Shown here in pieces: positions 1 to 51,239 of a stretch of 51,239 nt of DNA; the first letter of the stretch is position 1; every line of letters starts with the position of its first letter. Made by a program: the position numbers and the translations under genes. Under the pieces are notes generated by a model. The model had not been told where the DNA came from and made no database searches. It worked only from the letters and a program-made list of their open reading frames with translations. This DNA is from Polycladidibacter hongkongensis (GTDB lineage: Bacteria > Pseudomonadota > Alphaproteobacteria > Rhizobiales > Stappiaceae), in the NCBI RefSeq assembly GCF_001561995.1, contig NZ_LLWC01000037.1:1-51239 (forward strand), in the 5' to 3' direction.

Positions 1-358
1 CCGGTAGGCGCGCCAGTTCCAGCTGGTCATTATGCCAGCGCCTGCGGCGGCTTGGTGCCCATTCCATCCGGCCCTCATAGCCGATAAAGCCAAGCCCCAT
101 ATGTACGGCACGGATATCACCGCGCAGTCGCTGCCAGCGGATGCCATCAAAATAGAGCTCGTAGAGGTTCGGCACATAGGGCGAGAGGATCCCAAGCCCC
201 GCCTCGCAGATCAGGTAGGGAACCAGTGACGGGCTGGGATTGTGGAATTTCTGGCCTAGCTGTTCAAGATAAGGCTCGGTAGACGTAAGCGCGGCGGCGC
301 CTGCGGCAGCTGTCTCGCGCATCCATGGGGTGGCATTACCCGGCAACAAATCGCTCAT
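1..358 (-). CDS. Phage tail protein I (P2 gpI-like), C-terminus cut by window edge
   Basis: Reading leftward from an ATG at 356-358, the frame stays open to the window edge, giving 119 codons. The first residues are MSDLLPGNATPWMRET, and a segment near residue 70 (PYVPNLYELYFDGIRWQRL) matches the style of P2-type tail protein I. This protein joins the baseplate wedge to the tail fibre. The ATG overlaps the stop of the baseplate J gene by one base (TAATG), which indicates translational coupling. Gene order V-W-J-I is that of contractile-tail phages, so context supports the call more than sequence does. The tail fibre, sheath and tube genes would be expected further left, outside the window. 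Confidence 0.6.
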   Translation of the reverse strand, partial: MSDLLPGNATPWMRETAAAGAAALTSTEPYLEQLGQKFHNPSPSLVPYLICEAGLGILSPYVPNLYELYFDGIRWQRLRGDIRAVHMGLGFIGYEGRMEWAPSRRRRWHNDQLELARLP

Positions 359-1209
359 TATCGCCCCCGCCCTTTAAAACGCACATCGATCAAGCCAAGC
401 GCCAGCGCCTCAGCAGGCCATGCCTCGGTATCGCCTTGTGGCGAAACAACTTTCACATTACTGATTGCCCCCGAACCAATGGTTTTAACGGCGGTGATTA
501 TGTCGGAATGATTAAGGTCCAGCCCAAGCAAATCCTGATTTTCCCACCAGCCTCGCAGCGCATCCCCAAGCCCTTCTAGCGCGCTCTCGCTCGCGTCCGG
601 TGTCAGCCAGATATCAAGCGCCACATCGACTGTTTTACGCACCGCCGAGGCTACATGAAAACGGTCACTGGTCACCCGCTTGGCTTGCAGCGCATTCTCG
701 ACGCTCAGAAGCAGATCATCGCTGGCATAACCCCCGGTAGCTGTAGAGAGCACGGCCACATGAATGGACGGATCAATTCCGTGCGGGTCCGAGTAAATTT
801 TAACGTCTCTCACATCACTTGAGGCGTTGAAAGCGATTGATTTATAGCGCTCTGCGGGACCGCCTGCACTACGCCCAGCAATAGCGAGCCTTGTGCGTTT
901 TTGCAGCCGTTCGTCCCCCTCGCCCGTCACGCGCTTCACATCGTAAAATGCCGCTAGCTGGTCAAGCGTGGCTCCGCTGGAATAGTCGATCAGATAGCTC
1001 ACAAAGCGCTCGTTGAGCCGCTGTTCAAACAGGGTAAGGCGATATGCAAACTCCTGTGCGATTATCACCGCAGGATCAGTCTCCAGCGCCTCAACATCAA
1101 ACGCGATACCAGCACCCTGAAACCGAGCTTTAAGGCTTGCGACCATCTCCGCCAGAGCGGTTTCGTAATCAACGCTATCAATCAAATTGGGTGGCGGCAT
1201 CTTTGACAT
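358..1209 (-). CDS. Baseplate assembly protein J-like (P2 gpJ / Baseplate_J family)
   Basis: A 283-residue protein of the usual size for P2 gpJ, a wedge component at the edge of the contractile-tail baseplate. The N-terminus (MSKMPPPNLIDSVDYETALA) followed by an acidic, helical stretch with ERFVSYLIDYSSGATLDQLA near residues 87-106 is typical of the family, as is the AGRSAGGPAERYKSIAF segment near 130-146. It follows the W-like gene by 11 bases and overlaps the start of tail protein I. The acting site is the virion baseplate. Function is inferred from family resemblance and gene order. Confidence 0.85.
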   Translation of the reverse strand: MSKMPPPNLIDSVDYETALAEMVASLKARFQGAGIAFDVEALETDPAVIIAQEFAYRLTLFEQRLNERFVSYLIDYSSGATLDQLAAFYDVKRVTGEGDERLQKRTRLAIAGRSAGGPAERYKSIAFNASSDVRDVKIYSDPHGIDPSIHVAVLSTATGGYASDDLLLSVENALQAKRVTSDRFHVASAVRKTVDVALDIWLTPDASESALEGLGDALRGWWENQDLLGLDLNHSDIITAVKTIGSGAISNVKVVSPQGDTEAWPAEALALGLIDVRFKGRGR

Positions 1210-1220
1210 TCAATCGCTCT

Positions 1221-1625
1221 CTATAGTTGCTGTGCTGCTGCCCCCTCATCGCTGAGGGTCAGGCCGAAATTAACTGTTCGTTCAACGCGGTAATCCGGCG
1301 GGGCCAAGTGGGCGCGGGGGCGAAAGTCTGCCTCAATCATCAAAGTGATTTCCCCGCGTCTTGCTCCCTCGACGTCCGGTTTAATTGTGGCCCGGCGCAC
1401 TTTGAAACGCGGCTCCCAATGGCCTATTGCAACCACCGCCAATTGAGAGAAGGCGGCAAATAACTTGGGTGATAGCCGTCGCCCCAATAGCTGGGGCAAC
1501 CCCGCTCCAAAAAAGCGTCGCATGACCCGCGAAAAGCGCTCAGTCGAGAAGATCACCTCAACCCCCTGCAAAGCGCTTTCTAGCGACCCGATGGGCTTGC
1601 GGGTCCGCATATCAATCCCCGCCAT
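1221..1625 (-). CDS. Baseplate wedge protein W-like (GPW/gp25 family)
   Basis: A 134-residue protein beginning MAGIDMRTRKPIGSLESALQ. This opening, followed by a region ending in SRVMRRFFGAGLPQLLG, is the hallmark of the P2 gpW / T4 gp25 family that nucleates sheath assembly at the baseplate. The C-terminal half contains the GEITLMIEADFRPRAHL strand segment. Its ATG overlaps the stop of the preceding small gene by one base. Its presence implies a contractile tail. Confidence 0.85.
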   Translation of the reverse strand: MAGIDMRTRKPIGSLESALQGVEVIFSTERFSRVMRRFFGAGLPQLLGRRLSPKLFAAFSQLAVVAIGHWEPRFKVRRATIKPDVEGARRGEITLMIEADFRPRAHLAPPDYRVERTVNFGLTLSDEGAAAQQL

Positions 1626-1807
1626 TAGGAAGGCTCTTTTGCGGGCTGTGATTTGGGCTCTGGCTTGCGTTTTGTCTGCGGCTCGTTAACCAGACCGCAG
1701 GCTAGGTAGTACTCAGCCTCTGTTGGCGTCATCTGAGCGCTTTTGTTTGCGCGTGCGCCATTAATCACCGCGCTTTCATCGCGCAGTGCATAGCTTTTCT
1801 TGGTCAT
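1625..1807 (-). CDS. Small phage protein between baseplate V and W, unknown function
   Basis: A 60-residue protein starting MTKKSYALRDESAVINGARA. I start it at 1807 because AGGAG lies about 7 bases upstream on the minus strand; a longer reading frame to 1903 runs inside the V gene and lacks such support. The C-terminus is rich in Lys, Pro and Gln (TKRKPEPKSQPAKEPS). It sits 10 bases after the V stop and overlaps the W start by one base, so it is a genuine member of the baseplate operon. I do not recognise a family. Confidence 0.65.
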   Translation of the reverse strand: MTKKSYALRDESAVINGARANKSAQMTPTEAEYYLACGLVNEPQTKRKPEPKSQPAKEPS

Positions 1808-1817
1808 GTGTAAGCTC

Positions 1818-2381
1818 CTAGTGCGGGCCTTGCGTGTCCGCTTTCCCGGGGAAAATGCCGCTGTGCACGTGCGTCGAACCAACGTTTTTCCCGTCATGCT
1901 CAATGCGCCCGCCGTTGGTTGCAGCGCCCTGAGCGCTGATTTCGTGTGTCACTCCGCCAATTTTGATTAAAACCGCCTGCTCCGCCTCAATCTGCAAGCG
2001 CCCGCCTTTAACTGAGACTGTCACGCCAGCGTCTTTGAAAACATTGGCCTGCATGTCGTCGTTTTGGCTGGTGTTGTCGCCGCCATAGCCGCCGCGCAAA
2101 AGCAGGGCCTGGCGCGGGTCTGCGTTGGGGGACAGTACCCCAACCGGCTGGCCCATTTTCAGCGGGATGGATGTTTTTCCGGTCTCAGGATGCGGCAACC
2201 AAGGCGATAAAAACGGACTGCCGTCCTCCTGCAAACCCAGCTGCACCCGGTAGCCCTTCTCACTATCGATCTCAGCAACCGGCCCTACCTGTATCATTTG
2301 CGCAAGCTTGGTGCGCAATTCCTCGATGTCTGCCCGCAATCCGGCGATTGTATCGGCCAGCTCTTCGATATACTCATCCAT
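1818..2381 (-). CDS. Baseplate assembly protein V-like (spike hub)
   Basis: A 187-residue protein of the P2 gpV type, the central spike at the tip of contractile tails. An N-terminal coiled coil (EELADTIAGLRADIEELRTKL) is followed by an OB-fold-like region (VGPVAEIDSEKGYRVQLG, LSPNADPRQALLLRGGYGG) and a beta-helical C-terminus with a repeated G/I/E pattern. The tail end contains H-x-H (THVHSGIFPG), a motif seen in metal-binding spike tips. I use the ATG at 2381 rather than the GTG at 2384. It follows the upstream tail gene closely. Confidence 0.8.
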   Translation of the reverse strand: MDEYIEELADTIAGLRADIEELRTKLAQMIQVGPVAEIDSEKGYRVQLGLQEDGSPFLSPWLPHPETGKTSIPLKMGQPVGVLSPNADPRQALLLRGGYGGDNTSQNDDMQANVFKDAGVTVSVKGGRLQIEAEQAVLIKIGGVTHEISAQGAATNGGRIEHDGKNVGSTHVHSGIFPGKADTQGPH

Positions 2382-2385
2382 CACG

Positions 2386-3099
2386 CTAGAGCCCTATCGC
2401 GGTCAGCTCAGCATCAGAGCGCCCGTTTTCTAACTGGTAGCGCCGTGCATCATCCACCGCGCCCCCAAGCAGTTGGAGGATTAGCCGCGCTTTCACAGAC
2501 GCGTCGTTCCCTGCATTAGCGGCCATATCCGCCAGTAATTCAGGGTAAGGATTAGGCAAAGACAGGTCACCTGCAACCGGATCGCCAAGCAGCTCAAGCC
2601 CGAGTACAATACGATGCGCAGCCAAGCGCAGGCCGTCTGTATCCGAAGCGATGCGCTCGCGCTTCATGTTCTCCGCTTTTTGCGTAAGCAACTGGAAATA
2701 TTCTGCATATTTTGACGAGTTAGGCAGCAAGGCATCGCAGATCTGCCGCCCCATCAGGTCTAGCGTAAATTCCATATTGTCGTCGGTTTGCGGGATGCCG
2801 GTTACTGACGTATCTTGCCCAGTCTCAGGGTCCGTTTCCGTCATTGCAGAGGATATGCCCCATTCAATGATTACATCCGTTTTAGCGCTGCCTAGCAGCT
2901 GCAAACCGCCATCGCTAAAAGACGTTTCGGCTTCGTCGGTGTAGATCGATATAAACGGCGCCTCTTTATTCGTAGTGATGCCGCCCTCGTCCACGTTTAG
3001 CGCTCCAATAGCGCTGTCCTCGACATTATCGCCTGCCTCGGTTGCCCCTTTAAGGGCCTCAACGAGACAGTAGCGCAAAGCAATTCGGGTGATACTCAT
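2386..3099 (-). CDS. Neck or tail-completion protein, unassigned
   Basis: A 237-residue protein placed between the small head-tail gene and baseplate V. It opens MSITRIALRYCLVEALKGAT and has acidic loops (TETDPETGQDTS) with a long helical second half. Gene position suggests a tail terminator or completion protein. I do not see motifs that fix the family. The ATG overlaps the preceding stop as ATGA, indicating coupling. Confidence 0.5.
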   Translation of the reverse strand: MSITRIALRYCLVEALKGATEAGDNVEDSAIGALNVDEGGITTNKEAPFISIYTDEAETSFSDGGLQLLGSAKTDVIIEWGISSAMTETDPETGQDTSVTGIPQTDDNMEFTLDLMGRQICDALLPNSSKYAEYFQLLTQKAENMKRERIASDTDGLRLAAHRIVLGLELLGDPVAGDLSLPNPYPELLADMAANAGNDASVKARLILQLLGGAVDDARRYQLENGRSDAELTAIGL

Positions 3100-3476
3100 G
3101 CGCTGGCCAGCTCCAAAATAATACGTATCGGGTTATCGTAGTTGGCCGCAGCCACTTCAAAAAAAGGCTTCCCCTCACGCTCGACAGCGCGAAGTTTGTC
3201 ACCCTTGAAAATGAGAGGCCCCTCAAGGTAAAGGCTCTTTGCGATGTAGGCTTGCATCGGTGTTTTTTGAATGCGCCCCTGCCATTTATCAGAGCGCCCT
3301 CCTGTAGCGCTCGTGCGCTTGGAGCCCGCCTCTTTAATAACGGCAAGCACAGTCTGGTTCTGACGCGTCCCGTCGGCACGGCCCTCGCTAAGAAACTTGA
3401 GCTCAACCAGCTCGCCCCACCGCCGAGTATTATCAGCTGCGGCCTGTTCTAGGTGCTTGCGTGTTTCAGGCTGCAT
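3096..3476 (-). CDS. Probable head-tail joining (neck) protein
   Basis: A 126-residue basic protein beginning MQPETRKHLEQAAADNTRRW. Its second half (GPLIFKGDKLRAVEREGKPF, then a hydrophobic tail ending ILELASA) looks like a small beta-rich neck protein. In lambda the comparable place after the capsid gene is held by FI and FII, and this gene would correspond to FII. That assignment rests on order and size, not on a clear motif. It couples to the next gene through ATGA. Confidence 0.45.
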   Translation of the reverse strand: MQPETRKHLEQAAADNTRRWGELVELKFLSEGRADGTRQNQTVLAVIKEAGSKRTSATGGRSDKWQGRIQKTPMQAYIAKSLYLEGPLIFKGDKLRAVEREGKPFFEVAAANYDNPIRIILELASA

Positions 3477-3524
3477 TTTGCCCCCATCAATAGCGGGAGA
3501 GCGCGGGTTTCCCCGCGCCCTCTG

Positions 3525-3863
3525 TTAGCTTTGCAGTTCAAGAATTTTCTTGATTAAGGTTTCAGCCTTGATGTTCGCTGGCGGCTCGTATTCGAACGTT
3601 TCAGCGATCGTGACAAGCTCGTCACGCTCAAAGGCCTCTAGGTCTTCCTTCGTCCAAGTGGCTTGCTCGCCGTCTGGCTCATGTTCGGGGTCAGACTCGT
3701 CCTCAACCTCAAACGCTAGCCCGTCCTCGATCAGGTGTTCGCCGTATGAGCGAGGCACCTCAACCGGTGTGCCCCCATCTATCTGGACTACTTCTTCCTC
3801 GCCCAACACCTCGCCGGGTAGAAGCAGCCCGCCGGGGTGCATGATTGCAATTGTTTTACTCAT
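3525..3863 (-). CDS. Small acidic phage protein with HeH/LEM-like C-terminus, FI position
   Basis: A 112-residue, strongly acidic protein directly downstream of the major capsid gene, the position of lambda FI (a DNA-packaging accessory). The middle is Asp/Glu-rich (EVEDESDPEHEPDGEQ). The last 40 residues (LEAFERDELVTIAETF, then ETLIKKILELQ) resemble a helix-extended-helix or SAP-like DNA-binding fold. An acidic tail attached to a small helical domain is also how lambda FI is built. Equivalence is inferred. Confidence 0.55.
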   Translation of the reverse strand: MSKTIAIMHPGGLLLPGEVLGEEEVVQIDGGTPVEVPRSYGEHLIEDGLAFEVEDESDPEHEPDGEQATWTKEDLEAFERDELVTIAETFEYEPPANIKAETLIKKILELQS

Positions 3864-3872
3864 GAGCGCCCC

Positions 3873-4883
3873 CTAGACCAGTGTCAGTTTGCGCAGGGCC
3901 TGCGGACGGGTACAGAGCGAAATCGCGTTCATCTGCACCTCGATATGCCGCCCTTTGCCGTTCGGCGTCGGGAACTGCTTTAGATACAATGGTAGGGCCA
4001 GAGTATTCACGGTTTCCACGTAATCGGCAGGGCCAAAACAGGTTTTAAACATATCCTGCACACCAAACGGAACTACACGCGCTTGATTTGAGGCGATGTA
4101 GGAGGACCCGCCATTGGCCTTACGCGCATTCTTGCCCATTTTGTAGCGTTCAAAGGTAAAGCCTCCGAACTGGAATACATCCGGCGTTGCTTGGCGCAAC
4201 TGGCCTGCCGAATTGGTATTAAGGAACGTCTCGCGCACTTGGTCATGGTTCCAGAGCCAAGTATGGAACTCATTGCCGGTGAACGCATGGAAGCGATTGT
4301 ATGCGCGGTCCAGATCGTCCTCAATCGAGAACGTCAGCTCATCAAATACCTTGCCCAACAGCTTAGTCTTGTCCGTTTTATCAAACTGGACAGCGTCGGG
4401 GGTGGCGTAACCAAACTGCTGGTAAAGGTTCGCATGCTCCAGCCCGTTCTTATCCGTCACAATCCCGGCAATGGCGCCCGAGCGCTGGTGTTCAAGCGTG
4501 TTGTCAAGATCACGCGCGTGCTTTTGCGCTTTCTTCACAATGCGAGCCTGCACGGATTCCGGGGTGTTTTGAGTGCCGAATTCACGCACATTCTGCACGC
4601 TATCCGCGCTCACCAAATCATCTCGCTGGAAGTGCGGGATGTTGATGTTAAACGCATCACGGCGCTCGTCGCCAGTCGTCTCACCGGGGCCACCGCGCGC
4701 GCTAGAGCCAACCAGCGCCAGATCATCCTGTTGACGCTCAATGCTCACGTAAGTCTCTGAGAGGCTTTCTTCCTCAAACAGGCCTGAGGCGCCAATCTGC
4801 CCCGGAGGCGTTGGGTTTTCGTTCAGCGCGATCGTGAGGTTCTCAACACTAAACGGGTCAGACATGTAAATATCATCAGGCAT
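3873..4883 (-). CDS. Major capsid protein, lambda gpE family
   Basis: A 336-residue protein close to the length of lambda gpE (341). It opens MPDDIYMSDPFSVENLTIALNENPTPPG, shown here as overlapping family-typical blocks with DPFSVENLTIALN diagnostic of the family. The sequence contains GDERRDAFNINIPHFQR and a C-terminal FKTCFGPADYVETVNTLALP block also typical of gpE proteins. It forms the capsid shell. It follows the decoration-protein gene, as D-E do in lambda, with AGGAAA as ribosome-binding site. Confidence 0.9.
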   Translation of the reverse strand: MPDDIYMSDPFSVENLTIALNENPTPPGQIGASGLFEEESLSETYVSIERQQDDLALVGSSARGGPGETTGDERRDAFNINIPHFQRDDLVSADSVQNVREFGTQNTPESVQARIVKKAQKHARDLDNTLEHQRSGAIAGIVTDKNGLEHANLYQQFGYATPDAVQFDKTDKTKLLGKVFDELTFSIEDDLDRAYNRFHAFTGNEFHTWLWNHDQVRETFLNTNSAGQLRQATPDVFQFGGFTFERYKMGKNARKANGGSSYIASNQARVVPFGVQDMFKTCFGPADYVETVNTLALPLYLKQFPTPNGKGRHIEVQMNAISLCTRPQALRKLTLV

Positions 4884-4915
4884 TCGTTTTTTCCTAACAT
4901 CTGAAAATGGATGGA

Positions 4916-5284
4916 TTAGCGCGTGATGATGCCGGCTTCTGCCAGCTCATCCCGTTTCGCTGTTATCTCGGCGCCAGTGTTGACCGAGGTGTGGAACACC
5001 AAAAGCGGCTCTTTCACCTCTGCGTCACGGGCAATGACCACCACTTCTGCGTCTTGTCCGCCCGGATCGACGGCATAACAGAGCACAGCAGCGCCCTTCT
5101 CAGCGCCGTCATTGCCCGCAGCTGTGGCTGGCTTATATTTGCCCGAGGCGGTCATTTTGCCCAGCACTGTTCCGGCTGCAATCAGGCCATCACTACCGCT
5201 CAAAGTCACGGTTTCGCGAGAGCGATTACCGGATGCTTCAGAAAGCAAAAAGGACAGATCACGCGCACGCATTGTCTTCGTCAT
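4916..5284 (-). CDS. Head decoration protein, lambda gpD family
   Basis: A 122-residue protein with the gpD layout: an N-terminal extension (SFLLSEASGNRSRETVTLSG) that leads into a small barrel with AAGTVLGKMTASGKY and AVLCYAVDPGG. In lambda, gpD trimers stabilise the expanded capsid. The gene lies between the prohead protease and the major capsid gene, the classical C-D-E order. Confidence 0.88.
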   Translation of the reverse strand: MTKTMRARDLSFLLSEASGNRSRETVTLSGSDGLIAAGTVLGKMTASGKYKPATAAGNDGAEKGAAVLCYAVDPGGQDAEVVVIARDAEVKEPLLVFHTSVNTGAEITAKRDELAEAGIITR

Positions 5285-5351
5285 GTGAATTTTCCCATTA
5301 AAAAAGGCCGCTTATCGCGACCCGTCGGTTTAGGTGAAGGTGTTACGGAAA

Positions 5352-5720
5352 TTAGGCGGCCCGCATCAGCTTGCGCCGGGCCTCGAAGACATCCCCGCGG
5401 CTCATACGCGGCTTTTGCGGAGCGGACGTGCCGCCCAAGCCTGCTCCTGCTTGACGCATTTGGGTGTAGGCTTCGTCCGCGCTCTGGTTATTATCCGCCG
5501 TGGCTTCGCTATCTGTTTGTTTTTCTAGCGTTTCGAGCGTTGCTTTAATCGCATCAAATTCAAGGCCCTGCTCCATCAGGTGCTCAGCCAGCTTTGGCTG
5601 CGCTATAGCTTCTGGCAAAGCCATAACCTCTTTATGCAGCTTCATGAAAGCGGCAGCGCCCTCTTTCACACCCGCTTCCTTGGCTTCCATTTTGATCTTT
5701 TCCAGCTCTTCAGGCTTCAT
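5352..5720 (-). CDS. Nested scaffold protein (Nu3-like), in-frame internal start
   Basis: Within the protease gene, an in-frame ATG at 5718-5720 is preceded on the minus strand by AGAGGA about 7 bases upstream. It would produce a separate 122-residue protein starting MKPEELEKIKMEAKEAG. The content is the helical, charged scaffold part alone. Lambda uses the same nested arrangement for C and Nu3. The start is inferred from the ribosome-binding site and the family precedent. Confidence 0.55.
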   Translation of the reverse strand: MKPEELEKIKMEAKEAGVKEGAAAFMKLHKEVMALPEAIAQPKLAEHLMEQGLEFDAIKATLETLEKQTDSEATADNNQSADEAYTQMRQAGAGLGGTSAPQKPRMSRGDVFEARRKLMRAA

Positions 5721-6383
5721 TTCGCTATCCTCTGTATCAAGGGGTTGTGAGGCCTGAGGCCCCGGTTCATTGGTCCAGTTTTTGCGCTGCGCCATTTGCA
5801 TTAAGCGCTTGGGCGCATTTGCATACATGGTGAAATTAAAGGGGCTACAAGCGGTGGTTCGGCTCTTGCCGTCCTTCGATGATGTAGCAAAGCCTTCATC
5901 AACAGCCTTTTTGCCGTTCATCCACGTTTCGGCTTTCATCAGCTCGCGCACATCATCAACCGATTTTTCCGAGGCTGCGGCGTAAATTCCAGCAAATTCC
6001 TCAGCTTGCAAATTCAACAGGTTAGCGGTGTCTTCATGGTCCTCAGCCGTCCCCCATGTGATCCCTGCCGGGTCATGGATCATCATCAAAGAACCTGGCA
6101 TCATCACCACCTCATCAGCGGCCATGGCAATGAGGGATGCCGCAGAGGCGCTCATGGCGTCCACCTGCACAGTGACCTTGCCCTTATGGGCCGAGAGTGC
6201 GTTGTAAATGCTTAGCCCCTCCATGGCATAGCCGCCGCCTGAATCCATGCGCACGGTTAAATCTTCTTCACGGCCATGTTCAGCAAGCGCCTCAATCACT
6301 TGGGTAGAGGTAAAGCCGCTCTCCCAAAAGCTATCCCCTACAAAGCCGTAGAGGTATAGTTGCCCGTCTCGGTAAATGTTCAT
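5352..6383 (-). CDS. ClpP-type prohead protease with C-terminal scaffold domain
   Basis: A 343-residue protein. Residues 1 to about 190 are a ClpP/S14-like serine protease: strand-turn VRMDSGGGYAMEG, the nucleophile segment DAMSASAAS (probable Ser80) and MMIHDPAG with His103. The third catalytic residue is less clear; an acidic residue in KAETWMNG occupies the expected place. Residues about 220-343 form an acidic helical scaffold. It processes the prohead and guides shell assembly. It lies between the gpW-like connector gene and gpD, as lambda C does. An internal in-frame start is annotated separately. Confidence 0.87.
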   Translation of the reverse strand: MNIYRDGQLYLYGFVGDSFWESGFTSTQVIEALAEHGREEDLTVRMDSGGGYAMEGLSIYNALSAHKGKVTVQVDAMSASAASLIAMAADEVVMMPGSLMMIHDPAGITWGTAEDHEDTANLLNLQAEEFAGIYAAASEKSVDDVRELMKAETWMNGKKAVDEGFATSSKDGKSRTTACSPFNFTMYANAPKRLMQMAQRKNWTNEPGPQASQPLDTEDSEMKPEELEKIKMEAKEAGVKEGAAAFMKLHKEVMALPEAIAQPKLAEHLMEQGLEFDAIKATLETLEKQTDSEATADNNQSADEAYTQMRQAGAGLGGTSAPQKPRMSRGDVFEARRKLMRAA

Positions 6384-6386
6384 TTA

Positions 6387-6623
6387 TCAGTATCTCCGTG
6401 CTCGGAGGCGGGCTGCATAACGCCGCCGCTTGCCTTTATTTTGCCGCATCTCACAGCGCTGCTCCGCCTCGTTTAAATCTGCGCGGATCGTGCTTAAGCT
6501 GGCGTTTTGATAGCGGGTGTAATCCTCGCCAAACCGGCTCTCTGTGATTTTGTTGCCATCGCGCACTTCTTCATAAATTGCCCGCAGGCGCTCAGCCTCA
6601 AGGCACCAGTCTTTCTCGCTCAT
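6387..6623 (-). CDS. gpW-like head-tail connector
   Basis: A 78-residue protein starting MSEKDWCLEAERLRAIYEEV. I set the start at 6623, where AGAGGG lies just upstream on the minus strand; a longer frame to 6668 has no such site. The pattern of two helices around a basic hairpin, then a Gln-rich helix and a run of Lys/Arg, resembles lambda gpW (68 residues). In lambda, W lies between A and B; here it follows the portal gene. The plus-strand putAbiC-like gene separates it from the portal. Confidence 0.6.
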   Translation of the reverse strand: MSEKDWCLEAERLRAIYEEVRDGNKITESRFGEDYTRYQNASLSTIRADLNEAEQRCEMRQNKGKRRRYAARLRARRY

Positions 6624-6686
6624 GCGCCCTCTTTTCAGGTTTAAGGATTGGGTGTAGCCTGCGGCCATTCAATTAGGAGTTTTGTA

Positions 6687-7475
6687 ATGGCGTTCTTAAA
6701 AGTACTTCGGGCAAGTCTGGTTTGGCTTTTACTGATTGTTATCATTGGAGGCGCTATTGCGGCTTGGCTAGCTAACTTCCAATTTGCCCGGCTTGGCTAT
6801 TTAGATTTCTCTCAGCTAGGGAGTATTTTCTTTTCTCAACCATCAAGCACCCCTGCAGAACGCGGAACATTTGGCGACAGCTTTGGGGCTGTGAACGCCT
6901 TATTCTCAGGACTAGCGTTCATCGGCCTTGCAATAGCGATCATCTTGCAGCGGCAAGAGCTGGCCATAGTAAAAGCCGAACGCGCGGACACCCAGAGGAT
7001 TCTTGAACAACAGACGCAAGAGCTGCAAGAAACGAAGAAGGCGCGACGATTAACTACTACTCTCTCGCAAATAAACTCATTTCGCAGCGATTTTTATATT
7101 CCAAGCGTTTCCGGAAATGACGAGCCGCGTGGTTTCGTCGCTATTGAGAAGGCTGTGTTTGCCTTAATCCGCAAAGATCAGACGGAAAACGTCGCATACC
7201 TTAAGCCATTATGCCAAATAATTATTACTTACCTCAAGGATATTAGCAGCGAAGCATCCATAGAACTTGATGAATACTCCAAGTTAAAACAGGCAGAAGA
7301 TCTTAGAAGCTCCTTATTCGACTGGGAAATCACGCTTCTTGTTTACTATGTCGCACACCATGGTAGCGCAAATGAATGTGTGATGATTGAAGAATTAAAT
7401 TTTGTCGACTCAGATTGCTATCCAGATATTATACCTTTCCTAGAAAAACTAAAAAGTAATCCTAGCTTTTCTTAG
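6687..7475 (+). CDS. putAbiC-like two-helix membrane protein (cargo, possible abortive infection)
   Basis: A 262-residue protein starting MAFLKVLRASLVWLLLIVII. I start it at 6687 because TAGGAGT lies 6 bases upstream. A first membrane helix spans residues about 9-32. The signature FGDSFGAVNALFSGLAFIG (about 67-85) runs into a second helix, then a cytoplasmic coiled coil (ERADTQRILEQQTQELQETK) and a C-terminal domain. The GxFGDxFGxxNxLFxxLAF pattern is that of the putative AbiC abortive-infection family. It lies between the portal and connector genes on the opposite strand, overlapping the portal end by 14 bases. That placement marks it as a lysogenic cargo gene, probably acting against superinfecting phages. 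Defence activity is inferred. Confidence 0.7.
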   Translation: MAFLKVLRASLVWLLLIVIIGGAIAAWLANFQFARLGYLDFSQLGSIFFSQPSSTPAERGTFGDSFGAVNALFSGLAFIGLAIAIILQRQELAIVKAERADTQRILEQQTQELQETKKARRLTTTLSQINSFRSDFYIPSVSGNDEPRGFVAIEKAVFALIRKDQTENVAYLKPLCQIIITYLKDISSEASIELDEYSKLKQAEDLRSSLFDWEITLLVYYVAHHGSANECVMIEELNFVDSDCYPDIIPFLEKLKSNPSFS

Positions 7476-9075
7476 CGTCTCTCTCCCCTTGTACGGCTCC
7501 ACCATTGGGGCCGCCATCGCCGCCCTTTGCTGGCTCAAACGGAACGGGGAGATCGGCCTCAACCAGTTGGTCGCGCTCTTCAATCCGCTCTTGCAGCAGC
7601 AAGTCATAATCCAGCCCTTCACGAGAGCACTCGCGCCGCAGGCTGGTGACCCCGTTTTGCAGCCGTAGTTTGCGCGCCCGCTCCGCTTTCTCATCATCTG
7701 CCGATGGTGCCGCAGGCCCGAGCACTTCCACTTGGCTTAGGTAGGTACGGTTTGCACGAAAAGCCTCATAGCCGCCGCGAAACGCGATCAGTCCGCGCCC
7801 GATTTGCTCATCCAGCCAGTTGGCGAACACGGTCTTGGTCAGCGGTGCCACGACCCGGTTGCGACGGCGCTTTACAATCGGCCAGATCGAGGCATAGGCC
7901 ATGCGCACGCTGGAATAGGTCTCGCCCTTGTGATCCATGGTCATGTTGGATGCGGTAACCCCGATGCGCCGCGCAACTTCGCGCAAGAGGTTCTGAAAAA
8001 ACGCGACATAGTGCGGATTAGGCGTTTTGCTCGAATGCAGCTCAAACTCTTCCCCCGGCGCTAAATGGTTGACCCGTACGCCAGAGGATAGATTGATCTC
8101 ACTTCCCGCCAGCTGCTCAAGCCGCGCAGTCCAGAGATCCTTCAGACCATTTGCCAGCTCTTCGTCGTCATCAAGAACCTGAAACGCCTCGAACACTTCT
8201 CGCGAAGCATCTGGGCTTTTTACCGTTGCCGCCATAATTGCCTGCGAAAGCGCTGTTGCAAGCGTGGCATTACCCAATTGCTCCTGATAGCCCAGATTGT
8301 TAAGCACAGCGGTTAGCAGCGGCACACCCCGCGAGGCATCAGGATTTTCCGAGCGGTCCAGCAGCTGCACAACATTGCAAAGCCCCGCACGATTGTGCGC
8401 AGGTATGTCATGATCGCTCAGGCCGTAAAGCCCTTCACTATCCTCGCGCATGAAACGATAACCTGTGTGCCGCCCGTTCTGATCCTTAAAAATCCCGTCC
8501 TGCAGGCCTATGAGTTTGTTCGTTTCCCACTTCAAAAGCCGCGGCGAAACAAGCGTTACTTTAGTCCCGCTTTCAATGCCGTAGCGCTGCCGTTCCCGTG
8601 CCCCTAAGTAGCTGAAAACACCAAAGGCCTCGCCCTTGCTCAGGAAGTAGCGGCAAACGCCATCATCCATTTCGGCAAGGGTCTTTTCGCCTGCCAAATC
8701 GACCTCTTTAGGATTTTCAGCATAGGCGCGAAACTTGCGCTCCACTTCCTGCGCAAACTCTCGCGCCTCCTTGTCACTGTATTCAAACTTTGACAGGTCG
8801 GGCTTGTAGTTAATCCGCAGCCCCTCGCCGATTGTATCAGTGATTACCTGATCGCAGGCGCCAGCGATCCAGCCGCTGTTATGTAGAAAATCCGTTGCCA
8901 AGGCGGAGGCCCGCAAAGCAGATGTGCGCACATCCTCCGAGCCTGCGCGATTGCTTACCACGCGCTGCGCAAGGACACCGCTGGCATCACCGCGTAAGTA
9001 ACGCATTTGCGCCCGTTTCAATCGTGCAGGCGCCGCAGCTTTGTTTGCACTGATGCGGGCTTTGGCTTTTGTCAT
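7462..9075 (-). CDS. Portal protein, lambda gpB family
   Basis: A 537-residue protein matching lambda gpB in size (533). Recognisable blocks are NSGWIAGACDQVITDTIGEG (about 67-86), LSKGEAFGVFSYL near residue 150, and VTASNMTMDHKGETYSSVRM near residue 385, all typical of the lambda-type portal family. Twelve copies form the DNA entry channel at the capsid vertex. It is coupled to the terminase by an ATGA overlap. Confidence 0.92.
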   Translation of the reverse strand: MTKAKARISANKAAAPARLKRAQMRYLRGDASGVLAQRVVSNRAGSEDVRTSALRASALATDFLHNSGWIAGACDQVITDTIGEGLRINYKPDLSKFEYSDKEAREFAQEVERKFRAYAENPKEVDLAGEKTLAEMDDGVCRYFLSKGEAFGVFSYLGARERQRYGIESGTKVTLVSPRLLKWETNKLIGLQDGIFKDQNGRHTGYRFMREDSEGLYGLSDHDIPAHNRAGLCNVVQLLDRSENPDASRGVPLLTAVLNNLGYQEQLGNATLATALSQAIMAATVKSPDASREVFEAFQVLDDDEELANGLKDLWTARLEQLAGSEINLSSGVRVNHLAPGEEFELHSSKTPNPHYVAFFQNLLREVARRIGVTASNMTMDHKGETYSSVRMAYASIWPIVKRRRNRVVAPLTKTVFANWLDEQIGRGLIAFRGGYEAFRANRTYLSQVEVLGPAAPSADDEKAERARKLRLQNGVTSLRRECSREGLDYDLLLQERIEERDQLVEADLPVPFEPAKGGDGGPNGGAVQGERDAKKS

Positions 9076-11099
9076 TTAAATCTGCTCCGAAATCGATTAT
9101 GCCCCCCTGTCTTGGGCGGCTTGCGCACATGACGCACCAATTCGCCTGATGGTTTGCGGCCCGCGGGCTTGGCAATATTGCTCTTGCTGCGCAGCCGGTT
9201 TGGCAACGAATGTCGCGCTGCGCTGGCATACACCATGCAGTCGAGAGCCTCGTTGCGTGCCCCCTCTTTCTTCAGCTCCCATAGCCGCACCTTGCGCCCA
9301 CCGACGTCCTTGGCGATGGCGTGCTCAGCCGTGAGCTGCGAAAAGTAATCAGCTGAAAGCCCTTCTGCTGGAAAGTGGATGGTGTTGGGGGATGGCGCGC
9401 CGTCTACATCCGGTTTGTTTTTGAGCTGGGCTGAGATTAAATCCTTGGCAGTATCGACGCCGACGATGTAAAGATGCTGCCCGCTGTTCTTGGTGCGGCT
9501 TGGTGTTTTTGGCCAAATCTGCCGCGCCCCGCTGCGATTGCTCATCCCTTTGGTTGCGTAAATACGGCGATATTTCCGCTTAGCGCAAAAGGCGTAAACA
9601 ATAGCTGCCCTGTGTCCCTGGCTGTCGATCGCCGCTGCCCTAATGCGTAAGGCGCGCCCATCTTCAGTTGTGTATGTTCGCCGAAGCGCATCGTCAAAGT
9701 CATCCCACACCCGTTTCCTAGAAGTGTCACCATCAAGCACAATGTGCTCGATCACCCACTGTTCCTCGTCGTTGCCATAGCCAATGACGGTCATTTCCAA
9801 ACGGTCGTCCTGCGTATCCGCCCCCGCAACCAATAGCCTGACGCCGGCAGGAAGTGCCTCCGCACTGTAGTTCTCAACCCGCTCCTCAAGCGCCTCGGCG
9901 CTCATGGAGAATTTCGCCTCCTTCACCACCTCGGCCAGCGCTGTGTTGACGAATTTCCGGTATAGCGTCGGGCGGTTGTAGCTGACCAGATATTCACGCA
10001 CCACATCCGGTAATGATTGGCGCGACGAGTACAGCTTTGAAACCTGAAACCCCGCATGCCCGTCATAGGGTGACTGCTTGCCACAGTCCGGGCAATGGGA
10101 GCGCCCCCGCTCATCCCAGTTCTCGCTATCACTCCATTCAAGCGGACGGTGGGTTTTACCGCAGCACACGAATGGTTTTGTTTGTTTCCACCCCGCATGC
10201 GACTCTTGCGCAATGGCCGCGATGGCCTTCTTACGCTCAGCCTCACTCCACCCAGTACCACACCCAGTGCAGTAGTAGCGCGCTGTATGTGGCAAGTGGT
10301 TGCCGTTCTCGTCCTTGTCCCACTGGATGGTTTCGCGTGACCAATAGAGCACTTGCTCTGTCTCGCAGTGCGGGCATTTGACAAAACACTTGCGCTGGTC
10401 GCTCGCCAGATACTCGCGGTAAATCACCGATGTTTCTTCACTTGAGGGCGAACAGGCGCGCACATTCAAGCGCCGGGACTTGAACGAGGACGAGCGCTCC
10501 TCTCCCAGCGCCAGCGGGTCGCCCATCCCTCCTGCATCGGCTGGGTATAGATCAACCTCATCGGCCAGTGTTATTCGCTTGGGGCGCGATGCCAGATCAA
10601 CCGGAGAGTTCGCGCCGACAAAATCAATAGCCCCGCCCGGAAACGCTTTGTGCTCAATTGTGTTCTCAGAGCCCCTCGCTTTTGGCGCGGGCACAAGCGC
10701 TGCTATCACCGGCGCCCCGCTTACGGCGGGCTGAAACCGCTCTTTAGAGAAGTTCGCCGCCAGCTTCTGCGTGGGCTGGATAAACAGGATAGACGCCGGA
10801 TCCTGATGGATATGGTAAAGTGCGGTGTTGTTCAAAAACTCGGTTTTCATCAGCTGCGTACAGGCCATCACGCTAATTTTCGTAGTTCCAGCCTCTGTCA
10901 CCGCCCGCATTGGTCCAATAGCAACGGGTACGCGGGAGGTTTTCCAGCGCCCCGGATTGGCTGAATTTTCCCTTGGTAGAAACCGGTGCGTATCCGCCCA
11001 CTGGACGAGGTCCAGTTGTGGCGGGGGCTTGAGCCCGTCATGCCGCGCCTTTACCAGTGCCCGCTTAAGGCTCTGCCTTGCTGTCAAATGCCAGTGCAT
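9072..11099 (-). CDS. Terminase large subunit, lambda GpA family
   Basis: A 675-residue packaging motor and endonuclease, close to lambda gpA (641). The N-terminal block has WADTHRFLPRENSANPGRW and an ATPase region (SVMACTQLMKTEFLNN, then ITLADEVDLYP with the Walker B aspartate). A zinc-ribbon insert CPHCETEQVLY...CTGCGTGW sits near residue 245. The nuclease part includes VAGADTQDDRLEMTVIGYG near 430. Its ATG overlaps the small-subunit gene by 35 bases, much like lambda nu1/A. Confidence 0.93.
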   Translation of the reverse strand: MHWHLTARQSLKRALVKARHDGLKPPPQLDLVQWADTHRFLPRENSANPGRWKTSRVPVAIGPMRAVTEAGTTKISVMACTQLMKTEFLNNTALYHIHQDPASILFIQPTQKLAANFSKERFQPAVSGAPVIAALVPAPKARGSENTIEHKAFPGGAIDFVGANSPVDLASRPKRITLADEVDLYPADAGGMGDPLALGEERSSSFKSRRLNVRACSPSSEETSVIYREYLASDQRKCFVKCPHCETEQVLYWSRETIQWDKDENGNHLPHTARYYCTGCGTGWSEAERKKAIAAIAQESHAGWKQTKPFVCCGKTHRPLEWSDSENWDERGRSHCPDCGKQSPYDGHAGFQVSKLYSSRQSLPDVVREYLVSYNRPTLYRKFVNTALAEVVKEAKFSMSAEALEERVENYSAEALPAGVRLLVAGADTQDDRLEMTVIGYGNDEEQWVIEHIVLDGDTSRKRVWDDFDDALRRTYTTEDGRALRIRAAAIDSQGHRAAIVYAFCAKRKYRRIYATKGMSNRSGARQIWPKTPSRTKNSGQHLYIVGVDTAKDLISAQLKNKPDVDGAPSPNTIHFPAEGLSADYFSQLTAEHAIAKDVGGRKVRLWELKKEGARNEALDCMVYASAARHSLPNRLRSKSNIAKPAGRKPSGELVRHVRKPPKTGGHNRFRSRFK

Positions 11100-11550
11100 T
11101 CAGGATTTCTCCAATTTTTAACGATAGTTTTTCTTCGATAAATGGCAGCTCTTGCATTTCCAGCTCATCAGCAATCTCACCCGACATTGCCAAGAAGTTC
11201 GCACGGATCATCGCGTATTCCTTCGCGACTTCGCCCACCACCATATCTATAGGCACCAAAGCTCCCCGCTGCTTCTCAACCTCGATCTCAGCAAGGTCCG
11301 CTGCCGCTGCATCGCGCCGTATCCGGACACGATCTTTTTCAGGCACCTGCTCCTCTAGCGCAGCCTGCAAACAACGCTCGCGCCAAGCGAACACCTGAGC
11401 GGAATTGAATTGAGTTGCCTTCCCGCGCCCTTCATCCAAGTGCACAGGACAGCCCCTTTTCACCCAATTTCGGATGGTCTGAGGGGTAACCCCGAACGTC
11501 TCCGACAGCTCTTTTTGGTTCAAAATCTTGCCCGTTGCCGTCTTCGGCAT
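11065..11550 (-). CDS. Terminase small subunit, Nu1-like
   Basis: A 161-residue protein with an N-terminal winged helix-turn-helix (LNQKELSETFGVTPQTIRNW, then VKRGCP) like that of lambda Nu1, which binds cos and recruits the large subunit. The middle is a coiled coil (DLAEIEVEKQRGALVPIDMV). Its length is close to lambda Nu1 (181). It is the first gene after the non-coding stretch in which a possible cos sequence is seen. Confidence 0.85.
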   Translation of the reverse strand: MPKTATGKILNQKELSETFGVTPQTIRNWVKRGCPVHLDEGRGKATQFNSAQVFAWRERCLQAALEEQVPEKDRVRIRRDAAAADLAEIEVEKQRGALVPIDMVVGEVAKEYAMIRANFLAMSGEIADELEMQELPFIEEKLSLKIGEILNALAFDSKAEP

Positions 11551-11829
11551 TCATGCCTCCTACGAACATGAGCAATTTTGCCCGCCAGCCAAAAAGCCGA
11601 CCCTGTAACACTCTGTTTTTGTTAGATTTTTTAGAGCGCCTTTGCGCCAAAACTAAGCAAGCAAAAACTGAGTTTCTGAAATTAAATCTGGCCATTAAAC
11701 GGGCTAAGCGACCGCAACCCATTGATTTCCTTGAGAAAGGTACCTGAATGGGGGCGGTATGCACGCCGCATCCGGTGAGCAAGTTTAACCCAAAGCCATG
11801 CAAGGCGCATGAGTTGGTTGTGAGCGCCG
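11551..11829. other. Gap upstream of terminase with possible cos site
   Basis: This 279-base stretch has no convincing gene. At 11748-11771 a partly symmetric GC-rich block (GGGGGCGGTATGCACGCC and flanks) lies about 200 bases before the small-terminase start. The spacing is that of lambda cosN to nu1 and it shares GGGGGCGG with lambda cosN. Two short plus-strand frames (11551-11747, and 11748-11840 encoding a 30-residue peptide with CTPH and CKAH pairs) are open, but their coding value is weak. A cos role is inference from position. Confidence 0.35.
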
Positions 11830-12444
11830 CTACCGTTTAAGCAGCCGTTTCCTCACCTCAAACTCTACCTCTCGCTTGAGGGAACTGCTCTCGCGTTCAA
11901 ATGCTTTGGCGCTCTCCCCAATAGTCATCTCTTCAGGGATACGAACGTCTGAGCGTACCTTGCGAAAGCCTGAGTGTCCCCACCAGCGTTTCCCGCTTGT
12001 CCTTGCTTGGAATACGGCGCCTTTGAATTGCGGCATGTCTTTACGGTTCGGGAAACGCCCGCCTTTTATCCACGCTTGCGGGTGCTTCTCTAATCGTCCA
12101 CGGGGCTTTGCCCCTACTCCGCCCCACTTGTATTCTTTGGCTTTGAAGTGCCGTAGGCTGATGTAGCCGCCATTTGTTATTAGGGTGTATTCGAGCCGTG
12201 CGCTTTTCCCGTTGTGACTGGCGTATGCTCTCTTTGCCTTGCCCAGAGCCTTTTTGATGGTTTTCTTCTCTAGCCCTGTTTGTTTGGGCAGTGTTTTTAT
12301 GACAGCGTTGCGTAGCCGTGTGCCGGTGCGGTTGATAGCTGCCCGATAGGCTCGCTCAGCCTCCGCCTTACTTCCCAGCCGCTCTGCCACTTTCCAGAAC
12401 TCGGTGAGCTTGTTATCGTCAATGCTGAGTTTGATGTGTGCCAT
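11830..12444 (-). CDS. Minor tail Z-like protein
   Basis: A 204-residue very basic protein. The segment YRAAINRTGTRLRNAVIKTL followed by PKQTGLEKKTIKKAL matches the style of the prophage minor tail protein Z family (lambda gpZ, 192 residues). It lies upstream of the terminase, away from the tail block, which is odd for a tail protein. It begins just downstream of the porin terminator. Confidence 0.6.
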   Translation of the reverse strand: MAHIKLSIDDNKLTEFWKVAERLGSKAEAERAYRAAINRTGTRLRNAVIKTLPKQTGLEKKTIKKALGKAKRAYASHNGKSARLEYTLITNGGYISLRHFKAKEYKWGGVGAKPRGRLEKHPQAWIKGGRFPNRKDMPQFKGAVFQARTSGKRWWGHSGFRKVRSDVRIPEEMTIGESAKAFERESSSLKREVEFEVRKRLLKR

Positions 12445-12458
12445 TAAACCGGTTCCAC

Positions 12459-12487
12459 AAAAAAACCCGCCGGGGATCTCCGGCGGG
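12459..12487 (-). terminator. Rho-independent terminator of the porin gene
   Basis: On the minus strand CCCGCCGG pairs with CCGGCGGG and is followed by seven T residues (A run at 12459-12465). It lies 39 bases after the porin stop and before the tail-Z-like gene. It isolates the porin as its own transcription unit. Confidence 0.9.
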
Positions 12488-12525
12488 CCATCGTTGGGTA
12501 TTAGTATTACTACAAGGTCAAAGCA

Positions 12526-14058
12526 TCAAAATGTGTACTGGACTCGCGCCCCGACCTTTATATTGTCGGTCTTCGTATTGGTCTTGTAGGCCATTTTGAG
12601 CACATCAATTCGACCTTTAACGGTAGAGTCTGTTCTCTCCCACCCTGCATCAAGCGCCAGAACCAAGCCATCAACGGGTGCGTATGAAAGCGAGCCATTA
12701 ACTCCATACTTTTTCTGATCGAAATCATAACCATATGGTATAGGATTAGCCCCATAGTACTTCTGGGTGTTTGTCCCGCTATGGGTTAGCTTTAGGTATG
12801 ATCCATCTAAGGCAAAGCTAACGTCATCAGTCAGAGCAAATTTAACCCCACCTGACAATTGATAGGCTTTCGCAGAATTGATGTTTGCAGCCGCTTTATT
12901 TGACACAGCGACCAATTCATCAGCTAGCCGAAGGATAGTAAGATAGTCACGTAGTCTGTCAGTGTTGTAAACCCCGCTTGGCCCAAGGGCTCTTACAAAA
13001 CCTTTGATAACGCGATTACTATTCATTGACACATGATTATTATCAATATGCAGCAATTCCGCTGCCTTTTTTTCTGCTTCCGTTGCCGCACCGATTGCTA
13101 TGTGGCGTGTCTTAATTGGCTTGCCTGGCCCCATGACGCGCACATTAAGCAGCCGAAGTGCGTCGATGGCCTCTTTGTTGTAGATTTGAGGCATGTCCTC
13201 AAACGCCGCCCTAGCCATCTGGTGGTACTGGGTTTCGTCTACACCAGCGGTAAATTTAGCGAGTTCCTTACTGTTGACGCCGACATATTCAACGGCATCT
13301 TTCGCGTAAGCTGCCCCAAGACCAACCTTAAACCCAGGCGCCACTTCTGCCAAATCGAATTCAAGCTCACCAATAACGGCATAGCCGGTTTTGCTGTTCT
13401 TATTCTGATGAGCAACACCAGCAACCTTGGCAAAGCCCCAGCCCTGGTTCGCTTCTAACGCGGCGACCAAGTCTACCTTATTATCCGCACCACCTGCTTT
13501 ATTAGAGTCTTCCAATGAAAGCGATGCACTAAGCCCACTACCGAACGACTGAGTGTAAGAAGCCTGTAGGACATCTTTATCGTACCAATTTTGCCCGACA
13601 ACGCCAATTTCAGAAAAACCGACAAATCCGTTGAATTTCGAGTCCGTGTACCCAGCTGTGAACTGGCCATTGCCAAAGCCGATCTGAACGTAGGTATCTT
13701 GAAACCCAACCCAACTTTTCGCAGCCTGATTGTGCTCTCCTCTAACTTCGACAAAGGTTTTGATTAAACCAAATTCGGTTTCCGTCATCGAACTCAAGAA
13801 CAAAGAGCCTCGGCTCTTGTATTTGTAGTTCTTCCCCTCGCCGCTGTTGGAAAGATTACCAGTTGTTGCGGTTGCACGAATGCGTCCGCCAACTTTAATG
13901 CAAGTGTCCTTGCCCGGAAGCTTAAAGAACCCGGCACCAAACGCATCACAAGCTTGAACATAATCAACAGGCTCGGCAACAACAGGCAAATCCGCTGCAT
14001 TTGCAGAAACCAACGAAACTGCGGCTAAAGGCGCAGCAAGTAGTATTTCAGGTTTCAC
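12526..14058 (-). CDS. Porin (Porin_2 type) carried by the prophage, with helical insert
   Basis: A 510-residue outer-membrane porin starting at a GTG (GAGAGGG upstream). The signal peptide ends near ANA-AD at residue 21. Mature N-terminus ADLPVVAEPVDYVQACDAFG and the DTCIKVGGRIRA strand are hallmarks of alphaproteobacterial Porin_2 proteins. It ends with the aromatic VGARVQYTF typical of the last barrel strand. Between two barrel strands, residues about 264-395 form a non-barrel, helix-rich insert (AIGAATEAEKKAAELLHIDN, RLRDYLTILRLADELVAVSN) that ordinary family members of 350-420 residues lack. It has its own terminator and an AT-rich upstream region, as expected of a phage conversion gene. 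Insert function is unknown. Confidence 0.85.
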   Translation of the reverse strand: MKPEILLAAPLAAVSLVSANAADLPVVAEPVDYVQACDAFGAGFFKLPGKDTCIKVGGRIRATATTGNLSNSGEGKNYKYKSRGSLFLSSMTETEFGLIKTFVEVRGEHNQAAKSWVGFQDTYVQIGFGNGQFTAGYTDSKFNGFVGFSEIGVVGQNWYDKDVLQASYTQSFGSGLSASLSLEDSNKAGGADNKVDLVAALEANQGWGFAKVAGVAHQNKNSKTGYAVIGELEFDLAEVAPGFKVGLGAAYAKDAVEYVGVNSKELAKFTAGVDETQYHQMARAAFEDMPQIYNKEAIDALRLLNVRVMGPGKPIKTRHIAIGAATEAEKKAAELLHIDNNHVSMNSNRVIKGFVRALGPSGVYNTDRLRDYLTILRLADELVAVSNKAAANINSAKAYQLSGGVKFALTDDVSFALDGSYLKLTHSGTNTQKYYGANPIPYGYDFDQKKYGVNGSLSYAPVDGLVLALDAGWERTDSTVKGRIDVLKMAYKTNTKTDNIKVGARVQYTF

Positions 14059-14482
14059 TAAAAGACCCTCTCAAGTAATAGATAAAATAGTAAAGTCTTA
14101 AAATAGCCATGCATATCACGCAAAGCTATTCACCTTTACTTATAGTTATCTATTATTAAGCATCTTCCACGCGTGTGCTTTTAAGCACTTCCACTACATC
14201 TACTTATATGATTGAATACAATTTACTACTTTAACTTTTTTCTATATACATAATTACCAAGAAGACCACTGAAGAAACAACAGGCAAGGCTTCTCATTAC
14301 AGCGCTTTGACTCCAAGCAGATTCTCAGTCCATAACAGTCCCCTGCTCAACTTATGCGTGAGTAGTTACGGTAGGGGCGGCATTAAGTTGTTTGGTGTCG
14401 GTCGGGCTGGTGTCGTCAAACTTTAGCCCGAGGTTAGAAGGTTCACACCTCCCTTCCCCTTGCCTTAACGCAAAGGGGAAAT
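14059..14482. promoter_or_regulatory. AT-rich divergent intergenic region with structured leader
   Basis: This 424-base stretch separates the leftward porin from the rightward membrane gene. The porin side (to about 14300) is much richer in A+T than the phage genes around it. I see no clean sigma-70 promoter there. The right side can fold: TCGGGCT at 14402-14408 pairs exactly with AGCCCGA at 14425-14431, and the start-proximal hairpin follows. Confidence 0.5.
14454..14480 (+). promoter_or_regulatory. Hairpin masking the ribosome-binding site of the 14483 gene
   Basis: TTCCCCTT (14454-14461) pairs perfectly with AAGGGGAA (14473-14480), extended by GC/GC around a 6-base loop with one bulged A. 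The Shine-Dalgarno bases AAGGGG are inside the stem, three bases before the ATG. Translation should be low unless the stem opens. This is inferred from sequence only. Confidence 0.65.
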
Positions 14483-15316
14483 ATGCTTAAAGAATATAAA
14501 AACAGTCCCGCGCCTGTTAAGTTGATTTACTGGCTTTTTGTGTTGTTCTTCTGTGCATTGGCGCTGCTAGGGATGTCCACAGTACTGTTGACCTTCGGGG
14601 TTTTGACAAAAAATTTCTTTAGCATTGAGAGTTTTGAAGTCTCAATGGCAACTTTTGCTCAGGTATTATCTGCAGTAGCTACATTAACACTTGCAATTCT
14701 GGGGTATAGGACGATCAGCTCAGGAGAGCGACAGTTTCGTACAATACAAGACCAACAAAGAAATTTCATTTTAAGTAAGCTCCCCCATGACATCAATTTG
14801 CTACTGAGCTGCCTTTACACAATAGAAGACCGTTATATTTGGTATATCTATGGTCAAAGAAATTATGAGAGAATTGAGTATCCCAAAACGTCTATTGAAG
14901 CCCTTTGTGAGTACGCAAAATTTCCTTCTCCTGACGCAGCTGCTGTTTCAAACCTAATTGCGCAGATTACAAGTATTTTTCCGACGATATACTGGAGATC
15001 CCTCAATATATATTCGGTTAAATGCTATTTCCCGGAATTCAACCCTGAGCAGGAGCTCATTGAAGCTGTCCACTGCGAGTTATTAATTCAGCTGCTGCAC
15101 CAGTTGTTGCACAATGCTACACCGCTGGACCTGAGGATTAGTGGCAGGGATATGCTAGAGCGTCAGTATAAATTTCATATTTGTAGGCAGACACTTCCTA
15201 GTAAAGACAAGGAAAAAGAGCATCTAGAAAGACTCTTTAATTCTAATGAATTTACTAAGCTTGCGAGCGAGCTAGATGGCGCTATCAAGGCCGCTAAAGC
15301 AGTATCCCCCCCCTAA
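14483..15316 (+). CDS. Two-helix membrane protein of unknown function (cargo)
   Basis: A 277-residue protein starting MLKEYKNSPAPVKLIYWLFV. Membrane helices are predicted at about 14-42 and 58-78 (FAQVLSAVATLTLAILGYRT), followed by ERQFRTIQDQQRNF and a long cytoplasmic domain. It is AT-richer than its neighbours and lies against the leftward phage operon, overlapping the end of the next gene by 4 bases. The architecture matches the putAbiC-like protein at 6687 without obvious sequence identity. A superinfection-exclusion or abortive-infection role is a guess from context. Confidence 0.6.
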   Translation: MLKEYKNSPAPVKLIYWLFVLFFCALALLGMSTVLLTFGVLTKNFFSIESFEVSMATFAQVLSAVATLTLAILGYRTISSGERQFRTIQDQQRNFILSKLPHDINLLLSCLYTIEDRYIWYIYGQRNYERIEYPKTSIEALCEYAKFPSPDAAAVSNLIAQITSIFPTIYWRSLNIYSVKCYFPEFNPEQELIEAVHCELLIQLLHQLLHNATPLDLRISGRDMLERQYKFHICRQTLPSKDKEKEHLERLFNSNEFTKLASELDGAIKAAKAVSPP

Positions 15317-15846
15317 GCCGCAAGTTTCCTCATTCTATCAGAATAACTACCCGATTTAGGCCGGTATTGTCCAACCAGAATTTCACTAGCTAGGGAAGGA
15401 TAAACCCTATCTTTACATAGACTTATCATTATATCTTCAAGTGCAATATTAACCCTATTGTAGCAGGTTTGCCGCGCAATACCCATTTGACTAATGAACT
15501 TACTTAGGCTCAACTTATAGGCATAGCAAAACGTCATGACCGCCAATGCCTTACGGGCTTCGGGCCGCTTTACCGCCGCCATCCAGCCCCACGTTTCTTC
15601 CATGCGCGCAATGGCCGCCGCGTCGGGCCTTGGCTGGTTACGCAGCTTCTTTTCCCCCTCAGTGAGTTTTTTAGCGCAGGCATTAAGAGCTGCCTCCCAT
15701 TGCTCTGCCTCACTTGGTGTTGTCTCGGGCCAGAATGTTGCAGGCTGGCCCGGCCTTACCCCACGCACCCGCTGATAACGCATCACAACCTGCGCTTCGA
15801 TGAGGCGATCGAGGATAACAGCTTCTGTGATCTGTAGTGGTGTCAT
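15313..15846 (-). CDS. DUF6362-like phage protein with HTH
   Basis: A 177-residue protein starting MTPLQITEAVILDRLIEAQV. I start it at 15846 with GAGGGC upstream. The GVRPGQPATFWPE segment, AAIARMEETWGWM and a C-terminal helix-turn-helix (KFISQMGIARQTCYNRVNIA) resemble a protein family common in alphaproteobacterial phages just before the packaging genes. A role as late-gene regulator or small packaging factor is possible but unproven. Confidence 0.55.
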   Translation of the reverse strand: MTPLQITEAVILDRLIEAQVVMRYQRVRGVRPGQPATFWPETTPSEAEQWEAALNACAKKLTEGEKKLRNQPRPDAAAIARMEETWGWMAAVKRPEARKALAVMTFCYAYKLSLSKFISQMGIARQTCYNRVNIALEDIMISLCKDRVYPSLASEILVGQYRPKSGSYSDRMRKLAA

Positions 15847-15862
15847 AAGTGCCCTCAAGGTT

Positions 15863-16072
15863 TCAAGGGGCCGGATCCAGCCCAGCCGTAATCGCTGCGC
15901 ATGCAAGCGCAATATGCAGGGGAATTTCTACTTTGCGCGATGGGTCGTCCCGCCTCGTGCCAGTCTCGTAAAGCCTGATGGTCTCTGGCGAAACCCCGAG
16001 GGCCTCAGCAGCCTGCGTTCTGCTTTTAAAGCCGCTTTCTTTACGCCAGTTTTTAAAGCTCTCGGGGGTCAT
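15863..16072 (-). CDS. Small XRE-type helix-turn-helix regulator
   Basis: A 69-residue protein starting MTPESFKNWRKESGFKSRTQ, then AAEALGVSPETIRLYETGTR, a clear Cro/C1-type helix-turn-helix. I use the ATG at 16072 (TAGGAA upstream). It is the third gene after a promoter flanked by two GGTAC-type palindromes and is a good candidate to bind them. That pairing is inferred. Confidence 0.75.
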   Translation of the reverse strand: MTPESFKNWRKESGFKSRTQAAEALGVSPETIRLYETGTRRDDPSRKVEIPLHIALACAAITAGLDPAP

Positions 16073-16082
16073 TGCTGTATTC

Positions 16083-16175
16083 CTATTTAAGTAATTCCGG
16101 CAGGTAATAAGCAGCCACAAAAGCCGCGAAGAGTGCCAGAAGGATCAAAGCGTTTTTGCGTTGAGGTTTCATCAT
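16083..16175 (-). CDS. 30-residue membrane micropeptide
   Basis: An ATG-ATG start at 16175 preceded by AGAGG encodes MMKPQRKNALILLALFAAFV and then AAYYLPELLK, one membrane helix with a basic N-terminus. It ends two codons before the ribosome-binding region of the XRE gene. Length is 30 residues. Both the site and the compact spacing support translation. Function unknown. Confidence 0.5.
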   Translation of the reverse strand: MMKPQRKNALILLALFAAFVAAYYLPELLK

Positions 16176-16237
16176 TGCGCCTCTATTATCACCTTTAAGG
16201 AGTAAGGTGCTGGGGACCGTAACCCCCAGCAGTTTGA

Positions 16238-16318
16238 TTACCAGTGTCGGATAACATTGATAATCAAAACAATCGCTACAAGCGACTGCAGGATTAAGCT
16301 GGCCAAGTCATAATCCAT
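16238..16318 (-). CDS. 26-residue membrane micropeptide
   Basis: After AAAGGAG about 8 bases upstream, the ATG at 16318 opens MDYDLASLILQSLVAIVLII and ends NVIRHW. It is a single hydrophobic helix with short polar ends. It is the first gene of the transcript from the promoter at 16375-16403. An 8-bp hairpin (TGCTGGGG at 16208-16215 with CCCCAGCA at 16224-16231) separates it from the next micropeptide. It could be a holin-like or regulatory peptide; this is not established. Confidence 0.5.
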   Translation of the reverse strand: MDYDLASLILQSLVAIVLIINVIRHW

Positions 16319-16374
16319 TTCCTTACTCCTTTCTGGTTGTTGAGGGCGGGGTATTCCGCCCTCTTCACAAGTTA

Positions 16375-16425
16375 AATATAGGTACCTTGTACCCTTTTGT
16401 CAAGGAAAAAGTGGTACTGAATACC
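16375..16425 (-). promoter_or_regulatory. Sigma-70 promoter with two GGTAC palindromic operators
   Basis: On the minus strand TTGACA (16398-16403) and TATATT (16375-16380) are exactly 17 bases apart. A 13-base palindrome GGTACCTTGTACC (16381-16393) fills the spacer. A second, GGTACTGAATACC (16413-16425), lies upstream, 32 bases centre to centre, about three helical turns. The arrangement suggests a repressor dimer pair controlling the micropeptide-XRE-DUF6362 transcript. Confidence 0.7.
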
Positions 16426-16432
16426 TTTATTT

Positions 16433-17788
16433 TTAAAACATCATCCCCTCTTCATGGCTCCGATCTTCCTTGAAGGTCGTGGTTGGGCCATCGAAAAACA
16501 GCTCGATCTTCTCGCCGCTTTTACCCATGCGCACTTTGTCCGCGTGGATCTGTGCCCGCCCCTTCCATGTCGCACAGTCGCTCAACCAGCGCATGTAGTC
16601 CTCGCTGCCATCTTCCGGCCGGTTCCGCTCTAATATGGGCTCTGGTCGGTGCAGGATCAGCACATTGTCCGGCGCGTCCTCCATATTTGAGCCGCCATAG
16701 AGCCCGCGTCTTGTCAGACGTTGCAGCGGCGGGTTATCGCTGCGCACAGCATGGCCAATTGCCAGCACAGGCAAATCCAGCTCCTTTGCCAGCTCTTTCA
16801 GTTCTGAAACCACATGGCCGCAGCGCCGGGCAATATCGGCGTTTAGGCGCGTATCTTTGACCTGCGTCGCCTTGATGCTATCCACAATCATCAACTTGGT
16901 GCCATAGCGGCTCTTATTGGCCTTGCCGCGATTAAACAGCTCCTCAATGCTGGTCTTGGTAGAGGTGACATAGAAAGGCAGCTCCTGCGCCCCTTGCCCT
17001 GCCAGATACAGCTTTTCCAGTGCCTCAGCCCCTAAGCCGCCCTGCCGGATGTGGCTAGAGGAGACCCCTGTTTGCCCCGCAAGCCAGCGCTCAACCACCT
17101 GCTGCCCTGTCATCTCCATGCTTTGAAAATCAACCGCGCCAAACGCGCCTGCAATATGCAGCCCCAGTTGCAGCGAAAGTGCGGTTTTCCCCGCCGCACC
17201 TTCTGCCCCCAGAACTGTCAGCTCCCCCGCTGCAAGTCCGCCGCCCAGCAGCTTATCAAGGGCCGCGATCCCGGTTGAAAGCACCGCCCCGCGCTCCTGA
17301 TCTGGTGCATTTGCTCTTGCGAAGGCATCATTTGCCAGCTCCCCCAGCCGTACAGGGCGCGCTTTGCTGGCCTCAGCTGCTATGCTTTGCAGCTCGTCAA
17401 TAAGTGCCTCTGCTGTTGCCCTGCTGTCTGTTTGCTTGCCAAGCATGGCCAGCCCTTTTTGCAAGGTCTCGCTGATGAGCTGGCTGTTGCGCCGCTCTAT
17501 CAGTGGCTGCACCAGTTCGATGACTGGTGTCTGGATGCTGCCCCCTGCCGCTGCCAGTGCAAACATGCGCCCAAGCAGGTCTTCCTGCCCTTCATAGGGG
17601 CTGTTGGCCTCTACGAGCGGCAAATCGAAAGCGCCTGAAGCGGCGGAGGCCTGTAGGCCTTGCCAAACAGCCCGCCACATTGGTTCTGCCAAATGATCTG
17701 CACCAATCAGCTCCGCAGCCTCATAAAAGCGCCCCGGATTACACAGCGCGACGGAAAGCACTTGCTGCTCAACTGCACTCAGGTTCAT
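16433..17788 (-). CDS. Replicative DNA helicase, DnaB-like
   Basis: A 451-residue helicase. I start it at 17788 (MNLSAVEQQVLSVALCNPGR) because GGAGAGG lies just upstream. The N-terminal DnaB domain is followed by the RecA-like core: Walker A GAEGAAGKTALS near residue 206, LMIVDSIKAT as Walker B, and the LDLPVLAIGHAVR region. It unwinds the phage fork, loaded with the primase encoded upstream. The Walker A loop differs from the usual host DnaB form (SMGKT). Confidence 0.85.
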   Translation of the reverse strand: MNLSAVEQQVLSVALCNPGRFYEAAELIGADHLAEPMWRAVWQGLQASAASGAFDLPLVEANSPYEGQEDLLGRMFALAAAGGSIQTPVIELVQPLIERRNSQLISETLQKGLAMLGKQTDSRATAEALIDELQSIAAEASKARPVRLGELANDAFARANAPDQERGAVLSTGIAALDKLLGGGLAAGELTVLGAEGAAGKTALSLQLGLHIAGAFGAVDFQSMEMTGQQVVERWLAGQTGVSSSHIRQGGLGAEALEKLYLAGQGAQELPFYVTSTKTSIEELFNRGKANKSRYGTKLMIVDSIKATQVKDTRLNADIARRCGHVVSELKELAKELDLPVLAIGHAVRSDNPPLQRLTRRGLYGGSNMEDAPDNVLILHRPEPILERNRPEDGSEDYMRWLSDCATWKGRAQIHADKVRMGKSGEKIELFFDGPTTTFKEDRSHEEGMMF

Positions 17789-17880
17789 GCTGCCTCTCCA
17801 TTGAAACACCGACTACGCACAACCATTGCGGGCGCGATTGCGACTCTGCTAAGAATTTCAGCGGGATTGAGGGGAAGAAG

Positions 17881-18519
17881 ATGCTTGTGCTTTTTAAGAG
17901 AAACGCCAAGGCAATTTTGGCTGGTGCATTGGCTGGACTGGTATCCACGATCGGGGTGCTTATGCTCGCCATATCGCCTAGCATAGAGGTGATCCAAGGC
18001 TGGATCGGAGACACAAGCGGCTGGGCTGCTGCAGCGGGCGCCTTGATCACAGTTGCGGTTATTTACAAACACAACAGGTTTGAAAAAGCCCGTTACTACA
18101 ATGAGAAGCTTTCTAAGCGCTTGCTGAATGCGGACGATGTCGAGTTTATGAATTGTTATATTACGCCTACAGTTGACCTCATCGAAGATCAAATGGGGAG
18201 AGAATGGAGAGAGCAAGACTACAGGAAAGCTGAAAACAACATTCTTAAAATCAAAGAGCATCTTGATAAGATTACCGCTGATAAATTTACCTCTCATTAT
18301 ACATTTACCGATTGTAAAATTCGGATTGATGAACTCTGTGAAAATATTCAAAAAACGAGGAATACTTACGGCCCCGAAAAACAACACCTTGCCTATGGGT
18401 TTCAGAACCACCTTGCTTCCAGAGCGAGAAGCACAATGAATGATCTGGGGCACTCCTTTAACAATGAGCTTAAAACCCAAGAGAAATACCGCCAGTTTGT
18501 TGATCGCCACCTGCTTTAA
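17881..18519 (+). CDS. Two-helix membrane protein of unknown function (cargo)
   Basis: A 212-residue protein starting MLVLFKRNAKAILAGALAGL. The ATG at 17881 has GAGGGG upstream; an open frame extends 118 codons further but only inside the helicase gene on the other strand. Two membrane helices (about 11-32 and 44-62) precede an acidic and lysine-rich cytoplasmic domain with likely coiled coils (YRKAENNILKIKEHLDKI). It is the third gene of this layout in the prophage. It stands between helicase and methylase genes on the opposite strand, with codon use poorer in GC. Function unknown; defence is inferred from context. Confidence 0.6.
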   Translation: MLVLFKRNAKAILAGALAGLVSTIGVLMLAISPSIEVIQGWIGDTSGWAAAAGALITVAVIYKHNRFEKARYYNEKLSKRLLNADDVEFMNCYITPTVDLIEDQMGREWREQDYRKAENNILKIKEHLDKITADKFTSHYTFTDCKIRIDELCENIQKTRNTYGPEKQHLAYGFQNHLASRARSTMNDLGHSFNNELKTQEKYRQFVDRHLL

Positions 18520-18527
18520 ACCACCCG

Positions 18528-19673
18528 TCATGCCGCCCGCCTTTCTGCGGCCAATTCCTCCCCCACATCTTCAAGCTGTTTAATGTGAGTGCCCTTAAAC
18601 AATGGCCCCGCATCGCTATCCGCTCTTGCCATGTCGCGGCGGCGCTCGTCAGGACCCATCCAGTCCCGTTCAATCCGCTTGCGCGCGATCTCCGCATAAT
18701 CAGGGTTCAACTCAATCAAAATTGCCTTCATCCCCATTCGCAGCGCCACCAGTGCCGTCGTTCCAGCCCCACCAAATGGATCGAGCACCACGCCACCTTT
18801 TGGGCAGCCAGCTTTCAGGCAGCGTTCGACAAGCTCAGGTGGAAAGGTGGCGAAATGCGCATCAGAAAAGGGGCGAGTTGCCATGTTCCAAACAGCGGGC
18901 GCGGCGGGCTCATAGTTGCGCAGGTTTCGGCCATTTGCCTGTTGCTCCGCTTTCGACATTTTGTCCCAGCTCTTATTAAACCCCGCATGCGGCCGCAAAC
19001 CGCCTCGATCCTTAACCCGCTGTTCCCCTGTTTGCTCCCGCTTGGTTGGAGAGCCTTGCGTGTAGGAGCCGCCACGAAACCCATTTGCATCTTCATCAGA
19101 GGTTCGATGTTGCCGGACCGCCTGTGCATCGTAGAAATAATGTGGGGTTTTGGTGAGGAGAAAGATTTTCTCATGAGCAACAGCTGGCCGGTCTCGGACA
19201 CTCTCGGGCATCGGGTTTGGTTTTGCCCAAATACATTCAGCCCGCACCCACCAACCGGCCTCCTGCAGCGCGATAGCTAGCCGATTGGGCACCATGCACA
19301 AATCCTTAGGTTTCAGCACCCCTTGAATGGTAGAAAACGGCTTTTGGGTAAATGTCCGGTCATCTTTACCAGTTCGCACCCGCCCTGAATTATCCGCTTT
19401 ATGCCCGGAGGGAGGCGCAGCATAGCAGTCCCCGTAGTTCACCCAGCACGTGCCCTCCGGCTTGAGAACGCGTTTCACCTCTTCAAAGACTTCGACCATC
19501 TTATCAAGGTGCTCTTGTAGTGTGGCCTCAAGTCCCAGTTGCCCCTCAACCCCATAGTCACGCAGGCCCCAGTAGGGCGGCGAGACGACGACGCAATCAA
19601 CCGCGTTGTCTGGCAGATCGCGCAAACGATCCTGCACATCACCAATCAATAATCGAAAATCACCTTGCCTCAT
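18528..19673 (-). CDS. Orphan DNA methyltransferase (N4-C/N6-A, beta class)
   Basis: A 381-residue enzyme. The catalytic motif VVVSPPYWGL lies near residue 32 and the AdoMet motif DPFGGAGTTALVAL near residue 315, in the beta-class order. SPPY favours N4-cytosine methylation, though adenine specificity cannot be excluded. Between them is a variable target-recognition region. No restriction enzyme is encoded nearby. It would modify phage DNA to evade host restriction or adjust regulation. ATGA overlap couples it to the C5 methylase gene. Confidence 0.85.
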   Translation of the reverse strand: MRQGDFRLLIGDVQDRLRDLPDNAVDCVVVSPPYWGLRDYGVEGQLGLEATLQEHLDKMVEVFEEVKRVLKPEGTCWVNYGDCYAAPPSGHKADNSGRVRTGKDDRTFTQKPFSTIQGVLKPKDLCMVPNRLAIALQEAGWWVRAECIWAKPNPMPESVRDRPAVAHEKIFLLTKTPHYFYDAQAVRQHRTSDEDANGFRGGSYTQGSPTKREQTGEQRVKDRGGLRPHAGFNKSWDKMSKAEQQANGRNLRNYEPAAPAVWNMATRPFSDAHFATFPPELVERCLKAGCPKGGVVLDPFGGAGTTALVALRMGMKAILIELNPDYAEIARKRIERDWMGPDERRRDMARADSDAGPLFKGTHIKQLEDVGEELAAERRAA

Positions 19674-20869
19674 GCTGCCCGCCTATTTAGTTCAGCCTGA
19701 ATATCTTCAACAAGTTGAATACGCATGCCCACCCACCGCGCTGCGTTAACCGCCCAGGAGTTGCCAAGCGCTTTGTAGCGCGGGCCGTCCGGACATAGTT
19801 CGGCAAGCTTCCCGCGATACGGGATTTGGGTGTAGCCGTCAGGGAGCCCCATCAACCTCTCGCATTCGGTTGGCGTGAGCCGGCGAACCGCCATAGGATG
19901 AGCAACATAAGAGCGGCTACTTCCTCCAGAGGCAGCGCGAATATTAGCGGTTTGGTGAGGCCCCTCAAACTGCGCGCCTCCCTCTCTGCCTCTTAGATCA
20001 TAAGCTACGGCTGCGTGACCGGTACCGTCCTCACTTGCATCAAAGCCCTCACCTTTTAGCGTATGCGAAACATACGTCTCCAGATCAGCTGCAAGCGAAC
20101 TATTCGGTTTTGCGAGCAGCGTATGGGCAACTAGGTCTGAAGGGGACTTATAGTCTCTCGCAGACATCGTGCTAGCAATTGGTTCTTCTCCGTATTCGCT
20201 GCTAGACTGGCGGTCAAAAGTTTGAACTAGCCCGCCACCGCCTTGAGTGCGCGCGCTAAGCGTGGGGGCAGTTTTTTTTCCCGCTTGTCGGCACGGCGGA
20301 GTATTCCCGAGCACGCTTTGGGGCTCAGATAAAACCGCTGCGGCACGGCGCCAGTCTCCAAGATATCCGACAAGGAACACACGCCGGCGCCGCTGCGGAA
20401 CGGCACGAGGGTAGCCGTCCACTCGGCAGTATTGGGCATCGAGAACCCTGTAACTCCACCCGTACCCGAGTTGCCCCAGCGCCCCGAGAAGGGCTCCAAA
20501 ATCCCGTCCGCCGTTAGATGACAAGACACCGGGGACGTTTTCCCATAGGACCCATCGAGGCCGGTATCGATCAACGATTGCAAGGAAGGTGAGAGCGAGG
20601 TTTCCCCTTGGGTCAGCAAGCCCCCTACGTAATCCCGCAACTGAAAAGGCTTGGCAGGGCGTTACTCCGCAAATAAGGTCAACTGGTCCAAAGTCAGGCC
20701 ACTCCTTGAATTTCGTCATGTCGCCCAGATTGGAAACATTTGGGTAATGATGGGCAAGAACCGCACTTGGGAACGGCTCTATTTCCGCAAAAGCCGCCGC
20801 TTCCCAGCCAAGTGGCTCCCACGCAACAGACGCCGCCTCGATGCCTGAACAAACGGATAGAAATCTCAT
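19670..20869 (-). CDS. DNA cytosine-C5 methyltransferase
   Basis: A 399-residue enzyme. I use the ATG at 20869 (MRFLSVCSGIEAASVAWEPL) with GGAGG upstream and an ATGA overlap with the primase stop. AdoMet motif I is FLSVCSGIEAAS; the catalytic Cys is in GVTPCQAFSVAG near residue 76; motif VI is WENVPG; motif VIII QRRRRVF; motif X ALGNSW. The region between VIII and IX is long and would carry sequence specificity. No partner nuclease is nearby. Confidence 0.92.
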   Translation of the reverse strand: MRFLSVCSGIEAASVAWEPLGWEAAAFAEIEPFPSAVLAHHYPNVSNLGDMTKFKEWPDFGPVDLICGVTPCQAFSVAGLRRGLADPRGNLALTFLAIVDRYRPRWVLWENVPGVLSSNGGRDFGALLGALGQLGYGWSYRVLDAQYCRVDGYPRAVPQRRRRVFLVGYLGDWRRAAAVLSEPQSVLGNTPPCRQAGKKTAPTLSARTQGGGGLVQTFDRQSSSEYGEEPIASTMSARDYKSPSDLVAHTLLAKPNSSLAADLETYVSHTLKGEGFDASEDGTGHAAVAYDLRGREGGAQFEGPHQTANIRAASGGSSRSYVAHPMAVRRLTPTECERLMGLPDGYTQIPYRGKLAELCPDGPRYKALGNSWAVNAARWVGMRIQLVEDIQAELNRRAA

Positions 20870-21912
20870 GCCGCCTCCTGCCATTGGAACGCATTGTAGA
20901 CATCCAGCCAGTCAGTCCCAGCAGCTGGTAGCACCACGTCAGGCACGTTGATGCCGCGCGAAAGTAGTTGCTGTTTTGCCGCTAACGCCGCCGCTTTACC
21001 GGGCGCCTCTGCCCAGTTCCCGTCTGGTCGCTGGTAAAGATGATCGCCATCGCCATAAATCCGCACGCTTTCAATATCCAAGGGAGGGTCAAAGTTCTGC
21101 AAACCCGATGTAGAGAGGCAAGACCAGCACACGCGCCCTGTGAGCGCCAAGACAGCAAGCGCCGTCTCTACGCCCTCTGCGAGGCAAACCTCCCCTTGTA
21201 CAGCCTCCCCCAGTCGCACAGCGCCACCGGACACAGGTCCCAGTCCTAGCTTGGCGCTTGGTACTTCGGCCTTTTGGCCTTCTTGAGTAATAAATATGCG
21301 CCAGATGCCGGTGAGATCTCCAAAACTGTCATCAACACGGCAAATAAGCGCCGGCAGTTTGCCCAGCTGCGGATACCGCAAGGCGGGGTGATAACGCAGG
21401 CTTTCAGGCCAAAGCAATTGCGGAAGACCGCGACCACGCAAATAGCGCTCAGCCGGTGTGCCGGTTATCGGCTGCGCTTCCCCCCATAGCTTGGCTGCGT
21501 ATTCAGTGGTATTGGCCTCTTTTTGTGCTTGTTCTTCTGCCGCCCTTAGAGCCTTTTTTTCCGCAGCCCTCTTGCGCTCTTGCGCCCGCTCCTGCGCCGC
21601 CTCGTCCCATGTTCCTTCCCCTGAAGGTGGCTTTTCTCCGGTCAGAATTTCACAGGCTGCTTTGAAATCAACAGACTGGCAATGCATCACCAGATTAATG
21701 GGTGAGTTACCACCACCGGCCCCACGGCAATTCCATTTGCCCTTGACGGGGTTGACGCTAAATCGATCTGTTCCGCCACAGGCAGGGCAAGGGCCAACGT
21801 GCTCCTGCCCAAAACGTTTCAAGGTGGCCCCGCTAGTCTGCGCAGCCTCTAGCAGGGGCACCTCTAGTGCCCGCTGCTTGTAATCTTGCCATTGGAGATC
21901 GAGGGTGGTCAT
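20866..21912 (-). CDS. Phage primase, zinc-ribbon plus Toprim
   Basis: A 348-residue primase. The ATG at 21912 follows AGGAG. A zinc-binding segment CPACGGTDRF with WNCRGAGGG lies at about 42-68; the fourth Cys of the usual zinc ribbon is not present there, as in several phage homologues. A charged linker rich in Ala, Glu and Lys follows. The Toprim part has LAEGVETALAVLAL near residue 240 and IYGDGDHL for metal binding. It would make primers for the DnaB-driven fork. Helicase motifs are lacking. Confidence 0.85.
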   Translation of the reverse strand: MTTLDLQWQDYKQRALEVPLLEAAQTSGATLKRFGQEHVGPCPACGGTDRFSVNPVKGKWNCRGAGGGNSPINLVMHCQSVDFKAACEILTGEKPPSGEGTWDEAAQERAQERKRAAEKKALRAAEEQAQKEANTTEYAAKLWGEAQPITGTPAERYLRGRGLPQLLWPESLRYHPALRYPQLGKLPALICRVDDSFGDLTGIWRIFITQEGQKAEVPSAKLGLGPVSGGAVRLGEAVQGEVCLAEGVETALAVLALTGRVCWSCLSTSGLQNFDPPLDIESVRIYGDGDHLYQRPDGNWAEAPGKAAALAAKQQLLSRGINVPDVVLPAAGTDWLDVYNAFQWQEAA

Positions 21913-22078
21913 TTGCAAGCTCCTACAAAAAACTGCTTTAGGGGTTGCAATAGCCCCACGACTCGGATCAGCTGACCCTTGCTGTTTTTACTATGATTAT
22001 TTGCGAGTTTTCTTTGTCTTGACTGCATAACAACCTCTTGGAATTCTCTTTAACTTTATGGGCTTAGAACTCACGCAC

Positions 22079-22095
22079 ATCTCAAAAGGTGAGAT
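22079..22095 (+). promoter_or_regulatory. Start-site hairpin presenting an SD in its loop
   Basis: ATCTCA (22079-22084) pairs with TGAGAT (22090-22095) around the loop AAAGG, three bases before the ATG at 22099. The Shine-Dalgarno AAGG is held in the loop. This could tune translation of the BRCT gene. Confidence 0.5.
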
Positions 22096-22098
22096 TGC

Positions 22099-22749
22099 AT
22101 GGCTATTAAGATTGATAGGATTAATAACTTCAGCAAGGGGCGCCTTGAGGATCGGCAGGTTACCGAACTCATCGGCATGGCGAGAGGAATGCTGGCTGAT
22201 GGAGTTCTGACAGATGCGGAGATCATTTTCTTACGCAAATGGCTGGCCGCAAGCGTCGATGTCGTAAACAATCCACTTGTTGCCACCCTGTACAAGCGCC
22301 TACAAGAAACCCTAGCAGATAAGCAGATCGACGAAGACGAGCGCGCCGATCTCTTTGAAGCCCTCAATGCATTGTCAGGTAACGATTTCTCTGATGGCGA
22401 ACTTCTAAAGGCCACAACACTGCCTCTATGCAAGCCTGCGCCAGATATAGAGTTTGAAGGAAATCGCTTCACATTTACTGGTGTTTTTGTTTCCGGCAAG
22501 CGTAAGGACTGCGAAAGGGTCACTTTGGAGCTTGGTGGAACCGTTGGCGGCATCGCACAAAAAACCAGATACTTGGTGATTGGCGAATACGCGACAGATG
22601 CTTGGATCCATTCGTCATTTGGCCGCAAAATAGAAAAAGGGGTCGAATTCCGCAGCAAGGGTTTCCCAATTTCAATTATCTCCGAGCAGCATTGGCTTGA
22701 CCAGCTTGAAGGCACGAGCGCTGCTGGAAAAATGGAGCTAATCCTATGA
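22099..22749 (+). CDS. TerB-like plus BRCT protein (cargo)
   Basis: A 216-residue protein. Residues about 20-100 resemble a TerB-like helical domain with two acidic turns (ADGVLTDAEIIFLRKWL and ADKQIDEDERADLF). Residues about 120-210 are a BRCT domain like that at the end of NAD-dependent DNA ligase (NRFTFTGVFVSGKRKD, LGGTVGGIAQKTRYLVIG). It is on the strand opposite to the replication operon and coupled to a small exported protein through ATGA. BRCT suggests DNA-end or phosphoprotein binding. Role in the phage unknown. Confidence 0.75.
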   Translation: MAIKIDRINNFSKGRLEDRQVTELIGMARGMLADGVLTDAEIIFLRKWLAASVDVVNNPLVATLYKRLQETLADKQIDEDERADLFEALNALSGNDFSDGELLKATTLPLCKPAPDIEFEGNRFTFTGVFVSGKRKDCERVTLELGGTVGGIAQKTRYLVIGEYATDAWIHSSFGRKIEKGVEFRSKGFPISIISEQHWLDQLEGTSAAGKMELIL

Positions 22750-23099
22750 CTTGTCGAGGCTTTATGGCGATCGCTTGCGCGGTGTTTTTGACGGCGCTCA
22801 CGCCAGCAAAGCTGCATGCTGAGGAGTTGCCCGACCTCCACACACGAATGGTTGATCTTGCGTACTGGGGCAGTGTTCTTTCTCTTGAAAAAAGCTGCGA
22901 CATACCGATCAACAACGAGAAAGTGCGCCCCCTGTTGGCAGAAGCATTCGCTGGCCAGTCCCAATTGCTGATTGTTCCGATTGGCATGTTGGTCATGTCC
23001 CACGAGATGATCGTGAAGCAGGCGGCAAAGAAACAGGATACGGCCCCCTATTGCGAGATGCTGCGCAAGGAAGCGGTGCGTATTGGTTTGATAGATTAG
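22746..23099 (+). CDS. Small exported protein coupled to the BRCT gene
   Basis: A 117-residue protein. The N-terminus has a signal peptide (MAIACAVFLTALTPAKLHAE; cleavage likely after LHA). The mature part is 80-90 residues with two Cys (EKSCDIP and APYCEML) that could form a disulfide. Its ATG overlaps the BRCT stop as ATGA. I do not recognise a family. Pairing of an exported protein with a cytoplasmic DNA-binding one is unusual. Confidence 0.6.
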   Translation: MTCRGFMAIACAVFLTALTPAKLHAEELPDLHTRMVDLAYWGSVLSLEKSCDIPINNEKVRPLLAEAFAGQSQLLIVPIGMLVMSHEMIVKQAAKKQDTAPYCEMLRKEAVRIGLID

Positions 23100-23101
23100 C
23101 A

Positions 23102-23566
23102 TCACAACATCACCCCTTGTTCCTGTGGCTCCATCAAGGGCCACAGCAGCACTTGTAGATAGCCTGTTATCAAAATGCGCTCTTTAGGCGAGGCCCCGTC
23201 CACGCCCGGCGCGGCTTTTGCAAAAGCCTGCAATTCCTCAAGGTCGATCCGGTCTAGCGCGTCCATAAAATCGCCTAGCCGTTCTGCCCAGCCCTCATAC
23301 CTATGCAGCAGGTCGCTGATTGCGCCGATGAGGCACGAATTCAGTCCCCGAGGCCTGTTCTCGATCTGCGAGAGTGCGTACATCACCGCCCAAGCATGGT
23401 CCCTGCCCCGCTGATTGATTATCCGCTGGATCCGCGCTGCGCTGTTGGTTTGCTGCGGTGAGGCTGGTCCAGTTTTCCTCCGCCTGTTGGCGGGTAGCGC
23501 CACTATGCCCAATGACCGGCAAAGGGCGAGCGCGTCGCTTGTGTCCTCGATTTTTTCCGCTGGCAT
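23102..23566 (-). CDS. Hypothetical phage protein (globular)
   Basis: A 154-residue protein starting MPAEKIEDTSDALALCRSLG. An AGAGGTG site precedes the ATG on the minus strand. The stretch RPRGLNSCLIGAISDLLHRY and WAERLGDFMDALDRIDLEEL reads as regular helices. It lies partly inside another open frame (23301-23738). I think this one is the more protein-like in the shared region. No family recognised. Confidence 0.55.
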   Translation of the reverse strand: MPAEKIEDTSDALALCRSLGIVALPANRRRKTGPASPQQTNSAARIQRIINQRGRDHAWAVMYALSQIENRPRGLNSCLIGAISDLLHRYEGWAERLGDFMDALDRIDLEELQAFAKAAPGVDGASPKERILITGYLQVLLWPLMEPQEQGVML

Positions 23567-23738
23567 TGCCCACCTCTTTTCGCGTCCGGTGCAGCTCGTC
23601 CATTAGGTCGCCAAGGCGCTCCTTGAGGTTTTCGTTTTCAGCCCTTAATCCCTCGTTGCGCTCCTCTAGCGTGGCATTTGCCTGTTTCGTGCGCTGGAGG
23701 AGGTATTGGACCTGAGCGAGGAGTTGCTGCGCTGTCAT
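23301..23738 (-). CDS. Coiled-coil protein overlapping the next gene out of frame
   Basis: A 145-residue frame starting MTAQQLLAQVQYLLQRTKQA. The first 55 residues are a convincing coiled coil. Beyond residue about 57 the sequence is basic and polar, of lower quality, and shares 266 bases with the 23102-23566 frame. The ATG overlaps the previous stop as ATGA. A real N-terminal protein with a tail in the shared region, or a frameshift joining the two, are both possible. Confidence 0.45.
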   Translation of the reverse strand: MTAQQLLAQVQYLLQRTKQANATLEERNEGLRAENENLKERLGDLMDELHRTRKEVGNASGKNRGHKRRARPLPVIGHSGATRQQAEENWTSLTAANQQRSADPADNQSAGQGPCLGGDVRTLADREQASGTEFVPHRRNQRPAA

Positions 23739-24502
23739 GCGGCCTCCTGATGCACATGGGTCACAACGCTGGAGCGGTGCGGGATGCCTTGACTTATCTG
23801 GTTCTTGGTCTTTGCGGGGTCGCGGTAAAGGTTCGGGTGATGCAGCTTGAGTAGAGCGAGGTGGCAAAGGCAGTCTTTTTCAAGTTGCTCCGCCGCGTTA
23901 TCCATCTGTCCGCCCTCACTGCCATCATGCAGGCTGGTGATGAGCGCGGCTAGGCTTGGGTAAAGTGCGCACGCTTCAGCCGGAGATAACCCTTTATGTA
24001 CCAGCCAATGGCCAGCAACACCCTCAAGCACTGCGGGTGCAAGGCTGTTAAAAGCTTCTCTTTCTGCGTCGCTCGCCTTGATCTTTGACCAGCGTAGGCC
24101 GTAGCCTTTCAGGAAAGAACTTACTGTGTAGACGTTCGTTTCGCACTGGCTCGCGAGCGTCACCATCCGCCGACCCGTTAGCCTCGCCTCTAACGCGCGG
24201 CAGAGTTTCTCAGGGGCGCTCATGAGGGACCAGGCTTTAAACGCATAGCCCTCGGTACATGCTAGCCGCTCAGGCGGTTGCGCTGCGGTTAATCGCTGCG
24301 CTTTGAGCCGCGATCTCCGGCTCTCCCCCCTATCAAACAGCAGGCGTGAATAGTGGGTGCCCCGCCGTCTGAGGTAATCAGAAACTGCCCCGTTTGAGAC
24401 ACCGGCGGCTCTGCAATATTGGGATTGAGTTAGCCCCTGCCGCTTTGCGCCGACCAGCGCTTCTATTTTCTCCTCAGTGTTCATCTGCTTCCAAGGCTTC
24501 AT
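23735..24502 (-). CDS. Hypothetical phage protein with HTH-like repeats
   Basis: A 255-residue basic protein. GLTQSQYCRAAGVSNGAVSD near the N-terminus resembles a helix-turn-helix, and VTLASQCETNVYTVSSFLKG near residue 115 looks like a second. A DNA-binding role is likely but the family is not recognised. Coupled by ATGA at both ends. Confidence 0.5.
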   Translation of the reverse strand: MKPWKQMNTEEKIEALVGAKRQGLTQSQYCRAAGVSNGAVSDYLRRRGTHYSRLLFDRGESRRSRLKAQRLTAAQPPERLACTEGYAFKAWSLMSAPEKLCRALEARLTGRRMVTLASQCETNVYTVSSFLKGYGLRWSKIKASDAEREAFNSLAPAVLEGVAGHWLVHKGLSPAEACALYPSLAALITSLHDGSEGGQMDNAAEQLEKDCLCHLALLKLHHPNLYRDPAKTKNQISQGIPHRSSVVTHVHQEAA

Positions 24503-25038
24503 TTTTCTGCCCCCGCGCTAAATAGGTCCGTAGTTTGAGCCGCATATGCCGGCCTATTTACGGCTCTGAAGTAATCGAGAATTCCAAGGGCCTCGGCTGC
24601 GTTGTCGTCCTTTGCGCTCCAGCCCAGCAGCTTGCAGCGCTGCTTCGCCTGCTCTTTGAACCAAATCCTTGAGTTCCGCGTGCCCCTTGGCGCTTGCCCT
24701 CGGCCTAAAAAATGTTTTCGCCATGTCTGCATCGGGATGTAGTGAAATTCGACGTTGCAGGTGACGCAAACTTCCCGGGTTATTACGTGCATGGCCGGCG
24801 TCCAGACCTCGGCAGAGTAGTTGCTTTTCTTGCCAGACATGCCGGTGAGAAACTGCTCGCAAGCGACTTTCTCGACGCTAAAATGTTCAATTTTGCGGAT
24901 TAAAAAAGCGCGCCAATCCCGCGCCCTGCGCCCGAAATCTTTATCATCAACGATTTCGGTTCCGGCTATCGGCTTAGGTAGGCCGGGCTCCCATCGTGCC
25001 CAGCCTGCCTTGGTGCCAAGGTCCAGCGCCAACAACAT
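24499..25038 (-). CDS. RuvC-like Holliday junction resolvase
   Basis: A 179-residue protein of RNase H fold. LLALDLGTKAGWA carries the first Asp (D6), VACEQFLTGM the Glu (E61), and SAKDDNAAEALGILDYFRA the final acidic cluster (D144/D145), as in RuvC nucleases. It would resolve branched intermediates before packaging. It starts immediately after the stop of the GapR-like gene. Confidence 0.8.
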   Translation of the reverse strand: MLLALDLGTKAGWARWEPGLPKPIAGTEIVDDKDFGRRARDWRAFLIRKIEHFSVEKVACEQFLTGMSGKKSNYSAEVWTPAMHVITREVCVTCNVEFHYIPMQTWRKHFLGRGQAPRGTRNSRIWFKEQAKQRCKLLGWSAKDDNAAEALGILDYFRAVNRPAYAAQTTDLFSAGAEK

Positions 25039-25398
25039 CTAGGCGGCCTCGGGCGCTTCTGTATTATCATTGGCAACCGGCTCAACAGCCCAGCCAAGCG
25101 ATAGTTCCATTTGGTCCAGCAACTCGGCATCGTCCTCATCCATATCGGTGCGGATCGCGTCGTATTTGCCGTAAAGCTCATGGCGTTTCAAAATGCCATT
25201 GAGTTGCTTTGGCGGGATCCCTGCATCTTTGGCTTGCTGCTTGATATCTTTGATATCTTCTTTCAGGTCTTTGCAAAGCTTCATGTACTTTGCTTTTTCG
25301 CTGTCAATCTGACCCTGAACTTCAAGAATTCGATCAACTGCGGATTTTAGTTTCCCTTGATCGACACCATTGCCGATATGGACGATGTTGCTAGACAT
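25039..25398 (-). CDS. GapR/DUF2312-like nucleoid protein
   Basis: A 119-residue protein starting MSSNIVHIGNGVDQGKLKSA. I use 25398 because GAGGAGG lies upstream. The helical core (LKSAVDRILEVQGQIDSEKA, then KDLKEDIKDIKQQAKDAG) follows the pattern of GapR, a dimeric protein that binds overtwisted DNA in alphaproteobacteria. The C-terminus is acidic. A phage-borne copy may act on replicating DNA. Function is inferred. Confidence 0.65.
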   Translation of the reverse strand: MSSNIVHIGNGVDQGKLKSAVDRILEVQGQIDSEKAKYMKLCKDLKEDIKDIKQQAKDAGIPPKQLNGILKRHELYGKYDAIRTDMDEDDAELLDQMELSLGWAVEPVANDNTEAPEAA

Positions 25399-25443
25399 TA
25401 GGTGGCCTCCTCGTGCCAGCTGGTTAAACAAAAAGCGCAAAAA

Positions 25444-25929
25444 CTACATGTCCTGCGCCGCGCGGTAACTGGCGCGGTAAGCCGCAACCATCTCCTCAAA
25501 TTGTTGGAGGTTCTTCTCAATCCGTTCGTTCTCAGCCGGTGAGATTTCCATGTCCTCGGCGCTGCGGACGATCTCTTTCATGCTGTCACACATGGTTGGG
25601 ATCATCGCTGTGGCACAGGTTGCCGGGCCGAATAGCGGTTTTTCCGGGTCTCTCTTGGATAGTTCAACGTCGAAACCCATGGCTTCCAGATGAGCTATGG
25701 AGAATACTGGCCTCATCCCAATCTCGACGCTCTCACGCTCTAGGGCGACCATATTGCGCAAGGTGAGGTTTTGCTCCTCGGCTACATTGTACATTTTGCG
25801 CACAACACGCGCCGAGCGCCCCAAAATGCTCCCTGTACCTTCCGCCCCAAATATTCCGATCAGCTTTTTCACTTGCATGCAGAGCCAGCGCGGATCCACC
25901 TGCTCAGATTTTGTCCTAGCTGTATTCAT
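25444..25929 (-). CDS. Hypothetical phage protein, possible regulator
   Basis: A 161-residue protein starting MNTARTKSEQVDPRWLCMQV. TGSILGRSARVVRKMYNVAE could be a helix-turn-helix. I place the start at 25929 (AGAGGGTAGGA upstream). It is the first gene after the inverted repeat at 25991-26059 and second in the leftward early operon. Function unknown. Confidence 0.5.
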   Translation of the reverse strand: MNTARTKSEQVDPRWLCMQVKKLIGIFGAEGTGSILGRSARVVRKMYNVAEEQNLTLRNMVALERESVEIGMRPVFSIAHLEAMGFDVELSKRDPEKPLFGPATCATAMIPTMCDSMKEIVRSAEDMEISPAENERIEKNLQQFEEMVAAYRASYRAAQDM

Positions 25930-25990
25930 GGTCCTACCCTCTAAAAAGTGACCTCGCGACAACGCATCGCTCAAAGATTAAATTCATCAT

Positions 25991-26059
25991 GTAAACAGCG
26001 CGGGGAGGATGAGCGATTAGCCCCAGGTGGCCTCCAAATTCCAAAACCGCGCTGTTTAC
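25991..26059 (-). ncRNA. 13-bp perfect inverted repeat in early leader
   Basis: GTAAACAGCGCGG (25991-26003) is repeated inverted as CCGCGCTGTTTAC (26047-26059). Inside, GGAGG (26004-26008) faces CCTCC (26031-26035). On the leftward early transcript this would be a long stable stem-loop between the cro-like gene and the next gene. No T run follows it, so it is not a standard terminator. A put-like antitermination RNA, an origin element or a small RNA are candidates. Confidence 0.5.
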
Positions 26060-26131
26060 GCATTTTTCTGCGAACTCGTGCATATGTAAATCGAGAGAGG
26101 CAGGCGGCGGGAGGAAACCACCCGCCCCTCT

Positions 26132-26326
26132 TCAAGCCGCCTTGGCGGCGTGGGTCAGCTCCACCTGTGCTTGCAAGAGGCACAAAAGCCTTAGTGTCGG
26201 GCCGCTAATAGTGCTGCCCTGCTCCATACGGAAAACCGTGGGCTGCTTAACGCCCAAAAACATCGCCATGTCGGACTGAGACCATCCGAGGCGCTCCCTG
26301 AGATTTTTAACCTGATTAGAATCCAT
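26132..26326 (-). CDS. Cro-like XRE regulator
   Basis: A 64-residue protein starting MDSNQVKNLRERLGWSQSDM with a classical helix-turn-helix (SDMAMFLGVKQPTVFRMEQG). AGAGGAAGGG precedes the ATG. It is transcribed away from the LexA-like repressor gene. That geometry is the Cro position of lambdoid phages. Confidence 0.82.
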   Translation of the reverse strand: MDSNQVKNLRERLGWSQSDMAMFLGVKQPTVFRMEQGSTISGPTLRLLCLLQAQVELTHAAKAA

Positions 26327-26356
26327 GGCTGTCGCCCTTCCTCTGTCTGGCTAGAA

Positions 26357-26398
26357 TTAATACATTTAGGATTATTGCCTGTCAATACCAAATGTATT
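26357..26398 (-). promoter_or_regulatory. Leftward early promoter with two AATAC-N5-GTATT operators
   Basis: On the minus strand TTGACA (26380-26385) and TATTAA (26357-26362) are 17 bases apart. A 15-base palindrome AATACCAAATGTATT (26384-26398) covers the -35 edge. A weaker copy AATACATTTAGGATT (26359-26373) covers the -10. The same palindrome occurs at 28393. The repressor at 26422 is the probable binder. Confidence 0.8.
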
Positions 26399-26421
26399 GA
26401 AAGAGAGGGCATAGTGCTACT

Positions 26422-27078
26422 ATGAGCACGCTAGCAGAACGACTAAGAATTGCACGAGAGCGCGCAGGCTTTGAAACAGCCAGCGCAGCAGCGGCAGCGC
26501 TCGGCATAAAAGAGCCGACCTACATTCACCATGAGAACAATACGCGCCGCCCACGCGCCGCTAGCATAGACCGTTACGCTCGTTTTTTTGGCGTGCAGCC
26601 AGCATGGCTGGCATTTGGCACCCAGCCTGTCCACTCTGATCGTGCGCCAGACCAGACGCATCATGCAAAAGCTGCAAAGCTGCTTACACCTGCCTCAGTA
26701 CCAGTTTTTAGTGGAGAGGCAGGCCGCAACGGACAGATCGAGGCTCCTGATGAGCCTGTAGATCAGATTAACTGCCCGAACTTCCTCGCTGAAATCGCTG
26801 GAGCCTACGCGCTCTACATGCCCGGCCTATCGATGGAGCCGCGCTATCACGAGGGCGAAGCGCTGTTTCTCAACCCCAAGCCAATCCCGAAACCGGGCGA
26901 GTATGTTAACGTCCAGTTCCGGGCGCCGGAAAGCGATATCCCCATGTGGATGGTTGCCAAATACGAGGGCGCCGAGGGGAATAATCGCGTCTTCAGCCGC
27001 TACAATGCGGAGCGCCAACTCATCCCCTCTGAGGCCATTTTTGCCATGCATAAGATCATCGCAACGGGTGAGTGGTAA
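26422..27078 (+). CDS. LexA-like phage repressor (XRE + S24)
   Basis: A 218-residue repressor. Residues 1-60 are an XRE helix-turn-helix (RLRIARERAGFETASAAAAA). The C-terminal half is an S24 peptidase with Ser137 in GLSMEP and Lys180 in MVAKY. An Ala-Gly pair at 100-101 lies 36 residues before the Ser, close to the LexA spacing, so RecA-induced self-cleavage is expected. It would keep both early promoters off. The 3' end overlaps the convergent gene by 23 bases. Confidence 0.88.
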   Translation: MSTLAERLRIARERAGFETASAAAAALGIKEPTYIHHENNTRRPRAASIDRYARFFGVQPAWLAFGTQPVHSDRAPDQTHHAKAAKLLTPASVPVFSGEAGRNGQIEAPDEPVDQINCPNFLAEIAGAYALYMPGLSMEPRYHEGEALFLNPKPIPKPGEYVNVQFRAPESDIPMWMVAKYEGAEGNNRVFSRYNAERQLIPSEAIFAMHKIIATGEW

Positions 27079-27529
27079 GCGCGCGTTGCCTTGCGATCGC
27101 CTGTAACAAATCACGTTCAGCGACGCATCGTCTCTGGCATTTTGTAGCGATTTTGTAGACCTTTGCCACAGGCGGCATAAACTCCAGCTCCCGCAGTGAC
27201 TGCATGACAGTTTCCTTGAGCGCGCCCAGCCAAATATCGTCCGCAATCAGCAAATCCTGCAAGGATCTGATATTCTCCGCCGCCAGTCTGGGGTTGTTGC
27301 TAGCAAAATTGCTGTAGAGTTTGCGCAGGGCGGCGCTCACCTCTGCACGCGTCGCTAAGCGAGACAGCTGGCGCGAGAGCCGCATTAAATGCGCCAGATC
27401 CTCCTTGGACACCTCCGCCTCTGCCCTACCCACAAAGCCCGGCGCATGCACCTCGCTAAGCAGCGCCAAGCCCCTGCAATACCTTTCATAATCATTTTCT
27501 CTGAGCGGTGTAATTTGCAGTTCCGTCAT
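27056..27529 (-). CDS. Hypothetical protein next to replication initiator
   Basis: A 157-residue helical basic protein starting MTELQITPLRENDYERYCRG. Blocks such as DLAHLMRLSRQLSRLATRAE suggest an all-helix fold. It lies four bases after the initiator gene and overlaps the repressor 3' end. A helicase-loader role is a guess from place only. Confidence 0.5.
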   Translation of the reverse strand: MTELQITPLRENDYERYCRGLALLSEVHAPGFVGRAEAEVSKEDLAHLMRLSRQLSRLATRAEVSAALRKLYSNFASNNPRLAAENIRSLQDLLIADDIWLGALKETVMQSLRELEFMPPVAKVYKIATKCQRRCVAERDLLQAIARQRALTTHPLR

Positions 27530-27533
27530 AGCC

Positions 27534-28355
27534 TCACCCGTAATCCTTCAATGCCTGATCGATGAAATCAACACCGCCATCCCAATTGCTTTTTGGCTTC
27601 CGCCTCTCGTCCCAGCCACGATACTGCCCCTCTAGGAGCTTCAGAACACGCTCCTTTTCGCAAAGACTATCAATCGTAATCTTCCAGCCCCTGTCGTTGT
27701 GCCCCAGAAGCCCCGGAGAGGCACTTACAGCGCTTAGCACGTCTTGGAAGGTCTTCCCCTTCGGAATGAGCTTAAGCGCTGCTGAGAGGGCCCTGCGGCG
27801 TTTTAAAGATAGTTTTGTCGGCAGGGCTAGGTGGTACAGGGGCTCGCAGCTGGCATTATGCTCCTTCACCGCCGCGCAATAATCGTTAAACGCCTCGACA
27901 ACCTGATCACCTAAATTTTCATTTTCGCAAAACAGCATATGTGTATCTTCGCTAGAAGATACTATTTCTTTCTTCTTACTTCTTTCTTCTCTCTTCTTGT
28001 TCTGTTGCCCCTGTGACTGCCCCTGTGACTGCCCCTTTGCTTGCCCCTCGCCTTGGTATTCCTGCCAGTTAGCTATTGTAATAATTGAATATTTGTTTGT
28101 CGTTTTAATTGCCACGTCTCCGCTCGCCTTCAGATTTTGAAGCGCGATACGAACAGCCTTTGGAGTTAGCCCTGCATTTGCGGCTATTTTGGCAACAGAA
28201 AATACCCCTGCCCCCGCCGGGACAGAGCGCCCCTGAAACGTAGTCTCATCACGGTTAACCTGCGTGAGCAGATAAACGAAAACATGACACGTATTGACGC
28301 TCGTGAACCATTCCCATTCCAGAATTTTTCGATGGAGTTTTATCCAGCCTGACAT
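27534..28355 (-). CDS. Phage replication initiator-like protein
   Basis: A 273-residue protein. The N-terminus SGWIKLHRKILEWEWFTSVN and a winged helix (AANAGLTPKAVRIALQNLKA) match phage O/DnaD-style initiators. A repetitive GQAKGQSQGQSQGQQ linker joins a C-terminal part with WKITIDSLCEKERVLKLLEG, typical of proteins that contact the helicase. It would bind an origin and recruit DnaB. The origin may lie within its coding DNA, but I see no clear iterons. Confidence 0.75.
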   Translation of the reverse strand: MSGWIKLHRKILEWEWFTSVNTCHVFVYLLTQVNRDETTFQGRSVPAGAGVFSVAKIAANAGLTPKAVRIALQNLKASGDVAIKTTNKYSIITIANWQEYQGEGQAKGQSQGQSQGQQNKKREERSKKKEIVSSSEDTHMLFCENENLGDQVVEAFNDYCAAVKEHNASCEPLYHLALPTKLSLKRRRALSAALKLIPKGKTFQDVLSAVSASPGLLGHNDRGWKITIDSLCEKERVLKLLEGQYRGWDERRKPKSNWDGGVDFIDQALKDYG

Positions 28356-28392
28356 AGCTCACCTCTCAAATGACACGAAAAAACAGCGTTAC

Positions 28393-28434
28393 AATACAAA
28401 TTGTATTTGACAATATCAATCCGTTTTGTATTAT
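28393..28434 (+). promoter_or_regulatory. Rightward early promoter with AATAC-N5-GTATT operator
   Basis: TTGACA (28407-28412) and TATTAT (28429-28434) are 16 bases apart, a strong sigma-70 promoter for the rightward early operon. The perfect palindrome AATACAAATTGTATT (28393-28407) abuts the -35. Further partial sites (TTGTATT near 28427-28432, AATACAA near 28450) flank the -10. The motif equals that at 26384. Confidence 0.8.
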
Positions 28435-28466
28435 CCCCATACAGACAACAATACAACGGCTACACA

Positions 28467-28754
28467 ATGCGTTTTGAAATCGACATCGAGGCCTATCTCC
28501 CGCTGACCATTGGCGGGGCTCTGCTCCACGAAGACGTCGAGGCGCTGGTTAACTGCACCTGCTCAGCAGGGCGCCTGTTTATCCAGCAAATCCGCCTCAC
28601 TGATCTGGACGGGAAGTTCTTGGTGTTGAACGAGAAAAGCAAAGGAGACGCCGCTGTTCTGTGGAATGCCTTAACCGCCTCCGCCTATGCAGAGGTGTCC
28701 ATCCATGAGCAATTTTGGGAGGCTTACGAATGCGACGCGAAATTGGCAGCATGA
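28467..28754 (+). CDS. Small early protein, unknown
   Basis: A 95-residue acidic protein starting MRFEIDIEAYLPLTIGGALL, the first gene of the rightward early operon. An upstream frame to 28401 lies in the promoter and is not used. No family recognised. Confidence 0.55.
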   Translation: MRFEIDIEAYLPLTIGGALLHEDVEALVNCTCSAGRLFIQQIRLTDLDGKFLVLNEKSKGDAAVLWNALTASAYAEVSIHEQFWEAYECDAKLAA

Positions 28755-29092
28755 TCGCCCGCCCCTTCAAGGTGGTGACCCATGTTCACACAATTGGACT
28801 GCATGAGATTTACAGCGCTGGTGAGGTGTCTTGGCTAGCGCTCATCGATCCAAGTGGAGAGGACGAGCCCAAGCTTTTTCTTGATATCACCGGACAGCCA
28901 GACCCTATGCACGCCCCTACTCTAAACTACCAGGATCGGGTTTACATCGCGATCAATGAGGGCTGGACGCTTGCGGCGGACGCACTGATCCAGCAAGCGC
29001 GCTTCCAGCTGGATTACGAGCTGCAAACGGCTCTCACAGGCAACCAGAACACTTCAAAAACCCCGGCGACGCTGCTGCAACAGGCAGCGTGA
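28730..29092 (+). CDS. Small early protein, unknown
   Basis: A 120-residue protein. I prefer the ATG at 28730 (GGGAGG 7 bases upstream). An in-frame ATG at 28751 would give ATGA coupling and 113 residues. The core reads MIARPFKVVTHVHTIGLHEI. No family recognised. Confidence 0.5.
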   Translation: MRREIGSMIARPFKVVTHVHTIGLHEIYSAGEVSWLALIDPSGEDEPKLFLDITGQPDPMHAPTLNYQDRVYIAINEGWTLAADALIQQARFQLDYELQTALTGNQNTSKTPATLLQQAA

Positions 29093-29221
29093 GCCTTAAT
29101 CACTGTGCACCCCTAAACCATAACAGCCTCTCCCAATTAATGGAGGCAGCCATGTGAACGACCGGGCAAACCGGGCGAGCGTTATTGCTCGCCTGAGCCC
29201 CACCAAAAGGAGGTTTGGAAA

Positions 29222-29455
29222 GTGAGTTTTTTCCCGTCATCCCAGTGGCATGCGCTTGCAGCCAAGCAGCGCGATAAGGCGTTGGCCTTGGAACAAATAC
29301 AACTTGAAAACCCAGACCTCGATTTCTCGAGGGAGATTGCCGGCGCGAAAGAAGTCGCAGCCCTCTTCTACGAAAAGGCCGAGAAAACCCAACAGGAATT
29401 GGAGCAGATCCAAAATGTTGCAAACGACCAGCAAGACGCAAAATTCAGTGCTTGA
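29222..29455 (+). CDS. Small helical early protein
   Basis: A 77-residue protein from a GTG at 29222 preceded by AAGGAGG. It reads MSFFPSSQWHALAAKQRDKA and continues as charged helices. It overlaps the following coiled-coil gene by 41 bases in another frame. A hairpin at 29174-29193 (GGCGAGC with GCTCGCC) lies in its leader. Function unknown. Confidence 0.55.
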   Translation: MSFFPSSQWHALAAKQRDKALALEQIQLENPDLDFSREIAGAKEVAALFYEKAEKTQQELEQIQNVANDQQDAKFSA

Positions 29456-30476
29456 CCTAAGTACTCTGCGCGACAACCCCGCGCAGTACTTTGATAATCC
29501 TGAGGTCAATTTCCCCTCCCTTCAGCAGGCGATCGAGGCTGACAACGAGAACTTTGTTGCTGACCTTTCAACCGACAAAGGCCGCAAGGCCATTACCAGC
29601 CACGCCCGCCGCTGCTCCACTCTCAAGACCGCGCTTGATGGAGCAGGCAAGGAAAAGGTTGCTGCGATTAAGCAACAAGCCGCTGTGATTGATGCGCAGC
29701 GCAAGCAGCTGCGCGACTACCTAGATCAGCAGCGCGACCAGCGCCGCAAGCCGTTAACTGACTGGGAAGAGCAGGAAGCCTCTCGCATTGCCTCTCACAA
29801 GGCGATCATTGAGGGGATGATCCAAGATGGCCGTGTCGGCTTTAACGAAAGCTCTGCGCAAATCCAAAGTCGCATCGATCAAATCAGCGCGATTGATGTG
29901 AGCCGTTCTGCACTGCAAGAGTTCTCAGAAACAGCTGAAATTAAAAAAACAGCAGTTCTGCAAAGTCTAGCCGCTCACCTGCAAGCCGCGATCCAATCCG
30001 AGCAACAGGCCAAGGAACTCGCTGAACTCCGAGCCCAAAAGGAAGAACAAGAGCGCGTAGCGGCGCAAGAACGCGCCAAGCATGAAGCAGAGCAGCTCGC
30101 CCACCGCCAGGCTGAAGAAGCTCGGATTGCAGAAGAACAACGCAAGCTTGAGGCGGAACGGATAGAGCGCGAAAAAGCGGAGGCGGCTGCGCGGGCTGCA
30201 CAACAAGCCAAGCGGGAGGCTGAAGCAAAGGCGGAACGCGAAAGGCAGGAGCTTATTGAGCAGCAGCGTTTAGCGGAAGAAAAGCGCTTAGCTGAAGAAC
30301 GCGCAGAGCGTCAAGCCGCCGAGGCCCGCGCTGCTGATATCGAGCACCGCAAGACCGTCAATAACGCCGCCTGCGCTGCATTAATGGAGGCTGCATCCAT
30401 TGGCGAAGATCGCGCCAAGAAGATCGTTATTGCAATTGCTTCAGGCAGCATCCCAAACATTTCAATCAATTACTAG
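29415..30476 (+). CDS. Coiled-coil phage protein upstream of recombination genes
   Basis: A 353-residue protein starting MLQTTSKTQNSVLDLSTLRD. The ATG at 29415 has GGAG upstream. The N-terminal third is globular (DNPAQYFDNPEVNFPSLQQA). Residues about 190-310 form an Ala/Glu/Arg/Gln-rich coiled coil. The C-terminus ends KKIVIAIASGSIPNISINY, a compact helix-strand. Genes of this kind often sit before exonuclease-RecT pairs. Function unknown. Confidence 0.65.
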   Translation: MLQTTSKTQNSVLDLSTLRDNPAQYFDNPEVNFPSLQQAIEADNENFVADLSTDKGRKAITSHARRCSTLKTALDGAGKEKVAAIKQQAAVIDAQRKQLRDYLDQQRDQRRKPLTDWEEQEASRIASHKAIIEGMIQDGRVGFNESSAQIQSRIDQISAIDVSRSALQEFSETAEIKKTAVLQSLAAHLQAAIQSEQQAKELAELRAQKEEQERVAAQERAKHEAEQLAHRQAEEARIAEEQRKLEAERIEREKAEAAARAAQQAKREAEAKAERERQELIEQQRLAEEKRLAEERAERQAAEARAADIEHRKTVNNAACAALMEAASIGEDRAKKIVIAIASGSIPNISINY

Positions 30477-30485
30477 CGAGGTTTG

Positions 30486-30605
30486 ATGCAGTTCACAGGC
30501 TTTTGGGTGGCGATCAACGCCACCGTCAAATGGGCGGCAATAACATTCATTGCCTGCCAGTTTTTCAACCACGCTGACCATTGGTTAGCGGCTGCTTCGG
30601 GGTAA
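30486..30605 (+). CDS. 39-residue membrane micropeptide
   Basis: An ATG at 30486 with GAGG five bases upstream encodes MQFTGFWVAINATVKWAAIT and then FIACQFFNHADHWLAAASG. Its TAA overlaps the ATG of the exonuclease (TAATG), the same coupling used by the next gene pair. It has one hydrophobic segment. Function unknown. Confidence 0.55.
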   Translation: MQFTGFWVAINATVKWAAITFIACQFFNHADHWLAAASG

Positions 30606-31582
30606 TGAATATGGAAACTATTAATTGGGATGGAATGAAGGTCACCAGCGCAGGGCTTTACTCGGGCCTGCCTATCGAAAAATACCACTCAGACATTTGC
30701 TTAGGCCCTTCAATCAGCTCAAGTGGTCTGCGTGCAATCGGCAATGGCAGCCCCGCAAGCTATTGGGCAACCAGTTATTTAAACCCTCTGGCAGAGCCAC
30801 AGGAGGATAAAGATCATTTTCGCCTCGGCCAAGCGGCCCACACACTTTTCCTCGGAGAGGATAATTTCCGCGAGCTTTTCGTTGTCCAGCCTGCTACCTA
30901 CCCCGGCGCGCGCGGTGAGGCCAAATGGAACGGCAATGCCAACTACTGCAAGGACTGGAAAGCTGATCAACTGGAAGCGGGCAAACGCGTTTTAACAGCT
31001 GACCAAATGCACACGTTGCAGGGCATGGCTGGTCTGCTTCCTTGGCAGGTTAATTGCCCCAACAGCGGCTTGAAACAGTGCGGAGAGGTCATGCAGGGGG
31101 CGCTGGATGGCGATGTTGAGCGCTCGCTAATCTGGCAGGATCATGCCACCGGAGTTTGGCTGAAAGCGCGGCCCGATCTGCTGCCCGCCGGCTCTAACTC
31201 TGCGGTTGATCTCAAAACCACTCGCGACGCTGACAAGGCACATAACGGCATAGCCGACCTTGGCTACCACATGCAAGCTGCGTTGGTGGCCGAGGGTATG
31301 CGGCAGGTCATGGCGATTGAGCTGGAAGCTTTTGACTTTATTTTCGTGCAAACCTCACAGCCCTACACCGTGCGGATTATCAGCCTGTCAGCTGACCAGC
31401 TGGCGGAAGGACGACGAGAGCTGCGCCGGGCAGTAAATATCTTTGCAAATTGCCTAGAAAAAAACGAGTGGCCAACCGCGCACACGTTGCCAGTGACTTG
31501 GACGCCGCCCCTTTGGCATGAGCGCAAAATTGAAAACCTTGTTGCAGCCAACGACCTGCCAGATTTAGGAGAGGTTGCCTAA
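30605..31582 (+). CDS. PD-(D/E)XK exonuclease (RecE-like, DUF3799 type)
   Basis: A 325-residue nuclease. I start at ATG 30605. LPIEKYHSDICLGPSISSSG near residue 20 and FRLGQAAHTLFLGED near 75 are typical of phage RecE-type exonucleases. The catalytic core has KARPDLLPAGSNSAVDLKTT (Asp, then D-x-K) and YHMQAALVAEGM. It resects DNA ends to load the RecT partner. TAATG coupling to recT. Confidence 0.8.
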   Translation: MNMETINWDGMKVTSAGLYSGLPIEKYHSDICLGPSISSSGLRAIGNGSPASYWATSYLNPLAEPQEDKDHFRLGQAAHTLFLGEDNFRELFVVQPATYPGARGEAKWNGNANYCKDWKADQLEAGKRVLTADQMHTLQGMAGLLPWQVNCPNSGLKQCGEVMQGALDGDVERSLIWQDHATGVWLKARPDLLPAGSNSAVDLKTTRDADKAHNGIADLGYHMQAALVAEGMRQVMAIELEAFDFIFVQTSQPYTVRIISLSADQLAEGRRELRRAVNIFANCLEKNEWPTAHTLPVTWTPPLWHERKIENLVAANDLPDLGEVA

Positions 31583-32661
31583 TGTCCAATTTGCCAACAA
31601 TGAAAAGTGGCGGCTCTGTAGCCGCCATAGTGCCGGAAACTTTTGATGAAGTTTACCGCCTCGCTTCTGCCGCTGTTGCCGCCAAGATGACCCCAAACTC
31701 TATCGACACGCCTGAAAAAGCGACAATCGCAATCATGCAGGGGCTTGAGGTTGGCATGACACCTATGGTTGCTCTGCAATCTATAGCAGTCATCAACGGC
31801 ACACCGTCCATTTGGGGTGACGGCGCTCTTGGCCTTATTCGTGGCTCAGGTCTTTGCGAAAGCATCCGCGAATGGAAAGAAGGCACTGGTGACCAGCTCA
31901 CCGCCTATTGCGAAGTGAAGCGCAAGGGGGAAGCTGAGCCGGTAACACGATCTTTCTCAATGGACGAAGCAAAAGCAGCGCAGCTGTTAGGTAAAAAAGG
32001 GCCATGGCAACAGTACCCTACCCGCATGCTGCAAATGCGTGCCCGCTCATGGGCGCTGCGTGATGGTTTTGCGGACGTACTCAAAGGCTTGGCTATAGCC
32101 GAAGAGGCACAGGACTATGACCGCAGAGCGGTGCCAGAACCACAAACCAGCAGCTTCCAACAGCGCTTGGAGGCCCGCAAAACCCAACAGATTAAAACAA
32201 CAAATGAAGGTTTTACAGCCGCTCAAGAAGTGATTGAAGCCGAGTTAATCCCGCAAGATGAAACCCAAGCGGAGTACACCGCGAATGCAAAACAGCAAAT
32301 TGAAGAGGGAGAAATTAGTCAAGCGGCTCATGAAGTTGCGCAACATACAGAGCAACAGACGCAAACGTCTCAAGGCCACTCTCAAAAACAGGGTCAAGAA
32401 GCCGCTAGCGCATTGTCAGCAGGCGCTAAATTCATCTGGCAACAGCTAGACCCTGAGCACCGCAAATCTTTGGGAGAGGATGAAAAATCAATCCTGAAGG
32501 ACATCATGGAGGGGCTTGCAAAGGTGGGCAACGAGAGCGCTGCAAAAACCGCGTTTAAGACCCATGAAAGTTCTATCCGCGCTTTTGGTGACCCAGCCTA
32601 TAGCAAGCTCTGCAAGCAAGCTCTTGATGTGCGTATAGGCCAATTGAAGGGAGGTAAGTGA
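31582..32661 (+). CDS. recT: RecT-family single-strand annealing protein
   Basis: A 359-residue protein. The RecT core includes KATIAIMQGLEVGMTPMVAL, QSIAVINGTPSIWGDGALGL and PTRMLQMRARSWALRDGFAD. It anneals complementary strands produced by the exonuclease. Residues about 220-290 are a low-complexity, Gln/Glu-rich linker. The last 70 residues form a separate helical domain (HRKSLGEDEKSILKDIMEGL), possibly for partner binding. Confidence 0.88.
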   Translation: MSNLPTMKSGGSVAAIVPETFDEVYRLASAAVAAKMTPNSIDTPEKATIAIMQGLEVGMTPMVALQSIAVINGTPSIWGDGALGLIRGSGLCESIREWKEGTGDQLTAYCEVKRKGEAEPVTRSFSMDEAKAAQLLGKKGPWQQYPTRMLQMRARSWALRDGFADVLKGLAIAEEAQDYDRRAVPEPQTSSFQQRLEARKTQQIKTTNEGFTAAQEVIEAELIPQDETQAEYTANAKQQIEEGEISQAAHEVAQHTEQQTQTSQGHSQKQGQEAASALSAGAKFIWQQLDPEHRKSLGEDEKSILKDIMEGLAKVGNESAAKTAFKTHESSIRAFGDPAYSKLCKQALDVRIGQLKGGK

Positions 32662-33512
32662 TGAAAATGTATGCGCTTAGAAATTTACGGGAAAAGAATA
32701 AGCAGGTATATTTCAAAACAGCAGCCTACAAGCAGTATGTTTGTGATGATGATCTTCAAATGGCCGCGCTTTACCTGTCAATTGAAGCCGCCGCATCTGC
32801 TGCTTATGATTTTTACAATCACGGCTGTGAGTTTGACGCTGTTGCCGTAATGGTCAATCCTGAAGACGGGTCAGTCACTCTTAGCGATGCAACTACATCG
32901 CAACAATCACCAGACCTCGCCCCACACACTCTTAAGTTCATAAATCAGGCAGCCTTATTTTGTGATTGGGCAGCTGGTGAGGGTTTATGCGCATCACTAC
33001 CCAGCGACACAAACAAAGAGCTACTAGACCCTGCTGAATTCACTTCAAAATTCATGCTTAACGTTGGGATCGACAACTTTCAGCAACTTATGGATTACTT
33101 CTCATTCATATTACTATCGACCCCAATCGCTCCTCAACCAGCACAATGGCAGCCGATGGAAACAGCCCCACGTGATGGGCGGGAATTCCTCGTTGTGTAT
33201 GGCGGGTGGCTGTTTACCACAGGCGAGTACACAGATGGGTCCCCAATCCCGAACGAAACACTAGAAGAAGATCGGCTTGAGATCGCAATATTTGCAGAGG
33301 GCATACAAGGGGAAAATGTTTTTTCAGTTCGCGATTATCAGGAGTTCTGCCCCAAAACGTACATATGCATTGACGGTGACCATGACATAGAAATTGATGG
33401 CAACTGGAGAACCACCTACAAAGACGACCCAGACCACCCTGAGGGTCCGTTGCGCCTAAAATACTGGTGTGAATTGCCAGCCATACCACTCCCAAACGTG
33501 GAGGTTGCGTGA
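32661..33512 (+). CDS. DUF551-containing early protein
   Basis: A 283-residue protein starting MKMYALRNLREKNKQVYFKT. The C-terminal half has QWQPMETAPRDGREFLVVYG, the DUF551 signature found in many phage accessory proteins, and ends with a W-C-E-L block. GGGAGG precedes the ATG, which overlaps the recT stop. N-terminal half unrecognised. Function unknown. Confidence 0.65.
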   Translation: MKMYALRNLREKNKQVYFKTAAYKQYVCDDDLQMAALYLSIEAAASAAYDFYNHGCEFDAVAVMVNPEDGSVTLSDATTSQQSPDLAPHTLKFINQAALFCDWAAGEGLCASLPSDTNKELLDPAEFTSKFMLNVGIDNFQQLMDYFSFILLSTPIAPQPAQWQPMETAPRDGREFLVVYGGWLFTTGEYTDGSPIPNETLEEDRLEIAIFAEGIQGENVFSVRDYQEFCPKTYICIDGDHDIEIDGNWRTTYKDDPDHPEGPLRLKYWCELPAIPLPNVEVA

Positions 33513-33904
33513 TGAGTAAACTAGAAAACAATAGCCGTTTGCTAGCTGCTGCCCCAGCCATGCTTGAGGCTCTTGAGAACCTTGAAAATGATGATGGGCA
33601 AAGTATGCCCTCAGAAGCTTGGCTTCTTATTCAAAACGCAGTTGAAGCAGCAGGCGGAACGCCTAAACCCGTCTTTGCGACAGGATGTGATGCTCCACAT
33701 AAAAAACCAGACCCTCTAGCAAACCGCATAATAAGAGACAACGAGGACACAATCCAAATGCTGAACGAACAGCGTAAGTCGCTGATTGAAGCATTGGAGA
33801 GTATGGTGAACGCCTACCCCTACTCACCCCCATGTCATGGATGGGAGTATAAGGCCGCGGCTCATCATCTTGCCGAAACTGCACTAACAAATGCAAGAGG
33901 TTAA
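33512..33904 (+). CDS. Small early protein, unknown
   Basis: A 130-residue protein starting MSKLENNSRLLAAAPAMLEA. The LLAAAPAMLEALENLE opening is often seen in phage accessory proteins next to DUF551 genes. The ATG overlaps the preceding TGA. Function unknown. Confidence 0.6.
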   Translation: MSKLENNSRLLAAAPAMLEALENLENDDGQSMPSEAWLLIQNAVEAAGGTPKPVFATGCDAPHKKPDPLANRIIRDNEDTIQMLNEQRKSLIEALESMVNAYPYSPPCHGWEYKAAAHHLAETALTNARG

Positions 33905-33907
33905 GCA

Positions 33908-34615
33908 GTGACCATCAAACCAATTCTTTTCTCTGCTCCAATGGTCCTTGCTCTACTGGGCGGGCGTAAAACGCAAACGCGGCGGGTTATGAAGGGCGTT
34001 GAGCGCGATAACCGCATGCATCTCAAAGGCAGCCTAGTCAGAACGCATGTCATAGATGCCCCTATGCACGGCCTAACACAGTTCGCAGTCGGTGATCTGC
34101 TATGGGTGCGCGAGACATGGGCACGGATCGACGAAGTCGAGTGCGGCTGCTCAGAGGCCCCGTGCCAATGCCCGCAGCTAGGGGAAATCAGATACAGAGC
34201 AACCGTAGGCGACGACGACGGGCGCAAATGGAAGCCCTCAATTTTCATGCCGCGCAAATATTCCCGTCTCACGCTTGAGGTGACAGATGTGCGCGCGGAA
34301 TTGTTACGGGATATTTCCGAGGAAGATGCAAAAGCAGAGGGCGTCCCCGAGTGGCTGGAAGGTAATGACGGCGAAGAAATCTATTGCCACACATGCGATG
34401 GTAACGGGGTAAGAGGCGCACTGTCTGGGGGATTGGGGTTGCCCGAAATAGCTTGCCCTGAATGCGACACCTCTGTGAAAAAATTCCGCAACCTATGGGA
34501 CACCCTCAATAAAAAACGCGGCTTTGGCTGGGATACCAACCCTTGGGTGAGTGTCACCACATTCAAGGTTCACCAGTGCAACGTGGCTGACTTCAAACAG
34601 AGGGAGGCTGCGTGA
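33908..34615 (+). CDS. ASCH-like phage protein with Cys-rich knuckle
   Basis: A 235-residue protein from a GTG. KPILFSAPMVLALLGGRKTQ and QFAVGDLLWVRETWARIDEV recall the ASCH/PUA-like fold of many phage proteins, as does KYSRLTLEVTDVRAELLRDI. CGCSEAPCQCP and CHTCDGNG...CPEC are likely zinc sites; the second is DnaJ-like. An RNA- or DNA-binding role is possible. Confidence 0.65.
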   Translation: MTIKPILFSAPMVLALLGGRKTQTRRVMKGVERDNRMHLKGSLVRTHVIDAPMHGLTQFAVGDLLWVRETWARIDEVECGCSEAPCQCPQLGEIRYRATVGDDDGRKWKPSIFMPRKYSRLTLEVTDVRAELLRDISEEDAKAEGVPEWLEGNDGEEIYCHTCDGNGVRGALSGGLGLPEIACPECDTSVKKFRNLWDTLNKKRGFGWDTNPWVSVTTFKVHQCNVADFKQREAA

Positions 34616-35304
34616 TGACCAAAAAATATGAACTCACCGGCGAAACAAAAACATTTGTCGGGAAAACACTGAACCGCATTCGCGCGCTGAGAGATTTTGC
34701 CGATATCACGGCAGGCGATTTAGGTGGCTGGATCGAGAGGGAAGGCAGCCTGTCGCATGACGGCGATGCATGGGTCAGCGGCAATGCACGGGTCAGCGGC
34801 AATGCACGGGTCGACGGCGATGCACGGGTCAGCGGCGATGCACGGGTCGACGGCAATGCACGGGTCGACGGCGATGCACGGGTCAGCGGCGATGCACGGG
34901 TCATCGGCAATGCACAGGTCAGCGGCAATGCACGGGTCGACGGCGATGCACAGGTCAGCGACAAGGCATGGGTCGGCGGCGAGGCATGGATCGGCGGCAA
35001 TGCACAGGTCAGCAGCAATGCACGGGTCAGCCGCCTCGATGATTATATCTGCGTCACCTCGATAGGGTCAGAAAATGGTGTTTTCACTGCCTATCTGACT
35101 AAAACAGGCAACATTGAGTGTAATCGTGGCTGTTTTGGGGACGATGAACCCAAAACACTGGCAGAGTTTGAAAGTGCCGTTGAGGCGACCCACGGCGACA
35201 ACGAACATGCAACCGCCTACAAACACATGATTGCCATGGTTAAGGCGCGGCTAGAGCCTGCCGTGGTTGAGCGTCGCGCCGAGCTTCATAAGGAGGCGGC
35301 GTGA
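34615..35304 (+). CDS. Hexapeptide beta-helix repeat protein
   Basis: A 229-residue protein starting MTKKYELTGETKTFVGKTLN. Residues about 50-139 consist of 15 hexads of form G-N/D-A-R/W/Q-V-S/D, each from one 18-base unit, suited to a left-handed beta-helix of five coils. The C-terminal domain contains ICVTSIGSENGVFTAYLTKT. Similar repeat genes are common in phage early operons; function is unknown. Confidence 0.75.
   Translation: MTKKYELTGETKTFVGKTLNRIRALRDFADITAGDLGGWIEREGSLSHDGDAWVSGNARVSGNARVDGDARVSGDARVDGNARVDGDARVSGDARVIGNAQVSGNARVDGDAQVSDKAWVGGEAWIGGNAQVSSNARVSRLDDYICVTSIGSENGVFTAYLTKTGNIECNRGCFGDDEPKTLAEFESAVEATHGDNEHATAYKHMIAMVKARLEPAVVERRAELHKEAA
34762..35031 (+). repeat. 15 tandem 18-base units inside the beta-helix gene
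   Basis: The block of 270 bases is 15 units close to GGCAATGCACGGGTCAGC. Variation is mostly AAT/GAT (Asn/Asp) and AGC/GAC (Ser/Asp). Units are close enough at DNA level for slippage or recombination. Confidence 0.92.
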
Positions 35305-35696
35305 TGGCTTTTCGTCTCCGACCTCATCAGACTGGATATGCGGATACTCTCGCTGCCCCTGTCAAGGACCGCAGCTACCTCTCGTGGCTGCACACCCTGC
35401 CCTGCGTTGTCAGTGGCCGAGAAGGTGACGGGGTTCAGGCAGCGCACCTTAGAGCGGGCAACCTCGCCTATGCCAAACCACAAAGTGGTGGGCAGCAAAA
35501 ACCTGATGATTACTGGTGCCTACCCCTGTTTCATACAGAGCACACAAAGCAACACTCAATGAATGAGGAGGCCTATTGGCAGCGCGTTGGTATAGACCCA
35601 TGGGATCTGTGCTGCAGGCTCCGAATGGCATTCCCAAATGAGGAAAAAGCGCGGGCAATCATTCTGCACGTACGAGCACGGAGGTCAGCAGCATGA
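35304..35696 (+). CDS. HNH-like nuclease (Ref/DUF968 type)
   Basis: A 130-residue protein. SYLSWLHTLPCVVSGREGDG followed by VQAAHLRAG, DDYWCLPLFHTEHTKQHSMN and EEAYWQRVGIDPWDL matches the pattern of phage Ref/DUF968 HNH nucleases, in which His residues from AAHL and FHTEH form the metal site. It may help recombination with RecT. The usual first Cys pair is reduced to one Cys. Confidence 0.7.
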   Translation: MAFRLRPHQTGYADTLAAPVKDRSYLSWLHTLPCVVSGREGDGVQAAHLRAGNLAYAKPQSGGQQKPDDYWCLPLFHTEHTKQHSMNEEAYWQRVGIDPWDLCCRLRMAFPNEEKARAIILHVRARRSAA

Positions 35697-35710
35697 CTTA
35701 CAAAAAGCGA

Positions 35711-35807
35711 TTGACAAAAGTTTTTTCTGGGCGCAGTGTTCGCATTGAGGCGTCGAAACCTCTTAATGCCAAGCGGACACCGCACCCGTTAGACCTGCGG
35801 TTTTTTT
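35711..35807 (+). ncRNA. Possible small RNA with promoter-like start and terminator
   Basis: TTGACA at 35711-35716 could act as -35, with a weak -10. Downstream, GAGG/CCTC forms a hairpin near 35746-35761. CCGCA (35780-35784) pairs with TGCGG (35796-35800) and is followed by seven T (35801-35807), a good terminator. It may simply end the upstream operon; a short RNA of about 60 bases is an alternative. Confidence 0.4.
35780..35807 (+). terminator. Rho-independent terminator after HNH gene
   Basis: Stem CCGCA/TGCGG with an 11-base loop, then T7. It divides the early operon before the antirepressor gene. Confidence 0.7.
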
Positions 35808-35840
35808 GCGTCTGGATTTTGCCAGCGCGAAATCTCGCTA

Positions 35841-35924
35841 TGAGCGGGAGGGCGGTGAATACAAAACCCGGAAGGGGAATAAACCCGCCTGACTTGGTAC
35901 AGGTTTCGAACCTCCCGCTCACCA
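35841..35924 (+). ncRNA. tRNA-like structured element upstream of the antirepressor
   Basis: TGAGCGGGAGG (35841-35851) pairs perfectly over 11 bases with CCTCCCGCTCA (35911-35921), followed by CCA at 35922-35924. GGTTTCGAACC just before the 3' strand looks like a T-arm. CCTG/CAGG makes a further hairpin (35888-35903). The arms do not fit standard tRNA lengths, and I cannot place an anticodon. It may be a decayed tRNA or tRNA mimic; a 5'-UTR control element of the antirepressor is also possible. Confidence 0.45.
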
Positions 35925-35987
35925 GTGGGTCGTCGAAAGCCCTTTGTGAGTGGTCCTTAAATGCCCACTACCAAGGAGGCTTTTGAT

Positions 35988-36716
35988 ATGACCGATTTAT
36001 TTGCAGTACCTGCCAATAGCAACACCCAAATCACGATGAGCAGCAAGGAAATTGCTGAGCGTTGCAATAAACAGCATAAGAATGTCATTCGCGACATAGA
36101 AAAGATGCTTGATGACCTGTCAGAAGATCGGCTCAAATTTGAGCACATCTCAAAAGACAGCTATGGGCGCGACCAAAAATCCTATCTCTTGCCCAAAGAC
36201 CTAACTCTAACTCTGATCGCAGGTTACAACGTCAAACTGCGTAAAGCGATCATCGATCGCTGGCAGGAGCTGGAAGAGCAAGCAGCACAAGGGTTTAAAG
36301 TACCCAAAAGTTTTAAAGAAGCTCTACGTTTAGCCGCTGATCTGGCTGAGCAGAACGAAAAGCAACAACAACAGATAGAGGCCAGCAAGCCAGCGGTTGA
36401 TTTTGTCGAGCGCTATGTAGACACGTCCGGCCTTAAAGGGTTTCGCGATGTGTGCCGTATGCTCAATGCCAGTGAGCGCCAGTTCAAACAGATGCTTATC
36501 AGCAAAGACCTCATTTACTTTAAGGTAGACAGGAACGGCAACAAAACCAAGGAATGGCGGTACCATAAAGAGCACATCAGGCTCCACCGTATTCGCGAAA
36601 AAGAAGGAGAAGATCACGGGCACCGTTACCACCAAGCGCGATTTACAGCAAAGGGCGTTAAGTGGATTTCGGGCCTTTGGGCTGAGTACATCTTGGAACA
36701 AAACAACGCAGCTTAA
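35988..36716 (+). CDS. Rha/KilAC-type antirepressor
   Basis: A 242-residue protein. I start at 35988, where AGGAGG lies 8 bases upstream. The N-terminal Rha domain has MSSKEIAERCNKQHKNVIRD and FEHISKDSYGRDQKSYLLPK. A coiled coil then leads to a KilAC domain (YVDTSGLKGFRDVCRMLNAS, KEWRYHKEHIRLHRIREKEG). Such proteins interfere with repressors and can block superinfecting phages. Last regulatory gene before the integration module. Confidence 0.85.
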   Translation: MTDLFAVPANSNTQITMSSKEIAERCNKQHKNVIRDIEKMLDDLSEDRLKFEHISKDSYGRDQKSYLLPKDLTLTLIAGYNVKLRKAIIDRWQELEEQAAQGFKVPKSFKEALRLAADLAEQNEKQQQQIEASKPAVDFVERYVDTSGLKGFRDVCRMLNASERQFKQMLISKDLIYFKVDRNGNKTKEWRYHKEHIRLHRIREKEGEDHGHRYHQARFTAKGVKWISGLWAEYILEQNNAA

Positions 36717-36727
36717 GGGGGTGTCTT

Positions 36728-37045
36728 ATGTTTCACTTACACAAGAACAGTCTGACCCTCAAAGAGCTGGTTGACCTTTATGACTGCCTTGGGGTTCTGG
36801 TTGATGTTTCCTCAGCACTAAGCACCCAGCCGCGCTCCGAAAGCGATGGTATTGCAGAGTATATGGAGTGCCTATGCGGTGTTCTGGATGAAGAGCTGGA
36901 GCGCACAGCAGATACAGCACTGCGCAAAAAGGTCACCTCAAAGGAAGAGCGTAACCTGATGCGACGGCTTGAGCTTATGCGCGGCTTGCGGGGTTATGAT
37001 CTGCAAAGAGGCCCGCACTTTACTTGCCCGCATCACAATGCCTAG
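36728..37045 (+). CDS. Small helical early protein, unknown
   Basis: A 105-residue protein starting MFHLHKNSLTLKELVDLYDC with AGGGGG upstream. It is helical and acidic in the middle and Cys/His-containing at the end (HFTCPHHNA). No family recognised. Confidence 0.5.
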   Translation: MFHLHKNSLTLKELVDLYDCLGVLVDVSSALSTQPRSESDGIAEYMECLCGVLDEELERTADTALRKKVTSKEERNLMRRLELMRGLRGYDLQRGPHFTCPHHNA

Positions 37046-37125
37046 CACACCACTTTGCTTATAGGCCCAAAAGCTCTGTTTGAGGCTGCTCAGGCAGAGG
37101 CTTTTGCAGATACTGGGAGCAATGA

Positions 37126-37305
37126 ATGACAAGCAAATCACTTTTCAAGCAACGAGACATAGAGCGTGCTGTAAAAGGCGCAGAAAAAGGCGGTCTCGCT
37201 GTCAAAACCATTGAAATAAAGAGCGACGGGACAATTCGTCTAAGCAGCGATGCGTCCGAGAACAGCAATGACAACAAGCCATTGCCCAAGGTCGCCTCCA
37301 TATGA
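37126..37305 (+). CDS. Small basic protein coupled to integrase, excisionase-like position
   Basis: A 59-residue protein starting MTSKSLFKQRDIERAVKGAE. The layout (a helix with Lys/Arg, then AVKTIEIKSDGTIRL) matches small proteins commonly found just before integrases in alphaproteobacterial prophages. It overlaps the integrase start by ATGA. A role in excision control is inferred from position. Confidence 0.6.
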   Translation: MTSKSLFKQRDIERAVKGAEKGGLAVKTIEIKSDGTIRLSSDASENSNDNKPLPKVASI

Positions 37306-38336
37306 CAAAACAACGAAAGCGCCTGCCCTATGTGTTGCGCGAGGTCGCGCGGGGGCGGGTGTTTTGGTATTTTCGCAAGGGGAAAGGCAAGCGGGTGCGA
37401 CTGCCCGGCAGGTACGGGTCTCCGGAGTTTATGGCGGCGTACGACGAGGCAATTAGCCTGCCGACAGTAGCGCAGAAAAAGACCAAAAGAGCGCCAGAGA
37501 CACTGGGCTGGTTAATCGACCAGTATGTATCTAGCCCAGAATTTGGAGAGATGAAGCGCAGCACGCGAGCCGTAAAAAGTAGCTTCCTCAAAAAAATCGC
37601 AGAAGAATCCGGACACCATCCGCTCGACGCAATCAACTCCTCCACAATTCGCGGGGGGCGTGATAAGCGAGCCCACACGCCATCGGCTGCAAACAATTTT
37701 CTGAAACACCTGTCGGCGATGTACCGTTGGGCCATCGAAAATGAAGCAATAACATCAGTTACCACGAACCCGACGCGCGACGTACCCCGCTTAAAAATCA
37801 AATCTGAAGGACATCACACGTGGACCCCGGAGGAGATTGAGCAGTACCGTGCTCGCTGGCCGCTCGGCACGCGCGAACGTTTGGCGCTAGAGGTTCTCGC
37901 CTTCACCGGTCTGCGCCGTGGGGATGTTTGCCGGGTCGGCCCCGCGCACGTGAAGAACAAAATCCTGTCGATAAAAACGGAAAAGTATGGCGTGGAAGTG
38001 CACCTCCCCATCCTCCCCGCATTGCAGGAGGCAATAGACGCGACCCCGCACGGCTCGACATTCATTACGACCGCTAAGGGGTTGCCGTATGTGAAAGAAA
38101 GTTTTGGGAATTGGTTTGGCGAGTGCTGCGCGGCGGCAGGTGTGCCAGGGCGCGCCCACGGCATGCGTAAAGCTGCGGCAACTTTGGCGGCAGAAAACGG
38201 GGCGACAGACTCGCAGCTGAAGGCAATTTTTGGCTGGACCACTGACGAAATGCCAACGCTCTACACCCGCAAGGCTAGCCGTAAAAAAATGGCTGGGGAA
38301 GCAATAAAAACGCTAGAGAGAACCCCTAACACTTAA
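37302..38336 (+). CDS. int: Tyrosine recombinase integrase
   Basis: A 344-residue integrase. Catalytic set: Arg205 in GLRRGDV, Lys228 in KTEKYG, His286-x-x-Arg289 in HGMRK, Trp312 in FGWTT in place of the usual His, and the nucleophile Tyr321 in TLYTRK. An N-terminal basic strand region and a SAM-like core-binding domain precede it. It points at the tRNA-Ser gene 56 bases downstream, the likely attachment site. Confidence 0.93.
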   Translation: MTKQRKRLPYVLREVARGRVFWYFRKGKGKRVRLPGRYGSPEFMAAYDEAISLPTVAQKKTKRAPETLGWLIDQYVSSPEFGEMKRSTRAVKSSFLKKIAEESGHHPLDAINSSTIRGGRDKRAHTPSAANNFLKHLSAMYRWAIENEAITSVTTNPTRDVPRLKIKSEGHHTWTPEEIEQYRARWPLGTRERLALEVLAFTGLRRGDVCRVGPAHVKNKILSIKTEKYGVEVHLPILPALQEAIDATPHGSTFITTAKGLPYVKESFGNWFGECCAAAGVPGRAHGMRKAAATLAAENGATDSQLKAIFGWTTDEMPTLYTRKASRKKMAGEAIKTLERTPNT

Positions 38337-38351
38337 CCCGTTAGGGGTTTT
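38321..38351 (+). terminator. Integrase terminator
   Basis: AACCCCTAAC (38321-38330) pairs exactly with GTTAGGGGTT (38340-38349) and is followed by TT. The integrase stop TAA sits in the loop. Confidence 0.8.
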
Positions 38352-38392
38352 GGTGATAAATTTCTTTTTAAATTCAATGCTTTGGAAATTGA

Positions 38393-38482
38393 TGGCGGAC
38401 ACGGAGGGATTCGAACCCTCGAGACCCTTCCGGGCCTACTCCCTTAGCAGGGGAGCGCCTTCGACCACTCGGCCACGTGTCC
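38393..38482 (-). tRNA. tRNA-Ser(GCU), prophage attachment site
   Basis: A complete class II tRNA of 90 bases with encoded CCA, long variable arm and anticodon loop CTGCTAA flanked by CTCCC/GGGAG (anticodon GCU). The acceptor stem is GGACACG/CGTGTCC. Its 3' end faces the integrase, the usual geometry when a prophage integrates and restores the tRNA. The other att copy must be left of the window; I found no repeat of the 3' end inside it. Confidence 0.95.
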
Positions 38483-38662
38483 TTGAGCGCGTTAGTAGCC
38501 ATTAACCGCTGGCAGATCAAGCGCATTTTTTCTTTTTTTCAATCTTTCCCCATGTTGGAAGCGTAAACTGTAAAAAACCATGGAATCGCAGAGCACTAGC
38601 CACCAAAAAAGGAGAAATAATTCGGCACTAGGCACAGTGCTTTTCAAAGGCAGCTTAAACAC

Positions 38663-39400
38663 TTAGTCAGGCAGAACCTTGCGCAGGAACTGCTGCAATC
38701 TTGGATCCGCCGGCGCGGTGAAAATCTTCTCAGGCGGCCCCTGCTCCACAATCCGCCCACCTTCCATGAACAACACCCGATCGGCAATATCGCGGGCAAA
38801 CCGCATTTCATGCGTCACGATCAGCATGGTTTGATGCGCCGCCGCCACCTTGCCCATCAGCTGCAACACCTCCTCAACCCATTCAGGATCAAGCGCGGAC
38901 GTGGGCTCATCAACCAACATCAAGTCCACATGTGAGGCCATGGCCCGGCCAATACCAACCCGTTGTTGTTGCCCACCCGATAACGCCGAGGGATAGGCGT
39001 CAGCGCGATCAGCAAGGCCGATTTCACCAAGAATTGCGTCAGCCCGCGCCAGCGCCTCGCTTTTGCTAACGCCGCGCACCACATGTAACCCTTCGGCAAT
39101 GTTCTCACGCGCCGTCTTATTGGCAAACAAAGCATAATTTTGGAAGACAAAAGCCGTATGCAAACGCAGTTGCTGGATTTCCTTCACCTTGGCTTTGGCC
39201 ACATCAATATTCAGATCATCAAAACCAATTGTGCCCGCATCAGGTTGCTCAAGAAAGTTCAGGGTGCGCAGCAAAGTCGACTTACCGGTTCCCGATGGAC
39301 CGATAATAACAATACGTTCGCCTTTTTCGATATCCAGATCAATGCCATCAAGCACCTTGTGGCCGTTGTAACTCTTTGTAAGTCCACGTACCCGGATCAT
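38663..39400 (-). CDS. Polar amino-acid ABC transporter ATPase
   Basis: A 245-residue ATPase with Walker A GPSGTGKSTLLR, Q-loop FVFQNYALF, signature LSGGQQQRVGIGRA, Walker B LMLVDEPTSALDPE and H-loop VTHEM. It belongs to the HisP/GlnQ-type subfamily. It forms an operon with the permease (overlap of 4 bases) and binding protein upstream. A substrate such as cystine or another polar amino acid is likely but not fixed. Confidence 0.92.
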   Translation of the reverse strand: MIRVRGLTKSYNGHKVLDGIDLDIEKGERIVIIGPSGTGKSTLLRTLNFLEQPDAGTIGFDDLNIDVAKAKVKEIQQLRLHTAFVFQNYALFANKTARENIAEGLHVVRGVSKSEALARADAILGEIGLADRADAYPSALSGGQQQRVGIGRAMASHVDLMLVDEPTSALDPEWVEEVLQLMGKVAAAHQTMLIVTHEMRFARDIADRVLFMEGGRIVEQGPPEKIFTAPADPRLQQFLRKVLPD

Positions 39401-40071
39401 CGCTGCACCGCCTTTCCAAGCCTCTGTTCCAACTGGCCTTGCACCAAGGACAATGCCTCCACCATGACCCAGTAGAACACTGCCACAACAATAAAGCTTT
39501 CAAAATAAAGGAAGCTGCCAGCCGCTTCCTTTTGCGTCGCCCCCATCAACTCGGTCACGCCCAGCGTAAAGGCCAATGAGGTACTCTTGATCAAGTCAAT
39601 GAAGTAGTTAACCAGTGTTGGCGCGGCTATGCGTGCCGCTTGCGGCAACACAATCCGCCGCATCATCTGCCCCTCGCGCATACCGATGGAGCGCGCCGCT
39701 TCCCATTGGCTGCGATCAACTCCCAAAATAGCTGCACGAATGCTCTCTGCCATATAGGCGGAAAAATGCAAGGTTAGGCCAATGACAGCGGCAGAAATAC
39801 CATCAAGCGCTGTCAGGCTTGGGAACAATTGCGGCAAGCCGTAGTAAAACAGGAAAAGCTGAACCAACAGCGGCGTACCGCGAAAGAAGCTGATGAAGAG
39901 CCCGGTAAACGGGTCTACCACCGGCACCTTCAAAACACGCACAATAGCAAGCAGGCAGGACAACACCAATGCCAGCAGCATGGACACACTGGCCATCCCA
40001 AGTGTCAAAGGCACGTATTTCAAAAGAACGGGAACAAGCCCGAGCATATAGTCAAAATCAAGTGCGCGCAT
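39397..40071 (-). CDS. Polar amino-acid ABC transporter permease
   Basis: A 224-residue inner-membrane protein of the HisM/GlnP type with about five membrane segments. It carries FFRGTPLLVQLFLFYYGLPQ and the EAA loop (EAARSIGMREGQMMRRIVLP) that contacts the ATPase. Only one permease is present, implying a homodimer. Confidence 0.92.
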   Translation of the reverse strand: MRALDFDYMLGLVPVLLKYVPLTLGMASVSMLLALVLSCLLAIVRVLKVPVVDPFTGLFISFFRGTPLLVQLFLFYYGLPQLFPSLTALDGISAAVIGLTLHFSAYMAESIRAAILGVDRSQWEAARSIGMREGQMMRRIVLPQAARIAAPTLVNYFIDLIKSTSLAFTLGVTELMGATQKEAAGSFLYFESFIVVAVFYWVMVEALSLVQGQLEQRLGKAVQR

Positions 40072-40097
40072 TGCCTCTGCCTGCTTTCAACTCACGA

Positions 40098-40847
40098 TTA
40101 TTGTGCGCTGGTGATATCAGCACCAAACCACTTCAGGGAGATCTCGGCGAGCTTGCCGCTTTCTTTCAGCTTGGTCAGAGCTGCATCAACCTTTGCCGCC
40201 AGTTTGTTGCCCTCTTCATCCTTGCGGAACGGCAAGGCATTGTGGATCTGGGAGAACGGCTTACCAGCCAGCGCCAATGGCAGCGGGGTTTCTTTAATTG
40301 TCTGTGCCGCAGAAATACGATCCATCACATAGGCATCAACGCGGCCAAGCGCAGTTTCCTGCTCAATGTTACTATCGTAAGTCTTAATGGTAATTTCATC
40401 GGCATAAGGCAGATCGCGCAGCAACTGCTCGAAGTTAGAGCCAAGGTTGACAGCAACGCTGCGACCCTTCAGCGCTTCAACGCCATTAATGGTCTCTTCA
40501 TTACCCTTTTTAACAACAACCTGCGCCCCGTCATATACATATGGCTGGGAGAAAGTGAATTTCTCCTGACGCGCTGGCGTTACGGTGATCTGGTTGGCAA
40601 TGGTGTCAATACGGCCCGCTTCCAAAGAACCAACGAGGCCGGAGAAACTCATGGTCACGAATTCCACATCATCACCGGTTTCTTCGCCAACAGCTTTCAT
40701 GACATCAACGTCAAAGCCCTGCAGCTGATCCTGCTTCACAAAGGTGAAGGGAAAGTAGCCACCAGACATACCAACACGAATGGTCTCGGCCTGAACAGGC
40801 AGTGCGAGCAATAGGGCACCTGCAGCAATCAAACTACGCATAATCAT
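40098..40847 (-). CDS. Polar amino-acid-binding periplasmic protein
   Basis: A 249-residue family-3 solute-binding protein. Signal peptide LIAAGALLLALPVQA-E. Mature parts ETIRVGMSGGYFPFTFVKQD, QGFDVDVMKAVGEETG and the GRVDAYVMDR segment are typical. It is the first gene of the operon. Confidence 0.92.
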   Translation of the reverse strand: MIMRSLIAAGALLLALPVQAETIRVGMSGGYFPFTFVKQDQLQGFDVDVMKAVGEETGDDVEFVTMSFSGLVGSLEAGRIDTIANQITVTPARQEKFTFSQPYVYDGAQVVVKKGNEETINGVEALKGRSVAVNLGSNFEQLLRDLPYADEITIKTYDSNIEQETALGRVDAYVMDRISAAQTIKETPLPLALAGKPFSQIHNALPFRKDEEGNKLAAKVDAALTKLKESGKLAEISLKWFGADITSAQ

Positions 40848-41227
40848 TAGTCCTGTGTTTTCGTTGCGTTGACCTGCAGATAGTCTCTATAGAAAAATTT
40901 TTCTAGATACCTGCGAAACTTGAAGAATATTCGCAAAACCATGCCAAGTTACGTGAGACAAAGAGATTCCATTACTGTTTATTCCGCACTTTCAGAACCA
41001 GAATCTAATCACCGCACCCCAAGGGAAATTCAAATTCTACAGAAATGCAGTTTACACCTGATATACTTTGCTTTTTGCACAGTCAGCCGCCTGCAAATGC
41101 CAATTCAGGCCATCCAAAGCGATGCGATTTCGGCTTTGCCCGAGGGTCGCAGCGCAATCACCCGCTCTTGCAATACCTTTTGATTTCTGTTGAAGCTGTA
41201 AGCTTGAAAAACGCCAAGAGATACACC
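40848..41227. promoter_or_regulatory. Divergent regulatory region between ABC operon and modA
   Basis: 380 bases without a convincing gene. A 16-base perfect palindrome TAGAAAAATTTTTCTA at 40890-40905 lies 43 bases before the binding-protein start and may be an operator. I do not see a clear ModE site or molybdenum riboswitch near modA. Confidence 0.5.
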
Positions 41228-41998
41228 GTGATCCTGACCCAAGCCTCTGCCCGCATCATACTCGCCGCCGCCATTCTGATCTCAGGGGGGCTGAGCGCTC
41301 AAAAGGGCTATGCAGCAAGCCTGCGCGTGGCTGTTGCCTCAAATTTCCAAAGCACGGCAAAACGGCTAACTGCGCAATACACCGTTCAAACGGGCAACAC
41401 CATCCGCTTCAGCTTTGCCTCCACCGGCACACTTTATACCCAGATCGCCCAAGGGGCGCCCTATGATGTCTTTCTTGCCGCCGACACCCAGCGCCCCCAA
41501 AAAGCGATTGAGCAAGGCCTCGCACTGAGCAGCCCCAGCTGCACCTACGCGCAAGGAACGCTCGCTCTCGTCTCCAGCGATCCAGAAACAAAAGTCACAG
41601 CACAAACCCTGCGAAATGCGCCAAGTGGCCGCCTTGCCATCGCCAATCCGCAAACCGCGCCATATGGGCGCGCCGCCAAGCAGGCCTTGCAAGCGCTGCA
41701 ACTCTGGCAACTATGGCAACCTCATCTGGTGCGCGGCAACAACATCGCACAGGCCTATCAATTCGTCGCCACAGGCAATGCGGAGCTTGGCCTTGTCGCT
41801 GCTTCCCAGCTGCCAACGAACGCGAAAAATCACTGGCTGCTCCCCCCCGCGCTATATGACCCCATCTTGCAAGGGGCGGTTGTCATCAGCACCTCGCAGC
41901 AGCAAGAAGCGGCAAAAGCCTTTGTGGAATTCCTCTGTAGCCGGGACGCTGCCAAGACAATCGCCAGCCAAAACTATATGATACCGCAGCGCCCATAA
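41228..41998 (+). CDS. modA: Molybdate-binding periplasmic protein
   Basis: A 256-residue protein from a GTG at 41228. Signal peptide ILAAAILISGGLSAQKGYA-A. Mature start ASLRVAVASNFQSTAKRLTA and motifs FSFASTGTLYTQIAQGAPYD, VFLAADTQRP and RLAIANPQTAPYGRAAK are those of ModA. Earlier starts are possible, but the signal peptide supports this one. Confidence 0.9.
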   Translation: MILTQASARIILAAAILISGGLSAQKGYAASLRVAVASNFQSTAKRLTAQYTVQTGNTIRFSFASTGTLYTQIAQGAPYDVFLAADTQRPQKAIEQGLALSSPSCTYAQGTLALVSSDPETKVTAQTLRNAPSGRLAIANPQTAPYGRAAKQALQALQLWQLWQPHLVRGNNIAQAYQFVATGNAELGLVAASQLPTNAKNHWLLPPALYDPILQGAVVISTSQQQEAAKAFVEFLCSRDAAKTIASQNYMIPQRP

Positions 41999-42034
41999 AC
42001 AACGGACAGTCTTACACCGCCCAAAGGAGGCCAA

Positions 42035-42721
42035 ATGGCAGAACTTGGCGAACTATGGCAACCGGTGCTGCTAAGCTTACAACTGGCAAGCCTCACCACC
42101 TTTATTCTGCTGCTGCTTGGTACCCCGCTTGCCTGGTGGCTTGCCCGCTCCCCCAGCAGGTTAAAAGAAGTCGTTGCCGCATTGGTTGCCCTGCCGCTGG
42201 TGCTGCCCCCCACCGTGCTTGGCTTTTATCTACTCATCGCCCTTGGCCCCTCCGGCCCCGTTGGCTGGACCAGTAGCCTCACCGGCCTGCGCTCCCTTGC
42301 CTTTTCCTTTACCGGGCTGGTTATCGCCTCGGTGATCTACTCACTCCCCTTTGCCGTTCAGCCCATCCGCTCCGCGTTTGAGGCCATCGGCCCACGCCCC
42401 TTTGAAGTCGCCGCAACCCTGCGCGCCAGCCCTTGGCAAAGCTTCTGGCGCGTTGGCCTGCCCCTTGCCCGCCCGGGCCTTGTCTCCGGCGCTGTGCTGG
42501 CATTTGCCCATACAATCGGCGAATTCGGCGTTGTGCTCATGATTGGCGGCAACATTCCGGGCGAAACCCGCGTTATCTCCGTTGCCATTTATGATTATGT
42601 CGAGACCTTGCAATGGGGCAAAGCGCATATGCTGTCCATCGGCCTGCTGCTTTTCGCCTTCCTTGTTATCCTCGCCACCCGGATAATCGATGCGCGCGCG
42701 CAGCGCAAACACGCCAGCTAG
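42035..42721 (+). CDS. modB: Molybdate ABC transporter permease
   Basis: A 228-residue membrane protein. [20 protein letters not shown], the EAA loop ([20 protein letters not shown]) and [20 protein letters not shown] are clear ModB hallmarks. AAAGGAGG precedes the ATG. Part of the modABC operon. Confidence 0.93.
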
Positions 42722-42739
42722 CACTGCGGACGCCTTCAT

Positions 42740-43849
42740 ATGACCACAGCTCAAAACGCTCCTGCCCTTCACGCCCGCCTAAACGGCCAAATCGGTGATC
42801 TAGCGCTAGATGTAGAACTCAGCATTCCAGAACAAGGCATCACCGCACTCTTCGGACCCTCTGGCTGCGGTAAAACCACCATCCTGCGCGCCCTTGCCGG
42901 GCTAAACCGGCTCAATGGCCAGATCACCGCCTTTGGCCAATGCTGGCAAAACAACAAGAACGGCAGTTTTTGCGCCCCCCATCAGCGCCGTGTGGGCTAT
43001 GTATTTCAAGAGGCAAGCCTGTTTCCCCATCTCTCGGTCGCGCAAAACCTTAGCTTTTCTGCCCGCTACACAAAGCACCTCACCAACACCGCTTTGCCGG
43101 AACAGCAGGTGATTGAGCTGCTCGGCCTCGCCCCGCTGCTCGCCCGCACACCCCACGCCCTTTCAGGCGGCGAGCGCCAACGCGTTGCCATTGGTCGCGC
43201 CCTTTTAAGTGCGCCGCAAATCCTGTTAATGGATGAACCGCTAAGCGCCCTCGATACCCAAAGCAAACAAGAAATCCTGCCGTTTCTGGAAAGCCTCCAT
43301 CGCCGCCTTGCCCTGCCCATAGTCTATGTTAGCCACGATATTGGCGAGGTCACCCGGCTGGCTGATACGCTCGTTTGCTTGCGGCGCGGCAAGGTGCTTT
43401 CTCAAGGCCCTCTCGCCCAGCAACTGCAAAGCCTCACCCCGCTTCCCGGCATGAGCGCCAGCCAAAGCCGCTCCCTGCTACAAGGCACAGTGCTGGCATT
43501 CGATGAAGATACACAAATAACCAAACTGGCCGTAGGTAGCCACTGCTTCGAGGTCCCCGGCAAGATCGGCCCCATTGGCACCAATCGCCGCCTGATCATT
43601 CACGCAAGCGATGTCTCCTTAGCCCTCACCCGCCCGCAAGGGGTGAGCCTGCGCAATATCATCTCCATGCATATCAGCGATATTCAAGAGCTGACAGGCA
43701 CCCCGTTTGCGCAGGTCAAACTGGAAAACGGCCCCCTACAGCTAAAATCACGCCTGACCCGCGCCTCCTGCAAAGAGCTACAGCTCTCACCCGGCATGCC
43801 CGTGTTTGCTATGGTCAAATCCATTAGTTTCGCAGATCATAATTTGTAA
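42740..43849 (+). CDS. modC: Molybdate ABC transporter ATPase
   Basis: A 369-residue ATPase. Walker A LFGPSGCGKTTILRALAG, signature LSGGERQRVAIGRAL, Walker B ILLMDEPLSALD, H-loop YVSHDIGEV. The last 65 residues form a Mop/TOBE domain (SLRNIISMHISDIQELTGTP) that binds oxyanion, typical of ModC. Confidence 0.93.
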   Translation: MTTAQNAPALHARLNGQIGDLALDVELSIPEQGITALFGPSGCGKTTILRALAGLNRLNGQITAFGQCWQNNKNGSFCAPHQRRVGYVFQEASLFPHLSVAQNLSFSARYTKHLTNTALPEQQVIELLGLAPLLARTPHALSGGERQRVAIGRALLSAPQILLMDEPLSALDTQSKQEILPFLESLHRRLALPIVYVSHDIGEVTRLADTLVCLRRGKVLSQGPLAQQLQSLTPLPGMSASQSRSLLQGTVLAFDEDTQITKLAVGSHCFEVPGKIGPIGTNRRLIIHASDVSLALTRPQGVSLRNIISMHISDIQELTGTPFAQVKLENGPLQLKSRLTRASCKELQLSPGMPVFAMVKSISFADHNL

Positions 43850-43945
43850 ATACGTCGCGCCAACAGCCGCTGCCAAAGCTGGCCAAGCAAAAGGCCCGGC
43901 TACTCAGCCAGGCCCCATATTCATTTAGGCATAAATGCAAGCCAA

Positions 43946-45322
43946 TTACGCAGGCTCAACCTCGGCCAGTGCCCGGTGCGTTGCCACCAGATCCTGATAC
44001 CAATAGCCACTTTTCTTGATAGTGCGCTGCTGTGTTTCATAGTCCACATGCACAATACCGAAGCGCATAGAATACCCAAAGGCCCACTCGTAATTGTCCA
44101 TCAAGCTCCAGGCAAAATACCCCTTAAGTGGCACGCCCTTGTCCAGCGCATCGGCAACCGCACCAATATGCTTCTCGTAGTATTCCAGCCGTGGCTGGTC
44201 ATCAACTACCCCGTCAACTGGGCCCATATTGTATGCGGCTCCGTTTTCGGTGATGTAAACCGGCGGCATGTCATAGCGCTTGTAAACATCCACGAGGAAA
44301 TCGGTCAGGCCTTCTGCGCGAATTTCCCAGCCGATATCCGTACGCACGTCACTATCGGTGGACGGCACGCCAATTGTTGCAGGATAGACAGCATCCGGCG
44401 CCGGATCATGCTTAACGGTTTCAGGGTTGTAGAAGTTGTAACCCCACCAATCCAGCGGCTGGTGAATGCGCTCCAGATCGCCCTCGCGCAGGTCCATCTT
44501 GTCACCATGTGCAGCAAGGAACCCTTCATCATACTTACCCGCGAACATGGGCGAGAGGAAAGCCCCGTTGTTAAACTGGTAGAAGCGCTCCACCGCTGCC
44601 TTGTCCTCCGCGCTATCACTGGCTGCATAGGTGGAGAACGAGTTCAAAACCACACCCATCTGGATATCGGCACGCTCCGCCCGCGCAGCGAGCACCGCTG
44701 TCCCATGCGCCAGATTAAAGGTGTGCACAGAAGCAATTGCAGCCTCCATAGATTTTTCACCAGGTGCATGCGCGCCGATCAAATGCGAAAGATAGGAGGC
44801 GCACCATGGCTCATTCAGCGTGGCCAACCCGTCAATCCGGTCCCCCAAACGCTTGACAACGGCGCTGGTGTATTCACCAAACGCATCCGCCGTATCGCGG
44901 CAGGTCCAGCCACCAAATCCGGCCAGCGCCAAAGGCAAATCCCAGTGATAAAGAGTCGGGAACACCTTGATATTGCGCGCCACCAGCCCGTCAATTAGCC
45001 GGTCATAAAAGTCCAGCCCTTCTTCATTGACAGCGCCGCGCCCGTCCGGAATGACCCGCGGCCAAGCAATCGACAAACGGTAGGCCTCAACACCCAATTC
45101 CTTAATCAAATCAAGATCACTTTCCCAAAGGTGGTAGTGATCACAAGCCACCTCGCCAGTGTGCCCTTCAAACACCCGTCCGGGCATTTTGGAAAACGCA
45201 TCCCAGATGGAAGGCTTCCGCCCCCCTTCATTTGCCGCCCCTTCAATCTGATAGGCAGCGGTGGCTACACCAAACATAAAGCCCTTTGGAAAACGGGCCG
45301 CTAATTGTTTTGCAGAAGACAT
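43946..45322 (-). CDS. Beta-glucosidase, glycoside hydrolase family 1
   Basis: A 458-residue enzyme. I start at 45322 (MSSAKQLAARFPKGFMFGVA) with GAGGT upstream. ATAAYQIEGAANEGGRKPSI, the acid/base Glu in LATLNEPWC and the nucleophile Glu in VYITENGAAYN are GH1 hallmarks. It hydrolyses beta-glucosides in the cytoplasm. No sugar transporter is adjacent; a LacI-type operator lies about 340 bases upstream. Confidence 0.93.
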   Translation of the reverse strand: MSSAKQLAARFPKGFMFGVATAAYQIEGAANEGGRKPSIWDAFSKMPGRVFEGHTGEVACDHYHLWESDLDLIKELGVEAYRLSIAWPRVIPDGRGAVNEEGLDFYDRLIDGLVARNIKVFPTLYHWDLPLALAGFGGWTCRDTADAFGEYTSAVVKRLGDRIDGLATLNEPWCASYLSHLIGAHAPGEKSMEAAIASVHTFNLAHGTAVLAARAERADIQMGVVLNSFSTYAASDSAEDKAAVERFYQFNNGAFLSPMFAGKYDEGFLAAHGDKMDLREGDLERIHQPLDWWGYNFYNPETVKHDPAPDAVYPATIGVPSTDSDVRTDIGWEIRAEGLTDFLVDVYKRYDMPPVYITENGAAYNMGPVDGVVDDQPRLEYYEKHIGAVADALDKGVPLKGYFAWSLMDNYEWAFGYSMRFGIVHVDYETQQRTIKKSGYWYQDLVATHRALAEVEPA

Positions 45323-45360
45323 GAAAACCTCGCATCCGCGCATCTATGCGCTTTCGCAAT

Positions 45361-45573
45361 TTACCTTAATAAGCTATCTCGCCACGTCAGCACAGCCGTG
45401 GCACATACCACCCCGCGGCGCCAAGCCCACACGTCGGGACGGCACTTCAGGTTGGGCGGATAAAAGAATGCGTTTCCCCAGTCGCTCTCATCAAAGAGCG
45501 GCGTGTCAGCATTCAAATCAATTTCTTCATGGAGGATTTGCCAACGTTCGAAAACGCAGGCATCGAACCGCAC
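45361..45573 (-). CDS. Possible small protein upstream of beta-glucosidase
   Basis: A 70-residue frame from a GTG, with a plausible composition (MRFDACVFERWQILHEEIDL, then an acidic and Trp-containing middle). It lies between the operator and the GH1 gene. The start lacks a well-spaced Shine-Dalgarno site. I keep it as a weak candidate. Confidence 0.25.
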   Translation of the reverse strand: MRFDACVFERWQILHEEIDLNADTPLFDESDWGNAFFYPPNLKCRPDVWAWRRGVVCATAVLTWRDSLLR

Positions 45574-45659
45574 CTCCCAGAACGGTACACGCCAGCCAAA
45601 CCATCAAGACCTCCCAGACCTATGGCAACTTAATCACCTAACAACTCCAGCTATAGCGC

Positions 45660-45675
45660 ATGTAAACGCTTACAT
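45660..45675. promoter_or_regulatory. LacI-family-type operator
   Basis: ATGTAAACGCTTACAT is a 16-base near-palindrome with the central CG typical of LacI/GalR-family sites. It may govern the GH1 gene to its left or the amidohydrolase to its right. No LacI-type regulator is in the window. Confidence 0.65.
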
Positions 45676-45885
45676 CAAGCGATTCACACGCTATACCTAC
45701 GGCGCAAACACCCCAATTTCTTTAGTTTTCATCGGCTATTGTGTCGCATGCCCGCCCGCCATTACCGCACCGGTCCATAAGTGGCTTAAATCACATCTGT
45801 ATTTGCCACTATGCACTATGAGGACACGCGAAACGCGACCTGCGCTATAACAAAATGCACCCGCAATAAATGTAGGCAACATAAG

Positions 45886-47289
45886 ATGAAACTCACGATA
45901 CCTTTGTGCACCGCAGCCAGTATAATCGCTCTTGCCTCCCATGCGGCGGTGCAAACACCCGTCGACACGCTTATAACCAACGGCCACATCCTCACCATGG
46001 ATGCACAAAAGGCGGAGTTCCCTCACGGCTTGGTCGCCATTAAAGACGATAGGATCATCGCGGTCACCGATGGCTCGGATGTTGCAAGCTACACAGCAAA
46101 GCGCACCCTTGATGCCAAGGGAGACATCGTCATGCCCGGCCTCATTAACACGCACACCCACGTCTCCATGAGCGTGTTTCGCTCACTTGCCGATGATGTT
46201 CCAGACCGCCTGCATCGCTATATCTTCCCGCTAGAGGGCAAGCTGGTTTCCCGCGACATGGTGCGCATAGGCGCAAATCTGGGCAATGTGGAGATGCTAA
46301 AAGGCGGCGTCACCACCTACGCCGACATGTACTATTTCGAAGATGAAGTCGCCAAAACCGTCGACACTATCGGCATGCGCGCCGTCCTCGGTGAAACCGT
46401 GATCAAGTTTCCGGTGGCCGATGCGAAAAACGCACAGGAAGGTATCAACTACGCCCTCAATTTCATTGAGCAATACAAAGATCACCCGCGCATAACGCCC
46501 GCCTTTGCCCCGCACGCACCTTACACAAACACCACTGAAACCCTAAAGCAGCTTTCCAAGCTTTCGCAGGAGCTGGATGTCCCGGTAATGATTCACCTCG
46601 CAGAATCCCACCGCGAGAGCGAAAAAATTGCTGAGCGTTCCGGCGGGCTTTCACCAGTTGCCTACATGAATGAAATCGGCGCCCTCAACGACAAGCTCAT
46701 TGCCGCGCACGTTATTAATGCAGATGATGCCGACATCGCCTTGCTTAAAGCGAACGACGTTGGCATTGCCCACAACATGAGCGCCAACATTAAATCGGCC
46801 AAAGGCGTATCACCTGCTCTAAAAATGTTTGACGAAGGGCTGCGCATCGGCCTTGGCACAGATGGCCCCATGTCCGGCAACACTCTGAGCACGCTGGATG
46901 AGTTCAATCAGGTCGCCAAAGTGCACAAACTCGCCAACAAAGACCGCGCCGCCATGCCCCCCATCAAGGTGGTAGAAATGGCCACAATTGGCGCCGCTCG
47001 TGCCTTGCATATGGAAGAGCAGATCGGTTCTCTAGAGGTTGGCAAACAGGCCGATATCATCATCATCGACACCAAAGCGCCAAACATGGTGCCGATCTAC
47101 AACCCCTACTCCGCGCTGGTCTATTCCGCCTATTCCAGCAACGTCAAGCATAGCTTCGTTGCCGGACGTCAGCTGATGCAGGATCGAAAAATCCTCACCG
47201 TCGATGAATCCAAGATCATTGAAGAAGCGCAGGGCTTCGCCAAAATCGTCCGCAAGACTGTCATCGAAAGCGGCGAAAAGGTGCAGTAG
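45886..47289 (+). CDS. Exported MtaD/TrzN-like amidohydrolase
   Basis: A 467-residue amidohydrolase. I start at 45886 because MKLTIPLCTAASIIALASHA is a signal peptide; the earlier frame start gives a poor N-terminus. Metal motifs: NTHTHVSMSVFRSLADD, the MIHLAESHRE loop, AAHVINAD, HNMSANIKSAKG and GLGTDGPMSGNT, as in MTA/SAH deaminases and relatives acting on amino-heterocycles. Periplasmic location is unusual for an MTA/SAH deaminase, so the substrate may differ. Confidence 0.82.
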   Translation: MKLTIPLCTAASIIALASHAAVQTPVDTLITNGHILTMDAQKAEFPHGLVAIKDDRIIAVTDGSDVASYTAKRTLDAKGDIVMPGLINTHTHVSMSVFRSLADDVPDRLHRYIFPLEGKLVSRDMVRIGANLGNVEMLKGGVTTYADMYYFEDEVAKTVDTIGMRAVLGETVIKFPVADAKNAQEGINYALNFIEQYKDHPRITPAFAPHAPYTNTTETLKQLSKLSQELDVPVMIHLAESHRESEKIAERSGGLSPVAYMNEIGALNDKLIAAHVINADDADIALLKANDVGIAHNMSANIKSAKGVSPALKMFDEGLRIGLGTDGPMSGNTLSTLDEFNQVAKVHKLANKDRAAMPPIKVVEMATIGAARALHMEEQIGSLEVGKQADIIIIDTKAPNMVPIYNPYSALVYSAYSSNVKHSFVAGRQLMQDRKILTVDESKIIEEAQGFAKIVRKTVIESGEKVQ

Positions 47290-47314
47290 CTTCAAGAACA
47301 ACCCAACAAACAAA

Positions 47315-47349
47315 GCCAAGGAGGTGCGTCCCCCCTTGGCCTTTTTTTT
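47315..47349 (+). terminator. Amidohydrolase terminator
   Basis: GCCAAGG (47315-47321) pairs with CCTTGGC (47334-47340), then CT8 on the plus strand. Confidence 0.88.
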
Positions 47350-47373
47350 AAAAACTACCAAAGCTACTGGCAG

Positions 47374-48936
47374 TTAAGGTTTCGGCCGGCGGCTCCGTGC
47401 TGCATCTGCTCCGCCGCGCCCCCGCGCTGCGCCGCGTACTGCACCCTTGGACCCTGTGTTGCCCCGGGGCTTCTGTCCGCTTCTCGGCTTACCGCCCCGT
47501 CGCTGCTCTGCTGGGCCGTTGCCAGCTGTCTTGCGCTCACCGCGTTCACCTGCGTTCTGTGGTTGTTTTTGTTCGCCCCGTCCACGCTCTGCCGCCGCGG
47601 CTTTGGCAGGCCGCGGCTTGCGCCGCTCACCTGCCCCTTTGCTCTCGCCTTGCCCACCGGCACCATCCTTTCTAGCAGATGGTCGGCGCCGCCCTTTTTG
47701 TGGTCGCTTGTGCCGAGTAAGTTGCGCGGGCTTCTCCAGCGGGTCAAACGACAGAGCATCCTCGCCAAAATCTCCATCGCCAGAGGGAATGCGCCGCCCG
47801 ATCAGTCTTTCGATATCCCGCAGGTACGGCAGTTCCGTGGAATCGCATAGCGAGACCGCAACGCCGCTCTTACCCGCCCGAGCTGTCCGGCCAATGCGGT
47901 GCACATAAGCTTCCGGCACATTGGGCAGCTCGTAGTTCACCACGTGGCTGACCCCGTCAATATCAATACCGCGTGCAGCAATGTCCGTTGCCACCAGAAT
48001 GGTAATCGACCCGCTTTTAAACGCATCGAGCGCCCGCTCCCGCTGCCGCTGGCTCTTGTTGCCATGGATCGCCGCAGAGGCCAGTCCAGCTTTCTCCAAA
48101 TAGCCACTCACCCGGTCCGCTCCGCGCTTGGTGCGGGTAAACACAATAGCGCGCTCCACAGCACTTTCTGTGAACACCTCTTCCAGCGCTGCCCGTTTGG
48201 CACTGGAATTTAAATAGCGCACCGACTGGTCAATTTTTTCAATCGGCCGCGAGACTGGGGCCACAGAGATTTCCGCAGGATCCTGCAAAAACTCTTTTGC
48301 CAGCTTGCGGATTTGCACCGGCATAGTCGCCGACAGCAGTACAACCTGCCGTGGCTTCGGCACCTTTCCCATAATTCGGCGGATCGCGGGCGCAAACCCC
48401 AGATCGAGCATCTGGTCCGCTTCATCCAGCACCACAGTTGTCGTCGCATCCAGCCGCAAACCGCCCGTACCCAAATGGTCTTCCAGACGCCCCGGCGTTG
48501 CAATGACAATATCCAGACCTTTGGCCAGCGCCCGCAGCTGCGGCCCATGCTTCACCCCCCCGAAAATCACCGCCAGTGATGGCCCGATAAATTCTCCGTA
48601 GTTGCGTACACTCTCGGCAATCTGCGAGGCAAGTTCGCGCGTCGGCGCCAGAATAAGCGCCCGGCAAGTGTGTGGCTCGGGCTTTTTTCGATCCTGCGCC
48701 AACGCACTCAGCAAAGGCAACACAAACGCCGCCGTCTTGCCCGTGCCGGTCTGCGCAATGCCAAGCACATCCCGCCCTGCCCGCATCACAGGAATAACTT
48801 CACTCTGGATCGGCGTCGGGGCAGAGTAGCCCTGTTCGTTGACAGCACGCAAAATAGGCTCGGCGAGCCCGGCTTCAGCAAAAGTTTTCAAAGAGTTTCT
48901 CTCATATGTAATCGCCGCGCGGCCTGCTGCGCGCAT
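47374..48936 (-). CDS. DEAD-box RNA helicase, RhlE type
   Basis: A 520-residue helicase. Q-motif YSAPTPIQSEVIPVM, Walker A IAQTGTGKTAAF, DEAD box VLDEADQMLDLG, SAT in LLSATMP, motif V ATDIAARGIDIDG and motif VI HRIGRTARAG. The last 140 residues are basic and Gly/Arg/Lys/Pro-rich, for RNA contact. The true start is uncertain: a TTG at 48891 with GAGAGA upstream would remove 15 residues that lie before the conserved KTFAEAGLA. Confidence 0.9.
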   Translation of the reverse strand: MRAAGRAAITYERNSLKTFAEAGLAEPILRAVNEQGYSAPTPIQSEVIPVMRAGRDVLGIAQTGTGKTAAFVLPLLSALAQDRKKPEPHTCRALILAPTRELASQIAESVRNYGEFIGPSLAVIFGGVKHGPQLRALAKGLDIVIATPGRLEDHLGTGGLRLDATTTVVLDEADQMLDLGFAPAIRRIMGKVPKPRQVVLLSATMPVQIRKLAKEFLQDPAEISVAPVSRPIEKIDQSVRYLNSSAKRAALEEVFTESAVERAIVFTRTKRGADRVSGYLEKAGLASAAIHGNKSQRQRERALDAFKSGSITILVATDIAARGIDIDGVSHVVNYELPNVPEAYVHRIGRTARAGKSGVAVSLCDSTELPYLRDIERLIGRRIPSGDGDFGEDALSFDPLEKPAQLTRHKRPQKGRRRPSARKDGAGGQGESKGAGERRKPRPAKAAAAERGRGEQKQPQNAGERGERKTAGNGPAEQRRGGKPRSGQKPRGNTGSKGAVRGAARGRGGADAARSRRPKP

Positions 48937-49281
48937 TCTAGCGGCGCGAGGGGCAATCGTTGATACGCGGCTGCAAAAAGAAAGCGCTGGCTGCGCACAA
49001 ACACGTTGTGTCGCCGCTGCACTTACAAATATGAAGTCCGTAAACGAGAGTGAGGCGAAACCTCAATAAACGCATGGGACCACGGTTCACGCCCGTGCTT
49101 TATCCCGCTCGAGCCAGGTTTCTTTGCGAGTATGCGCCTCTTCATTTTAGCGATACTTGAAACCAAAAGGGCCGCCTTAGTACTCACGACGTGCGTCGCA
49201 AGCTGGCAGGCGATAAGGCTCCTCTACCGCTAATCCCCGCAAAAAGCAAGATAGATTAGCGACCTGTTCTCAATCTGCTCC
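48937..49281. other. Intergenic stretch without recognised genes
   Basis: 345 bases. A frame continuing the 49282-49656 protein in another register (KVGWIEEQIENRSLIYLAFC) is open briefly, which might reflect decay of that gene. Otherwise I see nothing. Confidence 0.4.
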
Positions 49282-49656
49282 TCAATCCAGCCCACTTTCT
49301 TTTAGCAAAATACTGTCAACAGCAACGGTACAATTGAATATGTAATAGTCGGGCTGTACCTTGCTGCCATCATGGTCAATCAGGGTTAGCGGGAAGAACT
49401 GGTGCACGCCGGGCTCGAATTCTTCCAGCAAGTCTTTAAAGCGCTGGCTGGCGACACAGCGGCCTGCTGTTTGAAAGACATCAGGGATCCGCTTTTTTTT
49501 GGTGCGCCGTGCAGTGCGGGGCACGTTTTCCGGGTCCCACCAGAAACCAAAGCCGTAAACTGGAACAACGGCCTTAATAAATGAAGCCGGCTTATTATCA
49601 AAGGTGAAGTCCGGAGTGGACCAAGCTTGTAGGACTTGATGTAAGTACCATGCCAT
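49282..49656 (-). pseudogene. Imm11 (DUF1629)-like protein, N-terminal part only
   Basis: A 124-residue protein. MAWYLHQVLQAWSTPDFTFD and VASQRFKDLLEEFEPGVHQF followed by FPLTLIDHDG resemble the Imm11 immunity-protein family of polymorphic toxin systems. It then reaches DYYIFNCTVAVDSILLKESG and stops, where full-length members continue for 70-100 more residues. It therefore seems truncated at the C-terminus. The neighbouring gene has the complementary C-terminal part. Confidence 0.5.
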
Positions 49657-49702
49657 AATTACAGTTTTCCCTTAAGGTTGCGCCGAGAAAATACTCAATG
49701 AA

Positions 49703-50041
49703 TTAAAGAATACGGGCTTTGGAAAAGCAAAAATCAATTTTTGGATAGGCCGCCACAATGGCATCATGCAGCTGTCCGCTCATAAAAATCTTGGAGCGTA
49801 ATAAAGGTTCGATCCACAGATCCGCGCCTTGTAGAGCATCAGCCGAAACTGCGATGTCGCCATGCTTGGGCTCAATCGCCGCCCGCCATCTGTGAAATCC
49901 TGTTTCTTTATTTCGCGCGGTTGCTCTTACCCCTTTGCTCTCTTCGGGCAGGAAACTGTGTTTTTGCGAACCCCAGTTGATAAAGTAAAACGGGCCGGGT
50001 AACGGCTTTGTCAGGTTATTGGTTTGGCGGCCATGTTTCAC
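49703..50041 (-). pseudogene. Imm11 (DUF1629)-like protein, C-terminal part only
   Basis: A 112-residue frame from a GTG with no evident ribosome-binding site. FYFINWGSQKHSFLPEESKG and DIAVSADALQGADLWIEPLL followed by RSKIFMSGQLHDAIV resemble the C-terminal half of Imm11-like proteins. The N-terminal half is missing. Its 5' end overlaps that of the divergent LuxR fragment, so both appear cut at one point. Confidence 0.45.
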
Positions 50042-50281
50042 GCAAAAGCGCTGGCGTCATTTGATGACGAATTATTCGCGCACCCGTTACAAGAAATTAC
50101 TCGTAAGCAACAAAGAATTTTGCACCACTTGGCGCAGGGCGCAAGCGGCGATGAGATCGCCGATGCTCTTGGGATAACGCGTGATGGTGTGAACTTTCAC
50201 CTCAGAAAAATATACTCCAAGCTATCCAAGGGTAATGCCGCTGCAGCTATAGCGGCGGCCACGCGTCTGGGGATCGCCTGA
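50033..50281 (+). pseudogene. LuxR-type HTH domain without autoinducer-binding domain
   Basis: An 82-residue protein starting MFHAKALASFDDELFAHPLQ (a TTG at 50024 is an alternative). EITRKQQRILHHLAQGASGD and EIADALGITRDGVNFHLRKI is a full LuxR helix-turn-helix. The usual 150-residue N-terminal ligand domain is missing, and upstream DNA belongs to the Imm11 fragment. It is just before a luxI homologue. It could be a remnant or a ligand-independent regulator. Confidence 0.65.
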
Positions 50282-50314
50282 TGTCACCCTACCAATAGAT
50301 GTTTTTGCTTGCTG

Positions 50315-50340
50315 TATTCCCTGCGATTAGGGAGGGAATA
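50315..50340 (+). promoter_or_regulatory. Hairpin over the luxI-like start site
   Basis: TATTCCC (50315-50321) pairs exactly with GGGAATA (50334-50340). The Shine-Dalgarno AGGGAGGG and the A of the ATG are inside. It may limit translation of the synthase. Confidence 0.55.
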
Positions 50341-50924
50341 TGCGCGTATCTGTTACAAATTGGAGGCTGGCGGCAACGGGCTGCCAAGCGTGGGCGGCCC
50401 AGCATAAACTTCGGTCTGAGGGGTTCATTAATAGGCTGGCCTATGATCAAAAATCCAAAGGGCAAGTGCGTATTTGCAATGGCTGGGAATTTGATCAATA
50501 CGACACACCAGAGGCAGATTATGTGGTTGTGTTGAAAGAGGGCGAAGCTATCGCCTGCTGCCGACTAATCAGCTGCGCGTCACCTACAATGCTCTATGAT
50601 CTATGGCTTGAGAAATCCTCAAAGTTACCTCCAAACCGCAGCCGGATTATTGAGGCCAGCAGAATTTGCACAGCACGAAGCTTGACTGCTATAGAGCGTG
50701 GGAGGGCGCTGGACCTACTAATCCATAAAAGTCTGATAGGCGCTCGTGAGCGAGGTGGTGCGTATATTCTCGGCGTGATGCGCCCGGTGTTAATGAAGTC
50801 ACTCCTAAAGCCTCGGCGCGTGCCCTTTAGCGCTAATGCAGAATGGAAGGTTGATCAACAACGCTGCATCATTGGATTGATAAATGTGAATGACGCTCTT
50901 GAAAAATTTAAACCTGCGGTTTAG
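50340..50924 (+). CDS. Acyl-homoserine-lactone synthase homologue (LuxI family)
   Basis: A 194-residue protein. Family residues are present: Arg25 and Phe29 in LRSEGFINRL, the E-x-D-Q-Y-D block in GWEFDQYD, Arg75 in CCRLI and Glu105/Arg108 in IIEASRIC. The usual Trp34 appears to be Tyr35. It would make an AHL signal from SAM and acyl-ACP. AGGGAGG precedes the ATG. The adjacent LuxR fragment lacks a sensor domain, so the receptor must be elsewhere. Confidence 0.8.
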   Translation: MRVSVTNWRLAATGCQAWAAQHKLRSEGFINRLAYDQKSKGQVRICNGWEFDQYDTPEADYVVVLKEGEAIACCRLISCASPTMLYDLWLEKSSKLPPNRSRIIEASRICTARSLTAIERGRALDLLIHKSLIGARERGGAYILGVMRPVLMKSLLKPRRVPFSANAEWKVDQQRCIIGLINVNDALEKFKPAV

Positions 50925-50972
50925 CTGGCTTAGCTTATCAGCCGCAAATACCTTGAAATGCGCGGCGCATTG

Positions 50973-51015
50973 TTTTCCATTACGAACTTGCGCATTTTCC
51001 ATTACAAAATTGCGC
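50973..51015. repeat. Two imperfect 21-base direct repeats
   Basis: TTTTCCATTACGAACTTGCGC (about 50973-50993, given here in part as TTTTCCATTACGAA) recurs as TTTTCCATTACAAA... at 50995-51015. Four mismatches or fewer. They lie between luxI and the tRNA gene. Function unknown. Confidence 0.6.
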
Positions 51016-51076
51016 GCTACAATACCTGCTTCTATATTGCTTCCATCGCCGCAACTACCACCAAACGTTAGATAAC

Positions 51077-51109
51077 AAAAAACCCGTTAAGTCGTTGACT
51101 TAACGGGTT
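51077..51109 (-). terminator. Terminator of tRNA-fMet
   Basis: AACCCGTTAAGTC (51081-51093) pairs perfectly with GACTTAACGGGTT (51097-51109). On the minus strand the stem is followed by T residues (A run 51077-51082). Confidence 0.88.
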
Positions 51110-51115
51110 AAATCT

Positions 51116-51192
<77 letters not shown>

Positions 51193-51239
51193 TCAATCTG
51201 GTGCTTTTTGTGTTTGTTTGAATTTGAAGTGTGTGTGTG

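What the first reader, a model, noticed from the sequence alone, without database searches (positions are those of the whole stretch)
12459..14058. Prophage-borne porin with a helical insert of about 130 residues and its own terminator
A Porin_2-type barrel in a phage late region is unusual. Lambdoid phage PA-2 is a known precedent for a phage-encoded porin that alters receptor display. Here the barrel contains a helix-rich insert at residues about 264-395. A strong terminator separates it from the tail gene. The insert could be a surface domain that blocks phage adsorption or changes permeability.
Basis: partly seen in the sequence, partly recalled or inferred. Interest (0 to 1): 0.75.

Follow-up and report, generated by a model that had tools for sequence, protein, structure and literature searches.

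The report
Prophage copy of a host porin
A virus lying dormant in a marine Pseudovibrio bacterium carries its own version of the bacterium's outer-membrane pore protein, with a large unique surface loop, which probably changes what the cell surface shows to other viruses or lets through.

Summary
A 510-residue Porin_2 gene (12526-14058, minus strand) sits in a prophage, with a strong terminator at 12459-12489 before the late genes. It is modelled as a 16-strand barrel; about 130 residues are inserted between strands 11 and 12 (loop L6, outside by inference). The insert is helical but modelled at low confidence.

The interpretation needs correcting. The same genome (a Pseudovibrio; size and GC fit P. 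hongkongensis) has seven tandem porin genes plus one single one, and 4 of these 8 have long inserts in the same loop. None of 58 porins from 15 other genomes of the genus has one. A tree built without the insert puts the prophage porin in this host family (100/97), so it came from the host lineage. Its insert sequence is an orphan (net charge +3 against -4 to -11).

It occupies a variable cargo spot: 7 of 7 sister prophages with that spot in view carry other genes there. Best reading: a phage-borne lysogenic-conversion porin working like PA-2's Lc porin, with an altered surface loop. Expression and function were not testable here. A new variant of a known kind, of moderate interest. Porin_2 genes also occur on several other viral contigs.

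The parts
12526..14058 (-). Porin_2 gene, 510 aa, GTG start
   Evidence: AlphaFold2 16-strand barrel
13993..14058 (-). probable signal peptide, residues 1-22 (cut before or near ADLP); 27-36% identical to the same stretch of the nine relatives compared
   Evidence: sequence; cleavage site inferred
13300..13905 (-). barrel strands 1-11 (residues 52-253); the 22-residue gap between strands 5 and 6 (140-161) is the likely constriction loop L3
   Evidence: L3 inferred from position
12874..13269 (-). insert in loop L6, residues 264-395, helical at low confidence, net charge +3 (counted on residues 261-394)
12529..12870 (-). barrel strands 12-16 (residues 397-510), ending in ...QYTF
12459..12489 (-). 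intrinsic terminator of the porin gene
14059..14482 (.). 424-bp intergenic stretch between the porin and the divergent ORF, GC 0.40; would hold the porin leader
   Evidence: promoter-like sites in the region no more than chance
14483..15316 (+). 277-aa cargo protein with two N-terminal hydrophobic segments, GC 0.41, no match in 60 related genomes
15313..15912 (-). DUF6362 protein: right border of the cargo spot, conserved in sister prophages
11830..12444 (-). neck/tail-completion protein (PHROG 27): left border of the cargo spot
11065..11550 (-). terminase small subunit
9072..11099 (-). terminase large subunit
7462..9075 (-). portal protein
37302..38336 (+). integrase, next to tRNA-Ser(gct) at 38393-38482

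Best explanation
A lysogenic-conversion cargo gene. The prophage (or an ancestor) captured a porin from the host lineage's family of long-loop porins, and it now sits in the prophage's variable cargo spot with its own terminator. In the lysogen the protein should be exported, insert as a 16-strand general porin and show a different L6 surface segment. Most likely it changes which porin loops the cell displays, so that phages (and perhaps other agents) that recognise host porins adsorb less well; it will also add to or alter diffusion through the outer membrane. Shown by computation: fold, loop position, host-lineage kinship, cargo-spot location, terminator, leader without the array's motif. 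Inferred: expression in the lysogen, export, trimer formation, the effect on adsorption.
For: Fold and family. Clade with two own-array porins 100/97, insert columns excluded. Same loop enlarged in 4 of 8 other porins of the genome, 0 of 58 in 15 other genomes of the genus, 0 of 13 outside it. Insert not significantly like the array inserts and opposite in net charge, while the barrel segments stay 35-73% identical to the four long-loop array porins. Cargo spot: 7 of 7 distinct sister prophages with the spot in view carry other genes there (methyltransferases, proteins with one or two hydrophobic N-terminal segments, small secreted-looking or toxin-like proteins, the last two by eye), none a porin. 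GC of the cargo block 0.48 and 0.41 against 0.56 in the late genes. Own terminator. Porins as receptors: passages of PMC8594841 and PMC4138488. Works-like precedent: the PA-2/DLP12 phage porin transcript gives the IpeX RNA, which lowers OmpC and OmpF (passages of the reviews PMC12197685 and PMC8065619; the primary paper asked for was not held).
Against: No expression data. Promoter-like sites around the gene are not above chance (9 found, 5.5 expected, sd 2.6). Receptors of Pseudovibrio phages were not looked into. The insert is modelled poorly, so a folded surface domain is not shown, and the model is a monomer. Divergence of the insert is not special to the phage copy: 4 of 6 pairs of array inserts are also unlike each other. 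The low GC is partly a porin trait: array porins have 0.50-0.58, and the GC at third positions (0.46) lies within the array's range (0.43-0.62). The leader comparison is weak: array leaders share little with each other too, beyond one 24-bp pair and the motif before the start codon. The tree program flagged the letter make-up of the two nearest array rows. Cargo in this spot may serve purposes other than exclusion.
Confidence: 0.52

Rival explanations
1. Nutritional or permeability cargo: the prophage porin mainly changes diffusion of charged solutes or antimicrobials and gives the lysogen a growth or stress advantage; exclusion of phages is incidental.
For: General-porin fold. Whole-protein net charge +1 while the eight other porins of the genome run from -5 to -34 (unprocessed sequences), so ion selectivity could differ. 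Other phage contigs also carry Porin_2 genes, some beside replication and metabolism genes.
Against: The strongest difference from the host copies lies in an outer loop, not in the predicted constriction loop; the neighbours in the cargo spot look more like exclusion or toxin-type genes than metabolic ones (by eye). Pore charge was not computed.
Confidence: 0.27
2. Passenger gene: a host porin picked up by chance, silent or without effect in the lysogen.
For: Only this prophage of the family has it (0 of 7 sisters); no promoter was recognised above chance.
Against: Intact 510-codon frame with conserved barrel, signal peptide and C-terminal Phe despite a long branch (0.44 against 0.10 and 0.12 in its two nearest relatives); it has a good terminator.
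Confidence: 0.13
3. Lytic-cycle or virion role, for example preparing the envelope for lysis or DNA exit.
For: Same strand as, and directly ahead of, the late operon.
Against: Terminator before the late genes; absent from all 7 distinct sister prophages that share the late operon; related to host porins.
Confidence: 0.05
4. Assembly artefact: a chromosomal porin misjoined into a phage contig.
For: The host has eight other porin genes and the assembly is a draft of 38 contigs.
Against: The gene is flanked on both sides, in the same contig, by phage genes in the order conserved in sister prophages; its DNA shares no exact run longer than 19 bp with any array gene, so there is no repeat on which to misassemble. 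The IMG/VR copy appears to be the same assembly and is not independent.
Confidence: 0.02

Closest known systems
Phage PA-2 Lc porin / NmpC of the DLP12 prophage (Escherichia coli)
   Same: An outer-membrane porin encoded in a temperate phage (porin transcript and its IpeX RNA: passages of PMC12197685 and PMC8065619); position near the start of the late region is recalled.
   Different: Another porin family (recalled), not Porin_2; no 130-residue L6 insert (recalled); an effect on host porins is reported there and untested here.
Porin_2 family (PF02530): the host's own tandem porin array
   Same: Same family, same barrel, same enlarged loop L6 in four array copies; nearest relatives.
   Different: Location in a prophage; orphan insert of opposite net charge; different signal peptide and no array leader motif.
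Phage porins in BFVD: A0A6J5L4P1 (OmpC-like, uncultured Caudovirales phage), A0A8S5S2G8 (phosphate-selective type, Siphoviridae sp. ctBLh2)
   Same: Barrel porins on phage sequences.
   Different: 11% and 9% identity in the structural alignment; their context was not examined.
Porin_2 genes on IMG/VR contigs L117, L118, L120, L129
   Same: Porin_2 on viral contigs.
   Different: 26-29% identical to the window porin over 264-307 residues; sit with a 374-residue protein and a radical-SAM/SPASM protein; not in this prophage family.

Membership tests
Porin_2 (PF02530) | Score over the curated cut-off | tested here: met
   136.8 bits against 22, residues 23-263, profile 1-261 of 357
Porin_2 (PF02530) | 16-strand barrel closed by a C-terminal strand ending in an aromatic residue | tested here: met
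   16 strands in the AlphaFold2 model (prediction); sequence ends ...QYTF
Porin_2 (PF02530) | Inward-folded constriction loop L3 | tested here: inconclusive
   22-residue gap between strands 5 and 6; inward folding not inspected
Porin_2 (PF02530) | Trimer in the outer membrane | not testable with these tools
   monomer model only
PA-2 Lc-type phage porin (functional class) | Porin gene inside a temperate phage, at the border of the late region | tested here: met
PA-2 Lc-type phage porin (functional class) | Own transcription unit, expressed in the lysogen | tested here: inconclusive
   terminator present; promoter scan no better than chance; no expression data
PA-2 Lc-type phage porin (functional class) | Lowers or replaces host porins that serve as phage receptors | not testable with these tools
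   needs wet work
PA-2 Lc-type phage porin (by descent) | Sequence kinship with the enterobacterial porin family | tested here: not met
   only Porin_2 reported at E up to 1 in Pfam; groups with Pseudovibrio porins (no enterobacterial porin was put in that tree)
Host long-loop porin clade | Groups with array porins when the insert is left out | tested here: met
   100/97 with two array genes; 100/99 with the six-row clade
Host long-loop porin clade | Insert sequence alignable with the array inserts | tested here: inconclusive
   z 2.2 and 1.9 (23 and 32 of 500 shuffles reach the score), 0.5 and 0.2, against 10.8 and 4.6 for two array pairs; the other four array pairs score no better than shuffles

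The most novel reading that the evidence does not exclude
This Pseudovibrio lineage diversifies one surface loop (L6) across a tandem porin array, and its prophages join in: they pick up long-loop porins and replace the L6 domain to re-mask the cell. The L6 insert would then be a fast-changing receptor-masking domain shared between host and phage, and Porin_2 genes would be a recurrent, undescribed class of phage cargo.
Probability: 0.18. Interest if true: 0.62.

Novelty: new variant of a known kind. Interest (0 to 1): 0.42.

Why it matters
Outer-membrane porins serve as phage receptors in Gram-negative bacteria (passages of PMC8594841 and PMC4138488). A prophage that carries a host-derived porin with a changed surface loop, in a species that has itself enlarged the same loop in four other porin genes, offers a testable case of host and phage working on one surface structure. 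The listings of my ten paper searches showed no paper on Porin_2 genes in phages; that library holds only openly licensed papers, and I opened passages of nine of them.

Tried and rejected
Phage-specific insert: rejected, because the host's own porins have inserts in the same loop.

Recombination donor for the host array: unlikely. The longest exact DNA run shared with any array gene is 19 bp; of 7 blastn pieces against the array locus, 3 (244-758 columns) are 64-67% identical and 4 short N-terminal ones (74-134 columns) 78-86%, while array genes share exact runs up to 56 bp with each other.

CRISPR target: the array of the closest species held (G001 = P. stylochi by equal contig lengths; cas1 found; 'type I-C' is from passages of PMC5959193) was read from 15 exact repeat copies: 14 slots, one of 99 bases that probably holds two spacers round a changed repeat. 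No spacer matches the window, the host porin array or two sister prophages over more than 13 exact bases, which is chance.

Known defence families: the window porin, the neighbouring ORF and six cargo proteins of two sister prophages have no PADLOC match better than E 0.002.

Insert elsewhere: in 87 genomes of the family the insert alone finds itself; 36 of 87 have some match at E up to 1, the next best at 0.024. In solved structures the best is E 1.5; the whole porin has none up to E 1 by sequence.

Known phages: tblastn of the porin (E up to 0.01) and of the host's single porin (E up to 1) against 50,697 phage records found nothing. Plasmids: 265 of 72,556 records hold a relative, all under 60% identity (the 20 listed at 26-36%), none over 80% of the query.

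Attachment site: no direct repeat of 14 bases or more between 38300-38482 and the rest of the window; the left prophage end seems to lie beyond the contig.

Full report
What is there. The frame 12526-14058 on the minus strand encodes 510 residues beginning with a probable signal peptide and VDYVQACDAFGAGFFKLPGKDTCIKVGGR, a stretch largely shared with the relatives aligned here. Pfam Porin_2 matches residues 23-263 at E 1.5e-39. Residues 397-510 return to porin sequence and end in QYTF. Between them lie about 130 residues without a match in Pfam (E up to 1) or PHROGs (E up to 0.01), both searched with the whole protein.

Structure. AlphaFold2 with 25 aligned sequences gave mean pLDDT 79.3 and pTM 0.72: 16 strands, block pLDDT mostly 88-97 over the barrel (lower in a few loops), and between strand 11 (244-253) and strand 12 (397-408) seven helices from 256 to 391, block pLDDT 45-68 between 271 and 390. 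By parity the gap between strands 11 and 12 lies on the same side as the gap between 5 and 6, where porins have the loop L3 that folds in from outside; so the insert is loop L6, outside (inference from the strand list). Foldseek finds general porins of the PDB at 7-13% identity among the listed matches (DcaP 2.8e-12, Omp38, PorB, Rhodobacter blastica porin) and, in the viral library, OmpC-like and phosphate-selective porins from phage sequences. The insert had no homologous partners in the alignment used, so its fold is open.

Setting. The window is one whole contig of a 3.74-Mb draft. The eight named loci found with the porin alignment are all Pseudovibrio; genome size and the window's GC (0.536) fit P. 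hongkongensis UST20140214-015B as tabulated in PMC5959193 (3,746,600 bp, 53.29%; passages seen), which is an inference. From the contig start to about 38.4 kb it is a prophage: baseplate, capsid, decoration, protease, portal, terminase, neck, then the porin, then DUF6362, helicase, antirepressor, and an integrase beside tRNA-Ser. IMG/VR holds the same prophage.

Sister prophages. Terminase relatives of 67-68% identity exist in three other genomes of the genus, and six IMG/VR contigs have relatives of 65-67% (the list also held this prophage and two at 36-38%). L098 and L110 are the same stretch, and in L100 the contig starts just before the neck gene, so the spot is not in view. That leaves 7 distinct sisters with the spot in view: L098/L110, L099, L108, L109, L111, L112, L113. 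They are not independent samples: L109 and L113 are 96% identical through the spot, and L108 and L110 share part of it. Between DUF6362 and the neck protein they hold other cargo: frames similar to the window's DNA-methyltransferase gene (L098's confirmed by Pfam), small proteins with signal-like N-termini, a RelE-like small protein (both by eye), and proteins with one or two hydrophobic N-terminal segments; further two-segment proteins lie next door, between neck and small terminase. tblastn with the 84 collected porin rows gave no hit in 9 of 9 non-own loci. The window's cargo block is poorer in GC (porin 0.476, ORF 14483 0.414) than the late genes (0.559); the host's array porins have 0.50-0.58, so part of this is a porin trait.

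The host's porins. The same genome has seven tandem porin genes at C34:33-46 kb and one at C22; two further weak Porin_2 hits are other small outer-membrane-type proteins by eye. Between fixed alignment columns around the insert, 4 of these 8 have 102-167 residues, the other 4 have 16-41, and the window porin has 143. Of 58 porins from 15 other genomes of the genus none exceeds 35, and of 13 from outside the genus none exceeds 39 (4 frames under 300 aa dropped; only porins in the regions I fetched are counted). The tree of 79 rows without the insert columns puts the window porin with two array porins (100/97) and these within a clade of the five long-loop porins plus one short-loop P. stylochi porin (100/99); the program flagged the letter make-up of those two array rows. 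So the gene came from this host lineage. P. stylochi's short loop inside the clade means loss or repeated gain.

How the copy differs. Its insert is not significantly like the array inserts (best z 2.2 and 1.9), although its last 14 residues align at 7 of 14 identities with one of them. Among the array inserts, two pairs are clearly related (z 10.8 and 4.6) and four pairs are not, so divergence of this loop is not unique to the phage copy. Net charge of the insert is +3, the array's -4 to -11. Four array genes have the motif AAGGTCAGGA before the start codon and 84-96% identical first 126 bases; the window gene has neither (63-70% to the six array genes compared). Further upstream the array leaders share little with each other as well.

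Mechanism. Most likely lysogenic conversion: an extra porin with a changed surface loop. PA-2 in E. coli is the functional precedent; in reviews I saw that its porin transcript yields IpeX RNA, which lowers OmpC and OmpF (PMC12197685, PMC8065619; passages). Whether this gene is expressed, what it excludes and what passes through it are untested. The permeability rival is the next most likely.

Other Porin_2 genes on viral contigs. A scan with a broader alignment gave 13 loci, one of them this prophage. I looked at family matches of neighbours for six of the other 12: L117 (phage primase, ribonucleotide reductase), L120 (exonuclease, PhoH, single-strand binding protein), L121 (tape measure), L128 (tail fibre / gpJ-like), L123 (tail protein), L122 (minor tail protein). 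L117, L118, L120 and L129 share a set of three genes, porin - 374-residue protein - radical-SAM/SPASM protein, at 56-72% identity (89% between the porins of L120 and L129); in L117 another frame lies between the last two, and the radical-SAM domain was tested in L117 and L120 only. In L122, L123, L124, L126 and L127 the porin lies within about 1.3 kb of a contig end and could be host flank. So phage-borne Porin_2 is probably not confined to this prophage.

Verdict. Real, correctly located, and well explained as a host-derived cargo porin; the long loop is a host trait, its sequence in the phage copy is its own. A new variant of a known kind.

Noticed in passing
L117:9906-14999, L118:263-4324, L120:9992-14082, L129:9992-14316: A conserved gene set on IMG/VR contigs (20.7 kb, 5.2 kb, 99.5 kb and 167.8 kb): Porin_2 porin, a 374-residue protein (no Pfam match in L117 and L120), and a radical-SAM/SPASM protein; phage replication genes lie nearby in L117 and L120. 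Function unknown.
   Followed up: partly
L128:3284-4411: Porin_2 gene about 3 kb from a gpJ-like tail-fibre gene on a 40-kb viral contig, a position that recalls that of lom in lambda (recalled).
   Followed up: partly
window 14483-15316, and L098:10928-11782, L098:15324-16148, L112:4186-5001: The prophage family repeatedly carries 271-284-residue proteins with one or two hydrophobic N-terminal segments in or beside this spot; the window and L098 proteins have no PADLOC match at E up to 0.1: candidate exclusion proteins.
   Followed up: partly
L013 (G000:C34:31000-48500): Seven tandem Porin_2 genes, all on one strand, with 388-697 bp between them; three share nearly identical first 126 bases (94-96%), which looks like gene conversion of the 5' ends while the loop L6 inserts differ.
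   Followed up: partly
window 35843-35927: Rfam sRNA-Xcc1 (RF02221), 71.1 bits against a gathering score of 53, inside the prophage ahead of the antirepressor gene.
   Followed up: no
window 18000-18500: A second low-GC dip (0.43) holding a plus-strand frame with one hydrophobic segment, against the direction of the surrounding replication genes; probably further cargo.
   Followed up: no
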